DNA of 64,000 bases from positions 744,001 through 808,000 of the forward strand of contig LSAX01000003.1 of NCBI GenBank assembly GCA_001557505.1, given 5' to 3'. Made by a program: the position numbers and the translations under genes. Positions within the stretch are counted from its first letter, which is position 1; each line of letters starts with the position of its first letter. The notes beneath the pieces are model-generated. The model did not search any database. It saw nothing but the letters and a program-made list of their open reading frames with translations, and was not told where the DNA came from. The stretch is from Reticulascus tulasneorum. Its lineage: Eukaryota; Ascomycota; Sordariomycetes; Glomerellales; Reticulascaceae. Shown here piece after piece: positions 1 through 64,000 of this stretch.

Positions 1-73
1 TGAATCCGTTCTGACAACACGTACGGATTCTCATCAAGAAGAAAATGGGAACAATGGGGAAGAAAGATCTAGA

Positions 74-1839
74 ATGGGAAGGCTATTTCGCTCAAGAGGG
101 TCCAGCAACAAATCTGTAGTTTCGCACACCAACCCACAGCGAATCACCATGACGGATGAAAAACAAACAGACAAGAGAATAAGAGAATTTCTCAAGCCAT
201 ACAAAGTGGGCCGACAAAACGGGCTAGACTGGTTCTCGACACTTCTCACATGGAGTGACGCCGAACTGAAGCGCAGGGACGTTGCCATCAAGCAATCAGG
301 GGAGCAGGTAAAAGCAGCGGAGGCTACACTCAACAGCATCCGAAAAGACAACAAGAGTTTGCGTTCCCAGTTGAAACACCTCGAGTGGGCAGAAAATGAA
401 ATGCAAAAGAGGGACAGTGAAATTAAACAATTGAAGGAAGATCTGAACGTTTCAAGGACTCGGGGCAACGAATGCTTTATTGGGTGGCAAAATTGCACTA
501 CAAAACTTAACGAGACTATATCCGACCAGAACCGATGCAAGGAAGAGCATAAGCAAGCCATAGCCAACTTCAACAGCGCTCAAACCGAGCTACAGATCGT
601 ACATACCTCTCACCAACAAAACCTGGAATTCATTGAGCAGCTCCAGCAGGATATTGGGAACTTGCAGCAGTCTGTCCGACAATTGGAGCATGATAAAGAA
701 CACTACATACAGCAGCATGCCAGAGTCATCGAAAACGCTCGCATTAACGAATTGGACATGCAAGCCCACTTAGAACGAGAGAGTGACCGTCTTCTAGGTG
801 AGAAGGAAGCCGCGATATCCACTCTGAATGGCAAGTTGGATAAGATGCAGGCTGAGCACTCCCAAGAACTCGCGAGACTCAATGCAAGCATCGAGTCAAA
901 GATAACATCTCAGACGAAGCAGCTTAAACAGACTGTCGACAGTTTGAACAGACGCATCGCCTCCTACAGTACTGGGAGCTACACTGCAATTTCGGATCAA
1001 ACTTTCAGCCTTGCATTCCAGACCTTGTCGCAGCAGGTGAGCAACTTAGTCAGTTGCGCTCCCAAGCCTGAAACATACCTATTCGACCAGTCCCTGGATC
1101 CCCAAAACTATCTTAACAGAAGTGGACATTTGGGGAACAGGAGCTGGCCGAAATTCGTACGCCACACCTGTTGGAAAGTCTTCCTCAAGGAGTTCTTCCA
1201 GCATCCTCTCGGGTTTGGTGCTCTGGGAAGTCACGGGCAGGGATACAATGCTCTCTATCAACTGTATCAGCTTTTTTCACGACCTGATCCTGAGGGTAAG
1301 CTTATGAATCTCGCATGGCTTAGAACTTGAGCTGACACATTGTAGATACAAGTGGTGTTATTCTAACTCTCCCAAACAACAAGGAGACCAACACCTGGAG
1401 AGCGGCTTTCTTTGACGCAGTCCTGAGAGACGTTCGTCAATCCTCGGGTGACACTCAAGAGAAGATATTTTCCTCTATGTTTCGTGCGAACGTTCAGTTT
1501 GTTACTCAGGAGTTGGTGGACACTTTGCAGCACATCTGTAACGACAAATTGGATCCTCGGGCCTCGGCGCAGATATCTAGCATCGCATATGAGCTTGGCA
1601 TCCTTGCACTGGAAATGGGCTCACAAAGGGCGCAGGTTCTTCTTCAAACCTGCGAGTTTGAAGAATGGGTGAGTCCAGACGAGATGTTCAAGGATGAGAA
1701 TGACTCGTGTGGATCGAACATGCAGGTGGATTTGATGACCCAGCCGTGCCTAAAAAGGGTTGGAGACGGCCGGGAAGACTTTTCAACTCAAAGAGTGATT
1801 GTGAAGGGCCATTTTGTATCGCTGAATGTAGGTTACTAA
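74..1839 (+). CDS. Coiled-coil protein of unknown function (possibly 5' partial)
   Basis: Two exons, 74-1295 and 1346-1839, joined across a 50-nt GT-AG intron with a CTGAC branch-like site; the spliced frame gives about 571 residues. Residues about 50-300 are rich in Glu, Gln, Lys and Leu with heptad-like spacing, so a long coiled coil is expected. The C-terminal 170 residues are a mixed, more globular region of the kind conserved in fungal hypothetical proteins; I recognise no named domain. The frame is open from ATG 74 back to base 2, so the true start may lie outside the window; ATG 147 is another candidate start. Function unknown. A structural or scaffolding role would fit a coiled coil, but that is only inference. 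Confidence 0.7.
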
Positions 1840-2948
1840 TTACGATAGGCTGCTCTGCAATGACGTTGAGCAAATCTCATGTGGTTCGGTTCCACATGAG
1901 ACATAGCGAGCAGCTAATCAATTCCACAATCCTCCTTGTCGTAATAAGTCTACAGGCGAGTTAAGGTGGAAACTTCTGACGTTGGCGAGATATTTCCAAT
2001 TGTTCATTGCACTTCAGGTGGCCAGTAGGATAAACAGTAGTTCAGATGCGGCTCCATCAGCAAGCAGCGATTCCGTCCACAGACGTTTAGGAGGCCACCC
2101 ACCAGGCTGTTCGTAAAGCCCAATTCTCATGTCTCGTCTGCATCAATAAACTAGTCGAGTTTGCTCGAATTATTTCAGTGTGCCTAGTGCCGCAGCCACA
2201 GCACTATTCGAGCAGGCTGCCTCGCACTAATAGAGCCTCGTCAGCCATCACGGAGCCAAATGGAAGAGTAATTACAATTCTAATATCATCTCTGCCACGT
2301 TCCATGCGTGGCCTCTAGCCGAGACAAATGACGGCAGTAGTTCATGGCCTAAGGCGGGCGGTTACGGGAGCCTGCTTGAGATAGTCAATACCGTACAATC
2401 AGAAGAGTTTGAGGTGTCACCTTGCAGCAAGGCGGAGCAATGTAGAATCTAGAAGTATACATTTTGTCCGAGCTGCATGCGAAAGACTAGATGCAGGCCT
2501 ATCACACTCACATGATCTTGGACTAGAAAGAACGTCGTATTCTGTTGCAGTCATCCGAGTTTGAAGCTGAATGTGGAGGCAGAATTATGACCAGTCCTTC
2601 TGCGCCAGCCTTACCTTCAACAGACCCTCTGCTGCATCACTCAATACTACTCTACACTAGGCGTTCTTGGCGGATCCAGAATGACAGATTCAATAGCAGT
2701 ATGAGAATGTATCTTCAAGTACCAGTTTAATGGTACCTGACGGTGACTTCGTTGGTCCGGGCTCTAGGGCGAGGCTTTCACGATGCATCAATCGGCCCTA
2801 GGAGAGGCTTCTATGAGAGCGTGCAGCAGTTCTAAGATACAACATTATCGATGCATGCTCCTAGATCAATCCTTCGGTACTTCCTTCAAAGCGAAAGCTT
2901 CGGTCACGCAGGATTTGAAAACTCCCACAACCATCAACCTGATTCAAT
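1840..2948. other. Intergenic region, no gene seen
   Basis: About 1.1 kb between two plus-strand genes. Only short unsupported open frames are present. I see no RNA gene, terminal repeat or transposon remnant. Confidence 0.5.
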
Positions 2949-4471
2949 ATGGAAAGGAAGACTCTTTGGACGCTTGCTGGCCAGCCTCTTCCATCAACTG
3001 AGCTGGAGGGGCCTGTTTTTGTGACAATTTGGCTTTTTGTCTGCATTGTATTCGTTTTTGGGTTTTGGAGACAACTTTCAAAGGAGAAGCCAACATGGCC
3101 AGAGTTTCGGCCAATCTTGGTTGGAACTTCCCTCCTTGCGTTGTGAGTCTTCATAATATGACATCTCCTGGACGATGAGACTGATCAATGCAGCTGGTAT
3201 TTGATAGTAGTGGTCGACCAATGGATTCATTACGACAGGCGCACGATGCCATATGGATACATCCTCATAGCCCCGATTTGGGAGATCTTCCGGGTCTCTT
3301 CAACAGTTGTATTACTATGGGGGACTTACACGGTGGTGTGGAAAGAGCTTGAAGATCAATTCAACGAGAACCAACAAGGTGTATGGTGGCTAGCCGCCAA
3401 GATTGCCATCTTCCTTGTGGGTCTCGTTTCCTTCTTCTACGTGGTCTTATTCCTTGCGCTTTCCATTGTATGGATGCAATTTATGAGCTTGAATATTATT
3501 GCCGATATCGCCAGCAAACGAACGTCCTTTGAAGTGGCTATGACGGCCTTCTTCTTTGTCTTTAGCGCCCTGACGTTGAGTGCGGCGACTGCGACAATCT
3601 TCATTCAGGGAAGAAAAAAGCAAGGCGGTGTCCGAAAGGTGAGTGAACTGGTTCAAACGGATATACATCTCCCAGCTTACCCTCGTGTCAGACTCGCATT
3701 GTCCTCTGGTTTGCAACCCTGATACTTTTTGCGCGTTCGACCAGCGAGTTCGTCATCACGGTCATGGCATCCGAGCCGAACCAGACTCGGCAGTCCATGC
3801 TACTCTCACGACAAATCTCCTATGGCTTGCTTACTAGCCTATACCTCACGATGATATTCATACTGGCCTGGAAGGTCTCTACTGGCTTCGACACTGGTGG
3901 CAAAGACGCACGACGTATTGAATCCAACCTTCGTAAAGCTATCCTCGAGAAGCTTAATGCTGCCACCAATGGCGCAAGACGGCAGTCACCACCATTTGAC
4001 GCAGTTCTTCATGAGCTTGAGAATAGTTTGCAGACATTGCTCAGCAACGGTTCTCTCGGCTCAGGCTCGATGATGAACGCAGTCGATAATCACAAAGCAG
4101 CTGCTCAGTACATTCAAAAGTTGAGGCGGGATTTCGGCCGTCTTGATCCGAAGGAAGGGGCCGATTATGCCTCTCGTCCCGCTTCAAGAATCTCTGAAAT
4201 GTTTGGCCGTAGGACGGGCAGACGATCTGGTGGCTCTAACGGACCCGCACACATGGCTTCCAACTCAAGCATGAGAAGTCAGGGCATGCCCAGACACACA
4301 ACGCCCGTCATGGTTCCTCCAAGCGGACCTAGGCGATTGTCCCCCATGGCTCTGTCTGGAAGCAGCTCTACAACTGATGGGAGATGGGTGGCACCGACTA
4401 TTTCTACGCATCTTGAGTCCGTAGAGGATGTAGAGTTGGGCTCAGTTAGGGGCAACTCACGTCGATACTGA
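2949..4471 (+). CDS. Seven-helix integral membrane protein, unknown function
   Basis: Three exons (2949-3142, 3194-3638, 3692-4471) joined by introns of 51 and 53 nt give about 472 residues with all phases consistent. The first 270 residues contain seven strongly hydrophobic segments: near residues 20-37, 55-75, 85-110, 125-170 (one long or two close helices), 180-205, 213-235 and 245-265. There is no signal peptide before the first helix. The last 200 residues are hydrophilic, rich in Ser, Arg and Gly, and probably cytosolic. The layout resembles fungal seven-helix receptor-like proteins, but no CFEM cysteine pattern and no RTA1 or classic GPCR motif is visible, so family assignment stays open. 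It converges on the next gene with 153 bp between the stops. Confidence 0.75.
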
Positions 4472-4624
4472 ATCGACAACCGATATAACTTTTGCGTACA
4501 TGTGGGATTAGACATGACAAAATTGAAGAATGCAGGCAATTTAATATATCATCTAGTTTGAACTTGAAACACATAATATTCCTTGATATCCACTACATAC
4601 CCGTCATTGTTTCAATTTCCATTT

Positions 4625-6706
4625 CTATAAGAGATTAGCGGCGTCATCAGTGCGACCAGTGCTCATGGTAGCATCACTCAAAGTCCGCCCCACCCCCATT
4701 TTACGAGACGTCCACTGCGTAACCTTGTCTCTGGTGAATCCAAGTCTGCCCTCAGGATCAAAATGTCGCTCCCCGTACAGCCGTCGCAGGTTCTCCACCC
4801 AGTTGAGCCACGACTGAAGAAGCAATCGCTCGCCACAACGGTCAACGAGACCTCGAGGTCTTTGTCTCATCATGTGCATGAGCAGAGCTTTCCAAGCTTC
4901 GTTGACGCGTTTTGGGCCACAGACCATTCGCGGTCCAAGGAAGGCAGCCAGATTGACGCAGACTTGGTCCGTATCATGGATGACAATGGCAGTCAGCTCA
5001 CGGACGAAGGTGTCGACCTCATTGTACGCCTGTTTGAGGCAAGCTGTGGCAATGGAACTGTCGAAGTTTGACATGCCTCGCAGAGTCCTGCGGAGGTTTG
5101 CACGGTCAAGATCCATCTTCTCCTCCCAAATGGGATCTTCTGCTATGATTACGACCGATCCGTTTGAGAAAGTGGAGTGGCCCCGTCGCTTGCTGCTTCC
5201 CAATCTCATCGCAAGAAAATCCATATGAGCCTGCTTCTCCTCTCCCACGGACTCTCTCAAGTATCGAAACGCTGATTTTACTTCCATCTCCGAAGGAAGT
5301 TGCTGGAGCATGTCGATATATGCTGGCTTCCAATTCTCATGCAACCACGTCGACACCAACATGGCGCTGCCGAGCACATGAACATTTTGTGCGAATCTCT
5401 CCGCTGGTCTATTCTCTTGGAGCAACCTGCACAACTGTTTCTGGGCAGCGAACAGGACCGGAGGCGCACGTCTCGCTAGGTCCAAGTTTGTTCCGAAGAT
5501 ATCTTGTAGTTTGTGAGACTTGTCCAGTATAGGAAGCACAGCCCCTATTCCCATCATGCGTTCATACATTGTGCTGTTTGCAGCAAGTGTCCAAAGGAGG
5601 TTGGTGAGCTTCCGGGCTGCTGAATCTCGCCCCAATTCCAGTACCGACTCGATCTGGTATAGTGTACGATCGCTCAGGTCTCCATTCTCAATACACAGAT
5701 ATACCAGCATGTTGACTGACTGTGGGCCCACCTTGATGGATCGATCAAGGGTATCAAGAAGCCGGTCGAGGATGTTAAGGTCAGTGCCGGGGCTCGGAAG
5801 CTCAAGCCCGCCAAACACGCCGTAGCTAGAACGACGCATCGTGCCCCGCTGTTGCCTGGTGATATCGGGACCCTCCAAATCCAAAATCGGTCCAAGTTTG
5901 TCACGGAATGGAGAGAGAACCTTACTCTCCCACAAGCAAACTCGCTCTCGGCTAGGCTGCCACTTCGACCACATTGGATACTCCGGGAAGATGTCCCGGA
6001 GGAGTTGGACAGCCCGGGGAAGCGCAACCACATCTTGCAGTCCTTCCACTAGATTGAGAGCCTCCCGCCATCTCCGAGATTTCTTCAGCGATTCCAACTT
6101 GCTTCTAAGGTTGGCGTGGAAGTATCTTCGGTTAAGGACTGCCCTAACCAGTTTTATCGGTAGCACATCCTCGCACATGTCTTGTCCAACCACGCCAAGG
6201 ACCCGCCAGACGGACGGGAAGTTTGAGGAACTGGCTATCCTGGATGCCCTGACAATCGTGAACAACTCTCCCGCAGCATCTGCTTCGGCTTCTGAACATG
6301 TTTCGGGTTGTGCCGTCCGAGCCAGCAAAAGACACTGAAGATAAACGGCTACCCGATGTTCAAAGAATTCGTCTGCATTATCTGGATCCGGTTTGAGATG
6401 CAGCAGTTGACCTCGGGCCTGGCGATACGTTAAGGCGTGCAGGCACGCTACAACGCCAGCTTCTCGAGTCGGAAACTCGTCTCTCAGGAGCTGTAGTTCT
6501 CCCACAAGGACAGTGTCGCTTTCGTCAGATGATGCGGGCACCCCTCTCCTAAGAAGTCCAGACGACGTGGTCCGTAACAGCAAATCTGTCAAATCTTGAA
6601 CCTGCCGCAAAGGGAACTGATCTGGTCGTCTGTCCCGTAGGGAATCGGCTGCAGAGGTTCGTCGTAGCTGCTCCTGCCAGTTCGGTCTACGAGCCAGGGC
6701 CCGCAT
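4625..6706 (-). CDS. Large alpha-helical protein of unknown function
   Basis: One long uninterrupted frame. The first ATG is at 6706, giving 693 residues; the frame is open 25 codons further upstream without an ATG, so an unseen upstream exon is possible. The protein is rich in Leu, Arg and Ala and looks almost entirely helical (many amphipathic stretches, few Gly/Pro clusters). It has no signal peptide, membrane helix or nucleotide-binding motif that I can see. The final 60 residues hold a Trp- and Arg-rich segment. I do not recognise the family. The length and lack of internal stops make it a real gene; its function cannot be read from the sequence. Confidence 0.7.
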   Translation of the reverse strand: MRALARRPNWQEQLRRTSAADSLRDRRPDQFPLRQVQDLTDLLLRTTSSGLLRRGVPASSDESDTVLVGELQLLRDEFPTREAGVVACLHALTYRQARGQLLHLKPDPDNADEFFEHRVAVYLQCLLLARTAQPETCSEAEADAAGELFTIVRASRIASSSNFPSVWRVLGVVGQDMCEDVLPIKLVRAVLNRRYFHANLRSKLESLKKSRRWREALNLVEGLQDVVALPRAVQLLRDIFPEYPMWSKWQPSRERVCLWESKVLSPFRDKLGPILDLEGPDITRQQRGTMRRSSYGVFGGLELPSPGTDLNILDRLLDTLDRSIKVGPQSVNMLVYLCIENGDLSDRTLYQIESVLELGRDSAARKLTNLLWTLAANSTMYERMMGIGAVLPILDKSHKLQDIFGTNLDLARRAPPVLFAAQKQLCRLLQENRPAERFAQNVHVLGSAMLVSTWLHENWKPAYIDMLQQLPSEMEVKSAFRYLRESVGEEKQAHMDFLAMRLGSSKRRGHSTFSNGSVVIIAEDPIWEEKMDLDRANLRRTLRGMSNFDSSIATACLKQAYNEVDTFVRELTAIVIHDTDQVCVNLAAFLGPRMVCGPKRVNEAWKALLMHMMRQRPRGLVDRCGERLLLQSWLNWVENLRRLYGERHFDPEGRLGFTRDKVTQWTSRKMGVGRTLSDATMSTGRTDDAANLL

Positions 6707-8444
6707 CTGGATTCTATTATGACAGAGATGGAGCTCTAGCACCGACTGAACGAGATAATAGCATCCTTCACGATTGAACAAGATTTAATTGCAGGATATC
6801 CGAGTGTCTCTGGTCGCCTTAGGCCATAGTGGTACGGATACACACAATCATGGAAGGCTGTACTAGTGTACTAAGGAACTATGCCTTCGGGCTGAGACAT
6901 CACCCGCGTGCACCTATCCTGCAGCCAGTTTGCAGTCACCGAGTGACAACACATATATTCTAGGCCTCAGATGAGCTGTAGCGTTTAGTACTTCAATGTC
7001 ACTATGCGGCATTATATGTGAGAATAGATGCACTATTCAAGTGGAAATATGCAGGACAAACGCCACCAAGGCAGACTGTCGCTTGAGGTTAGAAAGCTCC
7101 GGATGCCGCACCATGCGTATGTATTCCAAAGTATCCTCCAGCCTTGGGTCACTTTTAAACTTTTGAAGCCCCGTAAAGCTAATGATGGTGTCACAGGATT
7201 TGTCAAAAACTGCCTACTTCCTACCTTATCCGAGCATTCATTTTGAGAACCGTGGCCTGTTGCCAGCGCGAGGCTGGTTCTATACGTTCGAACATGCCAA
7301 CAAGGACGGTTTAAATAAGACCAGTTCAATGTTGAAAACCCAGCCAGAAGATCACATGAAATAACGTGCGTGCCTCAGGCTGGCAGCCCAACCGCCATTA
7401 CCAATGGGTAGTTTGCTGGAATAAAAGTACGGTAGCCTCGAATGTCCGTTACGAGCATGACTACACATGCTCCATGACTACATACAGAACTCCAGGCAGG
7501 CTTTCTCTTGCAAGGCTAGCCAACCAGCACTGCCACACCGTTCAAGTTAGGCAAGTATTTCCTAAGCCAGCCATTGATGAGCCGATTCCCATGATCCGGG
7601 GCCTTCCATCCATCATGTTTCGCCGGTTCGAACGTTCGGCCCGTGATAGGTGCTAGGTTCGAAATTGATGATCGTATGATTCTGTAAGATCAGTGTCTTT
7701 ATGCTCACGTGTAATATATGTATGGTCAAGGCTTGAAGCAGTTGTCTGCTCTGGTTCCTCCCACGCAAGCCCGGCTGGTGATAGCAGCCATGACCTCCCA
7801 GTTTGATACAGCAAGCTGGCTCCCTCGGCCGCAGGTAAATGCCTATCCTGAGTCAATACACCGCACATATCTACACCTCAATCTCCGTTATGTCTAACCT
7901 ATATACTGAGTCACTGGAGCCGAGTTGATGTCAAATTCCAATCCTGTCTATTAGTCGTCCATAGTGGAGTCTCTAATCTTGTTGTTCGAACCCGCTTCAG
8001 TCTTGATCAAGGATGCTTGGTGCTGAGAAAGATGGACATTCACAGCTCTTCAACGCGTCGAGTTCGCGCGAAGGATCATCGGCATTTGCTTTCATGGCTT
8101 GGCGGACCAGGATACATCCCAAGAGCATTTCCGAGTGGGATGAATCCCGAGAATCTACCCGCTAACTCAACTAGGCAATTCTGATATCCACGTTGGTGGA
8201 TACAACTGGGTAATTAAATTATGAGGTGTTTGAGGGCCCAGTGGTCAGATGACATCGGGGCAGTCCCAGAAGAAAATGCCCCCCATATCTCCTTGGTCCC
8301 CGCTTCGCGCAGAATGTCGACGTTCGCTTATTCATCGACCTCTTCCACAATCGCTACCCCCCAACGCCCCGAAATAACATTGGTGACATTTTACGAGAGA
8401 CCCCCATCGTCCCGATTAATGGCCGGCGTGCCTATGGAAACACG
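6707..8444. other. Gene-poor stretch between unknown protein and regulator gene
   Basis: About 1.7 kb with only short open frames on both strands, none with a recognisable domain or convincing splice structure. It holds the upstream regions of the two flanking divergent genes. No repeat or RNA gene was recognised. Confidence 0.5.
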
Positions 8445-10190
8445 ATGAAGGCGGCTCAAGGATGCTGGACCTGCAAACGTGAGTCCAGGCCACTTGCCGC
8501 CAGCTCCAACAGCAAATCGACGTCTGCCGGTTGCACCGGCTTGCGCGGCTGAACAGGAAGTCCCACTGCTGACACACTCCAGGACGTAAGATTGGCTGCG
8601 ACAAGGGCCTCCCTTCGTGTAACAATTGTTTGCGGAGCAAGCGACAATGCATGGGCTACGACATTCGCCTCGTCTGGCCAGACTCTCCCGATGGCAGACG
8701 CAAAGCGTCTCAATTGCCCGCGGCCACCAATTGGTCCGCACCGCCCACACCTCAGTATGGCCAGCAATTTCTCAATCACACGTTTGACGATGTGGGATCC
8801 GCCAGGCAAGCCACCGGTGGCTTGGTTCTGCGGCCGATCCCCTCTCGCTCAGCTCCGTCTCGGGCGTTGTCTTTCCGCCCTGATCTCACGGGGGCCGACT
8901 CAGACCTCCTCTCATATTGTGGGTTTCTCACATCCATGTTGCCTTTCGGGATCCCCCTTGACAAATTGTGCCAGATGACCAAAGAATTGCTCGCATGATC
9001 TCGACGATTGATGTCGGCAATGGCTTCCGAGTGGAGCTACTCCCCATGGCCCTCTCCTCATCCACGGCTGCATCTCAAGGGCTTCGAGAGGCCATACTTG
9101 CTTTGTCAGCATCCCACAGATATGGCTCCAACGCCGCTTTGCCATACAAGGCAAATGCACTCCGTCTTCTTTCCACATCCATGGTGGAAGGCCCAGACTG
9201 CGACGACCCAGGAACTCTGGAGACGCAGCTTGCAGCGTCTATGATGCTCTGTGTCTACAACGTAAGTGGTAGTTAGAAGGTTCTCGGCCGAGATTCTCTC
9301 ATCACTAACTGCGTGCAGGTCTTCGACGAGTCCGAAGGTTATTGGCACATGCATCTCAATGGCGCACGAAATTTACTGCATAAACTCGCCCAGTCTCAAG
9401 GTAAACCGCTTGAGTATCGATTCTTGTATACTTGGTTCCTCTACCACGAGATACTCGGAGCGTTCAGTCAACCATACTCTGCACGTGCCAAAGGCCTGTC
9501 ATCGATTAATCTATTGTACGATGAGAGATTTGATAAGTCCACTGTACGACCATTTTCTCGTTGGCAGAATCTGGAAAGGGTAGCTGACATAACAAACAGA
9601 TCATAGGGTCGCTAGGCTGCTCGATGGAGGTCTTGGAGATTATCCACTGCATCAACTGTCTGCGTTCGAGCTTAAAGTCTAGTACAGAGCGCGTTGGGCT
9701 TCGTCGGAACGAAGAGACAGACCCTGCTGTGCTGGAAAAGCGGCTGTTGCACATTTCTCAATGTCTAAATTACAATCACGAAGTAAACACCGCACAGGAG
9801 CGGGCTCGAATACTCACAACGGCAGAATTCTACCGTGTTGCAACGATGCTCTACCTTTTCAGAGTGTCCCCCTCCGAATCAGCGAACAGACTACGGCCTT
9901 ATACCCTAGATCAAGCCTACGAAATACTCGCATGCCTCAAAATTTGCACCAGCCCGTGGCCGCTCTTCGTTGTAGCGTGCGAAGCAACATCTGATGAACA
10001 CAGAATACGCATCTTATCCACTCTCGACCGCATGGACGAGGCCCGCAAGATCGGGAATGTTTTTGTACTCCGAGACATCATCGAGTCAATTTGGAAGAGG
10101 CAAGATCTCCAGGCAGACAAGGAATCTCCGAACCAGCTCCAATGGTGGGATCCAGTCAACATCAACACGACTGCGCCATGGTTCATATGA
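8445..10190 (+). CDS. Zn2Cys6 transcription factor with fungal-specific regulatory domain
   Basis: Five exons: 8445-8478, 8583-8918, 8975-9261, 9319-9543 and 9600-10190, with introns of 104, 56, 57 and 56 nt. All phases agree and give about 490 residues. The first intron splits the zinc cluster; after joining, residues about 7-37 carry the complete six-cysteine pattern (GCWTCKRRKIGCDKG, then CNNCLRSKRQC). Residues from about 120 show the YYDQRIARMISTID segment and the LREAILALSASH block typical of the Fungal_trans_2 regulatory domain. Expected role: nuclear DNA-binding regulator of a nearby or dispersed pathway. It converges on the nitrilase gene (176 bp between stops), and a permease follows, so it may control that pair; this is inference. 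Confidence 0.9.
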
Positions 10191-10366
10191 CTGGCATCTC
10201 CGGGATCGTCACATCTCCTTGAAGTTCTTGTGCCCGAGATGCGCATATTTACTGTCACAGGGCTATTTTCAATTCGATAAACTGCGACGTGGGTAGTCAA
10301 AAATATCCCTAACCTCGTGATAATACGAATCCTGAGTGTTGGATGAAAGGTATGTTTTATAATTAT

Positions 10367-11468
10367 TTACTTCTTCATCTGCGTCACATGTGTAGCGACT
10401 GTGGGGTTTACTAACAGACTGAGCAGGTCCGGTCTCGCGTAATGACCAACCACATCAATAAAAGCTTTGGGCTTATCAATGTCGCGAAGGTCAATATCAG
10501 CTTTGAGAATCACCTCAGCTCCGGCATCCACTGGCTCGCAGAGTGGCTTTCCGTCCGGCCCAAAGATCATGGAGAACCCTCCGCCCGGCTGCAGATATGT
10601 TAGGCAACAAGAAGGTCGTAGCACAGTAAGGGATCACTCACCGTCTTGGTGACCGGATTTCCCGTGAGGTTGTTCTTGGCGACATTCTTTTCCGTCAGGA
10701 TCTGTGACGCAACTAGCACGAATGCCTGTCCTTCAATGGCGAAGAACTGGCTCGCACGATAGCTAGCTTCCCCCGTCTCATGATACAACCAGGCAATCTT
10801 TGCGGGGTCAGGCATTTCAAATTCAGCTGGCCAGCTTGCCACGTGAATCTGCACGCCCTGCGAGTACTCATAGTACCTCAACAGCGGCTGCAAATGTTCC
10901 CAGCAGTTCAAACCTCCAACTCTGCCAAACGGCGAGTCCACTACGCAAATTAGAGATTCGGCTTGGCCCTCGCCCCAAATCGTCCGCTCGATATGGGTCG
11001 GCTTAATCTTGCGTCTGTGGTGGACAATTTCACCCTCCGGGGAGATAAAGCTCTGGGCCATATAGAGGCTCCCGCCATCTCGTTCACTGTACCCAAGAAC
11101 AACCATCATACCGGCCTTCTTGATAGCAGCGCGGATGCGGTCCATCTGTGGCGACTCTTTGCGCATTGAGTTATGCATATAGTCGTGGATTATATGGCCG
11201 TTATTGATAACAGCAGCCGTCCACATTGACCTAGCGTGAGAGCGGTGTGGTGTTAGCCGGCCATGCAACTGGAAAGATATCGAGTAGAAACCATGGCTGA
11301 CTGGAGCTCTTACCATGGGTAGCCAGGGATCCACACCTCTGGGAATCCCAGTACTTGCACGCCATCAGCGGCAGCTTGCTCGATGAGTTTAATGGTCTTG
11401 TCCACGCTTCCTTCGAGATCAAGCCATACAGGTTCAGCCTGAACAGCTCCGACGCGGATGGTAGGCAT
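10367..11468 (-). CDS. Nitrilase-superfamily C-N hydrolase (nitrilase/cyanide hydratase type)
   Basis: Three exons on the minus strand (11468-11314, 11230-10642, 10588-10367), introns of 83 and 53 nt, about 321 residues. The catalytic triad is visible: Glu44 in [12 protein letters not shown], Lys126 in [13 protein letters not shown], and Cys161 in GGLNCWEH. The motifs after Lys ([12 protein letters not shown]) and after Cys ([13 protein letters not shown]) match the branch containing true nitrilases and cyanide hydratases rather than the amidase branches. The enzyme would hydrolyse a nitrile to acid plus ammonia, or to an amide; the substrate cannot be told. Length is normal for the family. 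I chose ATG 11468 because the family begins at this point ([13 protein letters not shown]); an in-frame ATG at 11522 would add 18 residues. It diverges from the permease gene. Confidence 0.92.
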
Positions 11469-12569
11469 GGTGGAGGGGATATCACGAATGGGCAATTCAA
11501 GATCTGGCAAAACTTCCCCCATTTCCGAGACACCAGCAAGAGTACAGATCCCGTCGAACTCGAGAGGTTAGGGCTACTTAATATGTTGGCCTGGATGTGC
11601 AAGCAAACCATCTACTTACCCGGTTCATTCAGCAGGAATTACGGGGCATCCCCAGATCGACTCATGATCGCAATCTGCTACCTTTCTCGCAATGCGGTTC
11701 TCATTTCCTCGTCCCCTAATTATCTGAATTGTCAAAGCTCGGCACGTGGCATTTTTCAATCATCGCAGACAGATTCCTCCAACTGGGCGCCAGCGCAATT
11801 ATAACTTCCTCTAAGCTTGAAACGGTGCGTGGGGGGTTCGCAAACTACTGCCGTCCGAATTGCGGAGCTAGCGGTACTCGTGGAGCTCAGGGGTCCTCGG
11901 CAAGGCGCCGTCTGGGCGATCGCCGACTAGCCGTGCGTGCATCTGAGTAAGCGGTAGCGTAACTTTGACAGCAAGACTTTGCGATCACTGCAGTGCTAGC
12001 GAATCATAGAGAAACGCTATGCTGTCAACAGCGTGCAATAGCATGGACGCACGCAGAGTGCCTGAATCAGGTGATCCGGCCAGGCATTTAACGCGACAAC
12101 GGCATGGCAAATGCTTGTCTCGACGAACCTTCAGCTTGGCTGCTTGTCCATGTCGTAACTCGGCTGGTTCCGAGTTTGCACTTGAAAATCCAACCCGACG
12201 GTTGTTGCGCAGTCTGAATTGCAACTTGCTGTGGTGATAGTTTGCGATCTCTAGCAAAACCTGTCAGCTGGCTGGTCTCGATAACGAGGCAACTAGCTGA
12301 TATCTCAGAGTATCATAATTGGTTTATATGGTTTATCCAAATGTTCTTTTCCATGAAATGAAATTGACGCCGCTATCGCTGTGACAAAGAACTCGATTTA
12401 AATTTGGCCAAATCTCCTTTACACAGGATATAAACTTCAATTTCTCTCGCAGCAGGAAGGCGCATATCATAAATATTCTCATTCGAATACCCGCACAATC
12501 ACTGCCGTACCGACGGTTTAGTGCAGCATCCAGTTGCAAGAAGCAAGGAGCCTACAACTCGCAACAGCC
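11469..12569. promoter_or_regulatory. Shared divergent upstream region of nitrilase and permease genes
   Basis: This 1.1-kb region separates the two start codons of oppositely transcribed genes and so must carry both promoters. Three HGATAR sites are present (11720-11725 on the minus strand, 12235-12240, 12279-12284). That is about what chance would give, so control by an AreA-type GATA factor is not shown. No convincing coding sequence is present. Confidence 0.5.
12429..12434 (+). promoter_or_regulatory. TATA box candidate for the permease gene
   Basis: A TATAAA hexamer lies about 136 bp before the permease start codon, followed by a pyrimidine-rich stretch. Position and context fit a core promoter; no transcript evidence is available. 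Confidence 0.45.
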
Positions 12570-14303
12570 ATGGCTGTTCAAGAGATGGCGGTTGCCCCGA
12601 AAGAAGGGCATTTGCAGCCCAGATTGTCAAGGATAACAATGGTGGCAATGACATTTGCAATCTTGAAGTAAGTCGTCGCTTCAGTCATAACTGTCAGCGT
12701 TAGCTAATGTATATTCTCAGCACATGGATTGCCTTGGCGGGCTCGATTGGCCTAATACTCCCTTCTGGTGGCCCTGTCTCGTTTCTCTACGGCTTCATAT
12801 TCTGCGTCCTTTGCAATTTCGCTTTAGCCGCAAGTCTCGGTGAGATGGCTGCGATTTGGCCAACAGCTGGTGGACAATACCATTTTGTCTATGCAATCTG
12901 CTCGGACAAATGGAAAAGGCCGATGAGTTTCTGGGTCGGATGGACAAACGTTGCCGGGTGGGTGACCCTCGTGACAACGGAAGGCTTCTTTGCGTCGCAG
13001 TTTATCAATGCCGCGGCAGTTATTGCGAGCAACGGGACCTTCGAGATCGAGGCGTGGAAAACATACTTGATCTTCCTCGCCATCCTGACGTTTACAACCG
13101 CCGGCAATATTTGGGGAAACAAGATTCTCGGGAGGTGGAATGACGTCGCGCTGTACTGGTCCATCATAGCCGTGGTCATCATCAGCATCGTCCTGCTCGC
13201 CACCTCCAAGAAGACGGATGCGAAGTACGTTTTCACAAAGTTTCAGAATGAAACGGGTTGGTCTGATGGAATGTCTTGGATCCTCGGCCTCTTGCAGTCG
13301 GCTCTCTCTCTGATCGGCTTCGATGCTGCCCTCCACATGACCGAAGAGATGCCCAACCCGATCGAAGATGCACCGCGGGCCATGATCTACGCCATCGCTG
13401 TGGGAGGGGTTACCGGCGTCATTTTCATCCTTGTGATCCTCTTCTGTCTCGTCGATCCGGAGACGGTCATGAGTACTCCGACCCACATGCCCATCTCGGA
13501 GTTGATCCTGCAATCTACAGGTAGTCGCGCCGCGGCTACGGTTCTGACCCTAATGCTGGCAGTGTGCTTTATAAACGGAACCAACGGTTGCATCACCGCT
13601 TCGAGCAGACTGCTCTATGCCATGGCACGAGACAAGGGCATTGTGTTTCCCAACTAGTATGTTGTCCTTTCACTCATGCTTACACGACTAACAGTAGAAC
13701 AGTTTCGCACATATTTCCCCCCGCCTCAACGTACCTGTCCGTACGATCATGTTCTGCTTCGTCTTTAACGTTCTCTTCGGTCTACTATACCTTGGTCCAG
13801 CTGTTGCATTCGGCGCCTTCGTTGCTAGCTGCACCATTTTTCTGAACGTTTCATATGCCTTCCCGGTCATTGCACTGCTTGTCCGGGGCCGAGACGTGCT
13901 AGTACCATACCAGCACGCGGGTGTTGGCTTTCAGCTAGGTAGGAGTGGATTAGCGGTCAATTACATTGCTGCGATATTTGTCGTTGTGACTTCGGTCTTC
14001 TTCTGCTTCCCGACCGTACTTCCGGTAACTGGATCGATAATGAACTACGTCTCAGTGGTGATTGGGATATTTGTTGTCATAGTCTCTGCGTATTGGTTCG
14101 CATATGGAAAGCGATTCGAGGGACCGGTAAGTTTTCATTTGCCTTCCTTCCCATAAGCTCTGTTGAAGCTTGTCACTAACTTGAGATAGAAATTCGATGC
14201 GATCATTGGTCGTCGGCTTGGTGATCTCGAGACTACTATTGGAGTAGAGGATACTAGTATAAGTGGCAGAGATGAGAAGAAGGGGTCCACGGGAACACTT
14301 TGA
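12570..14303 (+). CDS. Amino acid/GABA permease (APC superfamily)
   Basis: Four exons: 12570-12667, 12721-13656, 13703-14126 and 14190-14303, with introns of 53, 46 and 63 nt, giving about 523 residues. The protein is a polytopic transporter with roughly twelve hydrophobic segments. Residues about 33-95 carry the conserved start of the fungal GABA/choline/amino-acid permease group: NTWIALAGSIGLILPSGGP followed by SLGEMAAIWPTAGGQYHF. It would move an amino acid or related amine across the plasma membrane, or possibly a vacuolar membrane. The substrate cannot be assigned. Divergence from a nitrilase gene suggests a nitrogen compound, but that is inference. Confidence 0.9.
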
Positions 14304-15184
14304 TAGATTCGTTTCGATATGCATTGAATGTCCAGACTCTCTTTGCCCTGCATCTCAAATTTAAATCTTACTGGCCAAAGATAGGTAGAACAAAATCCAA
14401 CTGAAATGGCGCAACTTCTTTGCGTCACAAGGTGACTGCTTAGATGATCATCAAGGACTTCAAGTGTAACCTACACAGAATCAAGTAATTCATGCTGTCT
14501 GGTGTGCTGCATGTTCCAATGTCACCATACTAGAGTTTATCAATCTAGTTGGTCGTCGATGTTGCCTCATTGTCGAATGGAATGGCCACTTGCACTCAGC
14601 CACCTAGTTGATAATATCTCATCATCGTTAAAGACCGCGAAAAGTACCAACAGAGTTCGAGTTATCGGTGAAAATGGCTACGACAATTGGTCATCGATTC
14701 TAAGAGATTGGTTGCCGTTGCCTGCAGCCTCGAACTCTCTTGATAATCTAGCAAGATAGGACGCTTTTCTGAATGTGGGAGGCCTATGGCACGGCTGGCC
14801 GGCCATTCACAAACGGCCAACAAAACTCCCTATTCCCATCCGTTTTTGCAGCCTGCCTATCTCGCCGAACAATGCATGATGCGGGAGTTACGCAATGGAT
14901 TACAGACCAATGATGGGAATCTCTGTTCTCTGTGCAGGTTTGTAACTCAAGCCGAGATGCAACTTGCTAACCAATAAACCGAGGACTCCAGTTGCGGGGG
15001 GCCGCTCACTTGTATATTCGGGGAAAGTCCCATTGCTCATCTTTTTGTATGGTGTTCTAGGAACATAAAAGAGAGCTCCTCCGCCCCAGCTGTTTCAATC
15101 AATTCTGTATCATTCAACTCGAGATTCATCTCTTCCTTCTCCTGCAATCTATATTCTAATACCTCTCTGTCTCTCACACAGGGC
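14304..15184. other. Intergenic region, upstream of the dynamin-like gene
   Basis: About 0.9 kb with short unsupported open frames only. A CACACAG immediately before the dynamin start codon could be the 3' end of an intron in the 5' untranslated leader. Confidence 0.45.
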
Positions 15185-16030
15185 ATGTCCTCCATAGGTA
15201 CCACCTCCTTAAGCGGCACCTCCATATCCATCCAGACACCTACCAGCGAAATGTCAGATCATATAGCTAGTCCAGCTCTTCTGCGCAAGATTGACAAACT
15301 TCGTGAGAAGAACATTGGCAAGCATACTCCTTTGCCGCAGGCAAGTTCCAATAGCCTAAATTATCTCATATTGCGATCCGTTTAACCTCTGATGTTAGCT
15401 CGTTGTAGTTGGCGACCAGAGTTCCGGAAAATCATCTCTCTTAGAGAATCTGACGGGAACCCCATTTCCCCGAGATATTGAGCTTTGCACTCGCTATGCG
15501 ACACAGATTACTTCTCGCCGTGACTCCGAGACCCGGATCGATATTACGATCATTCCCGGGGAGCACGCTTCTTCAGAACACCGCGCAGCACTTGGTAGAT
15601 TCCATGAAACTCTAAGATCAAAGTTCGAGTTTCGTGTTCAGTTCAGCCAAATACTGGCCAAGGTATGTTACTTGATTCCCGAGCCAATCTGCTGCAACTC
15701 TTTTTAAATGGAATGCAGGTGAACTCTGCGATGGGAATTCGAATGGATACTTCATCGAAGTATGGAACAATGTTTAGCGAAGACGTGCTCAAGATCGAGA
15801 TCTGCGGACCTGATGAGGATTATCTGACGGTCATCGATGTCCCAGGGATTTTTAGGGATCCGGCAGACGGCGTCACCACCAAAGACGATATGGACTTAGT
15901 CAAAAAGATGGTCGTTGAGTATATCAAAAATACCCGAACCATCATTCTGGCTGTCCTCCCCAGCAATATCGACATCGCCACCCAGGAAATCCTTGCCCTA
16001 GCCAGAGAACACGATCCATCAGGCGAACGT

Positions 16031-16038
16031 ACACTGGG
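16031..16038 (+). repeat. Target-site duplication, left copy
   Basis: ACACTGGG, identical to 19187-19194. It is part of the dynamin coding sequence (the Thr-Leu-Gly codons before G4). Confidence 0.95.
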
Positions 16039-16058
16039 CAGCGCTACCGCAAATACAA
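16039..16058 (+). repeat. hAT terminal inverted repeat, left
   Basis: CAGCGCTACCGCAAATACAA. It matches the reverse complement of 19167-19186 at 19 of 20 positions, the only difference being A versus C at position 8. Confidence 0.95.
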
Positions 16059-16068
16059 ACATATTTAC

Positions 16069-16162
16069 AAATCATCCAAGCAATCCAAGCAATTCAATCC
16101 AAATCTAAGATATCCTCAAACAAATCAACGTAATTCGAATAGCTTCAATATTTGGATGATTT
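16069..16162. repeat. Left subterminal inverted repeat of the hAT element
   Basis: AAATCATCCAA at 16069-16079 is repeated as its reverse complement at 16152-16162. Between the arms lie CAATCCAAG (16081-16089) and TCAATCCAAAT (16094-16104). Confidence 0.7.
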
Positions 16163-18788
16163 GCCAAGCCTCATCACATAACTAGGCACGTGCTTAGGCA
16201 CGTGTATTGTCTTCCCCTTACTCTATTATAGGGCGAAACGTGGTCAAACTGACGTGTTTTCTAGGTCTGCCGGGTAACATCCGACTTTATATCGTTAGAT
16301 ATCCTTTATCTGAGCTTTCTTAAGAGCCTTTTCGAGAGCTTTTTCGAGAGCTTTCTCGAGAGCTTTATCTATCTGATATCTAATTCTCTCTTCTTAATAA
16401 TTTTTATAAAAAGCTTAAACATGTTTATTAGACTTTATAAGATATGTCTAAGTCTTCTTGAGTAGCTTAAAAGATCTTATAATATGATATTATTTATTAA
16501 TCTTGATATCTTTGACCTTTTATCTATTATTTAGAAATAACGTTAGTTTATATTAGAAAAGTTAGTTTATTATAAGAAATTAAGGTATTTATAGATATAA
16601 GATTATAAGCTTTTTATTATTAAGTTTGATTATAATAATAAGATAATAAAAGTATATTAATATTATAAGTTATATAATTTAAAAGGTTATTTAAAACTTT
16701 TTAAAATAATAATAATAAGCTTTTCTATAAGTTATCTTTTTAAATAAGTTATTTAATAAAGCTATCTATAATTTATTAATAATCTATATTAAGAAATATT
16801 AAGTTATTAAAATATCCTTTTTTATAAAATCGAAGTCTTTTAAACCTTTTATTTTCTAATTATAAAGAGATATTATCTTAAAACGTCTTTAGATATACTT
16901 AATAGTTATTCTTTTAATTATAATTTAATATATTTAAGATCTAAACGTTATTTTTATTATTAATATAAACCTCTTATTCTTAATATTCTTAAATAAATAT
17001 CTATAAGAGATCTTCTTTTTTTTTAATATAAACTTTATAAAATAAGTCTTGTAAAGCTATAAGATTATCTAATAAGACCTTAATTTTATATTTAATAAGA
17101 AATAAAAAAAGATAATATAATAGATATTAAAAGTTATAACGAAAATCTATCTTAGTTTTAATATATAGATTTCCTTTAATTAATATACGATGATAATAAT
17201 AAATAAATATTTTATTAATAATAAGAGGGCTTTATAAAACCTCTTATTAACTTTTTAATGTTAATTAGGCCTTTATAATGATAAGAACCTTGTATATACC
17301 TTTAAGAAGGTTATCTAGTATTAAGATATTATTAAGAAGATTAGATATATAATAATAAATAACGTTATAAATAATAATATTTATTTATAAAGTTTATATC
17401 TTCGTTTTGATATCTTAATGATCTAATTAGATATTAAAAAACGTTAGATATATTATCTTAGGTATATCTTAAACTTAGTTATTTATTTATTTTTATATAA
17501 GGAAGATATTAATACTTTTAAGCAAAAGTCTGCTTTATATAAGTTATAAGTTCTTAAATAATAAGATCTATGTTATTAAAGATAGAAAAATGTTATTAGG
17601 AAACTTTATAATATTATCCGTTTTATCTAAGTTTTTTTATAATAAAGTAAAATATTTAAATAAATTGTTAAAAAGTTAGAGATAGAAAAAGATATATACT
17701 TTTTTTATAATAAATTAATTATTAAGTTTAAGGTTATTTAGAATAATGATATATATTAGAATTTAATATATCTTATAATCAATTATGTTTTAACAAAGTA
17801 AGTTAATATTAATAAGTATATTTAGGTTTTAGATTTAGAAATCAATTAGTTAAAATATCTCCTTATTAAAGATTATTTATTTATTAAAGATTAATATATC
17901 TTAAAAGAAGTTAAGATAGTTCTTAAGCTGATATATTATTTTACAATATAAACGTAAAACTAAGGTAAATTAGATAATAATACTTATATATAAATAATTC
18001 TTATAAATTTTAAATATTTATTTAAATATCTTAAAGATTAGACTTTCTTATATATAGACTAATTTAAGATAATTTTAAATATACTTAAGTTATAAATTAT
18101 TATTTAATAATAAATTAAAGATTTATAATTAACTAAATATTTAACTTTATAATTAATAAGCTTAATAATTAAGCTAACTTAAACTTGTTAATAGCTTATT
18201 TAAATTAATAATTATAAAACTTATATTCTTAATAATTTTAATCTTATTATTTTATTAAAATACTTTTAAAATAAAATAATTAACTTTTTACAGTTTATAA
18301 TTAACTTTATAAATAATATTATCAAACTAAATAACCTAGGCTAACTCTATATCTAAACCTTTATTATTAATACCTAACATAAAGTTAACAAATATTATAA
18401 TAAATTAAGAAAATTACCTCTTTTTATAATAATTATAATCTTATATCTAACCTTTAATCTAAGTTAGCTTAAATCAACTTAAGATTTTCTTAAATAATAA
18501 AGATAAATATAAAATATAAAAAAATAACTTCAATATTATCTTAATTAATAATATCCCTAAATAAACTTATTATCTATATATCTATTAAACCTTTAACCTC
18601 CTTAATAATAAGATCAACGTTAATATAAATATTAATAAGAGATAAATAACTTTATATAATTTATAAAAAATAAAATAAAACCTCTATTTATTAATATAAA
18701 AAGAGAACTTAAACAATATTTCCAGCTTAATATACTTAATCTTAAAGATCTTAACCTTATCTAATAATAATATAATCATCAATATAAA

Positions 18789-19019
18789 TACCCTTACTTA
18801 TATTATCTTACGTTAGATCTCCTTATTATTCCGGCTATAACTACTAACTACGAACGTACCTTTAGCTAAGTAAAATTAGTCTTAACCTTATAAAGGTTCT
18901 TGATATTACCTAGCACACTTAAAATTATTCAGTATCTTAAGAACTAGCTTCGTAAGGACTATATCCGTCTAGGGAGCTGTTTTGCTGTTCGGAAGGAGGC
19001 TGATGATAAGGCTGAATAG
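18789..19019 (+). pseudogene. hAT transposase C-terminal (dimerisation) remnant
   Basis: The plus-strand frame from 18789 reads through a recognisable hAT tail: a LDLLIIPAITTNYERTFS segment, then VKLVLTL, then LKN-stop-LRKDYIRL, ending at the natural stop 19017-19019. Internal stops lie where the family has Gln after ERxFS (CAA to TAA) and Trp in the LKxWL motif (TGG to TAG), both C-to-T or G-to-A changes expected of RIP. Sequence upstream is too AT-saturated to read as protein. Confidence 0.85.
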
Positions 19020-19134
19020 TTATTATAACCTCATCTTGATAAATATAAGGGCTTAGACCCCTACTCCAATACAAATATATCAAATATTTGCAATCAAACC
19101 AAGTTCAATCAAATCGAGGGCTTCAAAAACCCAC

Positions 19135-19166
19135 TCAATCCAAATATGAGGCCATATTTGGATTGA
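19135..19166. repeat. Subterminal hairpin of the hAT element
   Basis: Two perfect 14-bp arms (TCAATCCAAATATG at 19135-19148 and its complement at 19153-19166) surround a 4-base AGGC loop. The core TCAATCCAAAT recurs near the left end at 16094-16104. Repeated subterminal motifs are transposase-binding sites in other hAT elements; that role here is inferred. Confidence 0.8.
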
Positions 19167-19186
19167 TTGTATTTGCGGGAGCGCTG
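19167..19186 (-). repeat. hAT terminal inverted repeat, right
   Basis: Reads CAGCGCTCCCGCAAATACAA on the minus strand; partner of 16039-16058. A 14-bp hairpin directly abuts its inner end. Confidence 0.95.
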
Positions 19187-19194
19187 ACACTGGG
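19187..19194 (+). repeat. Target-site duplication, right copy
   Basis: ACACTGGG, identical to 16031-16038; the dynamin frame resumes directly after it at 19195. Confidence 0.95.
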
Positions 19195-20725
19195 TGTCTT
19201 GACCAAACCCGACTTGGTCTTGGAGGAAAATGCGAAGAAAGCCGTAAGCAATTTGGTTCTAGGCAATAAGAGGCCTCTCACTCTGGGCTACTACCTCGTA
19301 AGAAGCAGAGGTTCAGATGAGAATGATGACGCGCAAGACACACAAACCCAGCGCGAACGGCTGTTTGACCAGTCGCCATGGAACGATCTTCCTAGAGATC
19401 GGGTCGGCATCAAGGCGCTCAAGACCCGCCTTTCGGAGTTGCTCAGCCAGATCGCAGGACGTGAGTTTCCAAAGTTGCGGACAGAAATTCGAGAGCGCTT
19501 AGCAAATTATCGCAAAGAGCTCGATAGTCTCGGCCCTGCTCGGCAGTCAGACAGAGAGCAGCAAATGTATCTGACGACAATGGCTCGAAGATTCCAAGAC
19601 CTTGTTCGTGCATCTCTTGAAGCCCAGTACTCCACCGACCCAGTCTTCGAGGACTTCAAACTCAGACTAATTACACACGTCGTCAATTTTACAGAGAAAT
19701 TTTCAAGCCGCTTCGAAGGGGCTGCTCACTATCTTGCGTTTGAAGAGATTGAATCAACGAGGGTTGTAGGGGCAAGCGTCGCCTCGGCAAATCCGTCATT
19801 GGATTTTGTGCCGCCCTATGCCGGAAACGATGAAGCCAACAGCGTTGGAGACTTATATGAGACTGAAGGCTTTCAATACGACATTGATATAGAGCAGTTC
19901 CCGGACCTTGGCGAGATTGTCACTAGCGGGGACACTCTGCAGCCCCCTAGGTCTGGAATCATGGATTGGATCGAAGATCTCCACACCCGATCTCGCGGTG
20001 CAGACCTGGGAATATTCAGTGGTACGATCTTATCCAGCGCTTTCAAAGAACTATCCCAAAAATGGGAGGGAATGACAAAAGCATATATCACCCAGGTTAT
20101 CATAGCTATCCACCAGTTCATCATTAGTGTGCTGAAAGTTGTGTGCCCCGACTCACGAGTCCGAGAAGAGCTGTTCTCATCTATACTCGATGAACTGATT
20201 CGGCGGTACAAAACTGGGATGGATCAAGCTGTATTTCTTGTTGCCATCGAGCAAAACAAGAAACCGTACACGCTTGATCCTGTCTTTAACGAGGAGGAGC
20301 AAAAGGCCACCGGGATGAGAGTGGCACAAATGCTGGAGAAGGAAGCTCGAGGAAAGTCAGAGAACGTGCCCTGGATAAGCAAGCTGGGTAAGTTGGTGAT
20401 AGGCTTTGATGCTGTCAGGAATGCCACTGCAGATAGGAATAACTTGGAAGGCATCAAGCAGAAGATCCACGACATACTGAGGTCATACTATAAGGTCGCT
20501 CGCAAACGCTTTGTGGATAACGTGTACCGCCAAGCGGTGGATCATTATTTACTAACTGGGCCAGATTCTCCACTTGCAGTTTTTAATCAGGAGTGGGTGA
20601 TTAGGCTCGATTGCGAGCAGCTTGACACCATCGCGGGAGAGTCGCCGAGCACAAAGGAGCGCCGGCAGAAATTGGAGAAAAATATCGAGGATTATAAGGA
20701 AGCTTTGGATATCTTGAAACGCTAG

Positions 20726-21420
20726 CTTTGTAAAGATGTGCATTTTGCGAAAGTCGGAATGCATGTTGAGTACAATACGTAGCCAAGGTGGGATTTGAGT
20801 GAGGCAGTGGGATCATGTTAAGGTTCTACCGCTGTGCTGACTAGGAAAGGACACAGAAGCAGTTTACGCGACCATGACACTTCACTCTACTGAATTTAGG
20901 CTTAGCTCTAGGCTTTAATGAACATCTTTTCAAAACTTGCTGGGCAGTATGATGTCAACCGCCTTCACTCAGCCTCCTGCATGCACTGGGTGGACATCCG
21001 AGGGAACTGCAGCTGTGCATAACGATAGATGTGGAGAATTTCAAGAAAACCATTATCCTAAGTAACAATCACGCGTTAACAACGCAATAGTAATGGTTAT
21101 CATGTTAGTGTCATAGAACCCTTCACAAAGGTACGTTCAGTGATTCTGCGTTATACTCAGAACTCGGACAATCTATAAAAATACACAACCTGACAGGATT
21201 ACGGCTGCGTAGCATGCTATTCTAGTATTTAAAGTAAATGCTTAGCTAATTTAAGACCGGAGGGATAGGGACACTACTCTACTACTTACAAATAGATCTA
21301 GTCTGTCTTTTCATGCCGCTTTATATCGCCCTCGACGTCACTTCATCCGAATTCACCAAGGCGTGATAAGAATTAGACATTAAATCTAATAAGTTATATT
21401 CAAAGCTTCTCATACCGCGC
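20726..21420. other. Intergenic region, no gene seen
   Basis: About 0.7 kb of moderately AT-rich sequence between the 3' end of the dynamin-like gene and the convergent secreted-protein gene. No structured feature was recognised. Confidence 0.5.
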
Positions 21421-22101
21421 CTACCAGGCCTTTGCAGTCAGAAAACCAGAAACCTCCCCAGCTCTCAGGTCATCCCCGTATAGAGCTCCCTCCCTTCCCA
21501 GAAGAAGCCTGGCTTTCCACAAAGGGGTCCCATTTTCGTTTGTTACCAGCGAGAAAGCCCATGTTGTCTTTCCCGCAATACCAAGATACACTCCGTCTTG
21601 CTTCACACCATCGACGTAGTGAGCATAGGGCTCTGGGATGAGCCCATAGTTATGGTACACCAATAACGCGTCACGGTTATTGTCCGTGCTGATTCGAATC
21701 GGCAGTGCGTCTGACGATATGATGAGACCATTTTCATCAAAGCATTGCACGTGGTATGCAGCAACAGATGAGTTGTGGATGCCCAACTAAATCATAATCA
21801 GCAACACATGTATGTTTTCCGCAAGGCAACTTACATAGTAATAAGGATTCGACCCCCGTTCCCGGACGAGAACGGCACCAAGTCCCGTTTCGAATCCGTC
21901 TATGTAGGTCCCAGTACCGGCCGGCTGGATGAGAACGCGTCCAACAAACCCATTCCCAGTGTTTGACTGAAGATAGTTCCCATAAGGTTGACACACACCG
22001 CCTAGCAATTTAGTTTCCAGGTTCTCAGGAATGGCTGCTACAAATTGGCCCAGCGTCAGGCATATCAGCCCTAGGGCTGTCTTCAAACTAAGGGACTGCA
22101 T
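21421..22101 (-). CDS. Small secreted protein of unknown function
   Basis: Two minus-strand exons (22101-21835, 21786-21421) around a 48-nt intron give 210 residues. ATG 22101 is preferred over in-frame ATG 22128 because it starts directly with a good signal peptide (MQSLSLKTALGLICLTLGQF, cleavage probably near residue 22). The mature part has only two Cys (in GVCQPY and VQCFDEN), enough for one disulphide, and shows beta-rich alternation with several Gly-Tyr pairs. No catalytic motif is seen. The size suits a secreted effector or surface protein, but the low Cys count is not diagnostic. Confidence 0.72.
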
Positions 22102-23723
22102 TTTGAGGAGCTGGTGTGATGATGTCACACTTGGATGAGTTTCGGAAGAAGATAGGCCAGGCGGGGAAATGATGGTGCAGACTTAATCATATTGTCAAGT
22201 GTAAAGGCCTTTCAGCCAGCATTTATAACGTTTCTTCCAGCTTATAAAGTAGGAAGTGCGGAAATTGGGTGAGTCAAGCGGCGGGCATCCTTCGCGTCTG
22301 TGCCGTAGGGGTCATTCAGGGGCTGGCTCCCTCTGAGCGATGTTCCTGTGCAGCCCTTACAGAGTTTTGATGGGTGCCTGGACCGATGTGCACGCAGTTG
22401 GGCCAATATAGCCGGATACCACCTCCCCCAGGATCGCCTCCCACAATAAGCCACTCATCCGGTGTTCAGTCAGAGACATTTTCAGGAGGGAACTCCGCGT
22501 TGAAATCTCCGGCATGCGCAAGGGAAACCTTATATGCATCTAACAAGTTTATTTGTAAGCGTCGAGATCCTCGCGGTCCAATCCTGTTGGTGGGTCCAGT
22601 TGTACGGAATACTGTCGTCAATTGCGTAGGATCAACTGAGATGATCTTCGCAACAGACATTTCGGGTTGCCCGAATTCGGGGTTAATGCGATCCACTTGG
22701 GTTTGGCTTCGACGATTTAACGAGTTTATGGAAGGAATGTTATTCGAAATGAGGCCATCTTGGCACCGTACAATCCAGCTCGTGTTCTGCCGCTAGTGTA
22801 TGGGTTTGGATCCTTCGTACCAATCGACACAGCCACAGTCACTAATTATTGCTGAAGAACAACAGCAAAATGATTCACCACATTATGCAGTGAACGAGAA
22901 CATTGAGGGCTCCACCACCAATTATGTTTCCGTTTGAAGTTTATACATGTCACGCATCGGATTTCGTTCACTAGCATCTGGGAGCCGCGCAGCAGGCCGT
23001 CGTTCATTCCGCCGCATTTAGGATGCCGAATAGAGCGTTGACGTAACTGATATAAACAGCACTGCCGACCGAGCTTGAGAATAGCGTCTCAATCACAAGG
23101 GCGCGTTGGGTTTCAAAGCCCACACCAATGCAAGGGCACGCAGACCAGCTGCTCCTGCGACAGAAGTGGAGTCGATCTGGCAATGGCTGAGGAGTAAAGA
23201 AGTTGCAGGGGATGGTCAGTTAATTGACTTTAGGTCGCGATCACTTCTGATCAGTCGTGAGTCAACACACGCGCTGTGAGTACTGAAGAACCTTCCATAT
23301 CAGAGCCGAAAGACGTCCTGGTACATGCATACCTTAGGAGCGAAGAGAAACCAGTGGTCGCTTATGGACAGTGGCATAAATCGATCGGGAAGACGTAATG
23401 GGACCCAGCGAGCAAAACCAGTAAAATGTCGTGGTGCGCACGTACAATTAAAGGCAAATTGGGGCAGTCTGTTCGGAACCTTCACATGCGACTCATTCGA
23501 GCTCGTTCAGACTCAGCCACGGAACAGACAATCTCCAGAATAAACGCAAAACTCGGCGTCTTGTAAGATTTGCGAGACGAAAGAGTCCTGATGCTGTCGG
23601 TCTACCGAACGCCATCCCTCGTTTTCCACAATTCCTTCACCAGTAGTGGTTCTGCCAATCTTCCAGGTAAGAAGCCATGTATACTGCCGTTTCTCCCATC
23701 CTCGCTCTTGTAGCTCCTGCGCC
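22102..23723. other. Intergenic region with unassigned open frames
   Basis: About 1.6 kb. Overlapping open frames exist at 22242-22796 on both strands, the best a minus-strand 76-codon frame at 22466-22696. None has a recognisable domain, a convincing intron or a continuation. It may contain a decayed gene, but I cannot show that. Confidence 0.4.
22221..22227 (-). promoter_or_regulatory. TATA box candidate for the small secreted protein gene
   Basis: TATAAAT on the minus strand, about 120 bp upstream of the start codon at 22101. Confidence 0.45.
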
Positions 23724-24042
23724 TTATCTGAGTCGTCGGGCCTCGCGCTCGGATTCTAGTAGGCACAAGATATCGTCCTCTCGAACTGGAAAAGAGTTAG
23801 CCACTGCCTCTCTCCTCGAATCGCAGAACAGCCATACCGGGTCCCTTGACGTTTCGGATAATGGAACGACTTTGGTCATCCATGAACTCGACGCGAACTT
23901 GAGTAACACCTCCACGAGAACCTGGTTCCAAAGTATCAGCATGCACGACTGGGAAAGACCGGCAGATTAGAAGTTGCCTACCGGTTCGGCCGAGGACTCG
24001 GGTCACTTTTACGAGCTTGACGGGGGCCTTTGAGGACTCCAT
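23724..24042 (-). CDS. rps28: Ribosomal protein eS28, 40S subunit
   Basis: Three tiny exons on the minus strand: 24042-23982, 23921-23838 and 23785-23724, with introns of 60 and 52 nt. They join into 68 residues, the usual eS28 length. Diagnostic segments are [36 protein letters not shown], and the C-terminus [16 protein letters not shown], which match eS28 across eukaryotes. The protein is part of the 40S ribosomal subunit head near the mRNA exit region. Both introns interrupt Gly/Val codons in phase 1. An open-frame scan alone would miss this gene. An E-box-like palindrome lies 212 bp upstream. Confidence 0.97.
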
Positions 24043-25153
24043 TTTTGCGACTGGTAGAAGTTGAGGAGGATATGTAGGTAGTCGGGAGCGGGATCGAGTA
24101 GACAAGGACGTGTAGAAATTAGGCGCGAAAAGTTCGACGATGTTGAATTTTACGAAAATCCCAATTGTGCGTAGTCAAAGCGACCCTACCCCCGCGCCCC
24201 GCTCGGAAAAGACTTCATCCCGCTCCGTCCGACTGGGCTTGCGGTCTCCCCACATCACGTGATATGTCAGCCGTTAGCATGATCAGAGCAACCTGACGTG
24301 GTGGAGTGCACCGGAAGCACTCTCAACAACATGTGCCCTTCAATGAATTGCAATATCTCGCAAATGCTGCCTCTGAAGGTGCATCGAGTTAATGGTAGTG
24401 CCAGAATGCATCTCTGTCTGTAGCTGCAGACCAAGAGCTCGCGGGTATCGTGCTCTCCTCGATAAACCTTACCATACCACGTATCAGACAGCAAATTGTG
24501 GAAAAGCGAGCTGACAGTCTCAGCCCCTCGCAGCTGTCTCACACATCAAGCTAATAGGAATTCTCTGGAGAACTGCGCCATTTATGTTGTTTGGATACGT
24601 AATGTAGGCATAGGAAACACACGAGAAAGGAACGGCCAATTCCAAACTAGACTTGGAAAATTCGATAACGGCCTACAGCATGACCTCTGGATTTATATCA
24701 TTCCTGCCAAAAGATGACAAACAAATAGGGTGAAAGTTTAGAGAGATTTAGGTGGTTGGTTTGATCTTTCTCGGTCGTGGCCAAGAAGGTTCGGAAGCAA
24801 ATTTGATATCTAACTCGTTAAACGACGAGTTGGGCACATGCATAGATCTTCTGTTTGAAACATTTCTTGTACTGGGTCTGAGGAGCTGCCTCTTATTGTC
24901 TTACTGGATCACATTCATATAGCGTTCAAATACGCGGAGTCTGAGTGAATTTTCTCCCCAGGAAGCTATTAGTCTTATTAGAACTGGTCTACGGACAGAA
25001 TAAACTCTACAGCTTGCAAAGTTTGCTCAAGGGCAGGAGATCTAAGGTACAGGATATGCTTCTCGATGAAATGACGAACCACATATGACACAGCTGAGAA
25101 TTAGCTCTGCAATTAGTCGAGTTCCATGATTAGATCTACGACACGCTGACAAG
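24043..25153. other. Intergenic region containing the rps28 promoter
   Basis: About 1.1 kb. Besides the CACGTG palindrome I see only short, unsupported open frames. Confidence 0.5.
24254..24263. promoter_or_regulatory. ATCACGTGAT palindrome upstream of rps28
   Basis: A perfect 10-bp palindrome with a CACGTG core, 212 bp before the eS28 start codon. CACGTG is the site of Cbf1-type bHLH factors, and such sites occur in some fungal ribosomal-protein promoters. A function here is inferred from position only. Confidence 0.4.
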
Positions 25154-26617
25154 TCACATGTCTGCAAGCAGGTATTTCATGCCCTCCCACATCTCCATCG
25201 CTGTAGGCAGAATGAACTGCGGAGGCAAGACGAACCCACCCCCGCCGGAACTGTCCGGGCGCAGCTCAATAAGCCACGATATCTCTGCCCCAGCAACGTC
25301 GAAAACGTAGTCTGCACTCCCGCCTGTGATCGGATACAGTGTCTGACAGTTCGGGCCAGGCTCGTAGACGGTTCCATTGATCCCCTCGATGATGCCCGCC
25401 ACATTAGTTGCCAGATACATCTGCCGCTCATGATTGTATGCACGCAGATCGCAATCGTGTCCGTAGGGCAACAGTATTAGTTGTCCGTAGCTGTGCCAGT
25501 CCACGAAGAACTTGATTCCCTCTGGATTGGCCGCCGCAACTTTGGTGGTGAAAGATGTCAATGCTTTCATTTCCGGGATATCTCCCTCACTGAGGCCGCG
25601 GAAAGTCTGCGAGCAGGGATTGTCCGAAGCGCCACCTGCAACTGCCCAGTTGAAAGGCCAGTTCCGGTTGACGTCTGTGCCGATACAAGTCTGGCCGCAA
25701 CGAGGCTGCCGGTTCTTTCGCCAGAGACGCTCTGTAGTCTGAGTGTAGACAAATCCTGGTATTCAAGTTAGGCTCGACATCACCTAACGCAGGGAACAAG
25801 CGGGAAAATTCTGAGCATGACATACCATCGGGGTTCACAAATGGCAAAAGATAAAAGTCATATTTGTCGACAATGGCTGTGATAGCTTCAGTACCATTGA
25901 GGTACCCTGCGATGAGCTGGTATACGAGATACTCGCTGGTCTACGTGTTGCCGAATCAGTACGATGGTTGGCTCTGATGGCAGGATGTTTGAACTTACCA
26001 TTGCAGAAATCCACTCTCGTGCGTGAGTTGTTCCATGCCAGTAAACAGCTGGCTTGGAGTTTTTCCCGCCACTCCCCCAGAAGTGGATGCCCTCGATTTG
26101 TCGTCCCTCGTACGATTCCCCCGCCTGAACAAGCTCCGAGTTATTTGGAAAGGCAAGCGACAAGTCACCGAGAAACTGCAGGTGATCCTCATACAAATGA
26201 TACGAGTCAAACCACTCGATACCTGGCAACCCCCCCACAGAAGTTTCGTCTCTTCCTTTGAAGTGTTAGAAAGGTGCTCATCAATTCTTGAGAAACATAA
26301 TTACTTTGATAGGGCTTAAAATCACCCTCCAACAGTAGGTCACGACCAAGATCTGCATGAAGCACATGGAAGTCGAGACCGAGAGACTCAAACGCGGCGA
26401 TCTGCTCGGGGGAGACAACCACATCCACTTGCGTACGAATTGTCGATGGGAAGCTTGTGGCATGAAGCTCCGATATTTCCTTCTCGAGTGCGGCCGCATC
26501 TCTGTGTGCGACTCGATAGACCTTGTGGCCGTCATATGTGACCTTTGGCTCGCGCGGGGCAAGTACCCTGGCCGAAGCCAGGGGGAGGGCAGCGACGTAA
26601 ACGTAAAACAACCTCAT
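25154..26617 (-). CDS. Secreted zinc carboxypeptidase, M14A family
   Basis: Four minus-strand exons (26617-26305, 26222-25999, 25940-25826, 25755-25154) with introns of 82, 58 and 70 nt, about 417 residues. MRLFYVYVAALPLASARVLA is a signal peptide; the next 85 residues fit the activation propeptide, and the catalytic domain starts near IEWFDSYHLY. Zinc ligands are His171 and Glu174 (THAREW) and His305 (DWHSYGQ); the general base is Glu381 (LIELRPD). The substrate-binding segment TDVNRNWPFNW is present. The enzyme would remove C-terminal residues from peptides outside the cell after propeptide cleavage. All catalytic residues are intact. I started at ATG 26617 because the signal peptide begins there; the open frame extends further upstream. 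Confidence 0.94.
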
Positions 26618-28811
26618 GATGATAGTGTGGTGGAACACGCAAAATAGTAACACAAGAGTGGCAGAAATCTAGCACATAGCTACAGGCAAGTCAGAGCATA
26701 TCTCTATCTTTTGTAGCTGCGTCATCCAGGCATTACTATAATCCCGCAAATAGTTCATCAACTTGGCAGTCCAATTTTATCTGCGGAACCAGCGCTGATA
26801 TCCTTCGGTACTGAATGCCATGTTTCGATGGAGTTGCTGTTGGCATAGCCAAGAGTTGCTAAGCTTAATGGAAAGCATGGAGATTAGTCCTACAACGTCA
26901 TTGAGGGGAAGGCAATTATTGGTTAAGTAGATGGATACGCTCATCGGTTCTGGCCATGCTTATTTCTCTTGGTATCGTGTTGTTTTCCACCGAGAGTTGG
27001 CCCCAGCCCACACAGGATGCCCTGCTGCGTCGTCACGCCGATCCCATGCAAAAGCTGGGTCTAATCCGCATCAAAAGTAGACATGTTTACCTAAAGCGCG
27101 ATGCAGAAGTCATCGCCGGTCCACCTATAGGATCAAGCCAAAAGATCGCAAACGATCCACCTGGATGCGTACGGTCCCACCTAAGTCTAGGGTCCAAGCC
27201 TCGCACGACGTTACTTGGTGCAGCTTGGCTTTGCTTGGCACTACCCTGGACATCGAGTTATAATCCCTGAATTGTTTAGAGTAGGCAAGAGTATAGATAA
27301 AGGAATGATTGACTAGTACAAGTCCAAGCTAATAGTCTATGGCAACCCTACCCCTCAAACCATGCGAAACGGGAAGCTGGAAATTGATTGTCTTATCAGG
27401 TACCAGTAGCAACTCTAATCTTGAACGGGATATTCTGACCCGGCTTCGGCTTTTAGAACGGCTTCCGCATTTAGAAATTGTTCCAATGGATCAAGCAAAG
27501 GTCGATGATATTGAGTTACACAGGCAACAGCAGGTGGAGAGAGCCACCATACTCTCGGATTCACGTCGTCTCCCCCCATTTCGACTTGGCCAATATCCCT
27601 ATGGCCCACGGTCACACCCTCGATAAAATACGTTGCCCGATCTTCTATCTGAGGAAGCAGCAAATAGTGCCGGGTCTGCTCCAGGCCAGATGGTGGTTAA
27701 CATTGGCACCGCATTCAAGCAGAAGATCAACCACGTCCTCTCGGCATGCCACTGCAGCAGGTCAACAGAGAGCATCAACAGTCTTCTCATAGACGGCTCC
27801 CATTTTGTCGCTCCGCATTGCTTACTACTGGACTGCAGGCTCTGTATGTAGAGCTGCCATGTTCAATCAGTCTCAAATCGAACCGTGTAGGCGAATTGGG
27901 AATACCAGCATGTCTCGGGGCTGTGAGGTCTTTCGTATGTATCAAGGATACAATATATCAGAAGCGTAATTGAGACTCAGCACTTCCAATCCGTCCATCA
28001 GCAAACACCATTCAAATTTGGCAGGATGGATGGTGTTATGCATCAAGTCCAGACGAGATCGGTCAGGTCACGTCGTGTGATGGGGGTAATGACATAGACT
28101 CTCGTATATACGAGCTTCATTCTTAGGACTTCCATAATCTCTCAGACGAGGCGGCGGAGAGGAGGATATAGCAGAAAGTTTGGATGGGAGATCAAGAGCA
28201 AGTACATCTTCACACAAAGCGAGGGGTAGAAATTGGTCGACAAAAGAAGTTGCTTGACCAGTTTGTGTGCCCATATGGTTTAAAGCCATCCTTAGAAAAG
28301 ACGCCAACGAAACAGCCACAGCCTTCGACGTCAGTGCTTTCTTCAAGTACCCAATGTAATGTGATTTGATTACCTTACGTTGTTGAATTTTGGTGTTAGT
28401 ACTTGAGTACAACTTGATAAGTCGCAACGCCGTGGCTGTGTGCGATGCGGGGGCGGGAAGTTGGTAAACGTTGATTCTTAAGTGCCAATCAGCGCTTAAG
28501 TTGGCTTATTCGAGGGCCACCTGTTGGCCAACCAGGAACCTAATAACCGCTGTTGGCTAAGCCGCATTGCGTTTGAAACTGCTGTTGGTGGCCAAAAGAG
28601 CTGCAGATTGGGATGTTCAAATAGGCACCGGCAACAATAAGAACTCGCAATGGAACTATGGTTGTCTGTCTTTTCCCCCGATCTACTCTCTCCAATGCTA
28701 GCACCATCCAATACTACTACTTCCTGTTTCCTCTCTTCCCACAGCGTACAATTCGCTCCATAAATCGGGTCAGCGTCAAACTTTGACAAGGAAATTTCAA
28801 ACAAGTCGAAG
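26618..28811. other. Gene-poor 2.2-kb region with ankyrin debris
   Basis: No intact gene was recognised. It contains the ankyrin-repeat remnant at 27645-27800 and a short imperfect repeat of TGTTGGCC-like words near 28518-28592. Several open frames of 80-137 codons have no supporting domain. Confidence 0.45.
27645..27800 (-). pseudogene. Ankyrin-repeat gene remnant
   Basis: The minus-strand frame reads EKTVDALC, a stop, then VACREDVVDLLLECGANVN, and ends at a stop at 27645-27647. The second block is a good ankyrin-repeat helix pair with its GANVN loop, and the first resembles the preceding repeat. The frame has stops on both sides and no start codon, so this is probably debris of an ankyrin (perhaps NACHT-ankyrin) gene. 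The sample is small and could be overread. Confidence 0.5.
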
Positions 28812-29587
28812 ATGGGGTTTACCATGCAGAACACCAACTTACGGTATCTCGCTATCATCAGCGCCTTCCTCTGTCTGCTGTCTTTTCTTGCCGTCATCTT
28901 CAAAGGCATTTCAGAGCACGCGTCGAGGGGTATCGACCTGGGGATTGGGGACGATCCTTACTACCTAGGAATTGAGCTCCAGGACGACGACGTCAAGTGG
29001 TCAGCGTACTATCAAGTGGAGATCTCCCAACCAATTCATGGTAGTCTAATGTGGGCTGCTATTGTTGTTGGGTTTACCTTATCTCTCCTCATGGGATACT
29101 GTGTTTTTCGCGTTAATGCCAAGGGGCCTTTCCATGTTCGTGCTACTCTTTTCAACCACTGTACGACACAACCCGCACACTGACAATCAAAATGCAGGGC
29201 ACTTACTTCCAGCGATTGTTTTGCCATGTCATGGTTCATCTCTATTACATTTTCCTATGTGCCGTCTTTGCATACTTGACCTATACGCACGTCCATTCCC
29301 AGCATTTCCGCACCGGTGACTATGAGGACTACCAGTTCGAACTTGAGACATTGGCGTGCGATGTGCAGGAATTCTCAAGTCTGGAAGATCCCTCCAACCG
29401 CATGGGTCGTATGTGTATGGGCGAAAGAGCTGCCAGGGGGCTTATTCTAGGGATTGGACTACTCGCTGCAGCTGCGGCACTTATCGTGGCAGTAGATAGT
29501 AGGGGGGCTAGGCAACTCATTACATCATATAAGGTGCGGGCGATGCGAGAGGCCGAAGTAGATTATGATGATGACGACTATTTATAG
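28812..29587 (+). CDS. Four-helix (tetraspan) membrane protein, unknown function
   Basis: Exons 28812-29135 and 29198-29587 give about 237 residues; the 62-nt intron uses an unusual GTTCGT donor, the only nearby donor that keeps frame with the CAG acceptor, and has a CTGAC branch site. Hydrophobic segments lie near residues 10-32, 77-100, 115-138 and 188-208. Between helices 3 and 4 is a loop with two Cys (LACDVQEF and RMCMGERA), which could form a disulphide. The C-terminus is strongly acidic (YDDDDYL). The arrangement recalls SUR7/claudin-like or MARVEL-like fungal proteins, but the signature motif of neither is visible. Location is probably the plasma membrane or another secretory-pathway membrane. 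Confidence 0.78.
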
Positions 29588-30535
29588 AAGAGGATGGTGT
29601 ATATTGGAGTCTTGGTGGTACAAACGACTCAGCAGAAGGATGAAGCCAAGAAGCAAGACTGTGGTCCGTGAATATCAGAGATTCTAGCTTACCTGCTCAA
29701 GACATCCAATACTGTTAGCTTCATGACGCTACACGTTTTAAAGTCCCCTGGACATTTAGCTGCTTGGGTGATGCCAGTATAGCTTCCGATACTCCTTTGC
29801 TAGTATGTTGCCCACTCTCGGTCTCACATAGAACTACCTCGTTGAATATTCGAAGTGGACGATAACTACTGCAAAGATTGGTAATAGGCATCTAAATGGT
29901 CTTACATGCCTTACTGGTGTAAGGTTTTGTACATGGGCTTCAACATAATGGATACACTAGCCCTCTCTTCCAAACAGTCCATTCTTATTTTCACGAATCT
30001 ATTAATTACAATCAGGCGTTAAACGATAAGGTATATTAAGGGTGTCAACAAATCACCTTTCTCAGAGTACGTCCATATTCAAAGTCGTCAACCTTAGCGT
30101 TTCATAATGCTATCAAGTTTGCTTTCTCGCAACTTCTTAGTCATGACTGAAAGTCGTCCCGATTGCTGCAAGGTCTAAATCGGGATGATCCAACTGCCCC
30201 CAATTCTTGGCCAGGGTCGTATTTGTCACAAAAAGTACCGCTCCAAAGACACCTATACGGAACGAATACGATAACATCTTACGCCCATTGTTGGCACATG
30301 CTGCAATGAAACCATTATTTCTTGCCATTACACATACCACGACTTTCGAACAGAATCAGCAGAGCTACACAATCCAGGTTTAATTGATTAAATTGAACAC
30401 GACCGCCTTCGACGTTATCCGCTTGCGAATTGCAACCCGTTACACATTCGGTGGAGAAAATACCTGGTTTTAGCCCACATTACCCAAGGAATAGCACTGT
30501 TTGTGCCGGCGCAGCCAAGCAGGCAAACCCACATC
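29588..30535. other. Intergenic region, no gene seen
   Basis: About 0.95 kb. Only a short minus-strand open frame (30137-30340) is present, with no recognisable product. Confidence 0.5.
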
Positions 30536-31375
30536 ATGGACTACAAACCGGCATCCACATTTGCGATCGAGCAACTCGCTGCCCTCCAGACTGCAGTTTT
30601 TGCAAACTATGTCGCCGGCCCGATAAACGCCACCCCGGAAACCGTGACTCGGTTCTTCAGGCGTAGCGGCGTCGATATGGACATTAGCCAAATCTTCACC
30701 CAAGACGATCAACCCGTAGGCTTCTCCTACATATCCCGCAGGGGAAAGGCATGCCGGCTTGCAGCATTCGGTTTCATACCGACAGCCACCGGCGCGGGTA
30801 TTGGGACGAGAACCTTGAAGGGCGTAATTGAAGATGCCAAGGCGAGGGGGGACGAGACATTGGAGCTAGAGGTGATTGAGCAGAATGAACCCGCTGTGCG
30901 ATTGTACGTCCGTGCTGGGTTTGAGAACCTGGGACGCCTGTACGGGTGGGAGTCTAAGTCACCGCGCCCGCTAGACGAAAGCGCCTCTAGTGACGGTCTC
31001 GAGGTTGTTCCGATCGAAGAGCTAGCGCAGATTGTATCTCAGTACGGCACCGCCGACCTGCCATGGCAGGCTGCGGGCTTCAGCCTAGCCCTCTTCGAGG
31101 CTCCGGATACAGCATACCGTCTTGATCAGGCCTACGTCATGATCACAAGTCCCGAAATTGATCCTATTACGATCCGTACACTCATTGTACTACCCGAACA
31201 CCGTCGTCAGGGACAGGCGAGCCGCATTCTCGATGCCCTGTTTGTCAAGTTCCCGGAAAAGAACTGGAATACGCAGGTGATATTCCCCGAGGCTCTCGAA
31301 ATGGATCTGATGGGAAAATACGGCTTTACCCGCCTGGCTCTGAACCAGTTCCAGATGCGGCTCACGCTAGTTTAG
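30536..31375 (+). CDS. GNAT-family N-acetyltransferase with two GNAT repeats
   Basis: Single exon, 279 residues from ATG 30536 (good context, A at -3). The open frame reaches further upstream only through a GTG. The N-terminal half has a full GNAT core: the acetyl-CoA loop GFIPTATGAGIGTRTL, a following helix, and the NEPAVRLYVRAGFENLGRLYGWE end motif. The C-terminal half has a second, weaker copy: TLIVLPEHRRQGQASRIL followed by MGKYGFTRL. Tandem GNAT proteins usually use one copy for catalysis and the other for structure or substrate shaping. The acceptor substrate cannot be predicted; small amines are common for this group. Confidence 0.88.
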   Translation: MDYKPASTFAIEQLAALQTAVFANYVAGPINATPETVTRFFRRSGVDMDISQIFTQDDQPVGFSYISRRGKACRLAAFGFIPTATGAGIGTRTLKGVIEDAKARGDETLELEVIEQNEPAVRLYVRAGFENLGRLYGWESKSPRPLDESASSDGLEVVPIEELAQIVSQYGTADLPWQAAGFSLALFEAPDTAYRLDQAYVMITSPEIDPITIRTLIVLPEHRRQGQASRILDALFVKFPEKNWNTQVIFPEALEMDLMGKYGFTRLALNQFQMRLTLV

Positions 31376-32201
31376 ACGTGCTTGGATATACACGACTTCA
31401 TTGCGCTGCACAACAAAGTGGTGTGCCCTACAATGCCTGTTGTTGAGTACTGGAGTGTTTGTTGTGTGTGCTATTTACTGGCCAGGCGAGGTTCATCGTT
31501 CTGGCAAGTGCAGTCGGCTTTGTTCCGCGGTCCTGTCACACTCTCAACTCGTTACAGATTTTGGTTCGGAGCCGATGTGGCCTTAGCCTTACACCTTTAA
31601 AGCAAGATTAAGCCAGATCGCTTCTCGAAATCAGAGATATTACTCTCATAATTGTGCATTGGCTGGATCGAGTAACTCTGTTTTAGATCATATTCTCATA
31701 TCGGACTGGCGTCTTCTTATATCACTCATTCTCATGATTCAAGTCGGCTCTTGCTTTCAGTCCCTGAATGGACTAGATGTTGTAGTCCAGGTTTACGAGA
31801 TCTCAATTGTCTCGAATAGGCAGCTTGTTTTGAGCTCTTCATTGCCGTCTTCTTCTTCTTCTTCTTGTTCGAATACTCTTCGAATAGCAAATCACTCAAT
31901 GTCCCCTCCTTAGAGCTAGGTGCATCATCCTCTGCCGGGCCATCTTTCTGAGAAATCTTGACTTCAGCCCTGTCCTAACATTCGCGTGGTGCTCCTGAAG
32001 TGATTGAGAGGCCAGGATCCAAGAAATCAGCATGTGATACATCATTTCCTTGATCCCAACAGAGCCTGCGCCCACCTCTCTCTGCAGGCGGAGATGGTAC
32101 AAATCTCTCCACCGATGGACTCCAAAAGCTCACCCCCACGTAGCGGGGTCATTCGACAAGCGACCCCACATCTCATCTACAGCAACACAAACTCGTGGAC
32201 A
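31376..32201. other. Intergenic region with a CTT microsatellite
   Basis: About 0.8 kb. A (CTT)n run lies near 31848-31866. The end of the stretch is open in the frame of the next gene, so part of it could be coding if translation starts at ATG 32094 or 32115. Confidence 0.5.
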
Positions 32202-33191
32202 ATGTCATACAACCAAGACAACCCGCAAATGTCACAGATCCCGGGCCTATCCAGCCGAGCCCTTGTTGACTTCTTCTCGCGATCTCTAGCCAGTTTCCAG
32301 GCTTCAAGGGACACCTTCCGGGTCGTTTGTTCCCTGCCCCACCATGGACAAGGCGAACCGGAGCCCCATCAACCACAACGCAAGGTGAAGAACCTGGTTG
32401 TGCTAGATTCATCTTTCAACCCGCCAACGCGAGCACATATGCGCATGGCAAAGTCAGCCGTCCAGTCGGTTGGAACAGATGATGTCAGATTGCTCCTGCT
32501 GCTGGCTGTCAACAATGCCGACAAGGCCGCTACGCCGGCGCCGTTCCCCGTTCGGCTGGGGATGATGTTTGCATTCGCAAAGGACCTGCTTGAGGAGCTG
32601 GACTGGGGGCAAGAGCCGGGCGGAAAGAAACAAAACAAGGGTGGATCTGGCGCTGCAAGCAACGAAGAGGTCCTGGACATTGACTTAGGGCTGACGACGA
32701 TGCCTTACTTCCCCGACAAAAGCCAAGCCATCTCTGACTCGGGCTTCTATACTTCAAGTGGCTCTACGCCAGAAGCAGAGCAAGTGTATCTAGCTGGCTA
32801 CGACACGCTCATCCGGATATTCAACCCCAAATACTACAGCGTCACCGCCTCTCCGCACACGACACCTATCCAGGCTGCTCTGACTCCGTTCTTCGAGAGA
32901 TCGAGGCTACGGATCATGATGCGTACGGATGCAGATTGGGGCGGAAAGAGCGAGCAGCTGGCATACCTTGAGGAGCTGCGAAACGGCGGGCTGGAGAAGG
33001 TCGGTGGGAAGGCGGAGTGGGGGCGACGGGTTGAGATGGTTGAGGGACGTGGCAAGGGTGAGGAAGTCGTCAGTAGTACGAAGGTGAGGGACGCGGCGAG
33101 GAGTGGGGACGTTCATTCTCTGGGAAAACTGGTTAGTCCTGGTGTTAGGGATTGGATCATGGAGGAACAGTTGTATGATGAAGATGGATGA
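32202..33191 (+). CDS. Pof1-like nicotinamide mononucleotide adenylyltransferase
   Basis: Single exon, 329 residues from ATG 32202 (A at -3; this short N-terminus is what I expect for the family). In-frame ATGs at 32094 and 32115 would add 36 or 29 residues. The nucleotidyltransferase signature is visible as LVVLDSSFNPPTRAHMRMAK, a variant of the (H/T)xGH region, and the family's second motif is VSSTKVRDAARSGD near the C-terminus. Acidic and Gly-rich insertions occur in the middle. By family it would transfer AMP from ATP to nicotinamide mononucleotide to make NAD; Pof1 of yeast has also been tied to protein quality control. Family is well supported; the exact role is less certain. Confidence 0.85.
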   Translation: MSYNQDNPQMSQIPGLSSRALVDFFSRSLASFQASRDTFRVVCSLPHHGQGEPEPHQPQRKVKNLVVLDSSFNPPTRAHMRMAKSAVQSVGTDDVRLLLLLAVNNADKAATPAPFPVRLGMMFAFAKDLLEELDWGQEPGGKKQNKGGSGAASNEEVLDIDLGLTTMPYFPDKSQAISDSGFYTSSGSTPEAEQVYLAGYDTLIRIFNPKYYSVTASPHTTPIQAALTPFFERSRLRIMMRTDADWGGKSEQLAYLEELRNGGLEKVGGKAEWGRRVEMVEGRGKGEEVVSSTKVRDAARSGDVHSLGKLVSPGVRDWIMEEQLYDEDG

Positions 33192-33706
33192 TGGGAACGT
33201 CGGACGATCCGACCAGGGTTGCTACATGGCTGTGATATGCCTATACAAGTTCTCAGCTCTCGAGGAACTTTTTTATTTAATTAGAAAGATGGAATAAGGG
33301 CGTAATCAGAGCCCAACAACTCCTGTCCAACCACTTGGAAAAGTCTGCTCACCCATTCTCAACTGAGCATCGTTTTGATGGACTCATGTGCAGATCCAGT
33401 GTGACTTGGGACATTACCAAATGGTTACTCTGTCACCCTAAGGAATACACAAAACTAAGATACCTACATGTTGAACGCCGCCAAGTGACAGACTATGGAA
33501 TTCTGAAATGCAAACCCATCCAACGTCGTGGAAATGCCCAATATCCAATTTCAGTCTCTTCAGTTGAAGGTACGTACCGGTAAGTTCCTTAAGTACCTCC
33601 GTACCGACCTTGTAATTAGTTTTCACCTTTTTTTTGCATGTTGAAATTTTCAGATGGACCGTGCACGGCTGATCCACCGCTGCCCCACTAGCGCGGTTAG
33701 AAAACC

Positions 33707-33714
33707 TATAAAAG
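33707..33714 (+). promoter_or_regulatory. Orphan TATA box followed by pyrimidine-rich leader
   Basis: TATAAAAG followed by a C/T-rich tract and an ATG at 33760 that opens a 60-codon frame of unknown nature. It looks like a core promoter without a convincing gene. Confidence 0.35.
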
Positions 33715-34880
33715 AATCTCCTCCCACCTCACCTTTCAAATTTTCTTCTTTTTTTCCTTATGTCGACAATACTTCAGTATGTCTCCCCCCCTACTATGAG
33801 GCCCCAAAACTCCATGGGAACAAGCCTCATTGACTCTGGAGATTCCATCACTAACCACATGACACCCTGCAGGAGAATCATTTCTATAGTAATCGACCTC
33901 TTCTTGGTTCCCCAAAGGAGCTACAGATCCCACCCTGGTTGATGAACCATATCCTCGACACCCTAGAGTGAAGTTTCTGGTTGTTCTCGCACTGTCTGCA
34001 AAGATGGCGGCTCTTTCCTTTGGATCGAGCTGTATAGAGAGCGGTGATGATCTCGACCCTGCTTGTGGTCTTGCCCTTGGGCGCACGAGTAGGGTGGGTG
34101 TTGACGGACGTCTGACAGGCGTGATATTTTTTACCTTTTTTTTCATTGCGGTCTGGAGCTTGTCTCTGGACGTGAAGAAGAATTTGTGTTGCACCGTGAT
34201 GTCTGTAATCTATAGCCGTATATCCACTTGGTTGCGATCTCTGGCTGTTGTGTGCTCCTGCCTCTGGCACGGGTTCTTCGCTTTGTGAAAGTATCAGGAT
34301 TGCCCCACGTTAGGATCATCTCCCATCCCTGACATAAGGTAGGTAGGTAGCTCGCATGGTATCCATCCTCCTTGCGGGGCCGGAGAAAAAGTGCAAATGT
34401 CATCTTGTAACATGGCACATGTGACGCAGAGGGTGCCCTCCATGAATCTCCGCGTGTTTGAAGCCAGAACACGAATGGCCAGTACGAAAACCATCGACAT
34501 GTGGACATTGGCACAGCATGAGTTTAGTGTTTGGAGCATATCAGTACGCTGCTGACTCGAGCGCGAAGCTCAACGCAGAATATGGCGGCCTACTTGTAGT
34601 GCGTGCCAGGGTGGGTACCTTGTCCGACTCTGTGCAGCAACCCATGTCCCCGTGTCGCCCTCGGTAGCCAACGCGGGAGTGACACCGTGTATTGGGGATC
34701 GATTTGAGGTAGTCGCTGAGTTCTATATTCCTCAGTCCATCTCACAGGCGATGGGATACATGTCTTGGGAGAGCCAGAACAAGAAACCCCCATATAACCG
34801 TACCACTAGTGACTACCTACTCGAAGAGGCTCCAACGACTTTTCAGAGCTTCCAACCTTAATTTCATGTGCTTCATGCAT

Positions 34881-34897
34881 GGGGGGGGGGGGGGGGG
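34881..34897 (+). repeat. Run of 17 consecutive G
   Basis: An uninterrupted homopolymer in non-coding DNA; prone to length error in both replication and sequencing. Confidence 0.9.
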
Positions 34898-35765
34898 CAG
34901 CCAGACCTAGAGCAGCCCCGGATGTTTGAAACGTATGTACTATAGCAGGATTCGACAAAGGTAGATATCGCGGACCTGTGTCAGGCTAGACATTATGAAT
35001 TAACCAACATGCTCAAGAATCGATTCATGTCAAGAAGAGCTGAAATTGAAGGTCTCGGCTTTTCGCGGCGTGTCTAGGGGGCGGTGGGAAGGAAAAACGC
35101 GATTCAGGATAAAAACGTCCACTGGAGCTTTCCAACAAAGGTGGCCTGAAGAGTCTAGATTATAGGTAGGCTGCAACTTTATCGGTTGGGCAAGTTATAC
35201 GACCGCCGCGTCGAAGTCCGCAATGGCTAGGAGCAGCTATTGCTTCGCAATGTTTGATATACTGTCTATGCAGCAAGGCGAATCGAGTTGGTTACGGCAC
35301 ATACCAGTGTCACGACGACATCCCCACAAGTCATCATAGGACGTGCTTCAGATTCCATCCCGTTGGCTCGTCTCAAAATTGCCATGGTCAGTTGGAAGGG
35401 CTGGTCCGTACCTTTGCCCTGTTGGTGGGGTACGTACTGTACCTGATTTACCCCAGTGAGTGTGTTAGTAGTGAGCGACAGTGAGCCTGGCCCCCCGTCA
35501 AGGTATCACATCCCTCTGTGGCCCCACCCCTTGCCCCCCTGCCCTCGCCTGACATAAGGCTTCAATCCGACCCTTGCAATCTTGCATGATTGACGCCTCT
35601 TCATTCGACATCATTCATCATCGCTCCCACCTGCCATTTTGCTGCCAACCTAGATTTCTGGCCACTTTCCAACCTAACACGTACCTTTGCAACCACACGA
35701 ACCGGAACCTCCCCGAAATGCCATCCTGATTTACTGTGTCCGCTGAATCACATTCGTTTCGAATC

Positions 35766-35858
35766 ATGACGCTTGCTTATGCCCTTGGCCAAAGATGGAC
35801 TTCGAGGCTTCTCTCCCTCTCGAGCGCTCCTTCTCGCAGCAGAGCAGCACCTCGGTGA
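35766..35858 (+). promoter_or_regulatory. Overlapping upstream ORF of the TBC gene
   Basis: An ATG 29 nt before the main start opens a 30-codon frame in another register that ends at TGA 35856-35858, past the main ATG. If the transcript begins upstream of it, scanning ribosomes would be diverted, lowering translation. Confidence 0.4.
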
Positions 35859-38800
35859 GGAGCCACAGATCAGCCACGGTACGGGCCCGAAACAGGAAGC
35901 TGGCCTCGCAGCCTTCGAGCTCTGCTAGTTCTATTGCTGATGCCTCCGATAAATCGCTTACGTCCTTTCCTTCCTTCTCGCCCGAATCTCCTCGTGCGAA
36001 ACGTTTCTTCTCCCAGGATGCCGATAGCGACGGTGCCAAAAGGACACCAGATACCCCCGTCGGCGGAACCTCCCGGCTGTATAGCCTCACTGGGTCCTCG
36101 GCGCAACAGTCTGCTCGGAGCGCTCTGTTTGAGGATTCCCCCATTTCGACCCAGAAGATACCCGGCGCCCTGCACCATGCCGATGATGAGCACATCGAGA
36201 GGCTGATTGCCAGGCATGGCGCCGTGGGGTTGGTCAGGCAGGTCGCCACCGACCTCGCCCAGCGAGACGCCCAGATTGCCATGCTGAGGAGGAGAACCGA
36301 CGAGAGGGAACGCGCTCTGAGAAAAATCATACGGGAATGTGGACTATCTAACCTGGATCTCGAGACCAGGCTGAGGGCTGTCGAGAGTGAGGCAAGATCG
36401 AGCAGGCCGGCAAATCATCGAGCCGAGAGCGGCCTCTCGGATCTCATGAGCGATGCCATGCAGGATACCGTCGTGTACAATGTGTTCGGCCACACCGATG
36501 CCAATGACGCCACAATTAGAGCCAGCAGCCTCTCCCTCACGTCCAATCCGGACAGGGGCACGATGAGAGGGTGGAAGGACTACCTCTGGGGTGGCGGTCC
36601 AAGCAAGAAGAGCAGTGGCACCAGCAGCGTCAACGGCGACGAGGCGCAGCCTGCAACTGTCATCAGAGCACCTGCTGCGACCGAGCGACGGCCTGGATTG
36701 CAGGACGATCTATTCAACCCGCCACCAGCAAACGGTTCCATCCGAAGTTCAAGCAGGGCATCCAGTATCAGCTCCGGGCCACCACCGGGAGCCCGAAAAG
36801 CCTCCACGTCAGTTGCTGCAAGCTTGATGAGGCTCGTTGCTGGTGGGGCAATGGCAACCACCCGCGAAGAGGTTGTGAACCGGGGCAGAGCTAACAGCGC
36901 CACGCAGCCCGGGTCCTCTGTTCGCGTTCCGTCCACGGCAAGTGCGAGAACTACACAGTCAAACCGGGCAGTCTCAACGCAAGGAGGACCCAAAGCACTC
37001 ATGGCTATGCGTCGCGCTGCTCCTGTCCCGGCTCCCATCGCCGCTACTGCCAGGACCCAACCCCAAGAGAGATGGGACACGATGGTTGGGAGTCCGCCGA
37101 GTAGCGCCGCCGCCCAACAAGAGAGTTATGGCCCGGTTGAGATGGATACCATTTTGCCACCAGAGATCCAACCGCCAACTCTAACACATATCTACAACAA
37201 CTACGCCAACAGTGAGTACCTGACCGATCGGTTCGGATTCATCTACGATCAACGAAGGAAGAAGAGACAGCGCGAAGCCGCGCAGATGACCCGACGGCAT
37301 GTCAAAAATGGGAGTCGGGTGGAGATGTTGACAAATGGCCGCTCGGGCTTGTCTCCGGTCATGATCGATGACGCGTCGAGCGTGATTGGAAGTGAAGGCC
37401 GACCTGGAAGCCCATCATCCGCCGAGGAACGTGCTGATGAGAGCCGCCCGAAGAAGTGGCAGGACTACCTCAAGATAGCGACTTTCCCTACCGAGCTTCT
37501 GTCTCACACGCCAGCTCTGAGTGCTCCATCTCTCGAAGTTATGGAAGGGAACGAGTTAAAGTCTCCTGGGCTCATCACCTCTGATGAGCGTGGCTTTGTG
37601 CCCTCGGCAACTACGACAATCGCCGCCGTGGACAACGAAACGGCTGCACCCGCTGATAACGACCCGTCTGCGGCAACGCTGATCAAAGAGGATGGCGAGC
37701 CGGTAAAACTACTTCTCCAGCATATGAGTGAGCTCCATGACTCGCTGCAGAGAGAAAAGACAGTGCGTTGGAACGACTTTCTCCGCAAAGTACGCGCGGA
37801 GAGACGGCGCGAAGGCGAAGCGGCGGCAGCGGCTGCTGCTGCTGTTGCTGAAGCCAGGTTTGAGCGGCCCGCTGTCATTCTTCCTGAAGCTACGATGGCG
37901 GATGGAGAGATGATCGGCATTACGGGACTCGGGAACAAGGGCAAGGTCGGCCGGGCGAAGTGGAACGAGTTCAAGAATCTGGTGCTTGGGGGGATTCCGG
38001 TAGCCCAGCGTCCCAAGATTTGGTTCGAATGTTCAGGGGCCGCGACTCTTAAGGTTCCCGGCTACTACGATGATCTCGTCGGTCAGCCCACGGAAGACGA
38101 CGATCCGTCGGTTGTCATTCAGATCAAGGCGGACATCCACCGTACGCTAACCGACAACATTTTCTTCCGCAAAGGCCCTGGCGTAACGAAGCTGAATGAG
38201 GTTCTCCTAGCCTACTCCCGCCGTAATGCAGACGTCGGATATTGCCAAGGCATGAACCTTATCACCGCCAATCTACTACTTATCATGCCGTCGGCCGAGG
38301 ACGCATTCTGGATCCTTGCTACTATTATTGAGAACATTCTCCCGCCGGGCTATTACGATCACACACTGCTATCCTCGCGCGCAGACCAGCAAGTCTTGCG
38401 CCGCTACGTTGCAGATGTCTTGCCAAAATTATCACAGCATCTTGATGATCTGAACGTCGAGCTGGAGACTCTGACATTCCAATGGTTCCTCAGTGTCTTC
38501 ACCGATTGTCTCTGTGCCGAGGCCCTCTTTCGCATCTGGGACGTGGTCCTCTGCACGAACGACGGAAGCACCTTCCTCTTCCAAGTTGCCCTGGCCTTGC
38601 TGAAGCTCAATGAGCCGCAGCTATTACAGTGTTCCACCGCGGCTACAGTTTACACCTACATCAATCACCAGATGACGAATCACGCCATCAGCATTGACAA
38701 CATGATCAAGGCGTCGGACGCTCTGCGCAAGGTTGTGAAGCGCGAGGATGTAGAGTCGCGGCGGGGCGAGGCGATCCAGATGGAGAAGGATATCACCAGG

Positions 38801-38917
38801 CAGAGAGAGGAGATAAATGCAGCGAAGAAGGCAGGGAGGAGCAGTGCTAGCAGTGGGGAAGTGCGGTTGGACGTGAGGGATCCGATGCCTATGGATCAAG
38901 AGGCGCAGCAAGCATAG
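35795..38917 (+). CDS. TBC-domain Rab GTPase-activating protein
   Basis: Single exon, 1,040 residues. The first 700 residues are Ser/Pro/Arg/Ala-rich and probably disordered, except a short helical segment near 145-195 and a basic helix near 470-500. A Glu-then-poly-Ala helix (about residues 676-690) comes from a GCT/GCG repeat. The TBC domain covers about 715-1000. It has the catalytic arginine finger in IKADIHRT (Arg783) and the glutamine finger in GYCQGMN (Gln818), so it should accelerate GTP hydrolysis by a Rab GTPase in membrane traffic. Which Rab is not readable from sequence. It converges with the enoyl-CoA hydratase/isomerase gene (270 bp between stops). Confidence 0.93.
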   Translation: MDFEASLPLERSFSQQSSTSVRSHRSATVRARNRKLASQPSSSASSIADASDKSLTSFPSFSPESPRAKRFFSQDADSDGAKRTPDTPVGGTSRLYSLTGSSAQQSARSALFEDSPISTQKIPGALHHADDEHIERLIARHGAVGLVRQVATDLAQRDAQIAMLRRRTDERERALRKIIRECGLSNLDLETRLRAVESEARSSRPANHRAESGLSDLMSDAMQDTVVYNVFGHTDANDATIRASSLSLTSNPDRGTMRGWKDYLWGGGPSKKSSGTSSVNGDEAQPATVIRAPAATERRPGLQDDLFNPPPANGSIRSSSRASSISSGPPPGARKASTSVAASLMRLVAGGAMATTREEVVNRGRANSATQPGSSVRVPSTASARTTQSNRAVSTQGGPKALMAMRRAAPVPAPIAATARTQPQERWDTMVGSPPSSAAAQQESYGPVEMDTILPPEIQPPTLTHIYNNYANSEYLTDRFGFIYDQRRKKRQREAAQMTRRHVKNGSRVEMLTNGRSGLSPVMIDDASSVIGSEGRPGSPSSAEERADESRPKKWQDYLKIATFPTELLSHTPALSAPSLEVMEGNELKSPGLITSDERGFVPSATTTIAAVDNETAAPADNDPSAATLIKEDGEPVKLLLQHMSELHDSLQREKTVRWNDFLRKVRAERRREGEAAAAAAAAVAEARFERPAVILPEATMADGEMIGITGLGNKGKVGRAKWNEFKNLVLGGIPVAQRPKIWFECSGAATLKVPGYYDDLVGQPTEDDDPSVVIQIKADIHRTLTDNIFFRKGPGVTKLNEVLLAYSRRNADVGYCQGMNLITANLLLIMPSAEDAFWILATIIENILPPGYYDHTLLSSRADQQVLRRYVADVLPKLSQHLDDLNVELETLTFQWFLSVFTDCLCAEALFRIWDVVLCTNDGSTFLFQVALALLKLNEPQLLQCSTAATVYTYINHQMTNHAISIDNMIKASDALRKVVKREDVESRRGEAIQMEKDITRQREEINAAKKAGRSSASSGEVRLDVRDPMPMDQEAQQA

Positions 38918-39187
38918 CGGGCTTGGATACAGTTGCAAGTGTCGGACTGATGGAGGGGACGAAAAGCGACGAGATATAGAACGCCCCGTGAAAGGCGTGT
39001 GTGCATGTTTCGGTGTTTGATCGGAGTCCATGATACCCCCTTTTCAGATTGGGAGCCAAGTCAGAATAGCGTCCTTTTGTCTTAATCAAGCTTTTGATTG
39101 TAAGAGCTGCCATGTTGGCGTTTCGGCCCCTCGTAATCTCACATTTAATGTCCATGATGTACAGCCAACCCATCTTTAGAAGGGGTC

Positions 39188-40232
39188 TCACAACTTTGCC
39201 TTGCCACTTGCCTTCCACCCCTCTACAAACTTCTTGCCTACTTCGATCCGCTCATCCTCCTTCTGCATCATGCTGTCCCACCTCTTCTCCTCAGCCTCAA
39301 ACTTATCAGCATCCAGTAAAGCGATACTCTCCTTCCACATCTCCAGCTTCATGACGCCATACACACCCGTCTTGCCCTTCTTGATTAGCTCACGATCCCG
39401 CACGAGCTTCAGCACCTCGTCCAGCCCGCCCAGCCCGTCGACGATGCCAGCTTCGAGGGCGGCGGGGCCAGTGAAGCGCCGGGCTTCAAGGACAAGGTGG
39501 CGATATGTTTGCGCGGAGAGCTTCTGGCGGAAGATGGATGACATGGGCGGCTTAAGGGGCGCGCCGAAGTCGAGCTCATTGAGGCAGAGAAAGCCTTTTT
39601 GGGGGTTGGCGATGCGGTAGTCATGGTGGGTGGCAGTCATGAGGCCGCCCGCGAAGGCGTGGCCGTTTAGTAGGGCTATTGTTGGCATGGGGTAGCTGAT
39701 ATGACATGTTAGGTGTTTGTTCAAGGGGAGTACGTAGACATGTCTCATTTCATCCTAGCTCATCTCATCCCATTCCTTGTTCCACATGCGCCGTGTCGTG
39801 TGCGAGGAAATGATGTTGATGGTTCACAATACAATGAGATGAGAGAAAAGGAAGGATTCTCGGATCTACAGGCCAAAGCCATCTGGGACGTCGCAATGAT
39901 GGTACTTACGTCAAAAATCGCCTCCACATTGCATATAGGGAATTAGGCCAATACCCCGGGGTGGAGGTGGCATGGTCGAGATCCAGGCCATTGGAGTAAA
40001 ACTTGGGGATCGCGCTCGTAGTGACGACGACGCCCGGCGGGTAGCCGAACTCGATAATATCCAGGGCGGCCAGCATCGCTTTGCAGAATTCGGTGGTGAG
40101 GCGGTTATCTGACGGCGAGTTGAAGACGAGGAGGTAGACGTTTGTGTCGGGCTCGGAGCAGACGATGGAACCGCCTGGGTACGACCCGCATTTTGCGATC
40201 GGGACAGTGAAAAGGGGCGTCGGGGCGGACAT
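39188..40232 (-). CDS. Peroxisomal enoyl-CoA hydratase/isomerase (crotonase family)
   Basis: Minus-strand exons 40232-39910 and 39695-39188 with a long 214-nt intron give about 276 residues. The crotonase oxyanion-hole segments are visible: SNGLDLDHA in exon 1 and ALLNGHAFAGG in exon 2, followed by DYRIANPQKGFLCLNELDFG. This pattern fits the Eci1/Dci1-like Delta3,Delta2-enoyl-CoA isomerase group better than short-chain mitochondrial hydratases. The C-terminus ends in Ala-Lys-Leu, a good PTS1 signal, so import into peroxisomes and a role in beta-oxidation of unsaturated fatty acids are likely. Family is clear; isomerase versus hydratase activity is inferred. Confidence 0.88.
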
Positions 40233-40759
40233 CTTGAATCTCAGGGTTTGGATGGTGGAGATGAATAAGGTAAGAGAGGCTGTTTAGGTGTTTTGTCATG
40301 TAGGTATGAAGTTCACGGTTGAGGTCGGCCGGTTCGAGAGTAAGCAAGAAGCCTCGGCAACTTTGATCATGAGATGAGCTTCAAACTCGCCGAACGAGTA
40401 CCGAGGGGCATGTTTTTTGTCTTAAGTCAATTGGAGACAAGATGCAAGCTACCAAAAAGCCGATTTAATATCAAGCCAGCTCACACCTTGATCATGAGCA
40501 CATTCATGTTGCTCATTCATGGTCTCTTTCGCATTCAACTCTGGGGTCGCTGTCTGTCACATGCATGTAAGTGAAGCGCATATAGGTACTAGGTAGCTCA
40601 GCCGTGTGAATGGGACGCCCGAACGTCATGAATAATTACGTAATCATTGCAGCTTTAGGGCTGACCAATCGGGGGGCCTTTGAAGCTACCCCAGTTTCTT
40701 TGTCAGTTTCAGAGCTCTAACTTCCTTTAAGCAAGAATAAAAAAAAGCACCGGTAAGTT
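40233..40759. promoter_or_regulatory. Divergent promoter region of the isomerase and ALG2 genes
   Basis: 527 bp separate two oppositely directed start codons. A GTAAGT word lies 7 bp before the ALG2 ATG. No other structured site was recognised. Confidence 0.5.
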
Positions 40760-42287
40760 ATGGACGAGCAAGACGGAGATCAGAAGACGGTGGTGTTCTT
40801 TCACCCAGACCTGGGCATCGGCGGTGCCGAGAGGTTGGTTGTGGACGCTGCAGTTGGCCTGCAGAATCGTGGCCACAAGGTGGTCATTTTCACCAGCCAC
40901 TGCGACCCGAAGCACTGCTTCGAGGAGGCTCGTGATGGTATGGCCCACCTATTCCGAGTCATTGGGAAAGCTCTGTGAAAAGACGCTGACATCTTGCAGG
41001 AACTCTCGATGTCCGTGTGCGAGGAGACTGGCTGGTCCCGCCATCAGTGTTCTCTCGCTTGACCATTCTCTGTGCGATCCTTCGACAAATCCACCTCATC
41101 CTCCAGATCTACCTCACCTCCGAGCTCCAAAACCTGAAGCCCAGCTCCTTTTTCGTCGACCAGCTCAGCGCCGGCCTCCCTCTGCTCCAATATCTGTACC
41201 CGAAAGCGCCGATCCTCTTCTACTGCCACTACCCCGACCTGCTCCTCGCCCACGGCCGGCAGCGGCTATGGAAGCGCCTGTACCGCATCCCGTTCGACCG
41301 ACTCGAGGAGTGGAGCATGGGCTTCGCGCACGCCATTGCGGTGAACTCCGAGTTTACCAAGGGCGTCGTGGAGAGGACGTGGCCCTCGCTTGGCCGGAAG
41401 ACGGACTTGCGGGTCGTGTACCCCTGCGTGGATATTTCGGGGAAGGAGCTGAAGATCAAAGAGGGCGAAGAGGACGTCGTGTGGAAAGATGGGAATATCA
41501 TACTCAGCATCAACCGCTTCGAGAGGAAGAAGGATATTGCGCTGGCCATTAAAGCATTCGCGGCCCTGCCCGCAAACAAGAGGAAGGGGGTGCGACTAGT
41601 CATCGCAGGTGCGTGCACTTCATTTCTGTATCGCGCGCACGGCAGCTAATCATGATTGCAGGTGGTTATGATCTGCGATCCGCAGAGAACTACGAGTATC
41701 ACAGAGAACTCGAGGCGCTGGCCAAATACTTCGGGTTACAAACCTTCACGGCCAAGAACATCATCACCGCCATCTCCGCACCCGCCGAGATCCCTGTCCT
41801 CTTTCTCCTTTCCATCCCATCGAGTCTCAAGGCCGCCCTCCTCCGATCCGCCAAGCTCCTCATCTACACCCCTTCGAACGAGCACTTCGGCATCGTTCCC
41901 CTCGAGGCAATGCTCTCCGGCGTACCGGTCCTCGCCGCCAACACGGGCGGCCCTAAAGAGACCGTCGTGGACGGCGTGACGGGCTGGTTGCGGGACCCCG
42001 AGCGCATAGAGGACTGGACTAAAGTCATAGATACGGTGCTCAACGGCCTGAGCAAAGCCGAGCTGGAGCGCATGGGCAAGGCCGGCGCGAAGAGGGTGAA
42101 GAGTAACTTTGGGCAAGAGAAGATGGCGGAGAGCCTCGAGAGGGTCCAGGATGACATGGAGATGATACGGAGGACGCCACCGCTCCTGAACGCCGTCTTG
42201 AATCTTGTCGGCATTGGCGTTACTTTCATTCTTGGGCTGGTTGTCGCGCGGATGCTTGTTCCCGGCAAGACAAAGGGCAAGTTCTGA
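40760..42287 (+). CDS. alg2: Alpha-1,3/1,6-mannosyltransferase ALG2
   Basis: Three exons (40760-40937, 41000-41608, 41662-42287), introns of 62 and 53 nt, about 470 residues. The N-terminal [17 protein letters not shown] and the middle [11 protein letters not shown] and [10 protein letters not shown] segments are typical ALG2. The GT4 retaining-glycosyltransferase EX7E motif is EHFGIVPLE, with Glu336 and Glu344. A hydrophobic C-terminal helix (about 445-465) fits ER-membrane association. The enzyme adds the second and third mannose to the dolichol-linked oligosaccharide on the cytosolic ER face for N-glycosylation. The gene shares a 527-bp upstream region with the isomerase gene and converges on the Nud1/Cdc11-like gene. 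Confidence 0.95.
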
Positions 42288-42735
42288 TGGCTGTGCTGGT
42301 CACGGCTCGGGATCTGCTAGAAGATGTTGTAGGTTAAAAATGATACCACGAATGTAAGACAAAATGAGTTGTACAGACACCACTCTGACTCCGATGCTCC
42401 CTGCGTGCATTAATGCCTACAGACTCGCGTACAGTGTTGGCGGCATCCACACTCTCACTACACAGAATATGATTCTGCCATTCGCAGGCATCTCAACGCA
42501 TCATATTTCAAGTAGTCCTTCAGTATCCTGCTCTCATTCAGCTGTTCCTGGATCAATGCGTCTACTCATACACTAATTCAATGCCATTATTCCCATCTTC
42601 CTTTTGTTTGCCAACAAATGCAACCAGACCCCGATGCCCTTAAAACAATCACTCATCCCACGTCCGGTACAGTCCTCCAATCCCACAGAAACGCCCTTCC
42701 CCTATCTCAACCGCTTTCTTGCAAGCAATCCGGCC
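42288..42735. other. Convergent 3' region between alg2 and the scaffold gene
   Basis: 448 bp between two stop codons facing each other; it would hold both 3' untranslated regions. No other feature was seen. Confidence 0.6.
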
Positions 42736-45700
42736 TCAGGCGAGGCTGTTTTCTGCCTCCCATTTATCCTCTTCCCCGCCGTTCTGAACCGGAGCAGGCG
42801 GCTCGACAACATCACCGGGAAGTAAACCCTCGCTCACCAATGTCTGCAAGGCATCGTCCCTGGCCAGCAGAAGCTGCTTCTTGACACGCAGTCCGTCCAA
42901 CATCTTCAGTCGCTTGCAGCAGCCCACAAACACAATCTGATACAGCCGGCGCCGAAGCTTTGTAGCGTCATCCAGCCGGCTGGCAAATAAGTCATCTCTC
43001 TCTGGCTCAGCGTCTGGCAGGGTGAACGGATCCACGAAATCGGTTCGATCAGTCGGAACCATGACCTGGACTGGCGGATAAAAGCCTTGGGTGACCGGAT
43101 TGTCCCTCAAATCTAGCTGGCTCAAGTGCGGGAATTCCGTGAGGATTTCTGTCACGGATGTCGCATCAGCGAGGCGGTTCCCCGCCACAAGAAGCTTCTT
43201 CATTCTTGGGATATATCGTATTGGCGAGAGATCGGCGATGGCGTTGAAGTTGAGATTCAGCGACCTCAAGTTCGGCATCAGCTGGCCAAAGCTCTCAGGC
43301 AAGGTTTGAAGACCACAGTTGGCAAGCTCCAGCAGCTGCAAGTTGAGAAAGTCAACCTTTGGCTCGAAGCTGCCAATATAATTTCCGGACAAGAAGAGTT
43401 TTCGGATCTCATACGCTGCCGAGAGGAAGGAGAGGTCAAGCTGCTCACTTCCCCGCTGCTCTCTGAGCGACAAGCTGTCAAGATGCCGTGCCCGCGTAAA
43501 CCCAATGATCTTGCTGATACAGTTCCTGTCGGCGTGAAGAAGACGCAGAGAGGGCAGGCGGCTGACGTCGAGAGACAGAAGGTTGTTGTCACTTAAATCC
43601 AGATACCGCAGATTCTGTAGACCATCGCTCGCCTCCACAGTAAAGCTGCCTAGAGAGTTCCGCTGAAGCTTGAGCGTCTCCAGAGACGAAAGTTGTCCGG
43701 CATTTCGGATGGCCCTAATTTTGTTGCCTCCGAGGTCCAGTTCCGTCAACCGGTGAAGCTTGGTACCTTCGAAGTCAGCCTCTTCAATCAGATTGTCTCT
43801 AGCTCGTAAGGTCAGAAGCCCATCATGGAAATTCAGGCCATCCAGCGAGGTAAGTTGATTATTATCCGCCCGCACACTTCGAAGATGCACCAAGTTCTTC
43901 AAGGCTGATAAGCTCTCGATTTCGTTGTCAGACACGTCGACATACTGAAGGTTTGCGAGATGGTCCCAGGATGTCAATTCTGATAAAAGGTTGTGGGTCA
44001 CCTTCAGTTGCCGGACGGAAGAGGGCACACCATCGAGATGTCCGATGGAGTTGTTCGATGCATCAAGAACAACGAGACGACCGCAGAACTCGTCCAGCAT
44101 GTGAAGGCTGGAGAGCCGCTTATCACTCAAATCAAGATCCGTAAAGTCCTCCCAGTATGGCTCGAACGGCTCCACTTCTGTGAGCTTGTCTACCAAATCT
44201 CGAACCGTCATGGACATAACTCTCTTAGAACCATCGCCAGTCATAAGGTGGCGGTCCTCAACAATGTAGCTGACCTCAAAGCCGAATGATTGCTCAGCAT
44301 TGTTCAGGGTGAATTCAGATAGGGGACTGAGGGACATGTTTCCAACATTCTGGCTGATGATGGCACTAGCATCCCGATGCAGAGCCGCCACAGCTGACTT
44401 CCCTGGAGTGGTGACCACGAAGCTGAGGCTCGTACAGCGGTTCTCGGCGGCGCGATGACTGACAATACTGTGGTCACCGACGATGCTGACTTGCCTGCTC
44501 TCGTTATAAGCGTGCTCTGCGGCACTCTCTTCGTCCTGCTCATCGATGCGGGACACGGGCCGTGGCATGAACGATTCACCCTGTACAGCGAGATGCCTGG
44601 TTGTGCCACGGGAGGTGCTTCGAGCGCGTGGTTGAAGTAGCCTTTTTCGCGCAGATTTCGTCAAGCTTTGATACCGAGCCCGCCTCGTCTGATCTGAATC
44701 GACATGTCTGTCCGACTGCGCCAGCACACTAGCATCATCAGAAAGATTGTCTATGTCTTCCGCCGCGACATCCTGGATTATCGATGCTATCGGTGACGAA
44801 AAGGATATGGTCAAGTTCCGTTTCCGTGAGGCAGAACTAGCGACTCGATCTTCATGGAGACTAATCTCATGTTCAACGTCCTCAGCATATTCCCGTGAAG
44901 GGCTAGTCCCTGCTCTGCTTTCAAGCTTTGTCAATTCGTCCCTAGCCTGAGATGCGAAGTCTCCTGTGACGGCAGCATTGGGCGAGAGAGTCACATATCC
45001 CTTCAGTGACTGCCGCTGAGGCGTCTTTGATGGGCTTGTGGGGCCACGAGCACTCAATCTATTTACGGCATCCATGGCGTCCTGCGCCTCGGCTTCCTTT
45101 TGCGCGGCGATGATTCTTAGATGCTGCATTTCTTTGGTCATATCAACTGACAAGTCAGGAATGCTGCCAAATGGATCGTCTTCGCTGTCCTCGGATGGAA
45201 GTACGCTGTGAGCACGAGGTCGAGCCCCCGAACCTTTCCGCTTGATCCAAATGTTTTGGTGTCGGTCCAGATACATGCTGCCAACCTGATCCGGGATCAG
45301 ATGCGAAACACTCTGTGGAGCGATGGTCTTCCTTGAGTCCGAACCACGAGACGAGTTGGTAGGGATAGAGCGGTTGGTAGAACTGCCGGAAGAATTGGAT
45401 GGGAAATCTACGCCATCCTTACTTAAGTCCTTTTGCTGCATTAGGTTTTGGCTAATCCTAATATTGGGGGGATCACTGATAATGGCGTTTCCCTGAAAGT
45501 CTTCGGAATCGGTGAGATATACTCTGCTCCGGGGGCTCGACTCAAGCTGTCGTTCGATTTCCTGGGCGGCTCGAAGGGCATCCTTTGCCTCAGTCATCGA
45601 GCGAATAGAAGATGTGATTACATCACCCATATCACTAAGTTCCTGGTATTTTCGAAGGTGATCAAGGATTTCGGGATCTTCCTGCCTCGCTGGAAGTCTA

Positions 45701-48261
45701 GCGACAGGTTTACCTTCACGGCTTGGTGGACGAGAAAATGGCTCTCTGGTTGACTCTTGGAAAGACTCTTCCAGCATGTCTGGGCTTGGTTCTCCGTTTT
45801 CCGTTTCAGATTCCTCAACGCTGGTAAGGCCGCTTGGTGGCTTTACCTGGCCCCGAATCATGGCCATGATCTTGCCAGCTTCATCGAGAAAATCCTGGGT
45901 CCTGATCGATGGCTTGCGATCCGTTTCGCCCGCGCCCGAGTAGTCTGCGAAGCTTGCAGCGAATTGTGAAGCTCGATTAGGCGATCGCCTCTGAGGCTGC
46001 TCCTCGAGCATCTCGTCGTCAGCAAACGGGTGCTGTTCTCGCTGCAGCGAAGATCTCTGACTAGGAGTCGGGGTGCGGGGACGAAGCATTTGCCGGACTG
46101 CAAGTATGTTTGGATTTGCCGCCTGCTGGAGCTCTCCAGGACGGGCATCCTTGCGCTTCTTGCCCATTATTGATTGCATCTGCTGATGTGATGTGAGAAC
46201 CGAATCTAGGGGCCCATTTTGATCATCTCGACCATATGCGATATCCGACTTGTGAAGTGTTCGCCGCCGTTTGGGGGTTGGATCTTTTGACGGAGAAGTT
46301 CTTGGCCTCTTTCCCTCCGAGCCACTGTCGCGCTTCTTCGGAGTCGCGAGGACTTCGGGACCAGGTCTCAGCGCCTGGTTATTCTCTCTGCGGAGACTCT
46401 GCAGGCTGCCCATTGAGAACGTTCGGGTGTTCTTTGAAGAGGACATTGTCGTGACTGATTTTTGTCGCTTTCTTCTCACGTACAAATGGTCATCGTCTAG
46501 GGGGGAAGATCCGAGGGGTAAATTGAAGCTTAGGGGATGCTCGGGCGCGAACGAGTCCTGTTCAGGGTCTATGTTTTCCAAGTCGTCGTCAAAACATGAT
46601 TCATCATCAGGCCGAACTGCAATATCCTGGGTGAATTCGTATCCTTCCAAGTCTCCTGCGCCGAACTGGCTGACTGATCTTGAGCTCGGCATTGTCGAGA
46701 GCGAATCATACATGGGTTTCTGAGGACTAGATGCATGGTGTAACTCGGACTGGGAAAGCTCATCTGGAATATTAGATTTTGGAGAGTGTCGAGATGAACC
46801 AGTCATTTGGTCCTCAAACTGGCTGATCCTCCGTAGTAGAGTCTGGTTGGTGAAAGTGTCGTATGGACCGAAAAGCTTCAACGGACTGCCCCCGTTGTTT
46901 TGATTCTTTGCGTTTCGCTTCTCAGGACTAGGATGCGGGGCGCGGAGTGCTGGGGGGCTTTGGGATCTTATTCTCCTGCTTCCGTATCCCATCTCATCGA
47001 TTCTGATCGACGGGTATTGCTTCGGAGTGCTTGCTTGCAGGGACTCTTCCGGGAGCATCTCAGAAGTGTCTGTTCCCAGGCCGGGACTTAGCACTCGATA
47101 TCTGAAGGAGCCTTCTGCGGATCTTCCCCCTCTCTTTAGGTTTAGAAATCCCCCATTACGAGCGTAGTCTTCAGTGTTCTCGACACCATACGAACCGTCC
47201 TCTTTGTTGGTTGTGTCAAATGACAGATCCATGTCAAGTTGCGAGTCGATAAGCATCTGATTGATTCGAAGTTTCTCCAGCTTCTGTTTCAACTGCTCCG
47301 CGGGTACCTCGATGGGAGAGAAATCGACCTGGCCATCATTGGCTCTCTGTCGAGCGAGCAAGATTGGACTAAAATCCTCGTTTCTTACATCGCTCTGACC
47401 GCTAACCTTCCGTGACGCGTCGTTAGGCGGCGCAAGCACACTGACAGTCGTTGCCACGGTCTGAACACTCTCCTTCGCGCTGATATCTCGGCAGTGGGTA
47501 TCCTGATGTATACTGAAATCGCTGAGTCTGCTTGGCTCGACCGAGTCCTCCGTCATTTTGTATTTGACCTCTCTTTGCTGTCGTCTTGGACTTGGGCTTG
47601 GACTACCATCCATATGGTCCTCGTCGGATTCTTCGTCATCCTCCTCGTCAAAACCAACTTCTCGGGCATGGTAGAGTGGCGGACTCGAAGGGAAAGTCGT
47701 GTTGTTCTGTAGGCTTTCGTCCTCTAGCGAATCGTCTGGTTGCGGCGCAGGTGGTCTAAACATATTTTCCAGCCCGGTGGCAGCGGAATGAAACAGATCC
47801 CGCTGTTCGCCGTACGCGACATCGCCGTAAACCAGCCTTCTCTTCCATTCCGGTGTATGGCCCTTTCCTTTCGGCGGCGATGCGCTCACCGATTTGTGCT
47901 GGACTGTATTATGGACAACAGAGCCATTTGTCGATGCCGAAACGGATCGGCTCACATGTCGTCCTCGTTCGGAAAACTTTAGTTCTTGCGAAAGCTTGTA
48001 TGGCCCGCGTTGGGAGGCGGGGATGTTGATCTCGTTTGAGCTTCTCTCGCTCAGTACACTGATGCTATTATCATTTGCACCAGGCAGAGATTGCTTTGGC
48101 TTTGATATTGGCAGAGGAATCTTGCTCCCAGATCCGCTAAAAGTGGGAGCCTTCGTATTCTCGGCCGATTTTAACGAAGGCAGTTGTCCAGGTGGGGATG
48201 CGTCCGAACCATGCTGGGAGACCCAGTCCTCGGACAGTGAGTCAAGCCAGGCGTGCTCCAT
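42736..48261 (-). CDS. Septation-initiation scaffold, Nud1/Cdc11-like leucine-rich repeat protein
   Basis: One uninterrupted 5.5-kb exon, 1,841 residues. The first 1,340 residues are disordered and rich in Ser, Pro, Arg and Asp, with many SP/TP and RxxS sites fitting heavy phosphorylation. The C-terminal part, about 1350-1740, carries a run of leucine-rich repeats (LDASNNSI, VDVSDNEI, LDLGGNKI, LDLSDNNL, LNLNFNAI, LDLRDNPV), followed by a cap segment (RRRLYQIVFVGCCKRLKMLDG) like the Nud1/Cdc11/centriolin type. In yeasts and Aspergillus (Cdc11, Nud1, SnaD) this protein sits at the spindle pole body and anchors the septation/mitotic-exit kinase cascade. Orthology is inferred from architecture. 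Confidence 0.87.
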   Translation of the reverse strand: MEHAWLDSLSEDWVSQHGSDASPPGQLPSLKSAENTKAPTFSGSGSKIPLPISKPKQSLPGANDNSISVLSERSSNEINIPASQRGPYKLSQELKFSERGRHVSRSVSASTNGSVVHNTVQHKSVSASPPKGKGHTPEWKRRLVYGDVAYGEQRDLFHSAATGLENMFRPPAPQPDDSLEDESLQNNTTFPSSPPLYHAREVGFDEEDDEESDEDHMDGSPSPSPRRQQREVKYKMTEDSVEPSRLSDFSIHQDTHCRDISAKESVQTVATTVSVLAPPNDASRKVSGQSDVRNEDFSPILLARQRANDGQVDFSPIEVPAEQLKQKLEKLRINQMLIDSQLDMDLSFDTTNKEDGSYGVENTEDYARNGGFLNLKRGGRSAEGSFRYRVLSPGLGTDTSEMLPEESLQASTPKQYPSIRIDEMGYGSRRIRSQSPPALRAPHPSPEKRNAKNQNNGGSPLKLFGPYDTFTNQTLLRRISQFEDQMTGSSRHSPKSNIPDELSQSELHHASSPQKPMYDSLSTMPSSRSVSQFGAGDLEGYEFTQDIAVRPDDESCFDDDLENIDPEQDSFAPEHPLSFNLPLGSSPLDDDHLYVRRKRQKSVTTMSSSKNTRTFSMGSLQSLRRENNQALRPGPEVLATPKKRDSGSEGKRPRTSPSKDPTPKRRRTLHKSDIAYGRDDQNGPLDSVLTSHQQMQSIMGKKRKDARPGELQQAANPNILAVRQMLRPRTPTPSQRSSLQREQHPFADDEMLEEQPQRRSPNRASQFAASFADYSGAGETDRKPSIRTQDFLDEAGKIMAMIRGQVKPPSGLTSVEESETENGEPSPDMLEESFQESTREPFSRPPSREGKPVARLPARQEDPEILDHLRKYQELSDMGDVITSSIRSMTEAKDALRAAQEIERQLESSPRSRVYLTDSEDFQGNAIISDPPNIRISQNLMQQKDLSKDGVDFPSNSSGSSTNRSIPTNSSRGSDSRKTIAPQSVSHLIPDQVGSMYLDRHQNIWIKRKGSGARPRAHSVLPSEDSEDDPFGSIPDLSVDMTKEMQHLRIIAAQKEAEAQDAMDAVNRLSARGPTSPSKTPQRQSLKGYVTLSPNAAVTGDFASQARDELTKLESRAGTSPSREYAEDVEHEISLHEDRVASSASRKRNLTISFSSPIASIIQDVAAEDIDNLSDDASVLAQSDRHVDSDQTRRARYQSLTKSARKRLLQPRARSTSRGTTRHLAVQGESFMPRPVSRIDEQDEESAAEHAYNESRQVSIVGDHSIVSHRAAENRCTSLSFVVTTPGKSAVAALHRDASAIISQNVGNMSLSPLSEFTLNNAEQSFGFEVSYIVEDRHLMTGDGSKRVMSMTVRDLVDKLTEVEPFEPYWEDFTDLDLSDKRLSSLHMLDEFCGRLVVLDASNNSIGHLDGVPSSVRQLKVTHNLLSELTSWDHLANLQYVDVSDNEIESLSALKNLVHLRSVRADNNQLTSLDGLNFHDGLLTLRARDNLIEEADFEGTKLHRLTELDLGGNKIRAIRNAGQLSSLETLKLQRNSLGSFTVEASDGLQNLRYLDLSDNNLLSLDVSRLPSLRLLHADRNCISKIIGFTRARHLDSLSLREQRGSEQLDLSFLSAAYEIRKLFLSGNYIGSFEPKVDFLNLQLLELANCGLQTLPESFGQLMPNLRSLNLNFNAIADLSPIRYIPRMKKLLVAGNRLADATSVTEILTEFPHLSQLDLRDNPVTQGFYPPVQVMVPTDRTDFVDPFTLPDAEPERDDLFASRLDDATKLRRRLYQIVFVGCCKRLKMLDGLRVKKQLLLARDDALQTLVSEGLLPGDVVEPPAPVQNGGEEDKWEAENSLA

Positions 48262-49285
48262 GGCGACGCTGGTAGAAGAGGCGATGAGAAATCGATCGTG
48301 AAGCTATCTTGAAGCCATGAATCACGCGTGTCTTGGGTAGGGAATGGACTGTGTGGGGCGTGAATATCGCGGGTGGCCGTTGTAAACACAACTCAATTGG
48401 GTGATGCTGTGTAGTGCGAAGTAACAGCTTGATCCCAGGGTCAAAGGCAATAGTAAGGGAATCGAAAAATTATACCGGAATGTGTACTCGCGATGCTTGT
48501 CGCATTGAGGCTCTACCGGAGCAGCATCAATGACTCTCGGCGCGGTCGTCTTTCTCGCGTCCACTACACAATTGCTTGCAGGAGTAAACACACCAATGAT
48601 TGGTGGGGTGCTTGGTTGCTGTGTCAACACGGCTTGTTATTCTTTCGCCTTCGGAGCTTGTGGATCTTCCGCTCCGTAAAGCCAATAGTGTGTGTACGCA
48701 GCTCACCAACCACGTAAATCCACTCCGACCGACCAGGACATTCTGCCAGGATGTCTGGGGATCATTAAGGACCTATCGAGAAGTGTACAAAATGCTGTTC
48801 TGTCTTTCAAGGTCGCATACCATGGAACGCAGAAAGCTTCAACTTATCTAGTAATGCACACCTTCGGGTAGTCGCGTCTCACTGCTCTAATTACTTGCTA
48901 CCAAGGGTTCTTTAGGAGCACTCGAGGAGCAGCAAAATGAAGGAGAGCAGAAGTACCGTAGATATCAGATTGCATTAGCATACATATGTGTAGTCGTCGC
49001 TGGCCCATATCATCTTGTTGGGCTGGAGTCTCGTCAAGATAAAAAGCACTTAAACACGAGCTCACGTGCTGACGCGGGGTCGCGTCTCCCAGTGAACGCG
49101 GTGGATCCTCGCCTGCCAAATCTCGGTTCGCTATCGTCGTGAGCAACTGCACCTCTACAGAGATTTGTCACATCAGCCGCATCAATCGTCGCCAAATCGC
49201 AATCTGATGCACCTGTCCGACAGCTTCCTATCGGATTTGTCTCTACCAGTGTTTTTATGGCTGTATAACCACAGCAATCAGCGCA
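48262..49285. other. Divergent upstream region of two large genes
   Basis: About 1 kb between the starts of the scaffold gene (minus) and the Pro-Trp-repeat gene (plus). Only short unsupported open frames were seen. Confidence 0.5.
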
Positions 49286-52200
49286 ATGGAGGCGGACAAG
49301 AGCTGCAGGGTCCAGTGGCTGGTCGACGAACCGGTATACTGCGAGGCCCAGGATAGTCCCGAGGACATCGTTTGCGTCGGATCCGATGACGATGACTACG
49401 ACACTCCGACAGAACGAAAGCTCCGATATGAAGCAGCAGCTATTCGATTTCTAGACGGGAAGCAGGCCTTTCTTCTCTCGGCAAGACTGCGCGGCCCTTT
49501 CGATAAAGAATCTGGTTGGACCAATCCTTGGCGCTCGAAACGGCAAATCGCTTCGTTGTCAAAACCTCGGGTCTCTCGGAGTCCAAAAAAGCTTGGAAAT
49601 CTGCGCTCTCCTATCAAGCTATCTTCTCGAGATGTATCACGCCCTGCACGTGCAGCTGCGATGGTCAAAGAATCGGCTGCCCAACGGGAGACTCCGAATT
49701 ACCTGCCAAGTCCAGAGAGCCTGAATCAGGCCCCAGTTACCGAACACCCTTTCATGGAAGAAGATGAGTTGGCACGAGTCGAAGATTGGAGGGTAGCGAT
49801 CAACCCTAAGGTACCGACAGTGGATGGCTTCTGGGCACCAGAACATAGAAGCAGGTCGGAGACGACACGCAAACGAAGAGCAAAGGGGACAGATTGGCTG
49901 AAGAGAGAAGCTGGCAAGCGTCCAAAGATATCTGACACAAACAACTTGGAGGAGGCATCTAACCTTGCCGAACCTTCAACCACAAGTCAAGCACTGGACA
50001 CATCCTTTGCCAAGTCCGCTCCAGAAATGAGATCCTACAACGATGAAGTCGGTGACGGGTTTACCCGGAGCTTGCGAAGTCCTGAAAGTTTTCCTTCCGC
50101 TACGCCAAGAACGTTGCTGGCTCTAAGACGACGGGTCAACGACCACAGTGAAATTTCCGACGACGAGCTTTCAAAAACCAACGCCATCACTCAGAGATCA
50201 ACTTCCAAACGAATCAAAGTAAAACAAGAGCATAGCCTACAGGCCTGTGAACTGACAGAGGAAACGGGGTCAAGCCCTCCGCCCATACGAGCAACTGAGG
50301 CTAAGAAGTCGGCCATCTCTACCACAGTCCCAGGATCTGATGGACATCAAGGAACATCCTCCAACGGCCTTCGGTCCCTCTCCGTCCCTCTGATTCATAA
50401 ATACACGCAAGGTCGGAACGATCTGGTACAGAGTGGAGGTGTGGAGGCACCGCAAACGGAATTTGAGACACAGCAAGATGAGAGCTTCCTCTATCGCAAG
50501 AGGTGCAGGAAGGACAGGCACACCAAAGAGAATCCTGTGGTATCTGCTTCGAAGAGTGGCTCGCTGAGATCAACAAGGTCCGGGTCTCTGGAACGGCCTG
50601 ATAATCTAGTATCGGACTCCACTGCAAATAATCGGGCAGCGGATGAGGCCAAGGCGACTTCCCATGGCTCGTGCGTCGATGCGGTCCAGCATACTATGCC
50701 GCCCGAGGATGCAATGGAAATCGACGGCGGAAACGCGGCGAACAAAGAAGCGTTAGCTGGCGATATCGCGATGAAGGATATGCTTTCGACCGCGAATGAG
50801 AATTTCGGGAAATCAGCCGTCCAGATCTCCCAATCACACAATGTTCCATCAACATGCATGAGCAGGGAGTCAGCCACTGACGAGCCATCGGTGGATCAAG
50901 ATTGTGTCTCTTCAGAAGCAATAGCTGGAACTTTGGAAGCTGAACTTGTCTCCATCGATGCCGCATCAAGCCTTCATGTTGGGGGTGAGAATGCCCCCGA
51001 AGATACCCAGTCTTTTCCGCTGCACGGACAAAAGTCTTCTTTGGTAGAAGTGCAGATTGGCGGGCATGGCCAGCAAAGCGAGTCCACGATTGACCAGCAG
51101 GCCGATCCAACTACCCTTCCCGCGCCACCGGAAGAACACCGAAGCAGAGACTCCAGAGACGAGCCAACTCCCGAGCAGTCATCTGAATCACAGCCAAACA
51201 AGACAAACGTATTTTCGTTCAAGAAAGTGTTACAGAGAATTTGTCCACAAAGTCCCTGGACAAAACTGAGCCAGTTCGCAGGCTTGCCCAGCAGTCCCAG
51301 TCAGAACAACAACGACGATGGAGCACTATTGGTGGATATGAAGCCCGAGGTTGATGGCGACTCAAAGTTAGAAGTGGAGAATGCTACAGAGGCAACTGCA
51401 ACGACTTGCAGAACAACCTCAGTGGTTGAGCTTCAAGAACCGTGGAACGCCTCGAAAAGATCTAGTTCTGTACGCGAGGAGACAACATCCGAACATCCCG
51501 TTGGCCATGCGACTGAACTTGTCGAAGGTATAGTATCCACTGTTGTACCCAGTCAACAGACCCCTTGGGCCAAGTCATCCATGCCGCAGCCTTGCCACGT
51601 TGAGCATCACGAACAGCTGCAGTCCCCAGACCAACTCGAAGTTCTACACCAATCGCAGTCGACTCCTGCCCATAATAGTCTCTTGTCAGCGGACCGACAG
51701 AGTCCATGGAACTCAAGCTCAGAAGCTTTACGAATGGCCGCAGAGGAAGCCCTTAAAACTGCTAGCATCAGTTTTGGGGATTCAGTCTCACCGATCATGT
51801 CTCTTGGGTCAACTACTCAGCAAGATACTGAAGCTCTAGTTTTGGCAAACTCTGACACTAAGCTTGCAACCCCCTTAGCTCAGCTCCGAGACACGACACC
51901 GGAGCCAGTCTTCTCAATCAAGTCATTTGCCAACTTTATGTCTCCTGAACGTCCAGGTCAGTCAAACAAAGTACGGCTGTCGGGAGGTCATCTCCCGAGT
52001 ACGCAGAGGTTACTGGCGGCCACGACGATCAACCCATGGGATAGTGTGTCCAAATCATCCCGCCGCGTTACCTGGGCTCCTCTGCCAGAGGAATCACAGG
52101 GCTGCGAAGCATCCCCGTCTCGGAATCATGGCCGAGGAGCCTCTCCACCACCGGAGACCCCAATTGCCGAGCTACCGACCGGCAATGATGACCAGTACAG

Positions 52201-52549
52201 GGGCCACTTTAAAGCGGTCACTCGTAAAGCAAAGGGACTCTGTCGTCTCTTACCTACTGCTTCGCAGCAAGTTCTCCATAGCCCAGGAACGGCTGCGATG
52301 GCGGAGGCATTTATCGTTGCGAACAACGTGGCCGAGTCGCCGCATGAAGGTCATCTGGACCTTATTGGTGGGCAGCAAACCCTGCTGGATGATGTCGATG
52401 CTGTGTTGGGAAATCTGGGTGAGTTCCTCGATGCTAGTGGCATTGAGGCCGACTTGGCTGAGGTCCAGGTTGAGGCTCGAGATGGAAGCGGAGGGTTGCG
52501 ACGTAGTCTCGCCAATGCCGACGGGATGGATCTTGGTATGTGGGCATGA
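49286..52549 (+). CDS. Disordered protein with repeated Pro-Trp motifs, unknown function
   Basis: Single exon, 1,087 residues. The N-terminal 80 residues (VQWLVDEPVYCEAQ, then an acidic SDDDDYDTP) and the C-terminal 130 residues look folded; the last includes AMAEAFIVANNVAES and TLLDDVDAVLGNLGEFLDASGIEADL, a helical block. Everything between is low-complexity and rich in Ser, Glu, Lys and Pro. Six short Pro-Trp motifs are spaced through it: residues 81-82, 657-658, 719-720, 760-761, 807-808 and 917-918, most preceded by Ser, Thr, Asn or Glu and followed by Asn/Asp/Thr/Arg/Ala and Ser or Lys. Basic clusters could serve as nuclear localisation signals. Fungal relatives are, to my memory, annotated as hypothetical or 'protamine P1-like'; I cannot assign a function. 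Confidence 0.85.
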   Translation: MEADKSCRVQWLVDEPVYCEAQDSPEDIVCVGSDDDDYDTPTERKLRYEAAAIRFLDGKQAFLLSARLRGPFDKESGWTNPWRSKRQIASLSKPRVSRSPKKLGNLRSPIKLSSRDVSRPARAAAMVKESAAQRETPNYLPSPESLNQAPVTEHPFMEEDELARVEDWRVAINPKVPTVDGFWAPEHRSRSETTRKRRAKGTDWLKREAGKRPKISDTNNLEEASNLAEPSTTSQALDTSFAKSAPEMRSYNDEVGDGFTRSLRSPESFPSATPRTLLALRRRVNDHSEISDDELSKTNAITQRSTSKRIKVKQEHSLQACELTEETGSSPPPIRATEAKKSAISTTVPGSDGHQGTSSNGLRSLSVPLIHKYTQGRNDLVQSGGVEAPQTEFETQQDESFLYRKRCRKDRHTKENPVVSASKSGSLRSTRSGSLERPDNLVSDSTANNRAADEAKATSHGSCVDAVQHTMPPEDAMEIDGGNAANKEALAGDIAMKDMLSTANENFGKSAVQISQSHNVPSTCMSRESATDEPSVDQDCVSSEAIAGTLEAELVSIDAASSLHVGGENAPEDTQSFPLHGQKSSLVEVQIGGHGQQSESTIDQQADPTTLPAPPEEHRSRDSRDEPTPEQSSESQPNKTNVFSFKKVLQRICPQSPWTKLSQFAGLPSSPSQNNNDDGALLVDMKPEVDGDSKLEVENATEATATTCRTTSVVELQEPWNASKRSSSVREETTSEHPVGHATELVEGIVSTVVPSQQTPWAKSSMPQPCHVEHHEQLQSPDQLEVLHQSQSTPAHNSLLSADRQSPWNSSSEALRMAAEEALKTASISFGDSVSPIMSLGSTTQQDTEALVLANSDTKLATPLAQLRDTTPEPVFSIKSFANFMSPERPGQSNKVRLSGGHLPSTQRLLAATTINPWDSVSKSSRRVTWAPLPEESQGCEASPSRNHGRGASPPPETPIAELPTGNDDQYRGHFKAVTRKAKGLCRLLPTASQQVLHSPGTAAMAEAFIVANNVAESPHEGHLDLIGGQQTLLDDVDAVLGNLGEFLDASGIEADLAEVQVEARDGSGGLRRSLANADGMDLGMWA

Positions 52550-55500
52550 AGCGGCTCATATGAATGTGTAGAAGTGCGATTTGCTCCTTCAGTTTGACCG
52601 GGCTACGGCTTGTAGAGGAGTAACACGGCGTTCATTATGGCCATGGGAGGAGGTGGCGTCACAACCGGGATATTTTAGTCGATGGCTACTTGACAGACTT
52701 ATGTCTAGCATAAGCTTATGTCTGTCCTTGGAATGTTTAATGACTTGCTTATACAAGGAGTAGAGTGGCCTCAATTTAGCTACTCTGGGTTTTGATTCAG
52801 TATAGTCACGTCACCATTTTCCCATTGCCTACATGTAGAGCGTGTTCCAATCTCGTGGCCATGCCATGTGTGAGCGCACATAGTCCACCGACATTTAAGT
52901 GTTGCCAGAGCATCGTCTACTTCGCGTTTGAGGATGCTTGGATCCAGTCATTTCCTGATTACAAGGCCATGATGTCGTGGGCATGCAACCACTACGCCAT
53001 CCAAACTACAGGCTGTCCGGCACAGCCGTCAGTGAACTACAATTTGTATCCACATGCACGTAACCCACTTTGCTTAAGCATAGATGTATCTGAAGGTAGA
53101 GAGCATAAAGGCATCTGATTCACTAAATTCCAAGACGCACTCTGTAGCTTACTCCAGCCCTTTTTGGTCTTGCTGCCTCGAACCGGCGTCAAACTCATAG
53201 AGACAGGCATTACGAGCCTACCTGAACCCAGGTGTCCACCATGTGGTCAATGTAAAGATCGGTGAGAGTTCTTGGGCACATCCACGTCAAATCAGAGCAG
53301 ATGGGGCGGTGTGGGATCTCGCAGATCACATGGCGAATCCTAGGGTTCTCTTTGGATGGATCGATTTCGACGCACCCCTGAGTAAGACAGACAATCATTC
53401 AGATATTGCGACTTGCCGAGTTTATACGTCTGTTGTCTCGTTGAGAGCCGCCAGTAAAACTCAACAATTGACAGGTAACAAATCGTACATCCTACCGTGG
53501 CCCGGTCCGAGGCATCAATCGAATCCAGTGACTCATAACTTGCCGGCGCTCATCTACTCTTTGGCGTTGACCTTGACATTGGCCATCCGAGACACGTACA
53601 AACCAGATCAGCATGCTGTAGGTCGAGGCTTATGTACATCGGCAGAGCCTCAAAGCCGATTGGTTCAGAGAGATGCCCGGGATGTAGTCCCCGTCATTCC
53701 CGAAGATGCGACTCTTTATCCAACTGGGTAGTTCATGTGTTCATCGCACTGGCGACTCAACAAGGCAGGTACCGGGCGAATGATCGAAGAGAAGACAGAC
53801 TTCGGCCCTTATCAGCAGCGTGAGAAATGAAGTTGGGGGTCTCCAGACAAGCGTCTGGTTTAGACACGATACTCCAGCCGTTGGTGAGTATTATTAATGC
53901 CCAGGCCTGGCTGAGTTGATGGAATAGATAAACCGAACAAGGAATAGCCCATGCCAGCTCAGCCAGTAATGCTAGCGTGGAGGCGGCTTCATAAGTCCCT
54001 GGAGCTAGCATAGGGCAAATTGGAACCAAGAAGGAAATCGGCAACAAGTGTCTGATTCTGATATTGAACCAGGACCATCCGGATCCCACGCCCAAAGGGA
54101 TTGTAAGGTGAGTGGCTGCTGCAGCTTCAGACGAGAAGTACGGCGTACGAAGACGCAATTGATGGGGTCCAGAATGGAAGGACCAGAGGGGTGACCGCAG
54201 CGTCATCGATTGATGAGACATTCGAAGGTTGGCTGGAATGGTTCCCCTGCGCATGATGAGGAGACGTTGCAAGACGGGTTGGGCGCTCTGAGCTCAGAAG
54301 GGCGGTCTGGCGAGCACGTTGTCGGATGATTGGCAACCATCGAATTTTGCCATTCTGGTAAAATCTGTTGGGCATGACCCTTGGCATCGGGTCCTCGTAG
54401 CATCCCTCGCTTCAGTACTCCAGATCGAAGGGTTCGAAGACTCAATTTGGAGACGTGTCAGAGAAAAAAAAAGCAATTCCTTTCCTAGTCCGTGGATAGA
54501 CGTTCCGTGCCGTCAAGCCCATCCCATCCATCCTTTCCGCTCACCGGTTACAGGGGGAATGGTGTAGGGATGGTGCAAACAACTGGATTCGAATTCTGGT
54601 AGACCTCGGAAAGACAATCTTAGGGAATGAGGGCAGAGCCAATTGGCTGTTGCGGTCGAGGAATTAGGCCCTTATCGCAATGCCTGATGTGTTGTTTTGC
54701 TGCTAAGTTATTGAGGATCGCCTATCATCTCATTGCCGACATCAGAACCCCCGAATGTCGACCACACGGATGGGCAATGTGCACTGCTGTGCTGGCAGCA
54801 CTCTCTTACGCGAAGAAGAATAAGAAGAAAGGAAGAGAAGAGTTGACACCACCATTGAAGCCATGCAGGGTGGGTGATGTGCAACGGGCACGATCTGGGA
54901 TGGCACCATCAGCTGTGTGGACGAATAGCTGGGTTGTCCCATCCACCTTCTGCCCTACGAACGACATGCGCGTTTGGGGCGTTTTGCGATCCACCGAGAC
55001 ATCAATGCAAGTGGCAGGGTGGCCGGTTCAGAGTTGCGTATGTATGTTAGCCTTCCAGGTGTCCGAAAGCAAGCAGTGGTGCAGCGAAATCGCGTTTGCT
55101 TCTCTTGATCTTCCTGTAGTCGGCTAGTACAATGGCTTCGAGGCCCATTCTCCCCAATGGGGGTGGGTGTACTATAGACGGAAAATCAGGTCAAGCCTGT
55201 CATATCTGCTGCTGAAAAAACGTGGCCCTGAGAGATCAGGAAGTTGCAAAGCTTGGATGTGTCGGTGAACAGTCCACGACCGCACGGGGTTCGTGTATGG
55301 TTCAACGGTGAGTGTAGATTGCATCATGGATATACGGCTATGGATTCGCCAAGGCCGGGACAGCTAGACACGCAGAGTGTCGTTTATTAGAGTTCTAGAC
55401 TGGTCGTTGAAAATCGAGAAGCGGCAGTTATTGTTCAACACAGTACCAGTCGGTGATTATCAACGTTTGTATTGTGCCCGGCCAACGTAGCAACACTTAG

Positions 55501-56582
55501 AACAACGAGCCTCCCGGGAGCCCAAATGGCATCTGAACTAGCTGTGAACTAAGCAGTAGACGAGAAGCGGGGTTCATCCCGACTCTTCTAGGATGGGATA
55601 ACTCGAAGTCTACCCCAGATAATAGACTAATTAGCGGGAAGTCAAGAAAAGGCCGGGCCCTGTTAGGGTTTCGTATTGCCTTGCACGGCGAGATTTGTTG
55701 TATGTAATGGACACCGCTTGGTCCTAGGATAGTGCTTCCAGGAGGCGGAGCAGGCACAGCTAGCGTCCGGAATGTTTCAACTGGAATCCATGAAGTATTC
55801 CGTTTGGTCAGGATTGGATCTGCCCGTTCCATGTCTTATTCTGTAATCTCTCCCCATCAAGGCGCAAGATCCTCCCCCTGGTCGCTGCACTTGGGTCTCC
55901 ACACGTGGGAAGGAGGGAGCAGTCCGGGAGGCGAGATTCCTTGGGACCATGGAAGAAGTACGTACTGATGACCCTCCCCTTCGGTTCCGTCGCTAACTTA
56001 GTTGTTAGTAACGTGGAAAGTTGGAAATGGGTACGCCTATATGCAACGTCGTCATCCCCCGACCGGCATAGGTTCGGTTCGATAGGCTCACTCCTCCGCT
56101 GTAAGGAGCCCCACTAATACCGCCTGTAGCCACTAATTAACGGTCCTGCTGGAATGAAAAGATCCAAAACCCCCCCTCTGTGCGGGTTGCGGCTTCGGTG
56201 CTGGCTAGGTAGGTACTTCGCTAAGCTACCTAACTAGTGGTGATTAACTACTTAGTCCGTAGTACATAAGCACATAAAGTACGCCAAAACTTCAGCATGG
56301 GCCACACCTTGTACTCGCCCTCAGAAGATTCCCGTCCCTCTACATCTACATAACCTACCTAGGTACATCCATAGGACCTAACTACCTACCTAGTATCTAA
56401 CCCCCCCCCTCCCCCAAAAAAAAGAAAAACACCACACCCCGAACGCCCACAAACCCAGTCCGAACATCCCAATCCACATCCCACCTCCAGAAAGGGAGAC
56501 CACCGCTCTTTATCTCTGCCGCCCAGGCATCTGCGAATCATTCCTCCCACACGTCTCGTTGCACTCGCCAGATGTTCACCTC
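52550..56582. other. 4-kb gene-poor region upstream of the inositol phosphate kinase gene
   Basis: The longest gene-free stretch in the window apart from the transposon. Open frames up to about 170 codons occur (53243-53731, 53757-54272, 54627-55127) but lack domains or introns. Near 56200-56400 palindromic ACCTAGGTA-type words recur, followed by a C-then-A homopolymer block at 56401-56430. No tRNA or transposon end was recognised. Confidence 0.45.
56199..56400. repeat. Cluster of ACCTACCTAGGTA-type palindromic words
   Basis: Several copies of ACCTA/TAGGT words in both orientations within 200 bp, about 180-380 bp before the kinase start codon. They could be promoter elements or simple-sequence drift. 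Confidence 0.45.
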
Positions 56583-56634
56583 ATGTCCAGCCCGCCTCGC
56601 ACCCCCGAAAATGCCGCACCCGCTGCCCCGGTGA
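56572..56634 (+). promoter_or_regulatory. Overlapping upstream ORF of the Kcs1-like gene
   Basis: An ATG 11 nt before the main start opens a 20-codon frame in another register, ending at TGA 56632-56634, inside the main coding sequence. It could reduce main-frame translation. Confidence 0.4.
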
Positions 56635-59600
56635 GCCCTGCACATTCCTCCTCCACCAGTCCTGCCGCCCAGGGAGAGGGACTTGCCCCAGCTCAAGCCG
56701 CACCCCCCGGTGCCCAGCCAGAAGCAGCCTCAATCGCGAGCCATGCTGCCGACCAGAATAAAAAGCCCCGGGCTCCTGCTCCTCTCCTCATCCAGAGACA
56801 GAGCGGTCCGTCTTTGCTGTCCCAGGCTCTTGCCTCCGCCCGTGGCATTCTAGCTTCGACGTCACAGAGTCCTGCCGACCTACTACCCAACCAACCCACG
56901 CCGACCCGGACTCCTCCACGACCCGACTCAACCCCTCTGAATAGTCCGAAGCCGCTTGGGCAGGATACCAACTCCCTCGATCCCAATGATGTATCCCTAG
57001 AGCAAGGCAATGGCGGTTCTCTGACCCCGCGGGGCTCCCCGCAGCAGCCTGTCGCCATGTCTCCGTCGGCCACCGCTGTTGCCCCCACCTCCATACTCTC
57101 GCCCGCCGACGGCGCTCTCGTCTCTTCTCCGACCTCTGACACATCTAGCTTCGCTAACGTGAGAGCCATGCTCCTGGATCACCGGGAATTTCTCAAGGGA
57201 ACGAGGGGGAGGGGCTCTTCGTTGGAACGGTTGGATAGGGAGATAAAGACCCAGGAGGGGCAAAAGATGATGCGCGCCCACTCCCACTCGACCAGCCCGG
57301 AAGGTTCTGCAACTCCTACCGCCACGCACTTGGATCAGAGACTGCAGCAGGACAATGCATCGACAGATAACCAAACATCTCACCGGCCGAGGAAGCCCGA
57401 GCATCGGTTCTCTATGGGACCAGAGAAAATATGGTCCATTGGGTCTGGTGAGGCCAGCGATGATCACGAGGGCGGTCAAGTTGAGAAGAGTGTTACAGAG
57501 GCCATGATAGGAGCGGAGCCGAATGCCCGCAGCCGAAAGGCAAGTTACAGCCTTCGATTTTTCCGGGAAGGTCTCCCGAAGGAAGATAAGGCGCGAAGGA
57601 AGGATACACGTCACGGTGTTTTCCCGAGAGATAAGCTATCGCCGAGACAGGAGGTCACCGAAGAGGCGGCCCTAGGGACAACCGGGGAAGACGCAGCGAA
57701 ATCGCCCAGCGCACATCCGTCGCCTCGAATTCCGGACAAGGACGAGCTGACGCCTTCCAAGCTAGCGAGGGCAAAAACAGCCCCTGTAAGCTCGCCAGAA
57801 GGCCCGCCTCACAATGAACTGCTGCCGCCACAGCAGGATTACTTTGCTCTGAGAAAGGTGCATGGCGACATTTTTGATAAAGTTTTGGAGCACGAAGCGG
57901 TCAAGCCAGAAGCAGGTGCCGCCGATCATGGCGCTGTCCACGAACCAGTTCCACGAGGTGCGGGTGAATTGGCGGGGGAAGCCAATGACGTCCGACGGAA
58001 GTCAGGTGACAGTACCGAAGTCGGAGAGAGCCACGAAGAGGGCGATGAGTCTGGGGAAGAGAAGATCTCCTCCGCCGTATTTGTTCCCCATCCGGGTCTG
58101 GAGGAATCCGCCGAGCGAGAGCGAGATGTCTCAAAACCTAGGCAGCCAACGGGCTCCCGAACATTGTCAAGGGCCGATGACTTTCACCCATGGCTGGTAA
58201 AGGCTGATGAGCCGGAGCCTGAAGACCAAGCAACCTGCGAACCGTCTCTTGATTCCGTTCAGCCGCAGGTCGTTCACGAAGTTCCGCCCTCTGCTGCTCG
58301 CGAGATTGGGCCAGACAAAGCCGACACATCGGCTATTGTAGAGGATTTGCCAGATGTGAAGTTGAACAGGCAAGTAACTGAGTACTACGACGAGCATATC
58401 CACGACCATCAACCATCTCCCAAAGAGCCACTAGAGGCGATTGAGCTCATTCCCTACAAACATCAAGTTGGCGGTCATACAACATTGTGGCGCTTCTCGC
58501 GAAGAGCCGTGTGCAAGCAGTTGAACAACAGAGAGAACGAGTTCTACGAGAAAATCGAGCGCCATCACCCAGATCTGTTAACCTTTTTACCAAGGTATGT
58601 ATTGCCTATTTTTTTTTCCGGAATCGCAGGACTTGAAAGTCAAGCCTATGCCAACTCTCCCGAGGACTCATAATTGACATGTCGGGAAAAGCGATTGCTG
58701 ACAAGGCCTGCTCATAGATACATTGGAGTGCTGAATGTGACTTTTCAGAAGCAACCGAGGCGAAAATCCACGCACCGGCGAGATGAAGCCCTCATGCCGG
58801 AGCGTACGACGTCTGGTGAGAATAGCGCGAAAGTTTTACCCGAAATAAATGGGGGCCATTCTCAGAACGGCAGCACACATGGCGACTCGATCGAAGCGCC
58901 GAGCCCCGGCGGGGAACATCGGAGAATGATCAGCCAGTCGCTTTCGACAAGTAATCTCCCGATCCCGACCGTCACCTTCGACGACAATCGACACATATTG
59001 CCTCGTCATCTCCTTGATCCCACACCTCCCCCCATAGACACATCGAACAGGCTGAGGAGCATTTCGGCATCAGAAGCGGCGTTAACCCAACAGGATTCGA
59101 AGACTGATTACTTGGAGAGGCCTACACTGGATGACCGCCATGCACACAGCTGGGGCGCAACTACCGTCAACAAAAGATTGCGAAACGAAGTCTTTAATGA
59201 TGCGTTTTTGAAGCAGCCGATTCCCATTCACAAGCACCGTAGACCACACCAGCGAAGCATCCCACTTCGTCTCCAACAATTACGCCCCGCCACCTCTGAC
59301 TCTAACTTGATCAGAAGCCACGACGCCGACGATCACGGCCAGCCAGGCCCCAGGTCCCGTCATTCTCGACGGCCGAGCACGCCCCTGGTCCAAAGCCGAA
59401 GCGACCTCGGCCCACAAACCCCTACTGAGGAGGCGGCTGCTGAAGAGGTGGCCGTCGTCAAGGATGTCACGGGTACTAGTGCTCCGGAGCCGGATACCCT
59501 GGCAGAAAAGATCATCGCGCAAAAGAAGAAGCGAAGATACTCCGGAACCGGACTTCGGAGAAAACCGACAACGGTCACAGAACCAAGGGGCAGTCTGAAA

Positions 59601-60659
59601 TACTGGGAGGAAGCGGATGACGCTGGATACAAGGGAGATTACGAAGATATTCCCAAGTTTGATCCCAAAAACGACAAGGCAAGCGACGTGCAGCCAAGCG
59701 TTAATGGCACTGCTGAGGTTGGCATTAGCCAGGATGATCCCGAGCCCTCCGACTCTGCGACTGTAGCACCATCGGAGGCGGCCTGTCTCACACATGAATT
59801 CAGGAGGGTACCTCGACCAGTGAATCCCAAGGAAGCGCAGACTCAACGAGACTCCCGCGTGGAATATTTTCTTCTGCTGGAGGATCTCACTGCCGGGATG
59901 AAGCGACCTTGCATCATGGACTTGAAAATGGGGACGAGACAATACGGCGTGGATGCCAATCCCAAGAAACAAAAATCGCAGCAGGGGAAATGCGCCAGAA
60001 CGACGTCTCGGAAGCTTGGAGTTCGAGTCTGCGGGCTGCAGGTTTGGGATGTCAGCGTGCAAACCTACGTCTTCAAGGACAAATACTATGGTCGAGACCT
60101 CAAAGCTGGACAAGAATTCCAAGACGCGCTAACTCGGTTTCTGTATGACGGCAAGGACTACTCCAGCATTCTCAGACACCTTCCAACCATCCTGCAGAAG
60201 TTGAACAAATTGGAGTCGATTGTCCGTGGGCTGGATGGCTACCGGTTCTACGCAGCTAGTCTGCTTATGTTTTACGATGGCGACAGTTCTTCCGATTCAA
60301 CTGACTATGACACGGCCATTGACGATTCGACCACGGACTTTGCGACGGATACCGAAGAATCTTCGGCATTGCGGGAAAAACTGAAGCGAAAGAGCAAGCA
60401 GGAGATCGACTTCAAGATTGCCGACTTCGCCAACAGTCTCACGAAAGGCGATTTGGCAGAGGGGAGTTCATGCCCTCCACAACACCCCAACGAACCAGAT
60501 CTTGGGTTTCTAAGGGGCTTGTCTACTCTGAGGAAATATTTCCTCAAGATCCAGCGAGACACGAGGATGGAGATGGGATTGGAGCCTTTGGGCAGAAGTG
60601 GGAGGATGGATGCTCCTGACTTGGGAACCTCAGACGACGAGGGATCCGTAAGTGAATGA
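56583..60659 (+). CDS. kcs1: Inositol hexakisphosphate kinase, Kcs1-like
   Basis: Two exons (56583-58594 and 58718-60659) around a 123-nt intron give about 1,317 residues. The frame extends upstream only through a non-ATG codon, so ATG 56583 is chosen. A long Ser/Pro-rich N-terminus precedes the kinase fold, which is itself split: [17 protein letters not shown] and [15 protein letters not shown] near 630-680; then a disordered insert of roughly 390 residues; then the IPK signature [14 protein letters not shown] near 1068, SLLMFYDG near 1187, and the metal-binding [11 protein letters not shown] near 1234-1244. It would phosphorylate InsP6 to the pyrophosphate 5-InsP7, a signal in phosphate and stress responses. 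A split kinase domain of this kind is usual for fungal Kcs1. Confidence 0.93.
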
Positions 60660-61845
60660 CACCGTTGGCTGCGATTTGGCCAGGTCTATTCATACTCTCG
60701 CTAAAATTCTACTTCACTTCTTGTGCATTTTTTGGGGGGGGTTCTTCGATTTTCTATTTGTCACTGGACACGGCGCGGGGCGAGGGTGGCATAGGGAATC
60801 TGGACGGGCATTTCGACAACATACCCTGCATAGGTTTTGGGCGTCAATGTTTAAAGACGGTATTGACGCTTTCTGTAGACGACGGCTCAGCGTTGCGTGC
60901 TTTCGCTTTAGATCATGGCATTTCTCTTCGTCTAGTGGGCATCTATCTGCTCTTCTACCGTTGTTTGTTTGGGTGTCCGAGCTTCATCGCTTGGCCAATC
61001 CTTTGTGTTTGGCAAGATGCTTCTACTTGTCGAGAGATGTTTCTTATTTGATGATAGGAACGAAGTTCTCAAACGTATGAGGCGATGATTGTTGGGCTGG
61101 GTAGTGATATTTCGCTGTAAATGACTAGATGGTAGACAAAACCACAACTTTCATGCAACACTTTGCTCTCCGTTCGACGTTATAAACCTATGGTGCCATC
61201 CAGGAGGACTGTACTGACGCCTTGTGACTCGAGTCGTTATTAATGTAACGACGAGCAGATCCCTAACATCACAGCCGGTGGAATATTTTCAGGCAGGATT
61301 CGCAAGTGTGAGGTTGGAGCCAGAGATGGACTGGGTTTCGAAGCGCCCTACCCGTCTGGCCACCCTTTCTGTTGGATCACCAAAATGAACGATTTATGGA
61401 TACTCAGCACCGAAATGGTGAAATAGCGTTTGCAGGTTAGCAATGGCCGTGGGCTTAAGTCCGACCAAGATATCTTGAGTCCTGGGATTCTAAATCTTAT
61501 CGCATCTGCATAGCAGTGAGTAGGTTATTCGGCCTACTTGTTTGGTATTAACGTGCGGATTCGACTCCTCACTTTGCTTTGCTATTTCGCTGCTCATCTT
61601 GGTCAAACCACACTGGATACTCTCATCACAATTTGCAAAATAGCCAACTGGACGAAGTGGGTCATTAAATACGCGGATACGCAAAACCCACGGCTTCTGG
61701 AACATCGTAGAGATTCGTGCGGCCTGGCTTGAATCCTTCACTCCCTCGTACATCCTTCGCACGTGCCTTTACGAGCGTACTCTGGCCAATCTTATATACT
61801 GTTGCTCGCATTCCCAATTTGAGTCTTGGAAACCGAGCAGTCATC
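60660..61845. other. Intergenic region, no gene seen
   Basis: About 1.2 kb, beginning with the 3' region of the kinase gene. Short T- and G-rich open frames near 60652-61080 show no domain. Confidence 0.5.
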
Positions 61846-63525
61846 ATGGGAGGCAGCATCTCTCAAGTTCGGGGTGCCGTGAAAGGCGTCACGACCGTGA
61901 TAAGGCTTCTTGCAGATATGAATAAAGATTATCAAGCTTTACTCCAGCGGGCGGCAGCACCGGCAGGGCTTCCTCATGAAGCACCAACACACTCCTACTG
62001 GCTTGAAGACCCTCCCTTCCCAGAGTTGGTTGACATCCAGTCACCCATCTTCCCAGCCACGGCAGACATTGTCATCATCGGCACGGGCATCACTGGCGCG
62101 GCTACTGCTCGATCTCTTCTCCACCAGAGCGATTCCGACGCCAGTGTTCCTCCGCCTAGGATCGTGGTCCTCGACGCAAGACAGCTGTGTGCCGGCGCCA
62201 CCGGACGAAATGGCGGGCACATCAAGGCGAGCCCGCACGAGATGTTCCACCGGCTGCGGAGATTCACCTCCCCCGAACGAGCTGCCAGGCTAGTGCGGTT
62301 CCAGTTCGGGGTTATGAATGCCTTGATGGAGGTCTCCGCAGAGAAAGGTAGGGAAATCGCAGAGTTTAGGAGAGTGGAGACGGTGGATTTGTTCTTGGAC
62401 GGTGAAAGCTTTACCAAGGCGAAGAATCAGGTTCATGAACTCAAGGAGTGGGTTCCAGAGTGGGAGATTCTGTGCTGGGACAAGGATGAAGCGAGGAAGG
62501 TCAGTAGTTTGACTGTTGGAAGGGGGATGAAATGGCGACCCAATACTGATTTTGAGTAGAAGTTCGAGGTTGGTGAGCACGTTGTTGGTGCGCTGTCTTA
62601 TCAAGCTGGGGCAATATGGCCCTACCGGCTTGTTGCGTCTGTATGGAAGGACTTGCTGGACGAGAATTCTTCGCACCTTTCCATTGAAACCAGCACGCCA
62701 GTCATTTCTATCGAGGCCAAGACTTCCTCATCCCACCCCTATCAGCTCAAAACTCCGAGGGGCACGATCCAAACCCGCCATGTAGTCCACGCCACCAACG
62801 GCCACGCCTCAAACTTCATCCCGGGAATACGAGGGAAGCTCTGCGGCATCAAGGCGCATATGACAGCCCAGATACCGGGGCCTTCCTTCCCGAACAAGGA
62901 CGGCTTGCGATCGTGGAGTGTTATATACGGAACCTCGTTTGACTATATCACGCAGCGGCCGGGTGTGAATGGCGAGCCGGGGGACATCATGCTTGGAGGA
63001 GGGTTCCACCGCTCATGGGCGCAGGGCCTGGACATGATAGGCAACTATGACGATGGCAGTACGGACGGACTTACGGTGGCTCACTGTGCCGGCGTGCTCG
63101 ACGCCGTGTTCGGGAAGCGGTGGGAGGGGAAGGTGAAGAGCGAGTGGAGCGGGATCCTGACCGCTACGGGAGATATGCGGCCGTTTGTTGGACGGCTGGA
63201 CGAGAGCCTCACCAAAAGGTCACTGAAAGGGTGGAGGATGGATACGCAGGATAAGTCTTGGAGTCCATTGGCGACGACCAAGCGTGCGGTCGAGGCGGGG
63301 GAATGGATCTCGGCGGGCTATTGTGGCGATGGGATGGTTTGGGCCTGGCTCTGCGGGACGGCTTTGGGGATCATGATTGCGGGAGCCGATGAAGAGGTGT
63401 TGGATCCAGTTTCTGGACGACCTGGAGGGAGATTGATGGAGTGGTTTCCTGAGGATTTATTGATCACACCGGAGAGGGTCAAGAAGGCGGATCTGAGTAA
63501 CCTGGCCGATGAGGTGGTCGTGTAA
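61846..63525 (+). CDS. FAD-dependent oxidoreductase, DAO family
   Basis: Exons 61846-62499 and 62560-63525 with a 60-nt intron give about 539 residues. The FAD-binding Rossmann motif TADIVIIGTGITGAATARSLL (GxGxxG) starts near residue 73, followed by the DAO-type ARQLCAGATGRNGGHIKASP loop and, near the C-terminus, SAGYCGDGMVWAWLCGTALG. The family oxidises amines or amino-acid-like substrates, with FAD returning electrons to oxygen. The substrate cannot be predicted. A 70-residue N-terminal extension with an amphipathic helix precedes the domain; I see no clear signal peptide. ATG 61846 fits the conserved MGGSISQVRG start; an in-frame ATG at 61717 is less likely. Confidence 0.9.
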
Positions 63526-64000
63526 GTCTAATATTACCATGGGCGGATCGGATATACCATTCGGCACGACATCTCTTCCCATCATCCTTGCAAGCCTCCA
63601 GAAAGTGTTGCGAAATGCCGTTCACTTCTCAACCCATCAATTTGCGTCAAAACATCGCCTCTTCTACCCCGGATTTGCTCGTAGCCTCATAACAGCTGCC
63701 CTTCGCCATAAACCCTTCCAGTATCAGGCCGGACACACGTTGCACTGTCCAGATCCTTACCATCCCCGAGTCTTCCGATTGAGGCTTGCCGGACCCAGGT
63801 GCAGTTACGAAGGCTCGATGGCAGAACATGCAACGGGTCGGGTCCATGAGAGATGGGACCCCCACGGCTGTGAGGTTGTAGACGGTAATAATGAACCCCG
63901 CATTCACGGAAAGCTTCATTCATCAACTGACTGCTCCGCTGCGGGGTAACGTGGCGTAGTCAGCACTTCCGTCCAAGATGTGAGGTAATACCAAAGGGCA
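63526..64000. other. Window end, no gene seen
   Basis: About 0.5 kb after the oxidoreductase stop, with short overlapping open frames on both strands and no recognisable product. Confidence 0.5.

Follow-up and report, generated by a model that had tools for sequence, protein, structure and literature searches.

In this stretch of 64,000 nucleotides (the whole of which we call the window), an insertion lies inside a gene for a dynamin-like GTPase. This raises the questions of what was inserted, what became of the gene, and how recently the two were brought together. We give a probability of roughly 0.8 to the combined reading that a hAT transposon landed here, that it created a null allele, and that it did so recently.

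A dynamin-like gene interrupted near its G4 motif

The features of the locus, with the basis for each, are as follows.

15185..15340, plus strand: exon 1 of the dynamin-like gene, 52 codons, ATG at 15185 (open frame)
15399..15662, plus strand: exon 2, G1 motif GDQSSGKSS (Pfam Dynamin_N, E 7.7e-13)
15719..16030, plus strand: exon 3 before the insertion, G3 motif DVPG (Pfam Dynamin_N, E 5.6e-15)
16031..16038, plus strand: left copy of the target-site duplication, ACACTGGG (junction, duplications of the family)
16039..19186, plus strand: hAT element, 3148 bp, with a RIP-mutated interior (ends, target-site duplication, sister copy of identical length)
16039..16058, plus strand: left terminal inverted repeat, 19/20 with the right one (end comparison)
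16339..18938, no strand: RIP-mutated zone with GC near 0.15 through most of its length (composition, copy comparison)
18705..18944, plus strand: degenerate hAT C-terminal dimerisation domain with five in-frame TAA (PF05699 at G000:C12:762705-762944, E 2.9e-7)
19167..19186, minus strand: right terminal inverted repeat (end comparison)
19187..19194, plus strand: right copy of the target-site duplication, ACACTGGG (junction, duplications of the family)
19187..20725, plus strand: remainder of exon 3 with TLGVLTKPD (G4), stalk, GED and stop at 20723-20725 (Dynamin_M, E 4e-19; GED, E 1.2e-5)

Once the element and one copy of the duplication are removed, the gene at 15185-20725 has 756 codons. The exon pieces to the left of the insertion contribute 52 + 88 + 104 = 244 codons, and the right part (19187-20722) adds 512 more, in phase with the left and without stops. 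The first-pass annotation had claimed that the frame becomes continuous in this way and that all other dynamin codons are open, and both claims hold for the exons and the right part alike. Both introns are predicted from the sequence; the first (15341-15398) would be of the GC-AG type, as judged from CAG/GCAAGT...TAG and from where LVVVGDQ falls in the relatives.

The domain order and motifs identify the predicted product as an Mx-like dynamin-related GTPase. It has the G1, G3 and G4 motifs (G1 starting at residue 57, DVPG at 180 and TKPD at 250), a Dynamin_N domain, a stalk (Dynamin_M) and a GED. The solved structures nearest to the right part are Mx1 (5gtm) and a chain named Dynamin (6fgz), each at E 9.1e-8. 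The gene thus shares the order Dynamin_N, Dynamin_M, GED and the motifs with the Mx-like dynamins of ascomycetes, but differs from them in being interrupted by an element and in reaching at most 53% identity (right part, 120 listed relatives).

A protein search with the right part returned 575 relatives at E <=1e-10, of which 120 are listed and used in all comparisons. The closest is 53% identical (best 120 of 575), and those with a stated organism are fungal among the matches listed; their names include "dynamin family protein", "interferon-induced GTP-binding protein Mx2" and "hypothetical protein". The earlier reading would be refuted if orthologous proteins did not span the junction; this outcome did not arise, since among the 120 best listed relatives 117 continue across the insertion site. 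The pattern R.?[TLI].G..TKPD is matched by 116/120, and 73/120 carry exactly TLGVLTKPDL. One protein (P0079) misses the pattern yet continues through the site with ERPLGILTKPD, and three (P0019, P0032 and P0046) are without TKPD at the junction position. The first-pass annotation had also proposed a search for an uninterrupted ortholog or paralog. Besides the continuous relatives, this yielded a paralogue in the same genome (C34:705981-708124, the nearest, 44% identical in the right part) that is unbroken at the site.

A third Mx-like dynamin relative (G000:C2:2439326-2442892) lies on the minus strand at 542-3036 of its stretch in several open pieces. Its stops in the genome search are probably introns, as the G1, DVPG and TKPD pieces are all present. 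We dropped a reading of this gene as a pseudogene without DVPG, since that motif lies in a third frame between likely introns. No close relative of the source fungus was found through the dynamin (best 53%, among 120 listed of 575), and no sister species through the inositol polyphosphate kinase encoded in the window (120 listed of 1215), whose organism-named relatives (Podospora, Diaporthe) reach at most 59% identity and whose best unnamed relative reaches 65%; these matches hint weakly at a Sordariomycete-like fungus. Elsewhere in the window, a 1,855-codon open frame on the minus strand (42739-48303) encodes leucine-rich repeats towards the C-terminus (Pfam LRR_4, E 6.3e-27).

At the junctions, perfect copies of ACACTGGG flank the element at 16031-16038 and 19187-19194, as had been claimed. 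The octamer occurs on the plus strand of the 64-kb window only at 16031 and 19187, and 21955 is the one site of its reverse complement. The "20-bp inverted repeats" of the first-pass annotation are present at both ends, but they are imperfect by one base because the first 20 bases of the ends match at 19/20. The element splits codon 247, 64 codons past DVPG and shortly before TKPD at residue 250; this motif count agrees with the position given earlier for the break. The insertion had further been placed "exactly between" G3 and G4. It does lie between the two, but close to G4 rather than midway.

As it stands, the frame runs 22 codons into the element and then meets a stop, giving 269 residues that end before G4, the stalk and the GED. 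The disrupted allele can thus encode at most a 269-residue piece, and it would be functionally null because such a product is without these three parts.

One way to rescue the gene would be to splice the element out; a RIP-killed transposon would then be an intron of a functional gene. In maize the hAT element Ds is spliced, which offers a precedent. Using the GT at 16029 as donor and the AG at 19180 as acceptor would keep the two halves in one frame and add a single residue immediately ahead of G4. Within 15980-16129 this is the single GT that lies ahead of the element's stop codon and has an in-frame acceptor. It has four frame-keeping AG sites in the right end, one of which gives the single extra residue; because one donor has four such acceptors, in-frame pairs seem to arise easily, a judgement made from the observed sites. 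The usual donor consensus has G at +5, which the donor GTACAC does not, and an intron of 3.15 kb is very long for an ascomycete. Because of the poor donor and the length, both judged by general rules, we regard splicing as highly improbable. An assembly artefact is a negligible prospect given the exact target-site duplication, the full-length element and a contig of 4.79 Mb.

The inserted element and its family

The 8-bp target-site duplication, the short terminal inverted repeats (termini CAGCGCT.../...AGCGCTG) and the degenerate dimerisation domain (PF05699, E 2.9e-7) place the element in the hAT superfamily, in agreement with the first-pass annotation. No intact transposase frame was found; the longest stop-free stretch at element positions 401-2800 is 66 codons. 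The element in the dynamin gene is dead.

Searching the genome with the element produced 101 stretches of similarity, many of them weak and AT-rich, and 40 of 54 candidates were scored. Both ends could be delimited in 18 family copies, the window's included; L012, L013, L014, L019 and L028 have one end each and were left out of that set. The 18 comprise 15 with exact 8-bp duplications, one with a single mismatch and two without. Three are long (3.1 kb, GC 0.18-0.20), and the remaining 15 are derivatives of 437-915 bp with GC 0.35-0.44. Chance origin of the junction anatomy is excluded by the exact duplications across the family together with the hAT domain inside the element. The hAT-domain matches in the family copies L011, L012 and L018 also contain stops (9, 9 and 6, respectively). 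Genome-wide, 2/44 such matches are without an internal stop, neither of them in a stretch of this family.

The short derivatives fall into size classes: L015, L016 and L017 at 915 bp each, L029 and L031-L035 at 437-640 bp, and L036-L038 at 513-523 bp. These 12 have GC 0.35-0.43 without deep AT-richness, and 9/12 have perfect duplications. Open frames adjoin several family copies, with 113 and 130 codons on the two flanks of L017, 344 codons to the left of L031 and 161 to the left of L011. Because these frames are sizeable, further genes may have been hit by the family.

The hAT transposons of filamentous fungi include Restless, Folyt1 and Tfo1. The window element shares with them the 8-bp duplication, the short terminal repeats and the C-terminal dimerisation domain, and short internally deleted derivatives are common to both. 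Unlike the superfamily in filamentous fungi, to which we liken it by general features only, the element has an interior destroyed by RIP and ends that are largely spared.

A recent separation from a sister copy

The element has a twin of identical length (L010), a sister copy located 3.0 Mb away on the same contig. The two differ at 361/3148 sites, and every difference is a transition, with 0 transversions and 0 gaps. Against other copies the window element shows 69 transversions (L011), 28 in 1,976 bp (L012), 45 in 1,186 bp (L014) and 2 in 932 bp (L013). Zero observed transversions give a 95% upper limit of 3, a rate near 0.1% per site. Under the assumption that transversions make up 1/3-1/2 of ordinary mutations, the divergence of the pair outside RIP would be below about 0.2-0.3%. 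The window and sister copies therefore parted recently. This comparison dates the parting of the copies; for the age of the landing it sets a limit only on condition that the landing was simultaneous with that parting or later.

The state of the gene was examined against the 120 listed of 575 relatives, with exon 1 omitted. The window protein keeps 114/116 near-invariant columns (97% invariant among relatives) and has changed 2/116; the median relative has changed 1, and 41/120 listed relatives have changed as many as the window protein or more. The host gene thus shows no decay, with conserved residues nearly all retained. An old, fixed insertion in a long-standing pseudogene is very unlikely on this evidence, and we rejected it on the transversion count and the conservation test; it would also have to accommodate the perfect target-site duplication, 756 open codons and a full 3148 bp without a gap relative to the sister copy. 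The description of the allele as a "fresh" knockout was right as to recency and the disruption of a real dynamin-like gene, but it left unmentioned that RIP inactivated the element, before or after landing.

RIP of the element and the order of events

The element interior (16421-18860) has 15.3% GC, a TA/AT ratio of 1.23 and a (CA+TG)/(AC+GT) ratio of 0.28, compared with 0.70 and 1.27 for the whole window. At the element ends, GC is 36-37%, (CA+TG)/(AC+GT) is 1.24 and 1.28, and TA/AT is 0.92 and 1.03. All six other copies inspected (L010, L011, L012, L013, L014 and L019) also have an AT-rich interior. We used short derivatives as guides to the older state; the right guide, L018, is itself partly degenerate. 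In the left interior, C-to-T changes in the window copy affect 42/47 CA, 31/39 CG, 13/27 CC and 33/80 CT sites. Such C-to-T mutation of repeats with a preference for CA is the signature of RIP. RIP operates during the sexual cycle and depends on RID or DIM-2. Strong matches to cytosine methyltransferases occur at two places in the genome (C34, C25), and a weak one at a third (C16). For Neurospora, the rate reported for mutation during the sexual cycle is 3.38e-6 per bp, of which 93-98% is RIP-associated, and this shows how strong RIP can be within one cycle (PMC7296669).

The zone of RIP ends within the element and leaves the gene untouched; no leakage into the dynamin gene is visible at the window copy in 250-bp bins. 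At the flanks of L010 and L011, TA/AT is mildly raised (1.0-1.23) in three bins on the right side, at a distance of 250-1000 bp. The window element resembles Neurospora RIP in its C-to-T changes on both strands, the CA preference and the spared flanks, but differs in that the repeat itself is also largely spared over its outer 200-300 bp. RIP usually, though not by definition, extends over the whole shared repeat, which it does not do in the window copy. Relative to the guides, 15/136 C/G sites are changed in the left 320 bp (L010 shares 13 of these changes) and 7/98 in the right 258 alignment positions (L010 shares all of them), versus 119/193 and 64/131 in the left and right interiors. Against L010, changes private to the window copy number 2 across the outer 548 bp and 174 across the inner 2600 bp. 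Its ends (16039-16338 and 18939-19186) are nearly free of own RIP, yet they are the part of the family most copied genome-wide.

In the history we propose, a hAT transposon moved by cut-and-paste into exon 3 of the Mx-like dynamin gene, where landing duplicated 8 bp of the target, as the anatomy shows; the interior would then have been RIP-mutated during a sexual cycle on meeting a near-identical copy. That RIP followed the landing is, in our estimate, somewhat favoured. The hits of the window copy and L010 appear mostly independent, because the shared counts lie close to expectation by context (97 vs 87.5 in the left interior, 42 vs 36.5 in the right). The small excess (one-sided p 0.010 and 0.038 for CT sites) would permit some RIP before the copies parted but need not mean shared RIP. 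A similar excess against the more distant L011 (99 vs 90.6 and 53 vs 44.6 expected) points to uneven sites or imperfect guides.

The reverse order, in which the element was RIP-mutated elsewhere and then moved here with intact ends by the transposase of another copy, would leave the same insertion and null allele and alter only the sequence of events. It predicts the same mostly independent pattern of hits. The near-RIP-free ends, unexpected if RIP acted over the whole repeat in place, would suit it: the first 300 bp of L010 contain 30 changes private to that copy, including one in the terminal repeat that the left terminal repeat of the window copy does not share. It remains a serious rival because such a move would need intact ends, which the window copy has. 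Short derivatives with good ends and perfect duplications suggest that the family could be mobilised in trans, and the two hAT domain matches without internal stop could mark another transposase source. Against this, among the 40 of 54 candidates scored, there is no full-length family copy with a non-RIP interior; because the full-length copies seen are all RIP-mutated inside, a transposase source within the element's own family is missing. We therefore regard RIP before landing as possible but the less probable order.

Natural transposon knockouts are a common class of event, and RIP after landing or before, this one is ordinary in kind and not new; no published report of this or a like case was found by title. 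It is well resolved in detail. The locus holds an apparent natural null allele of a fungal Mx-like dynamin with the rest of the gene still intact, and the sister element provides a date through transversions, whose clock is unaffected by RIP. Whether fungal dynamins of this kind can be dispensed with, and whether transposon ends escape RIP, are questions that the case could answer.
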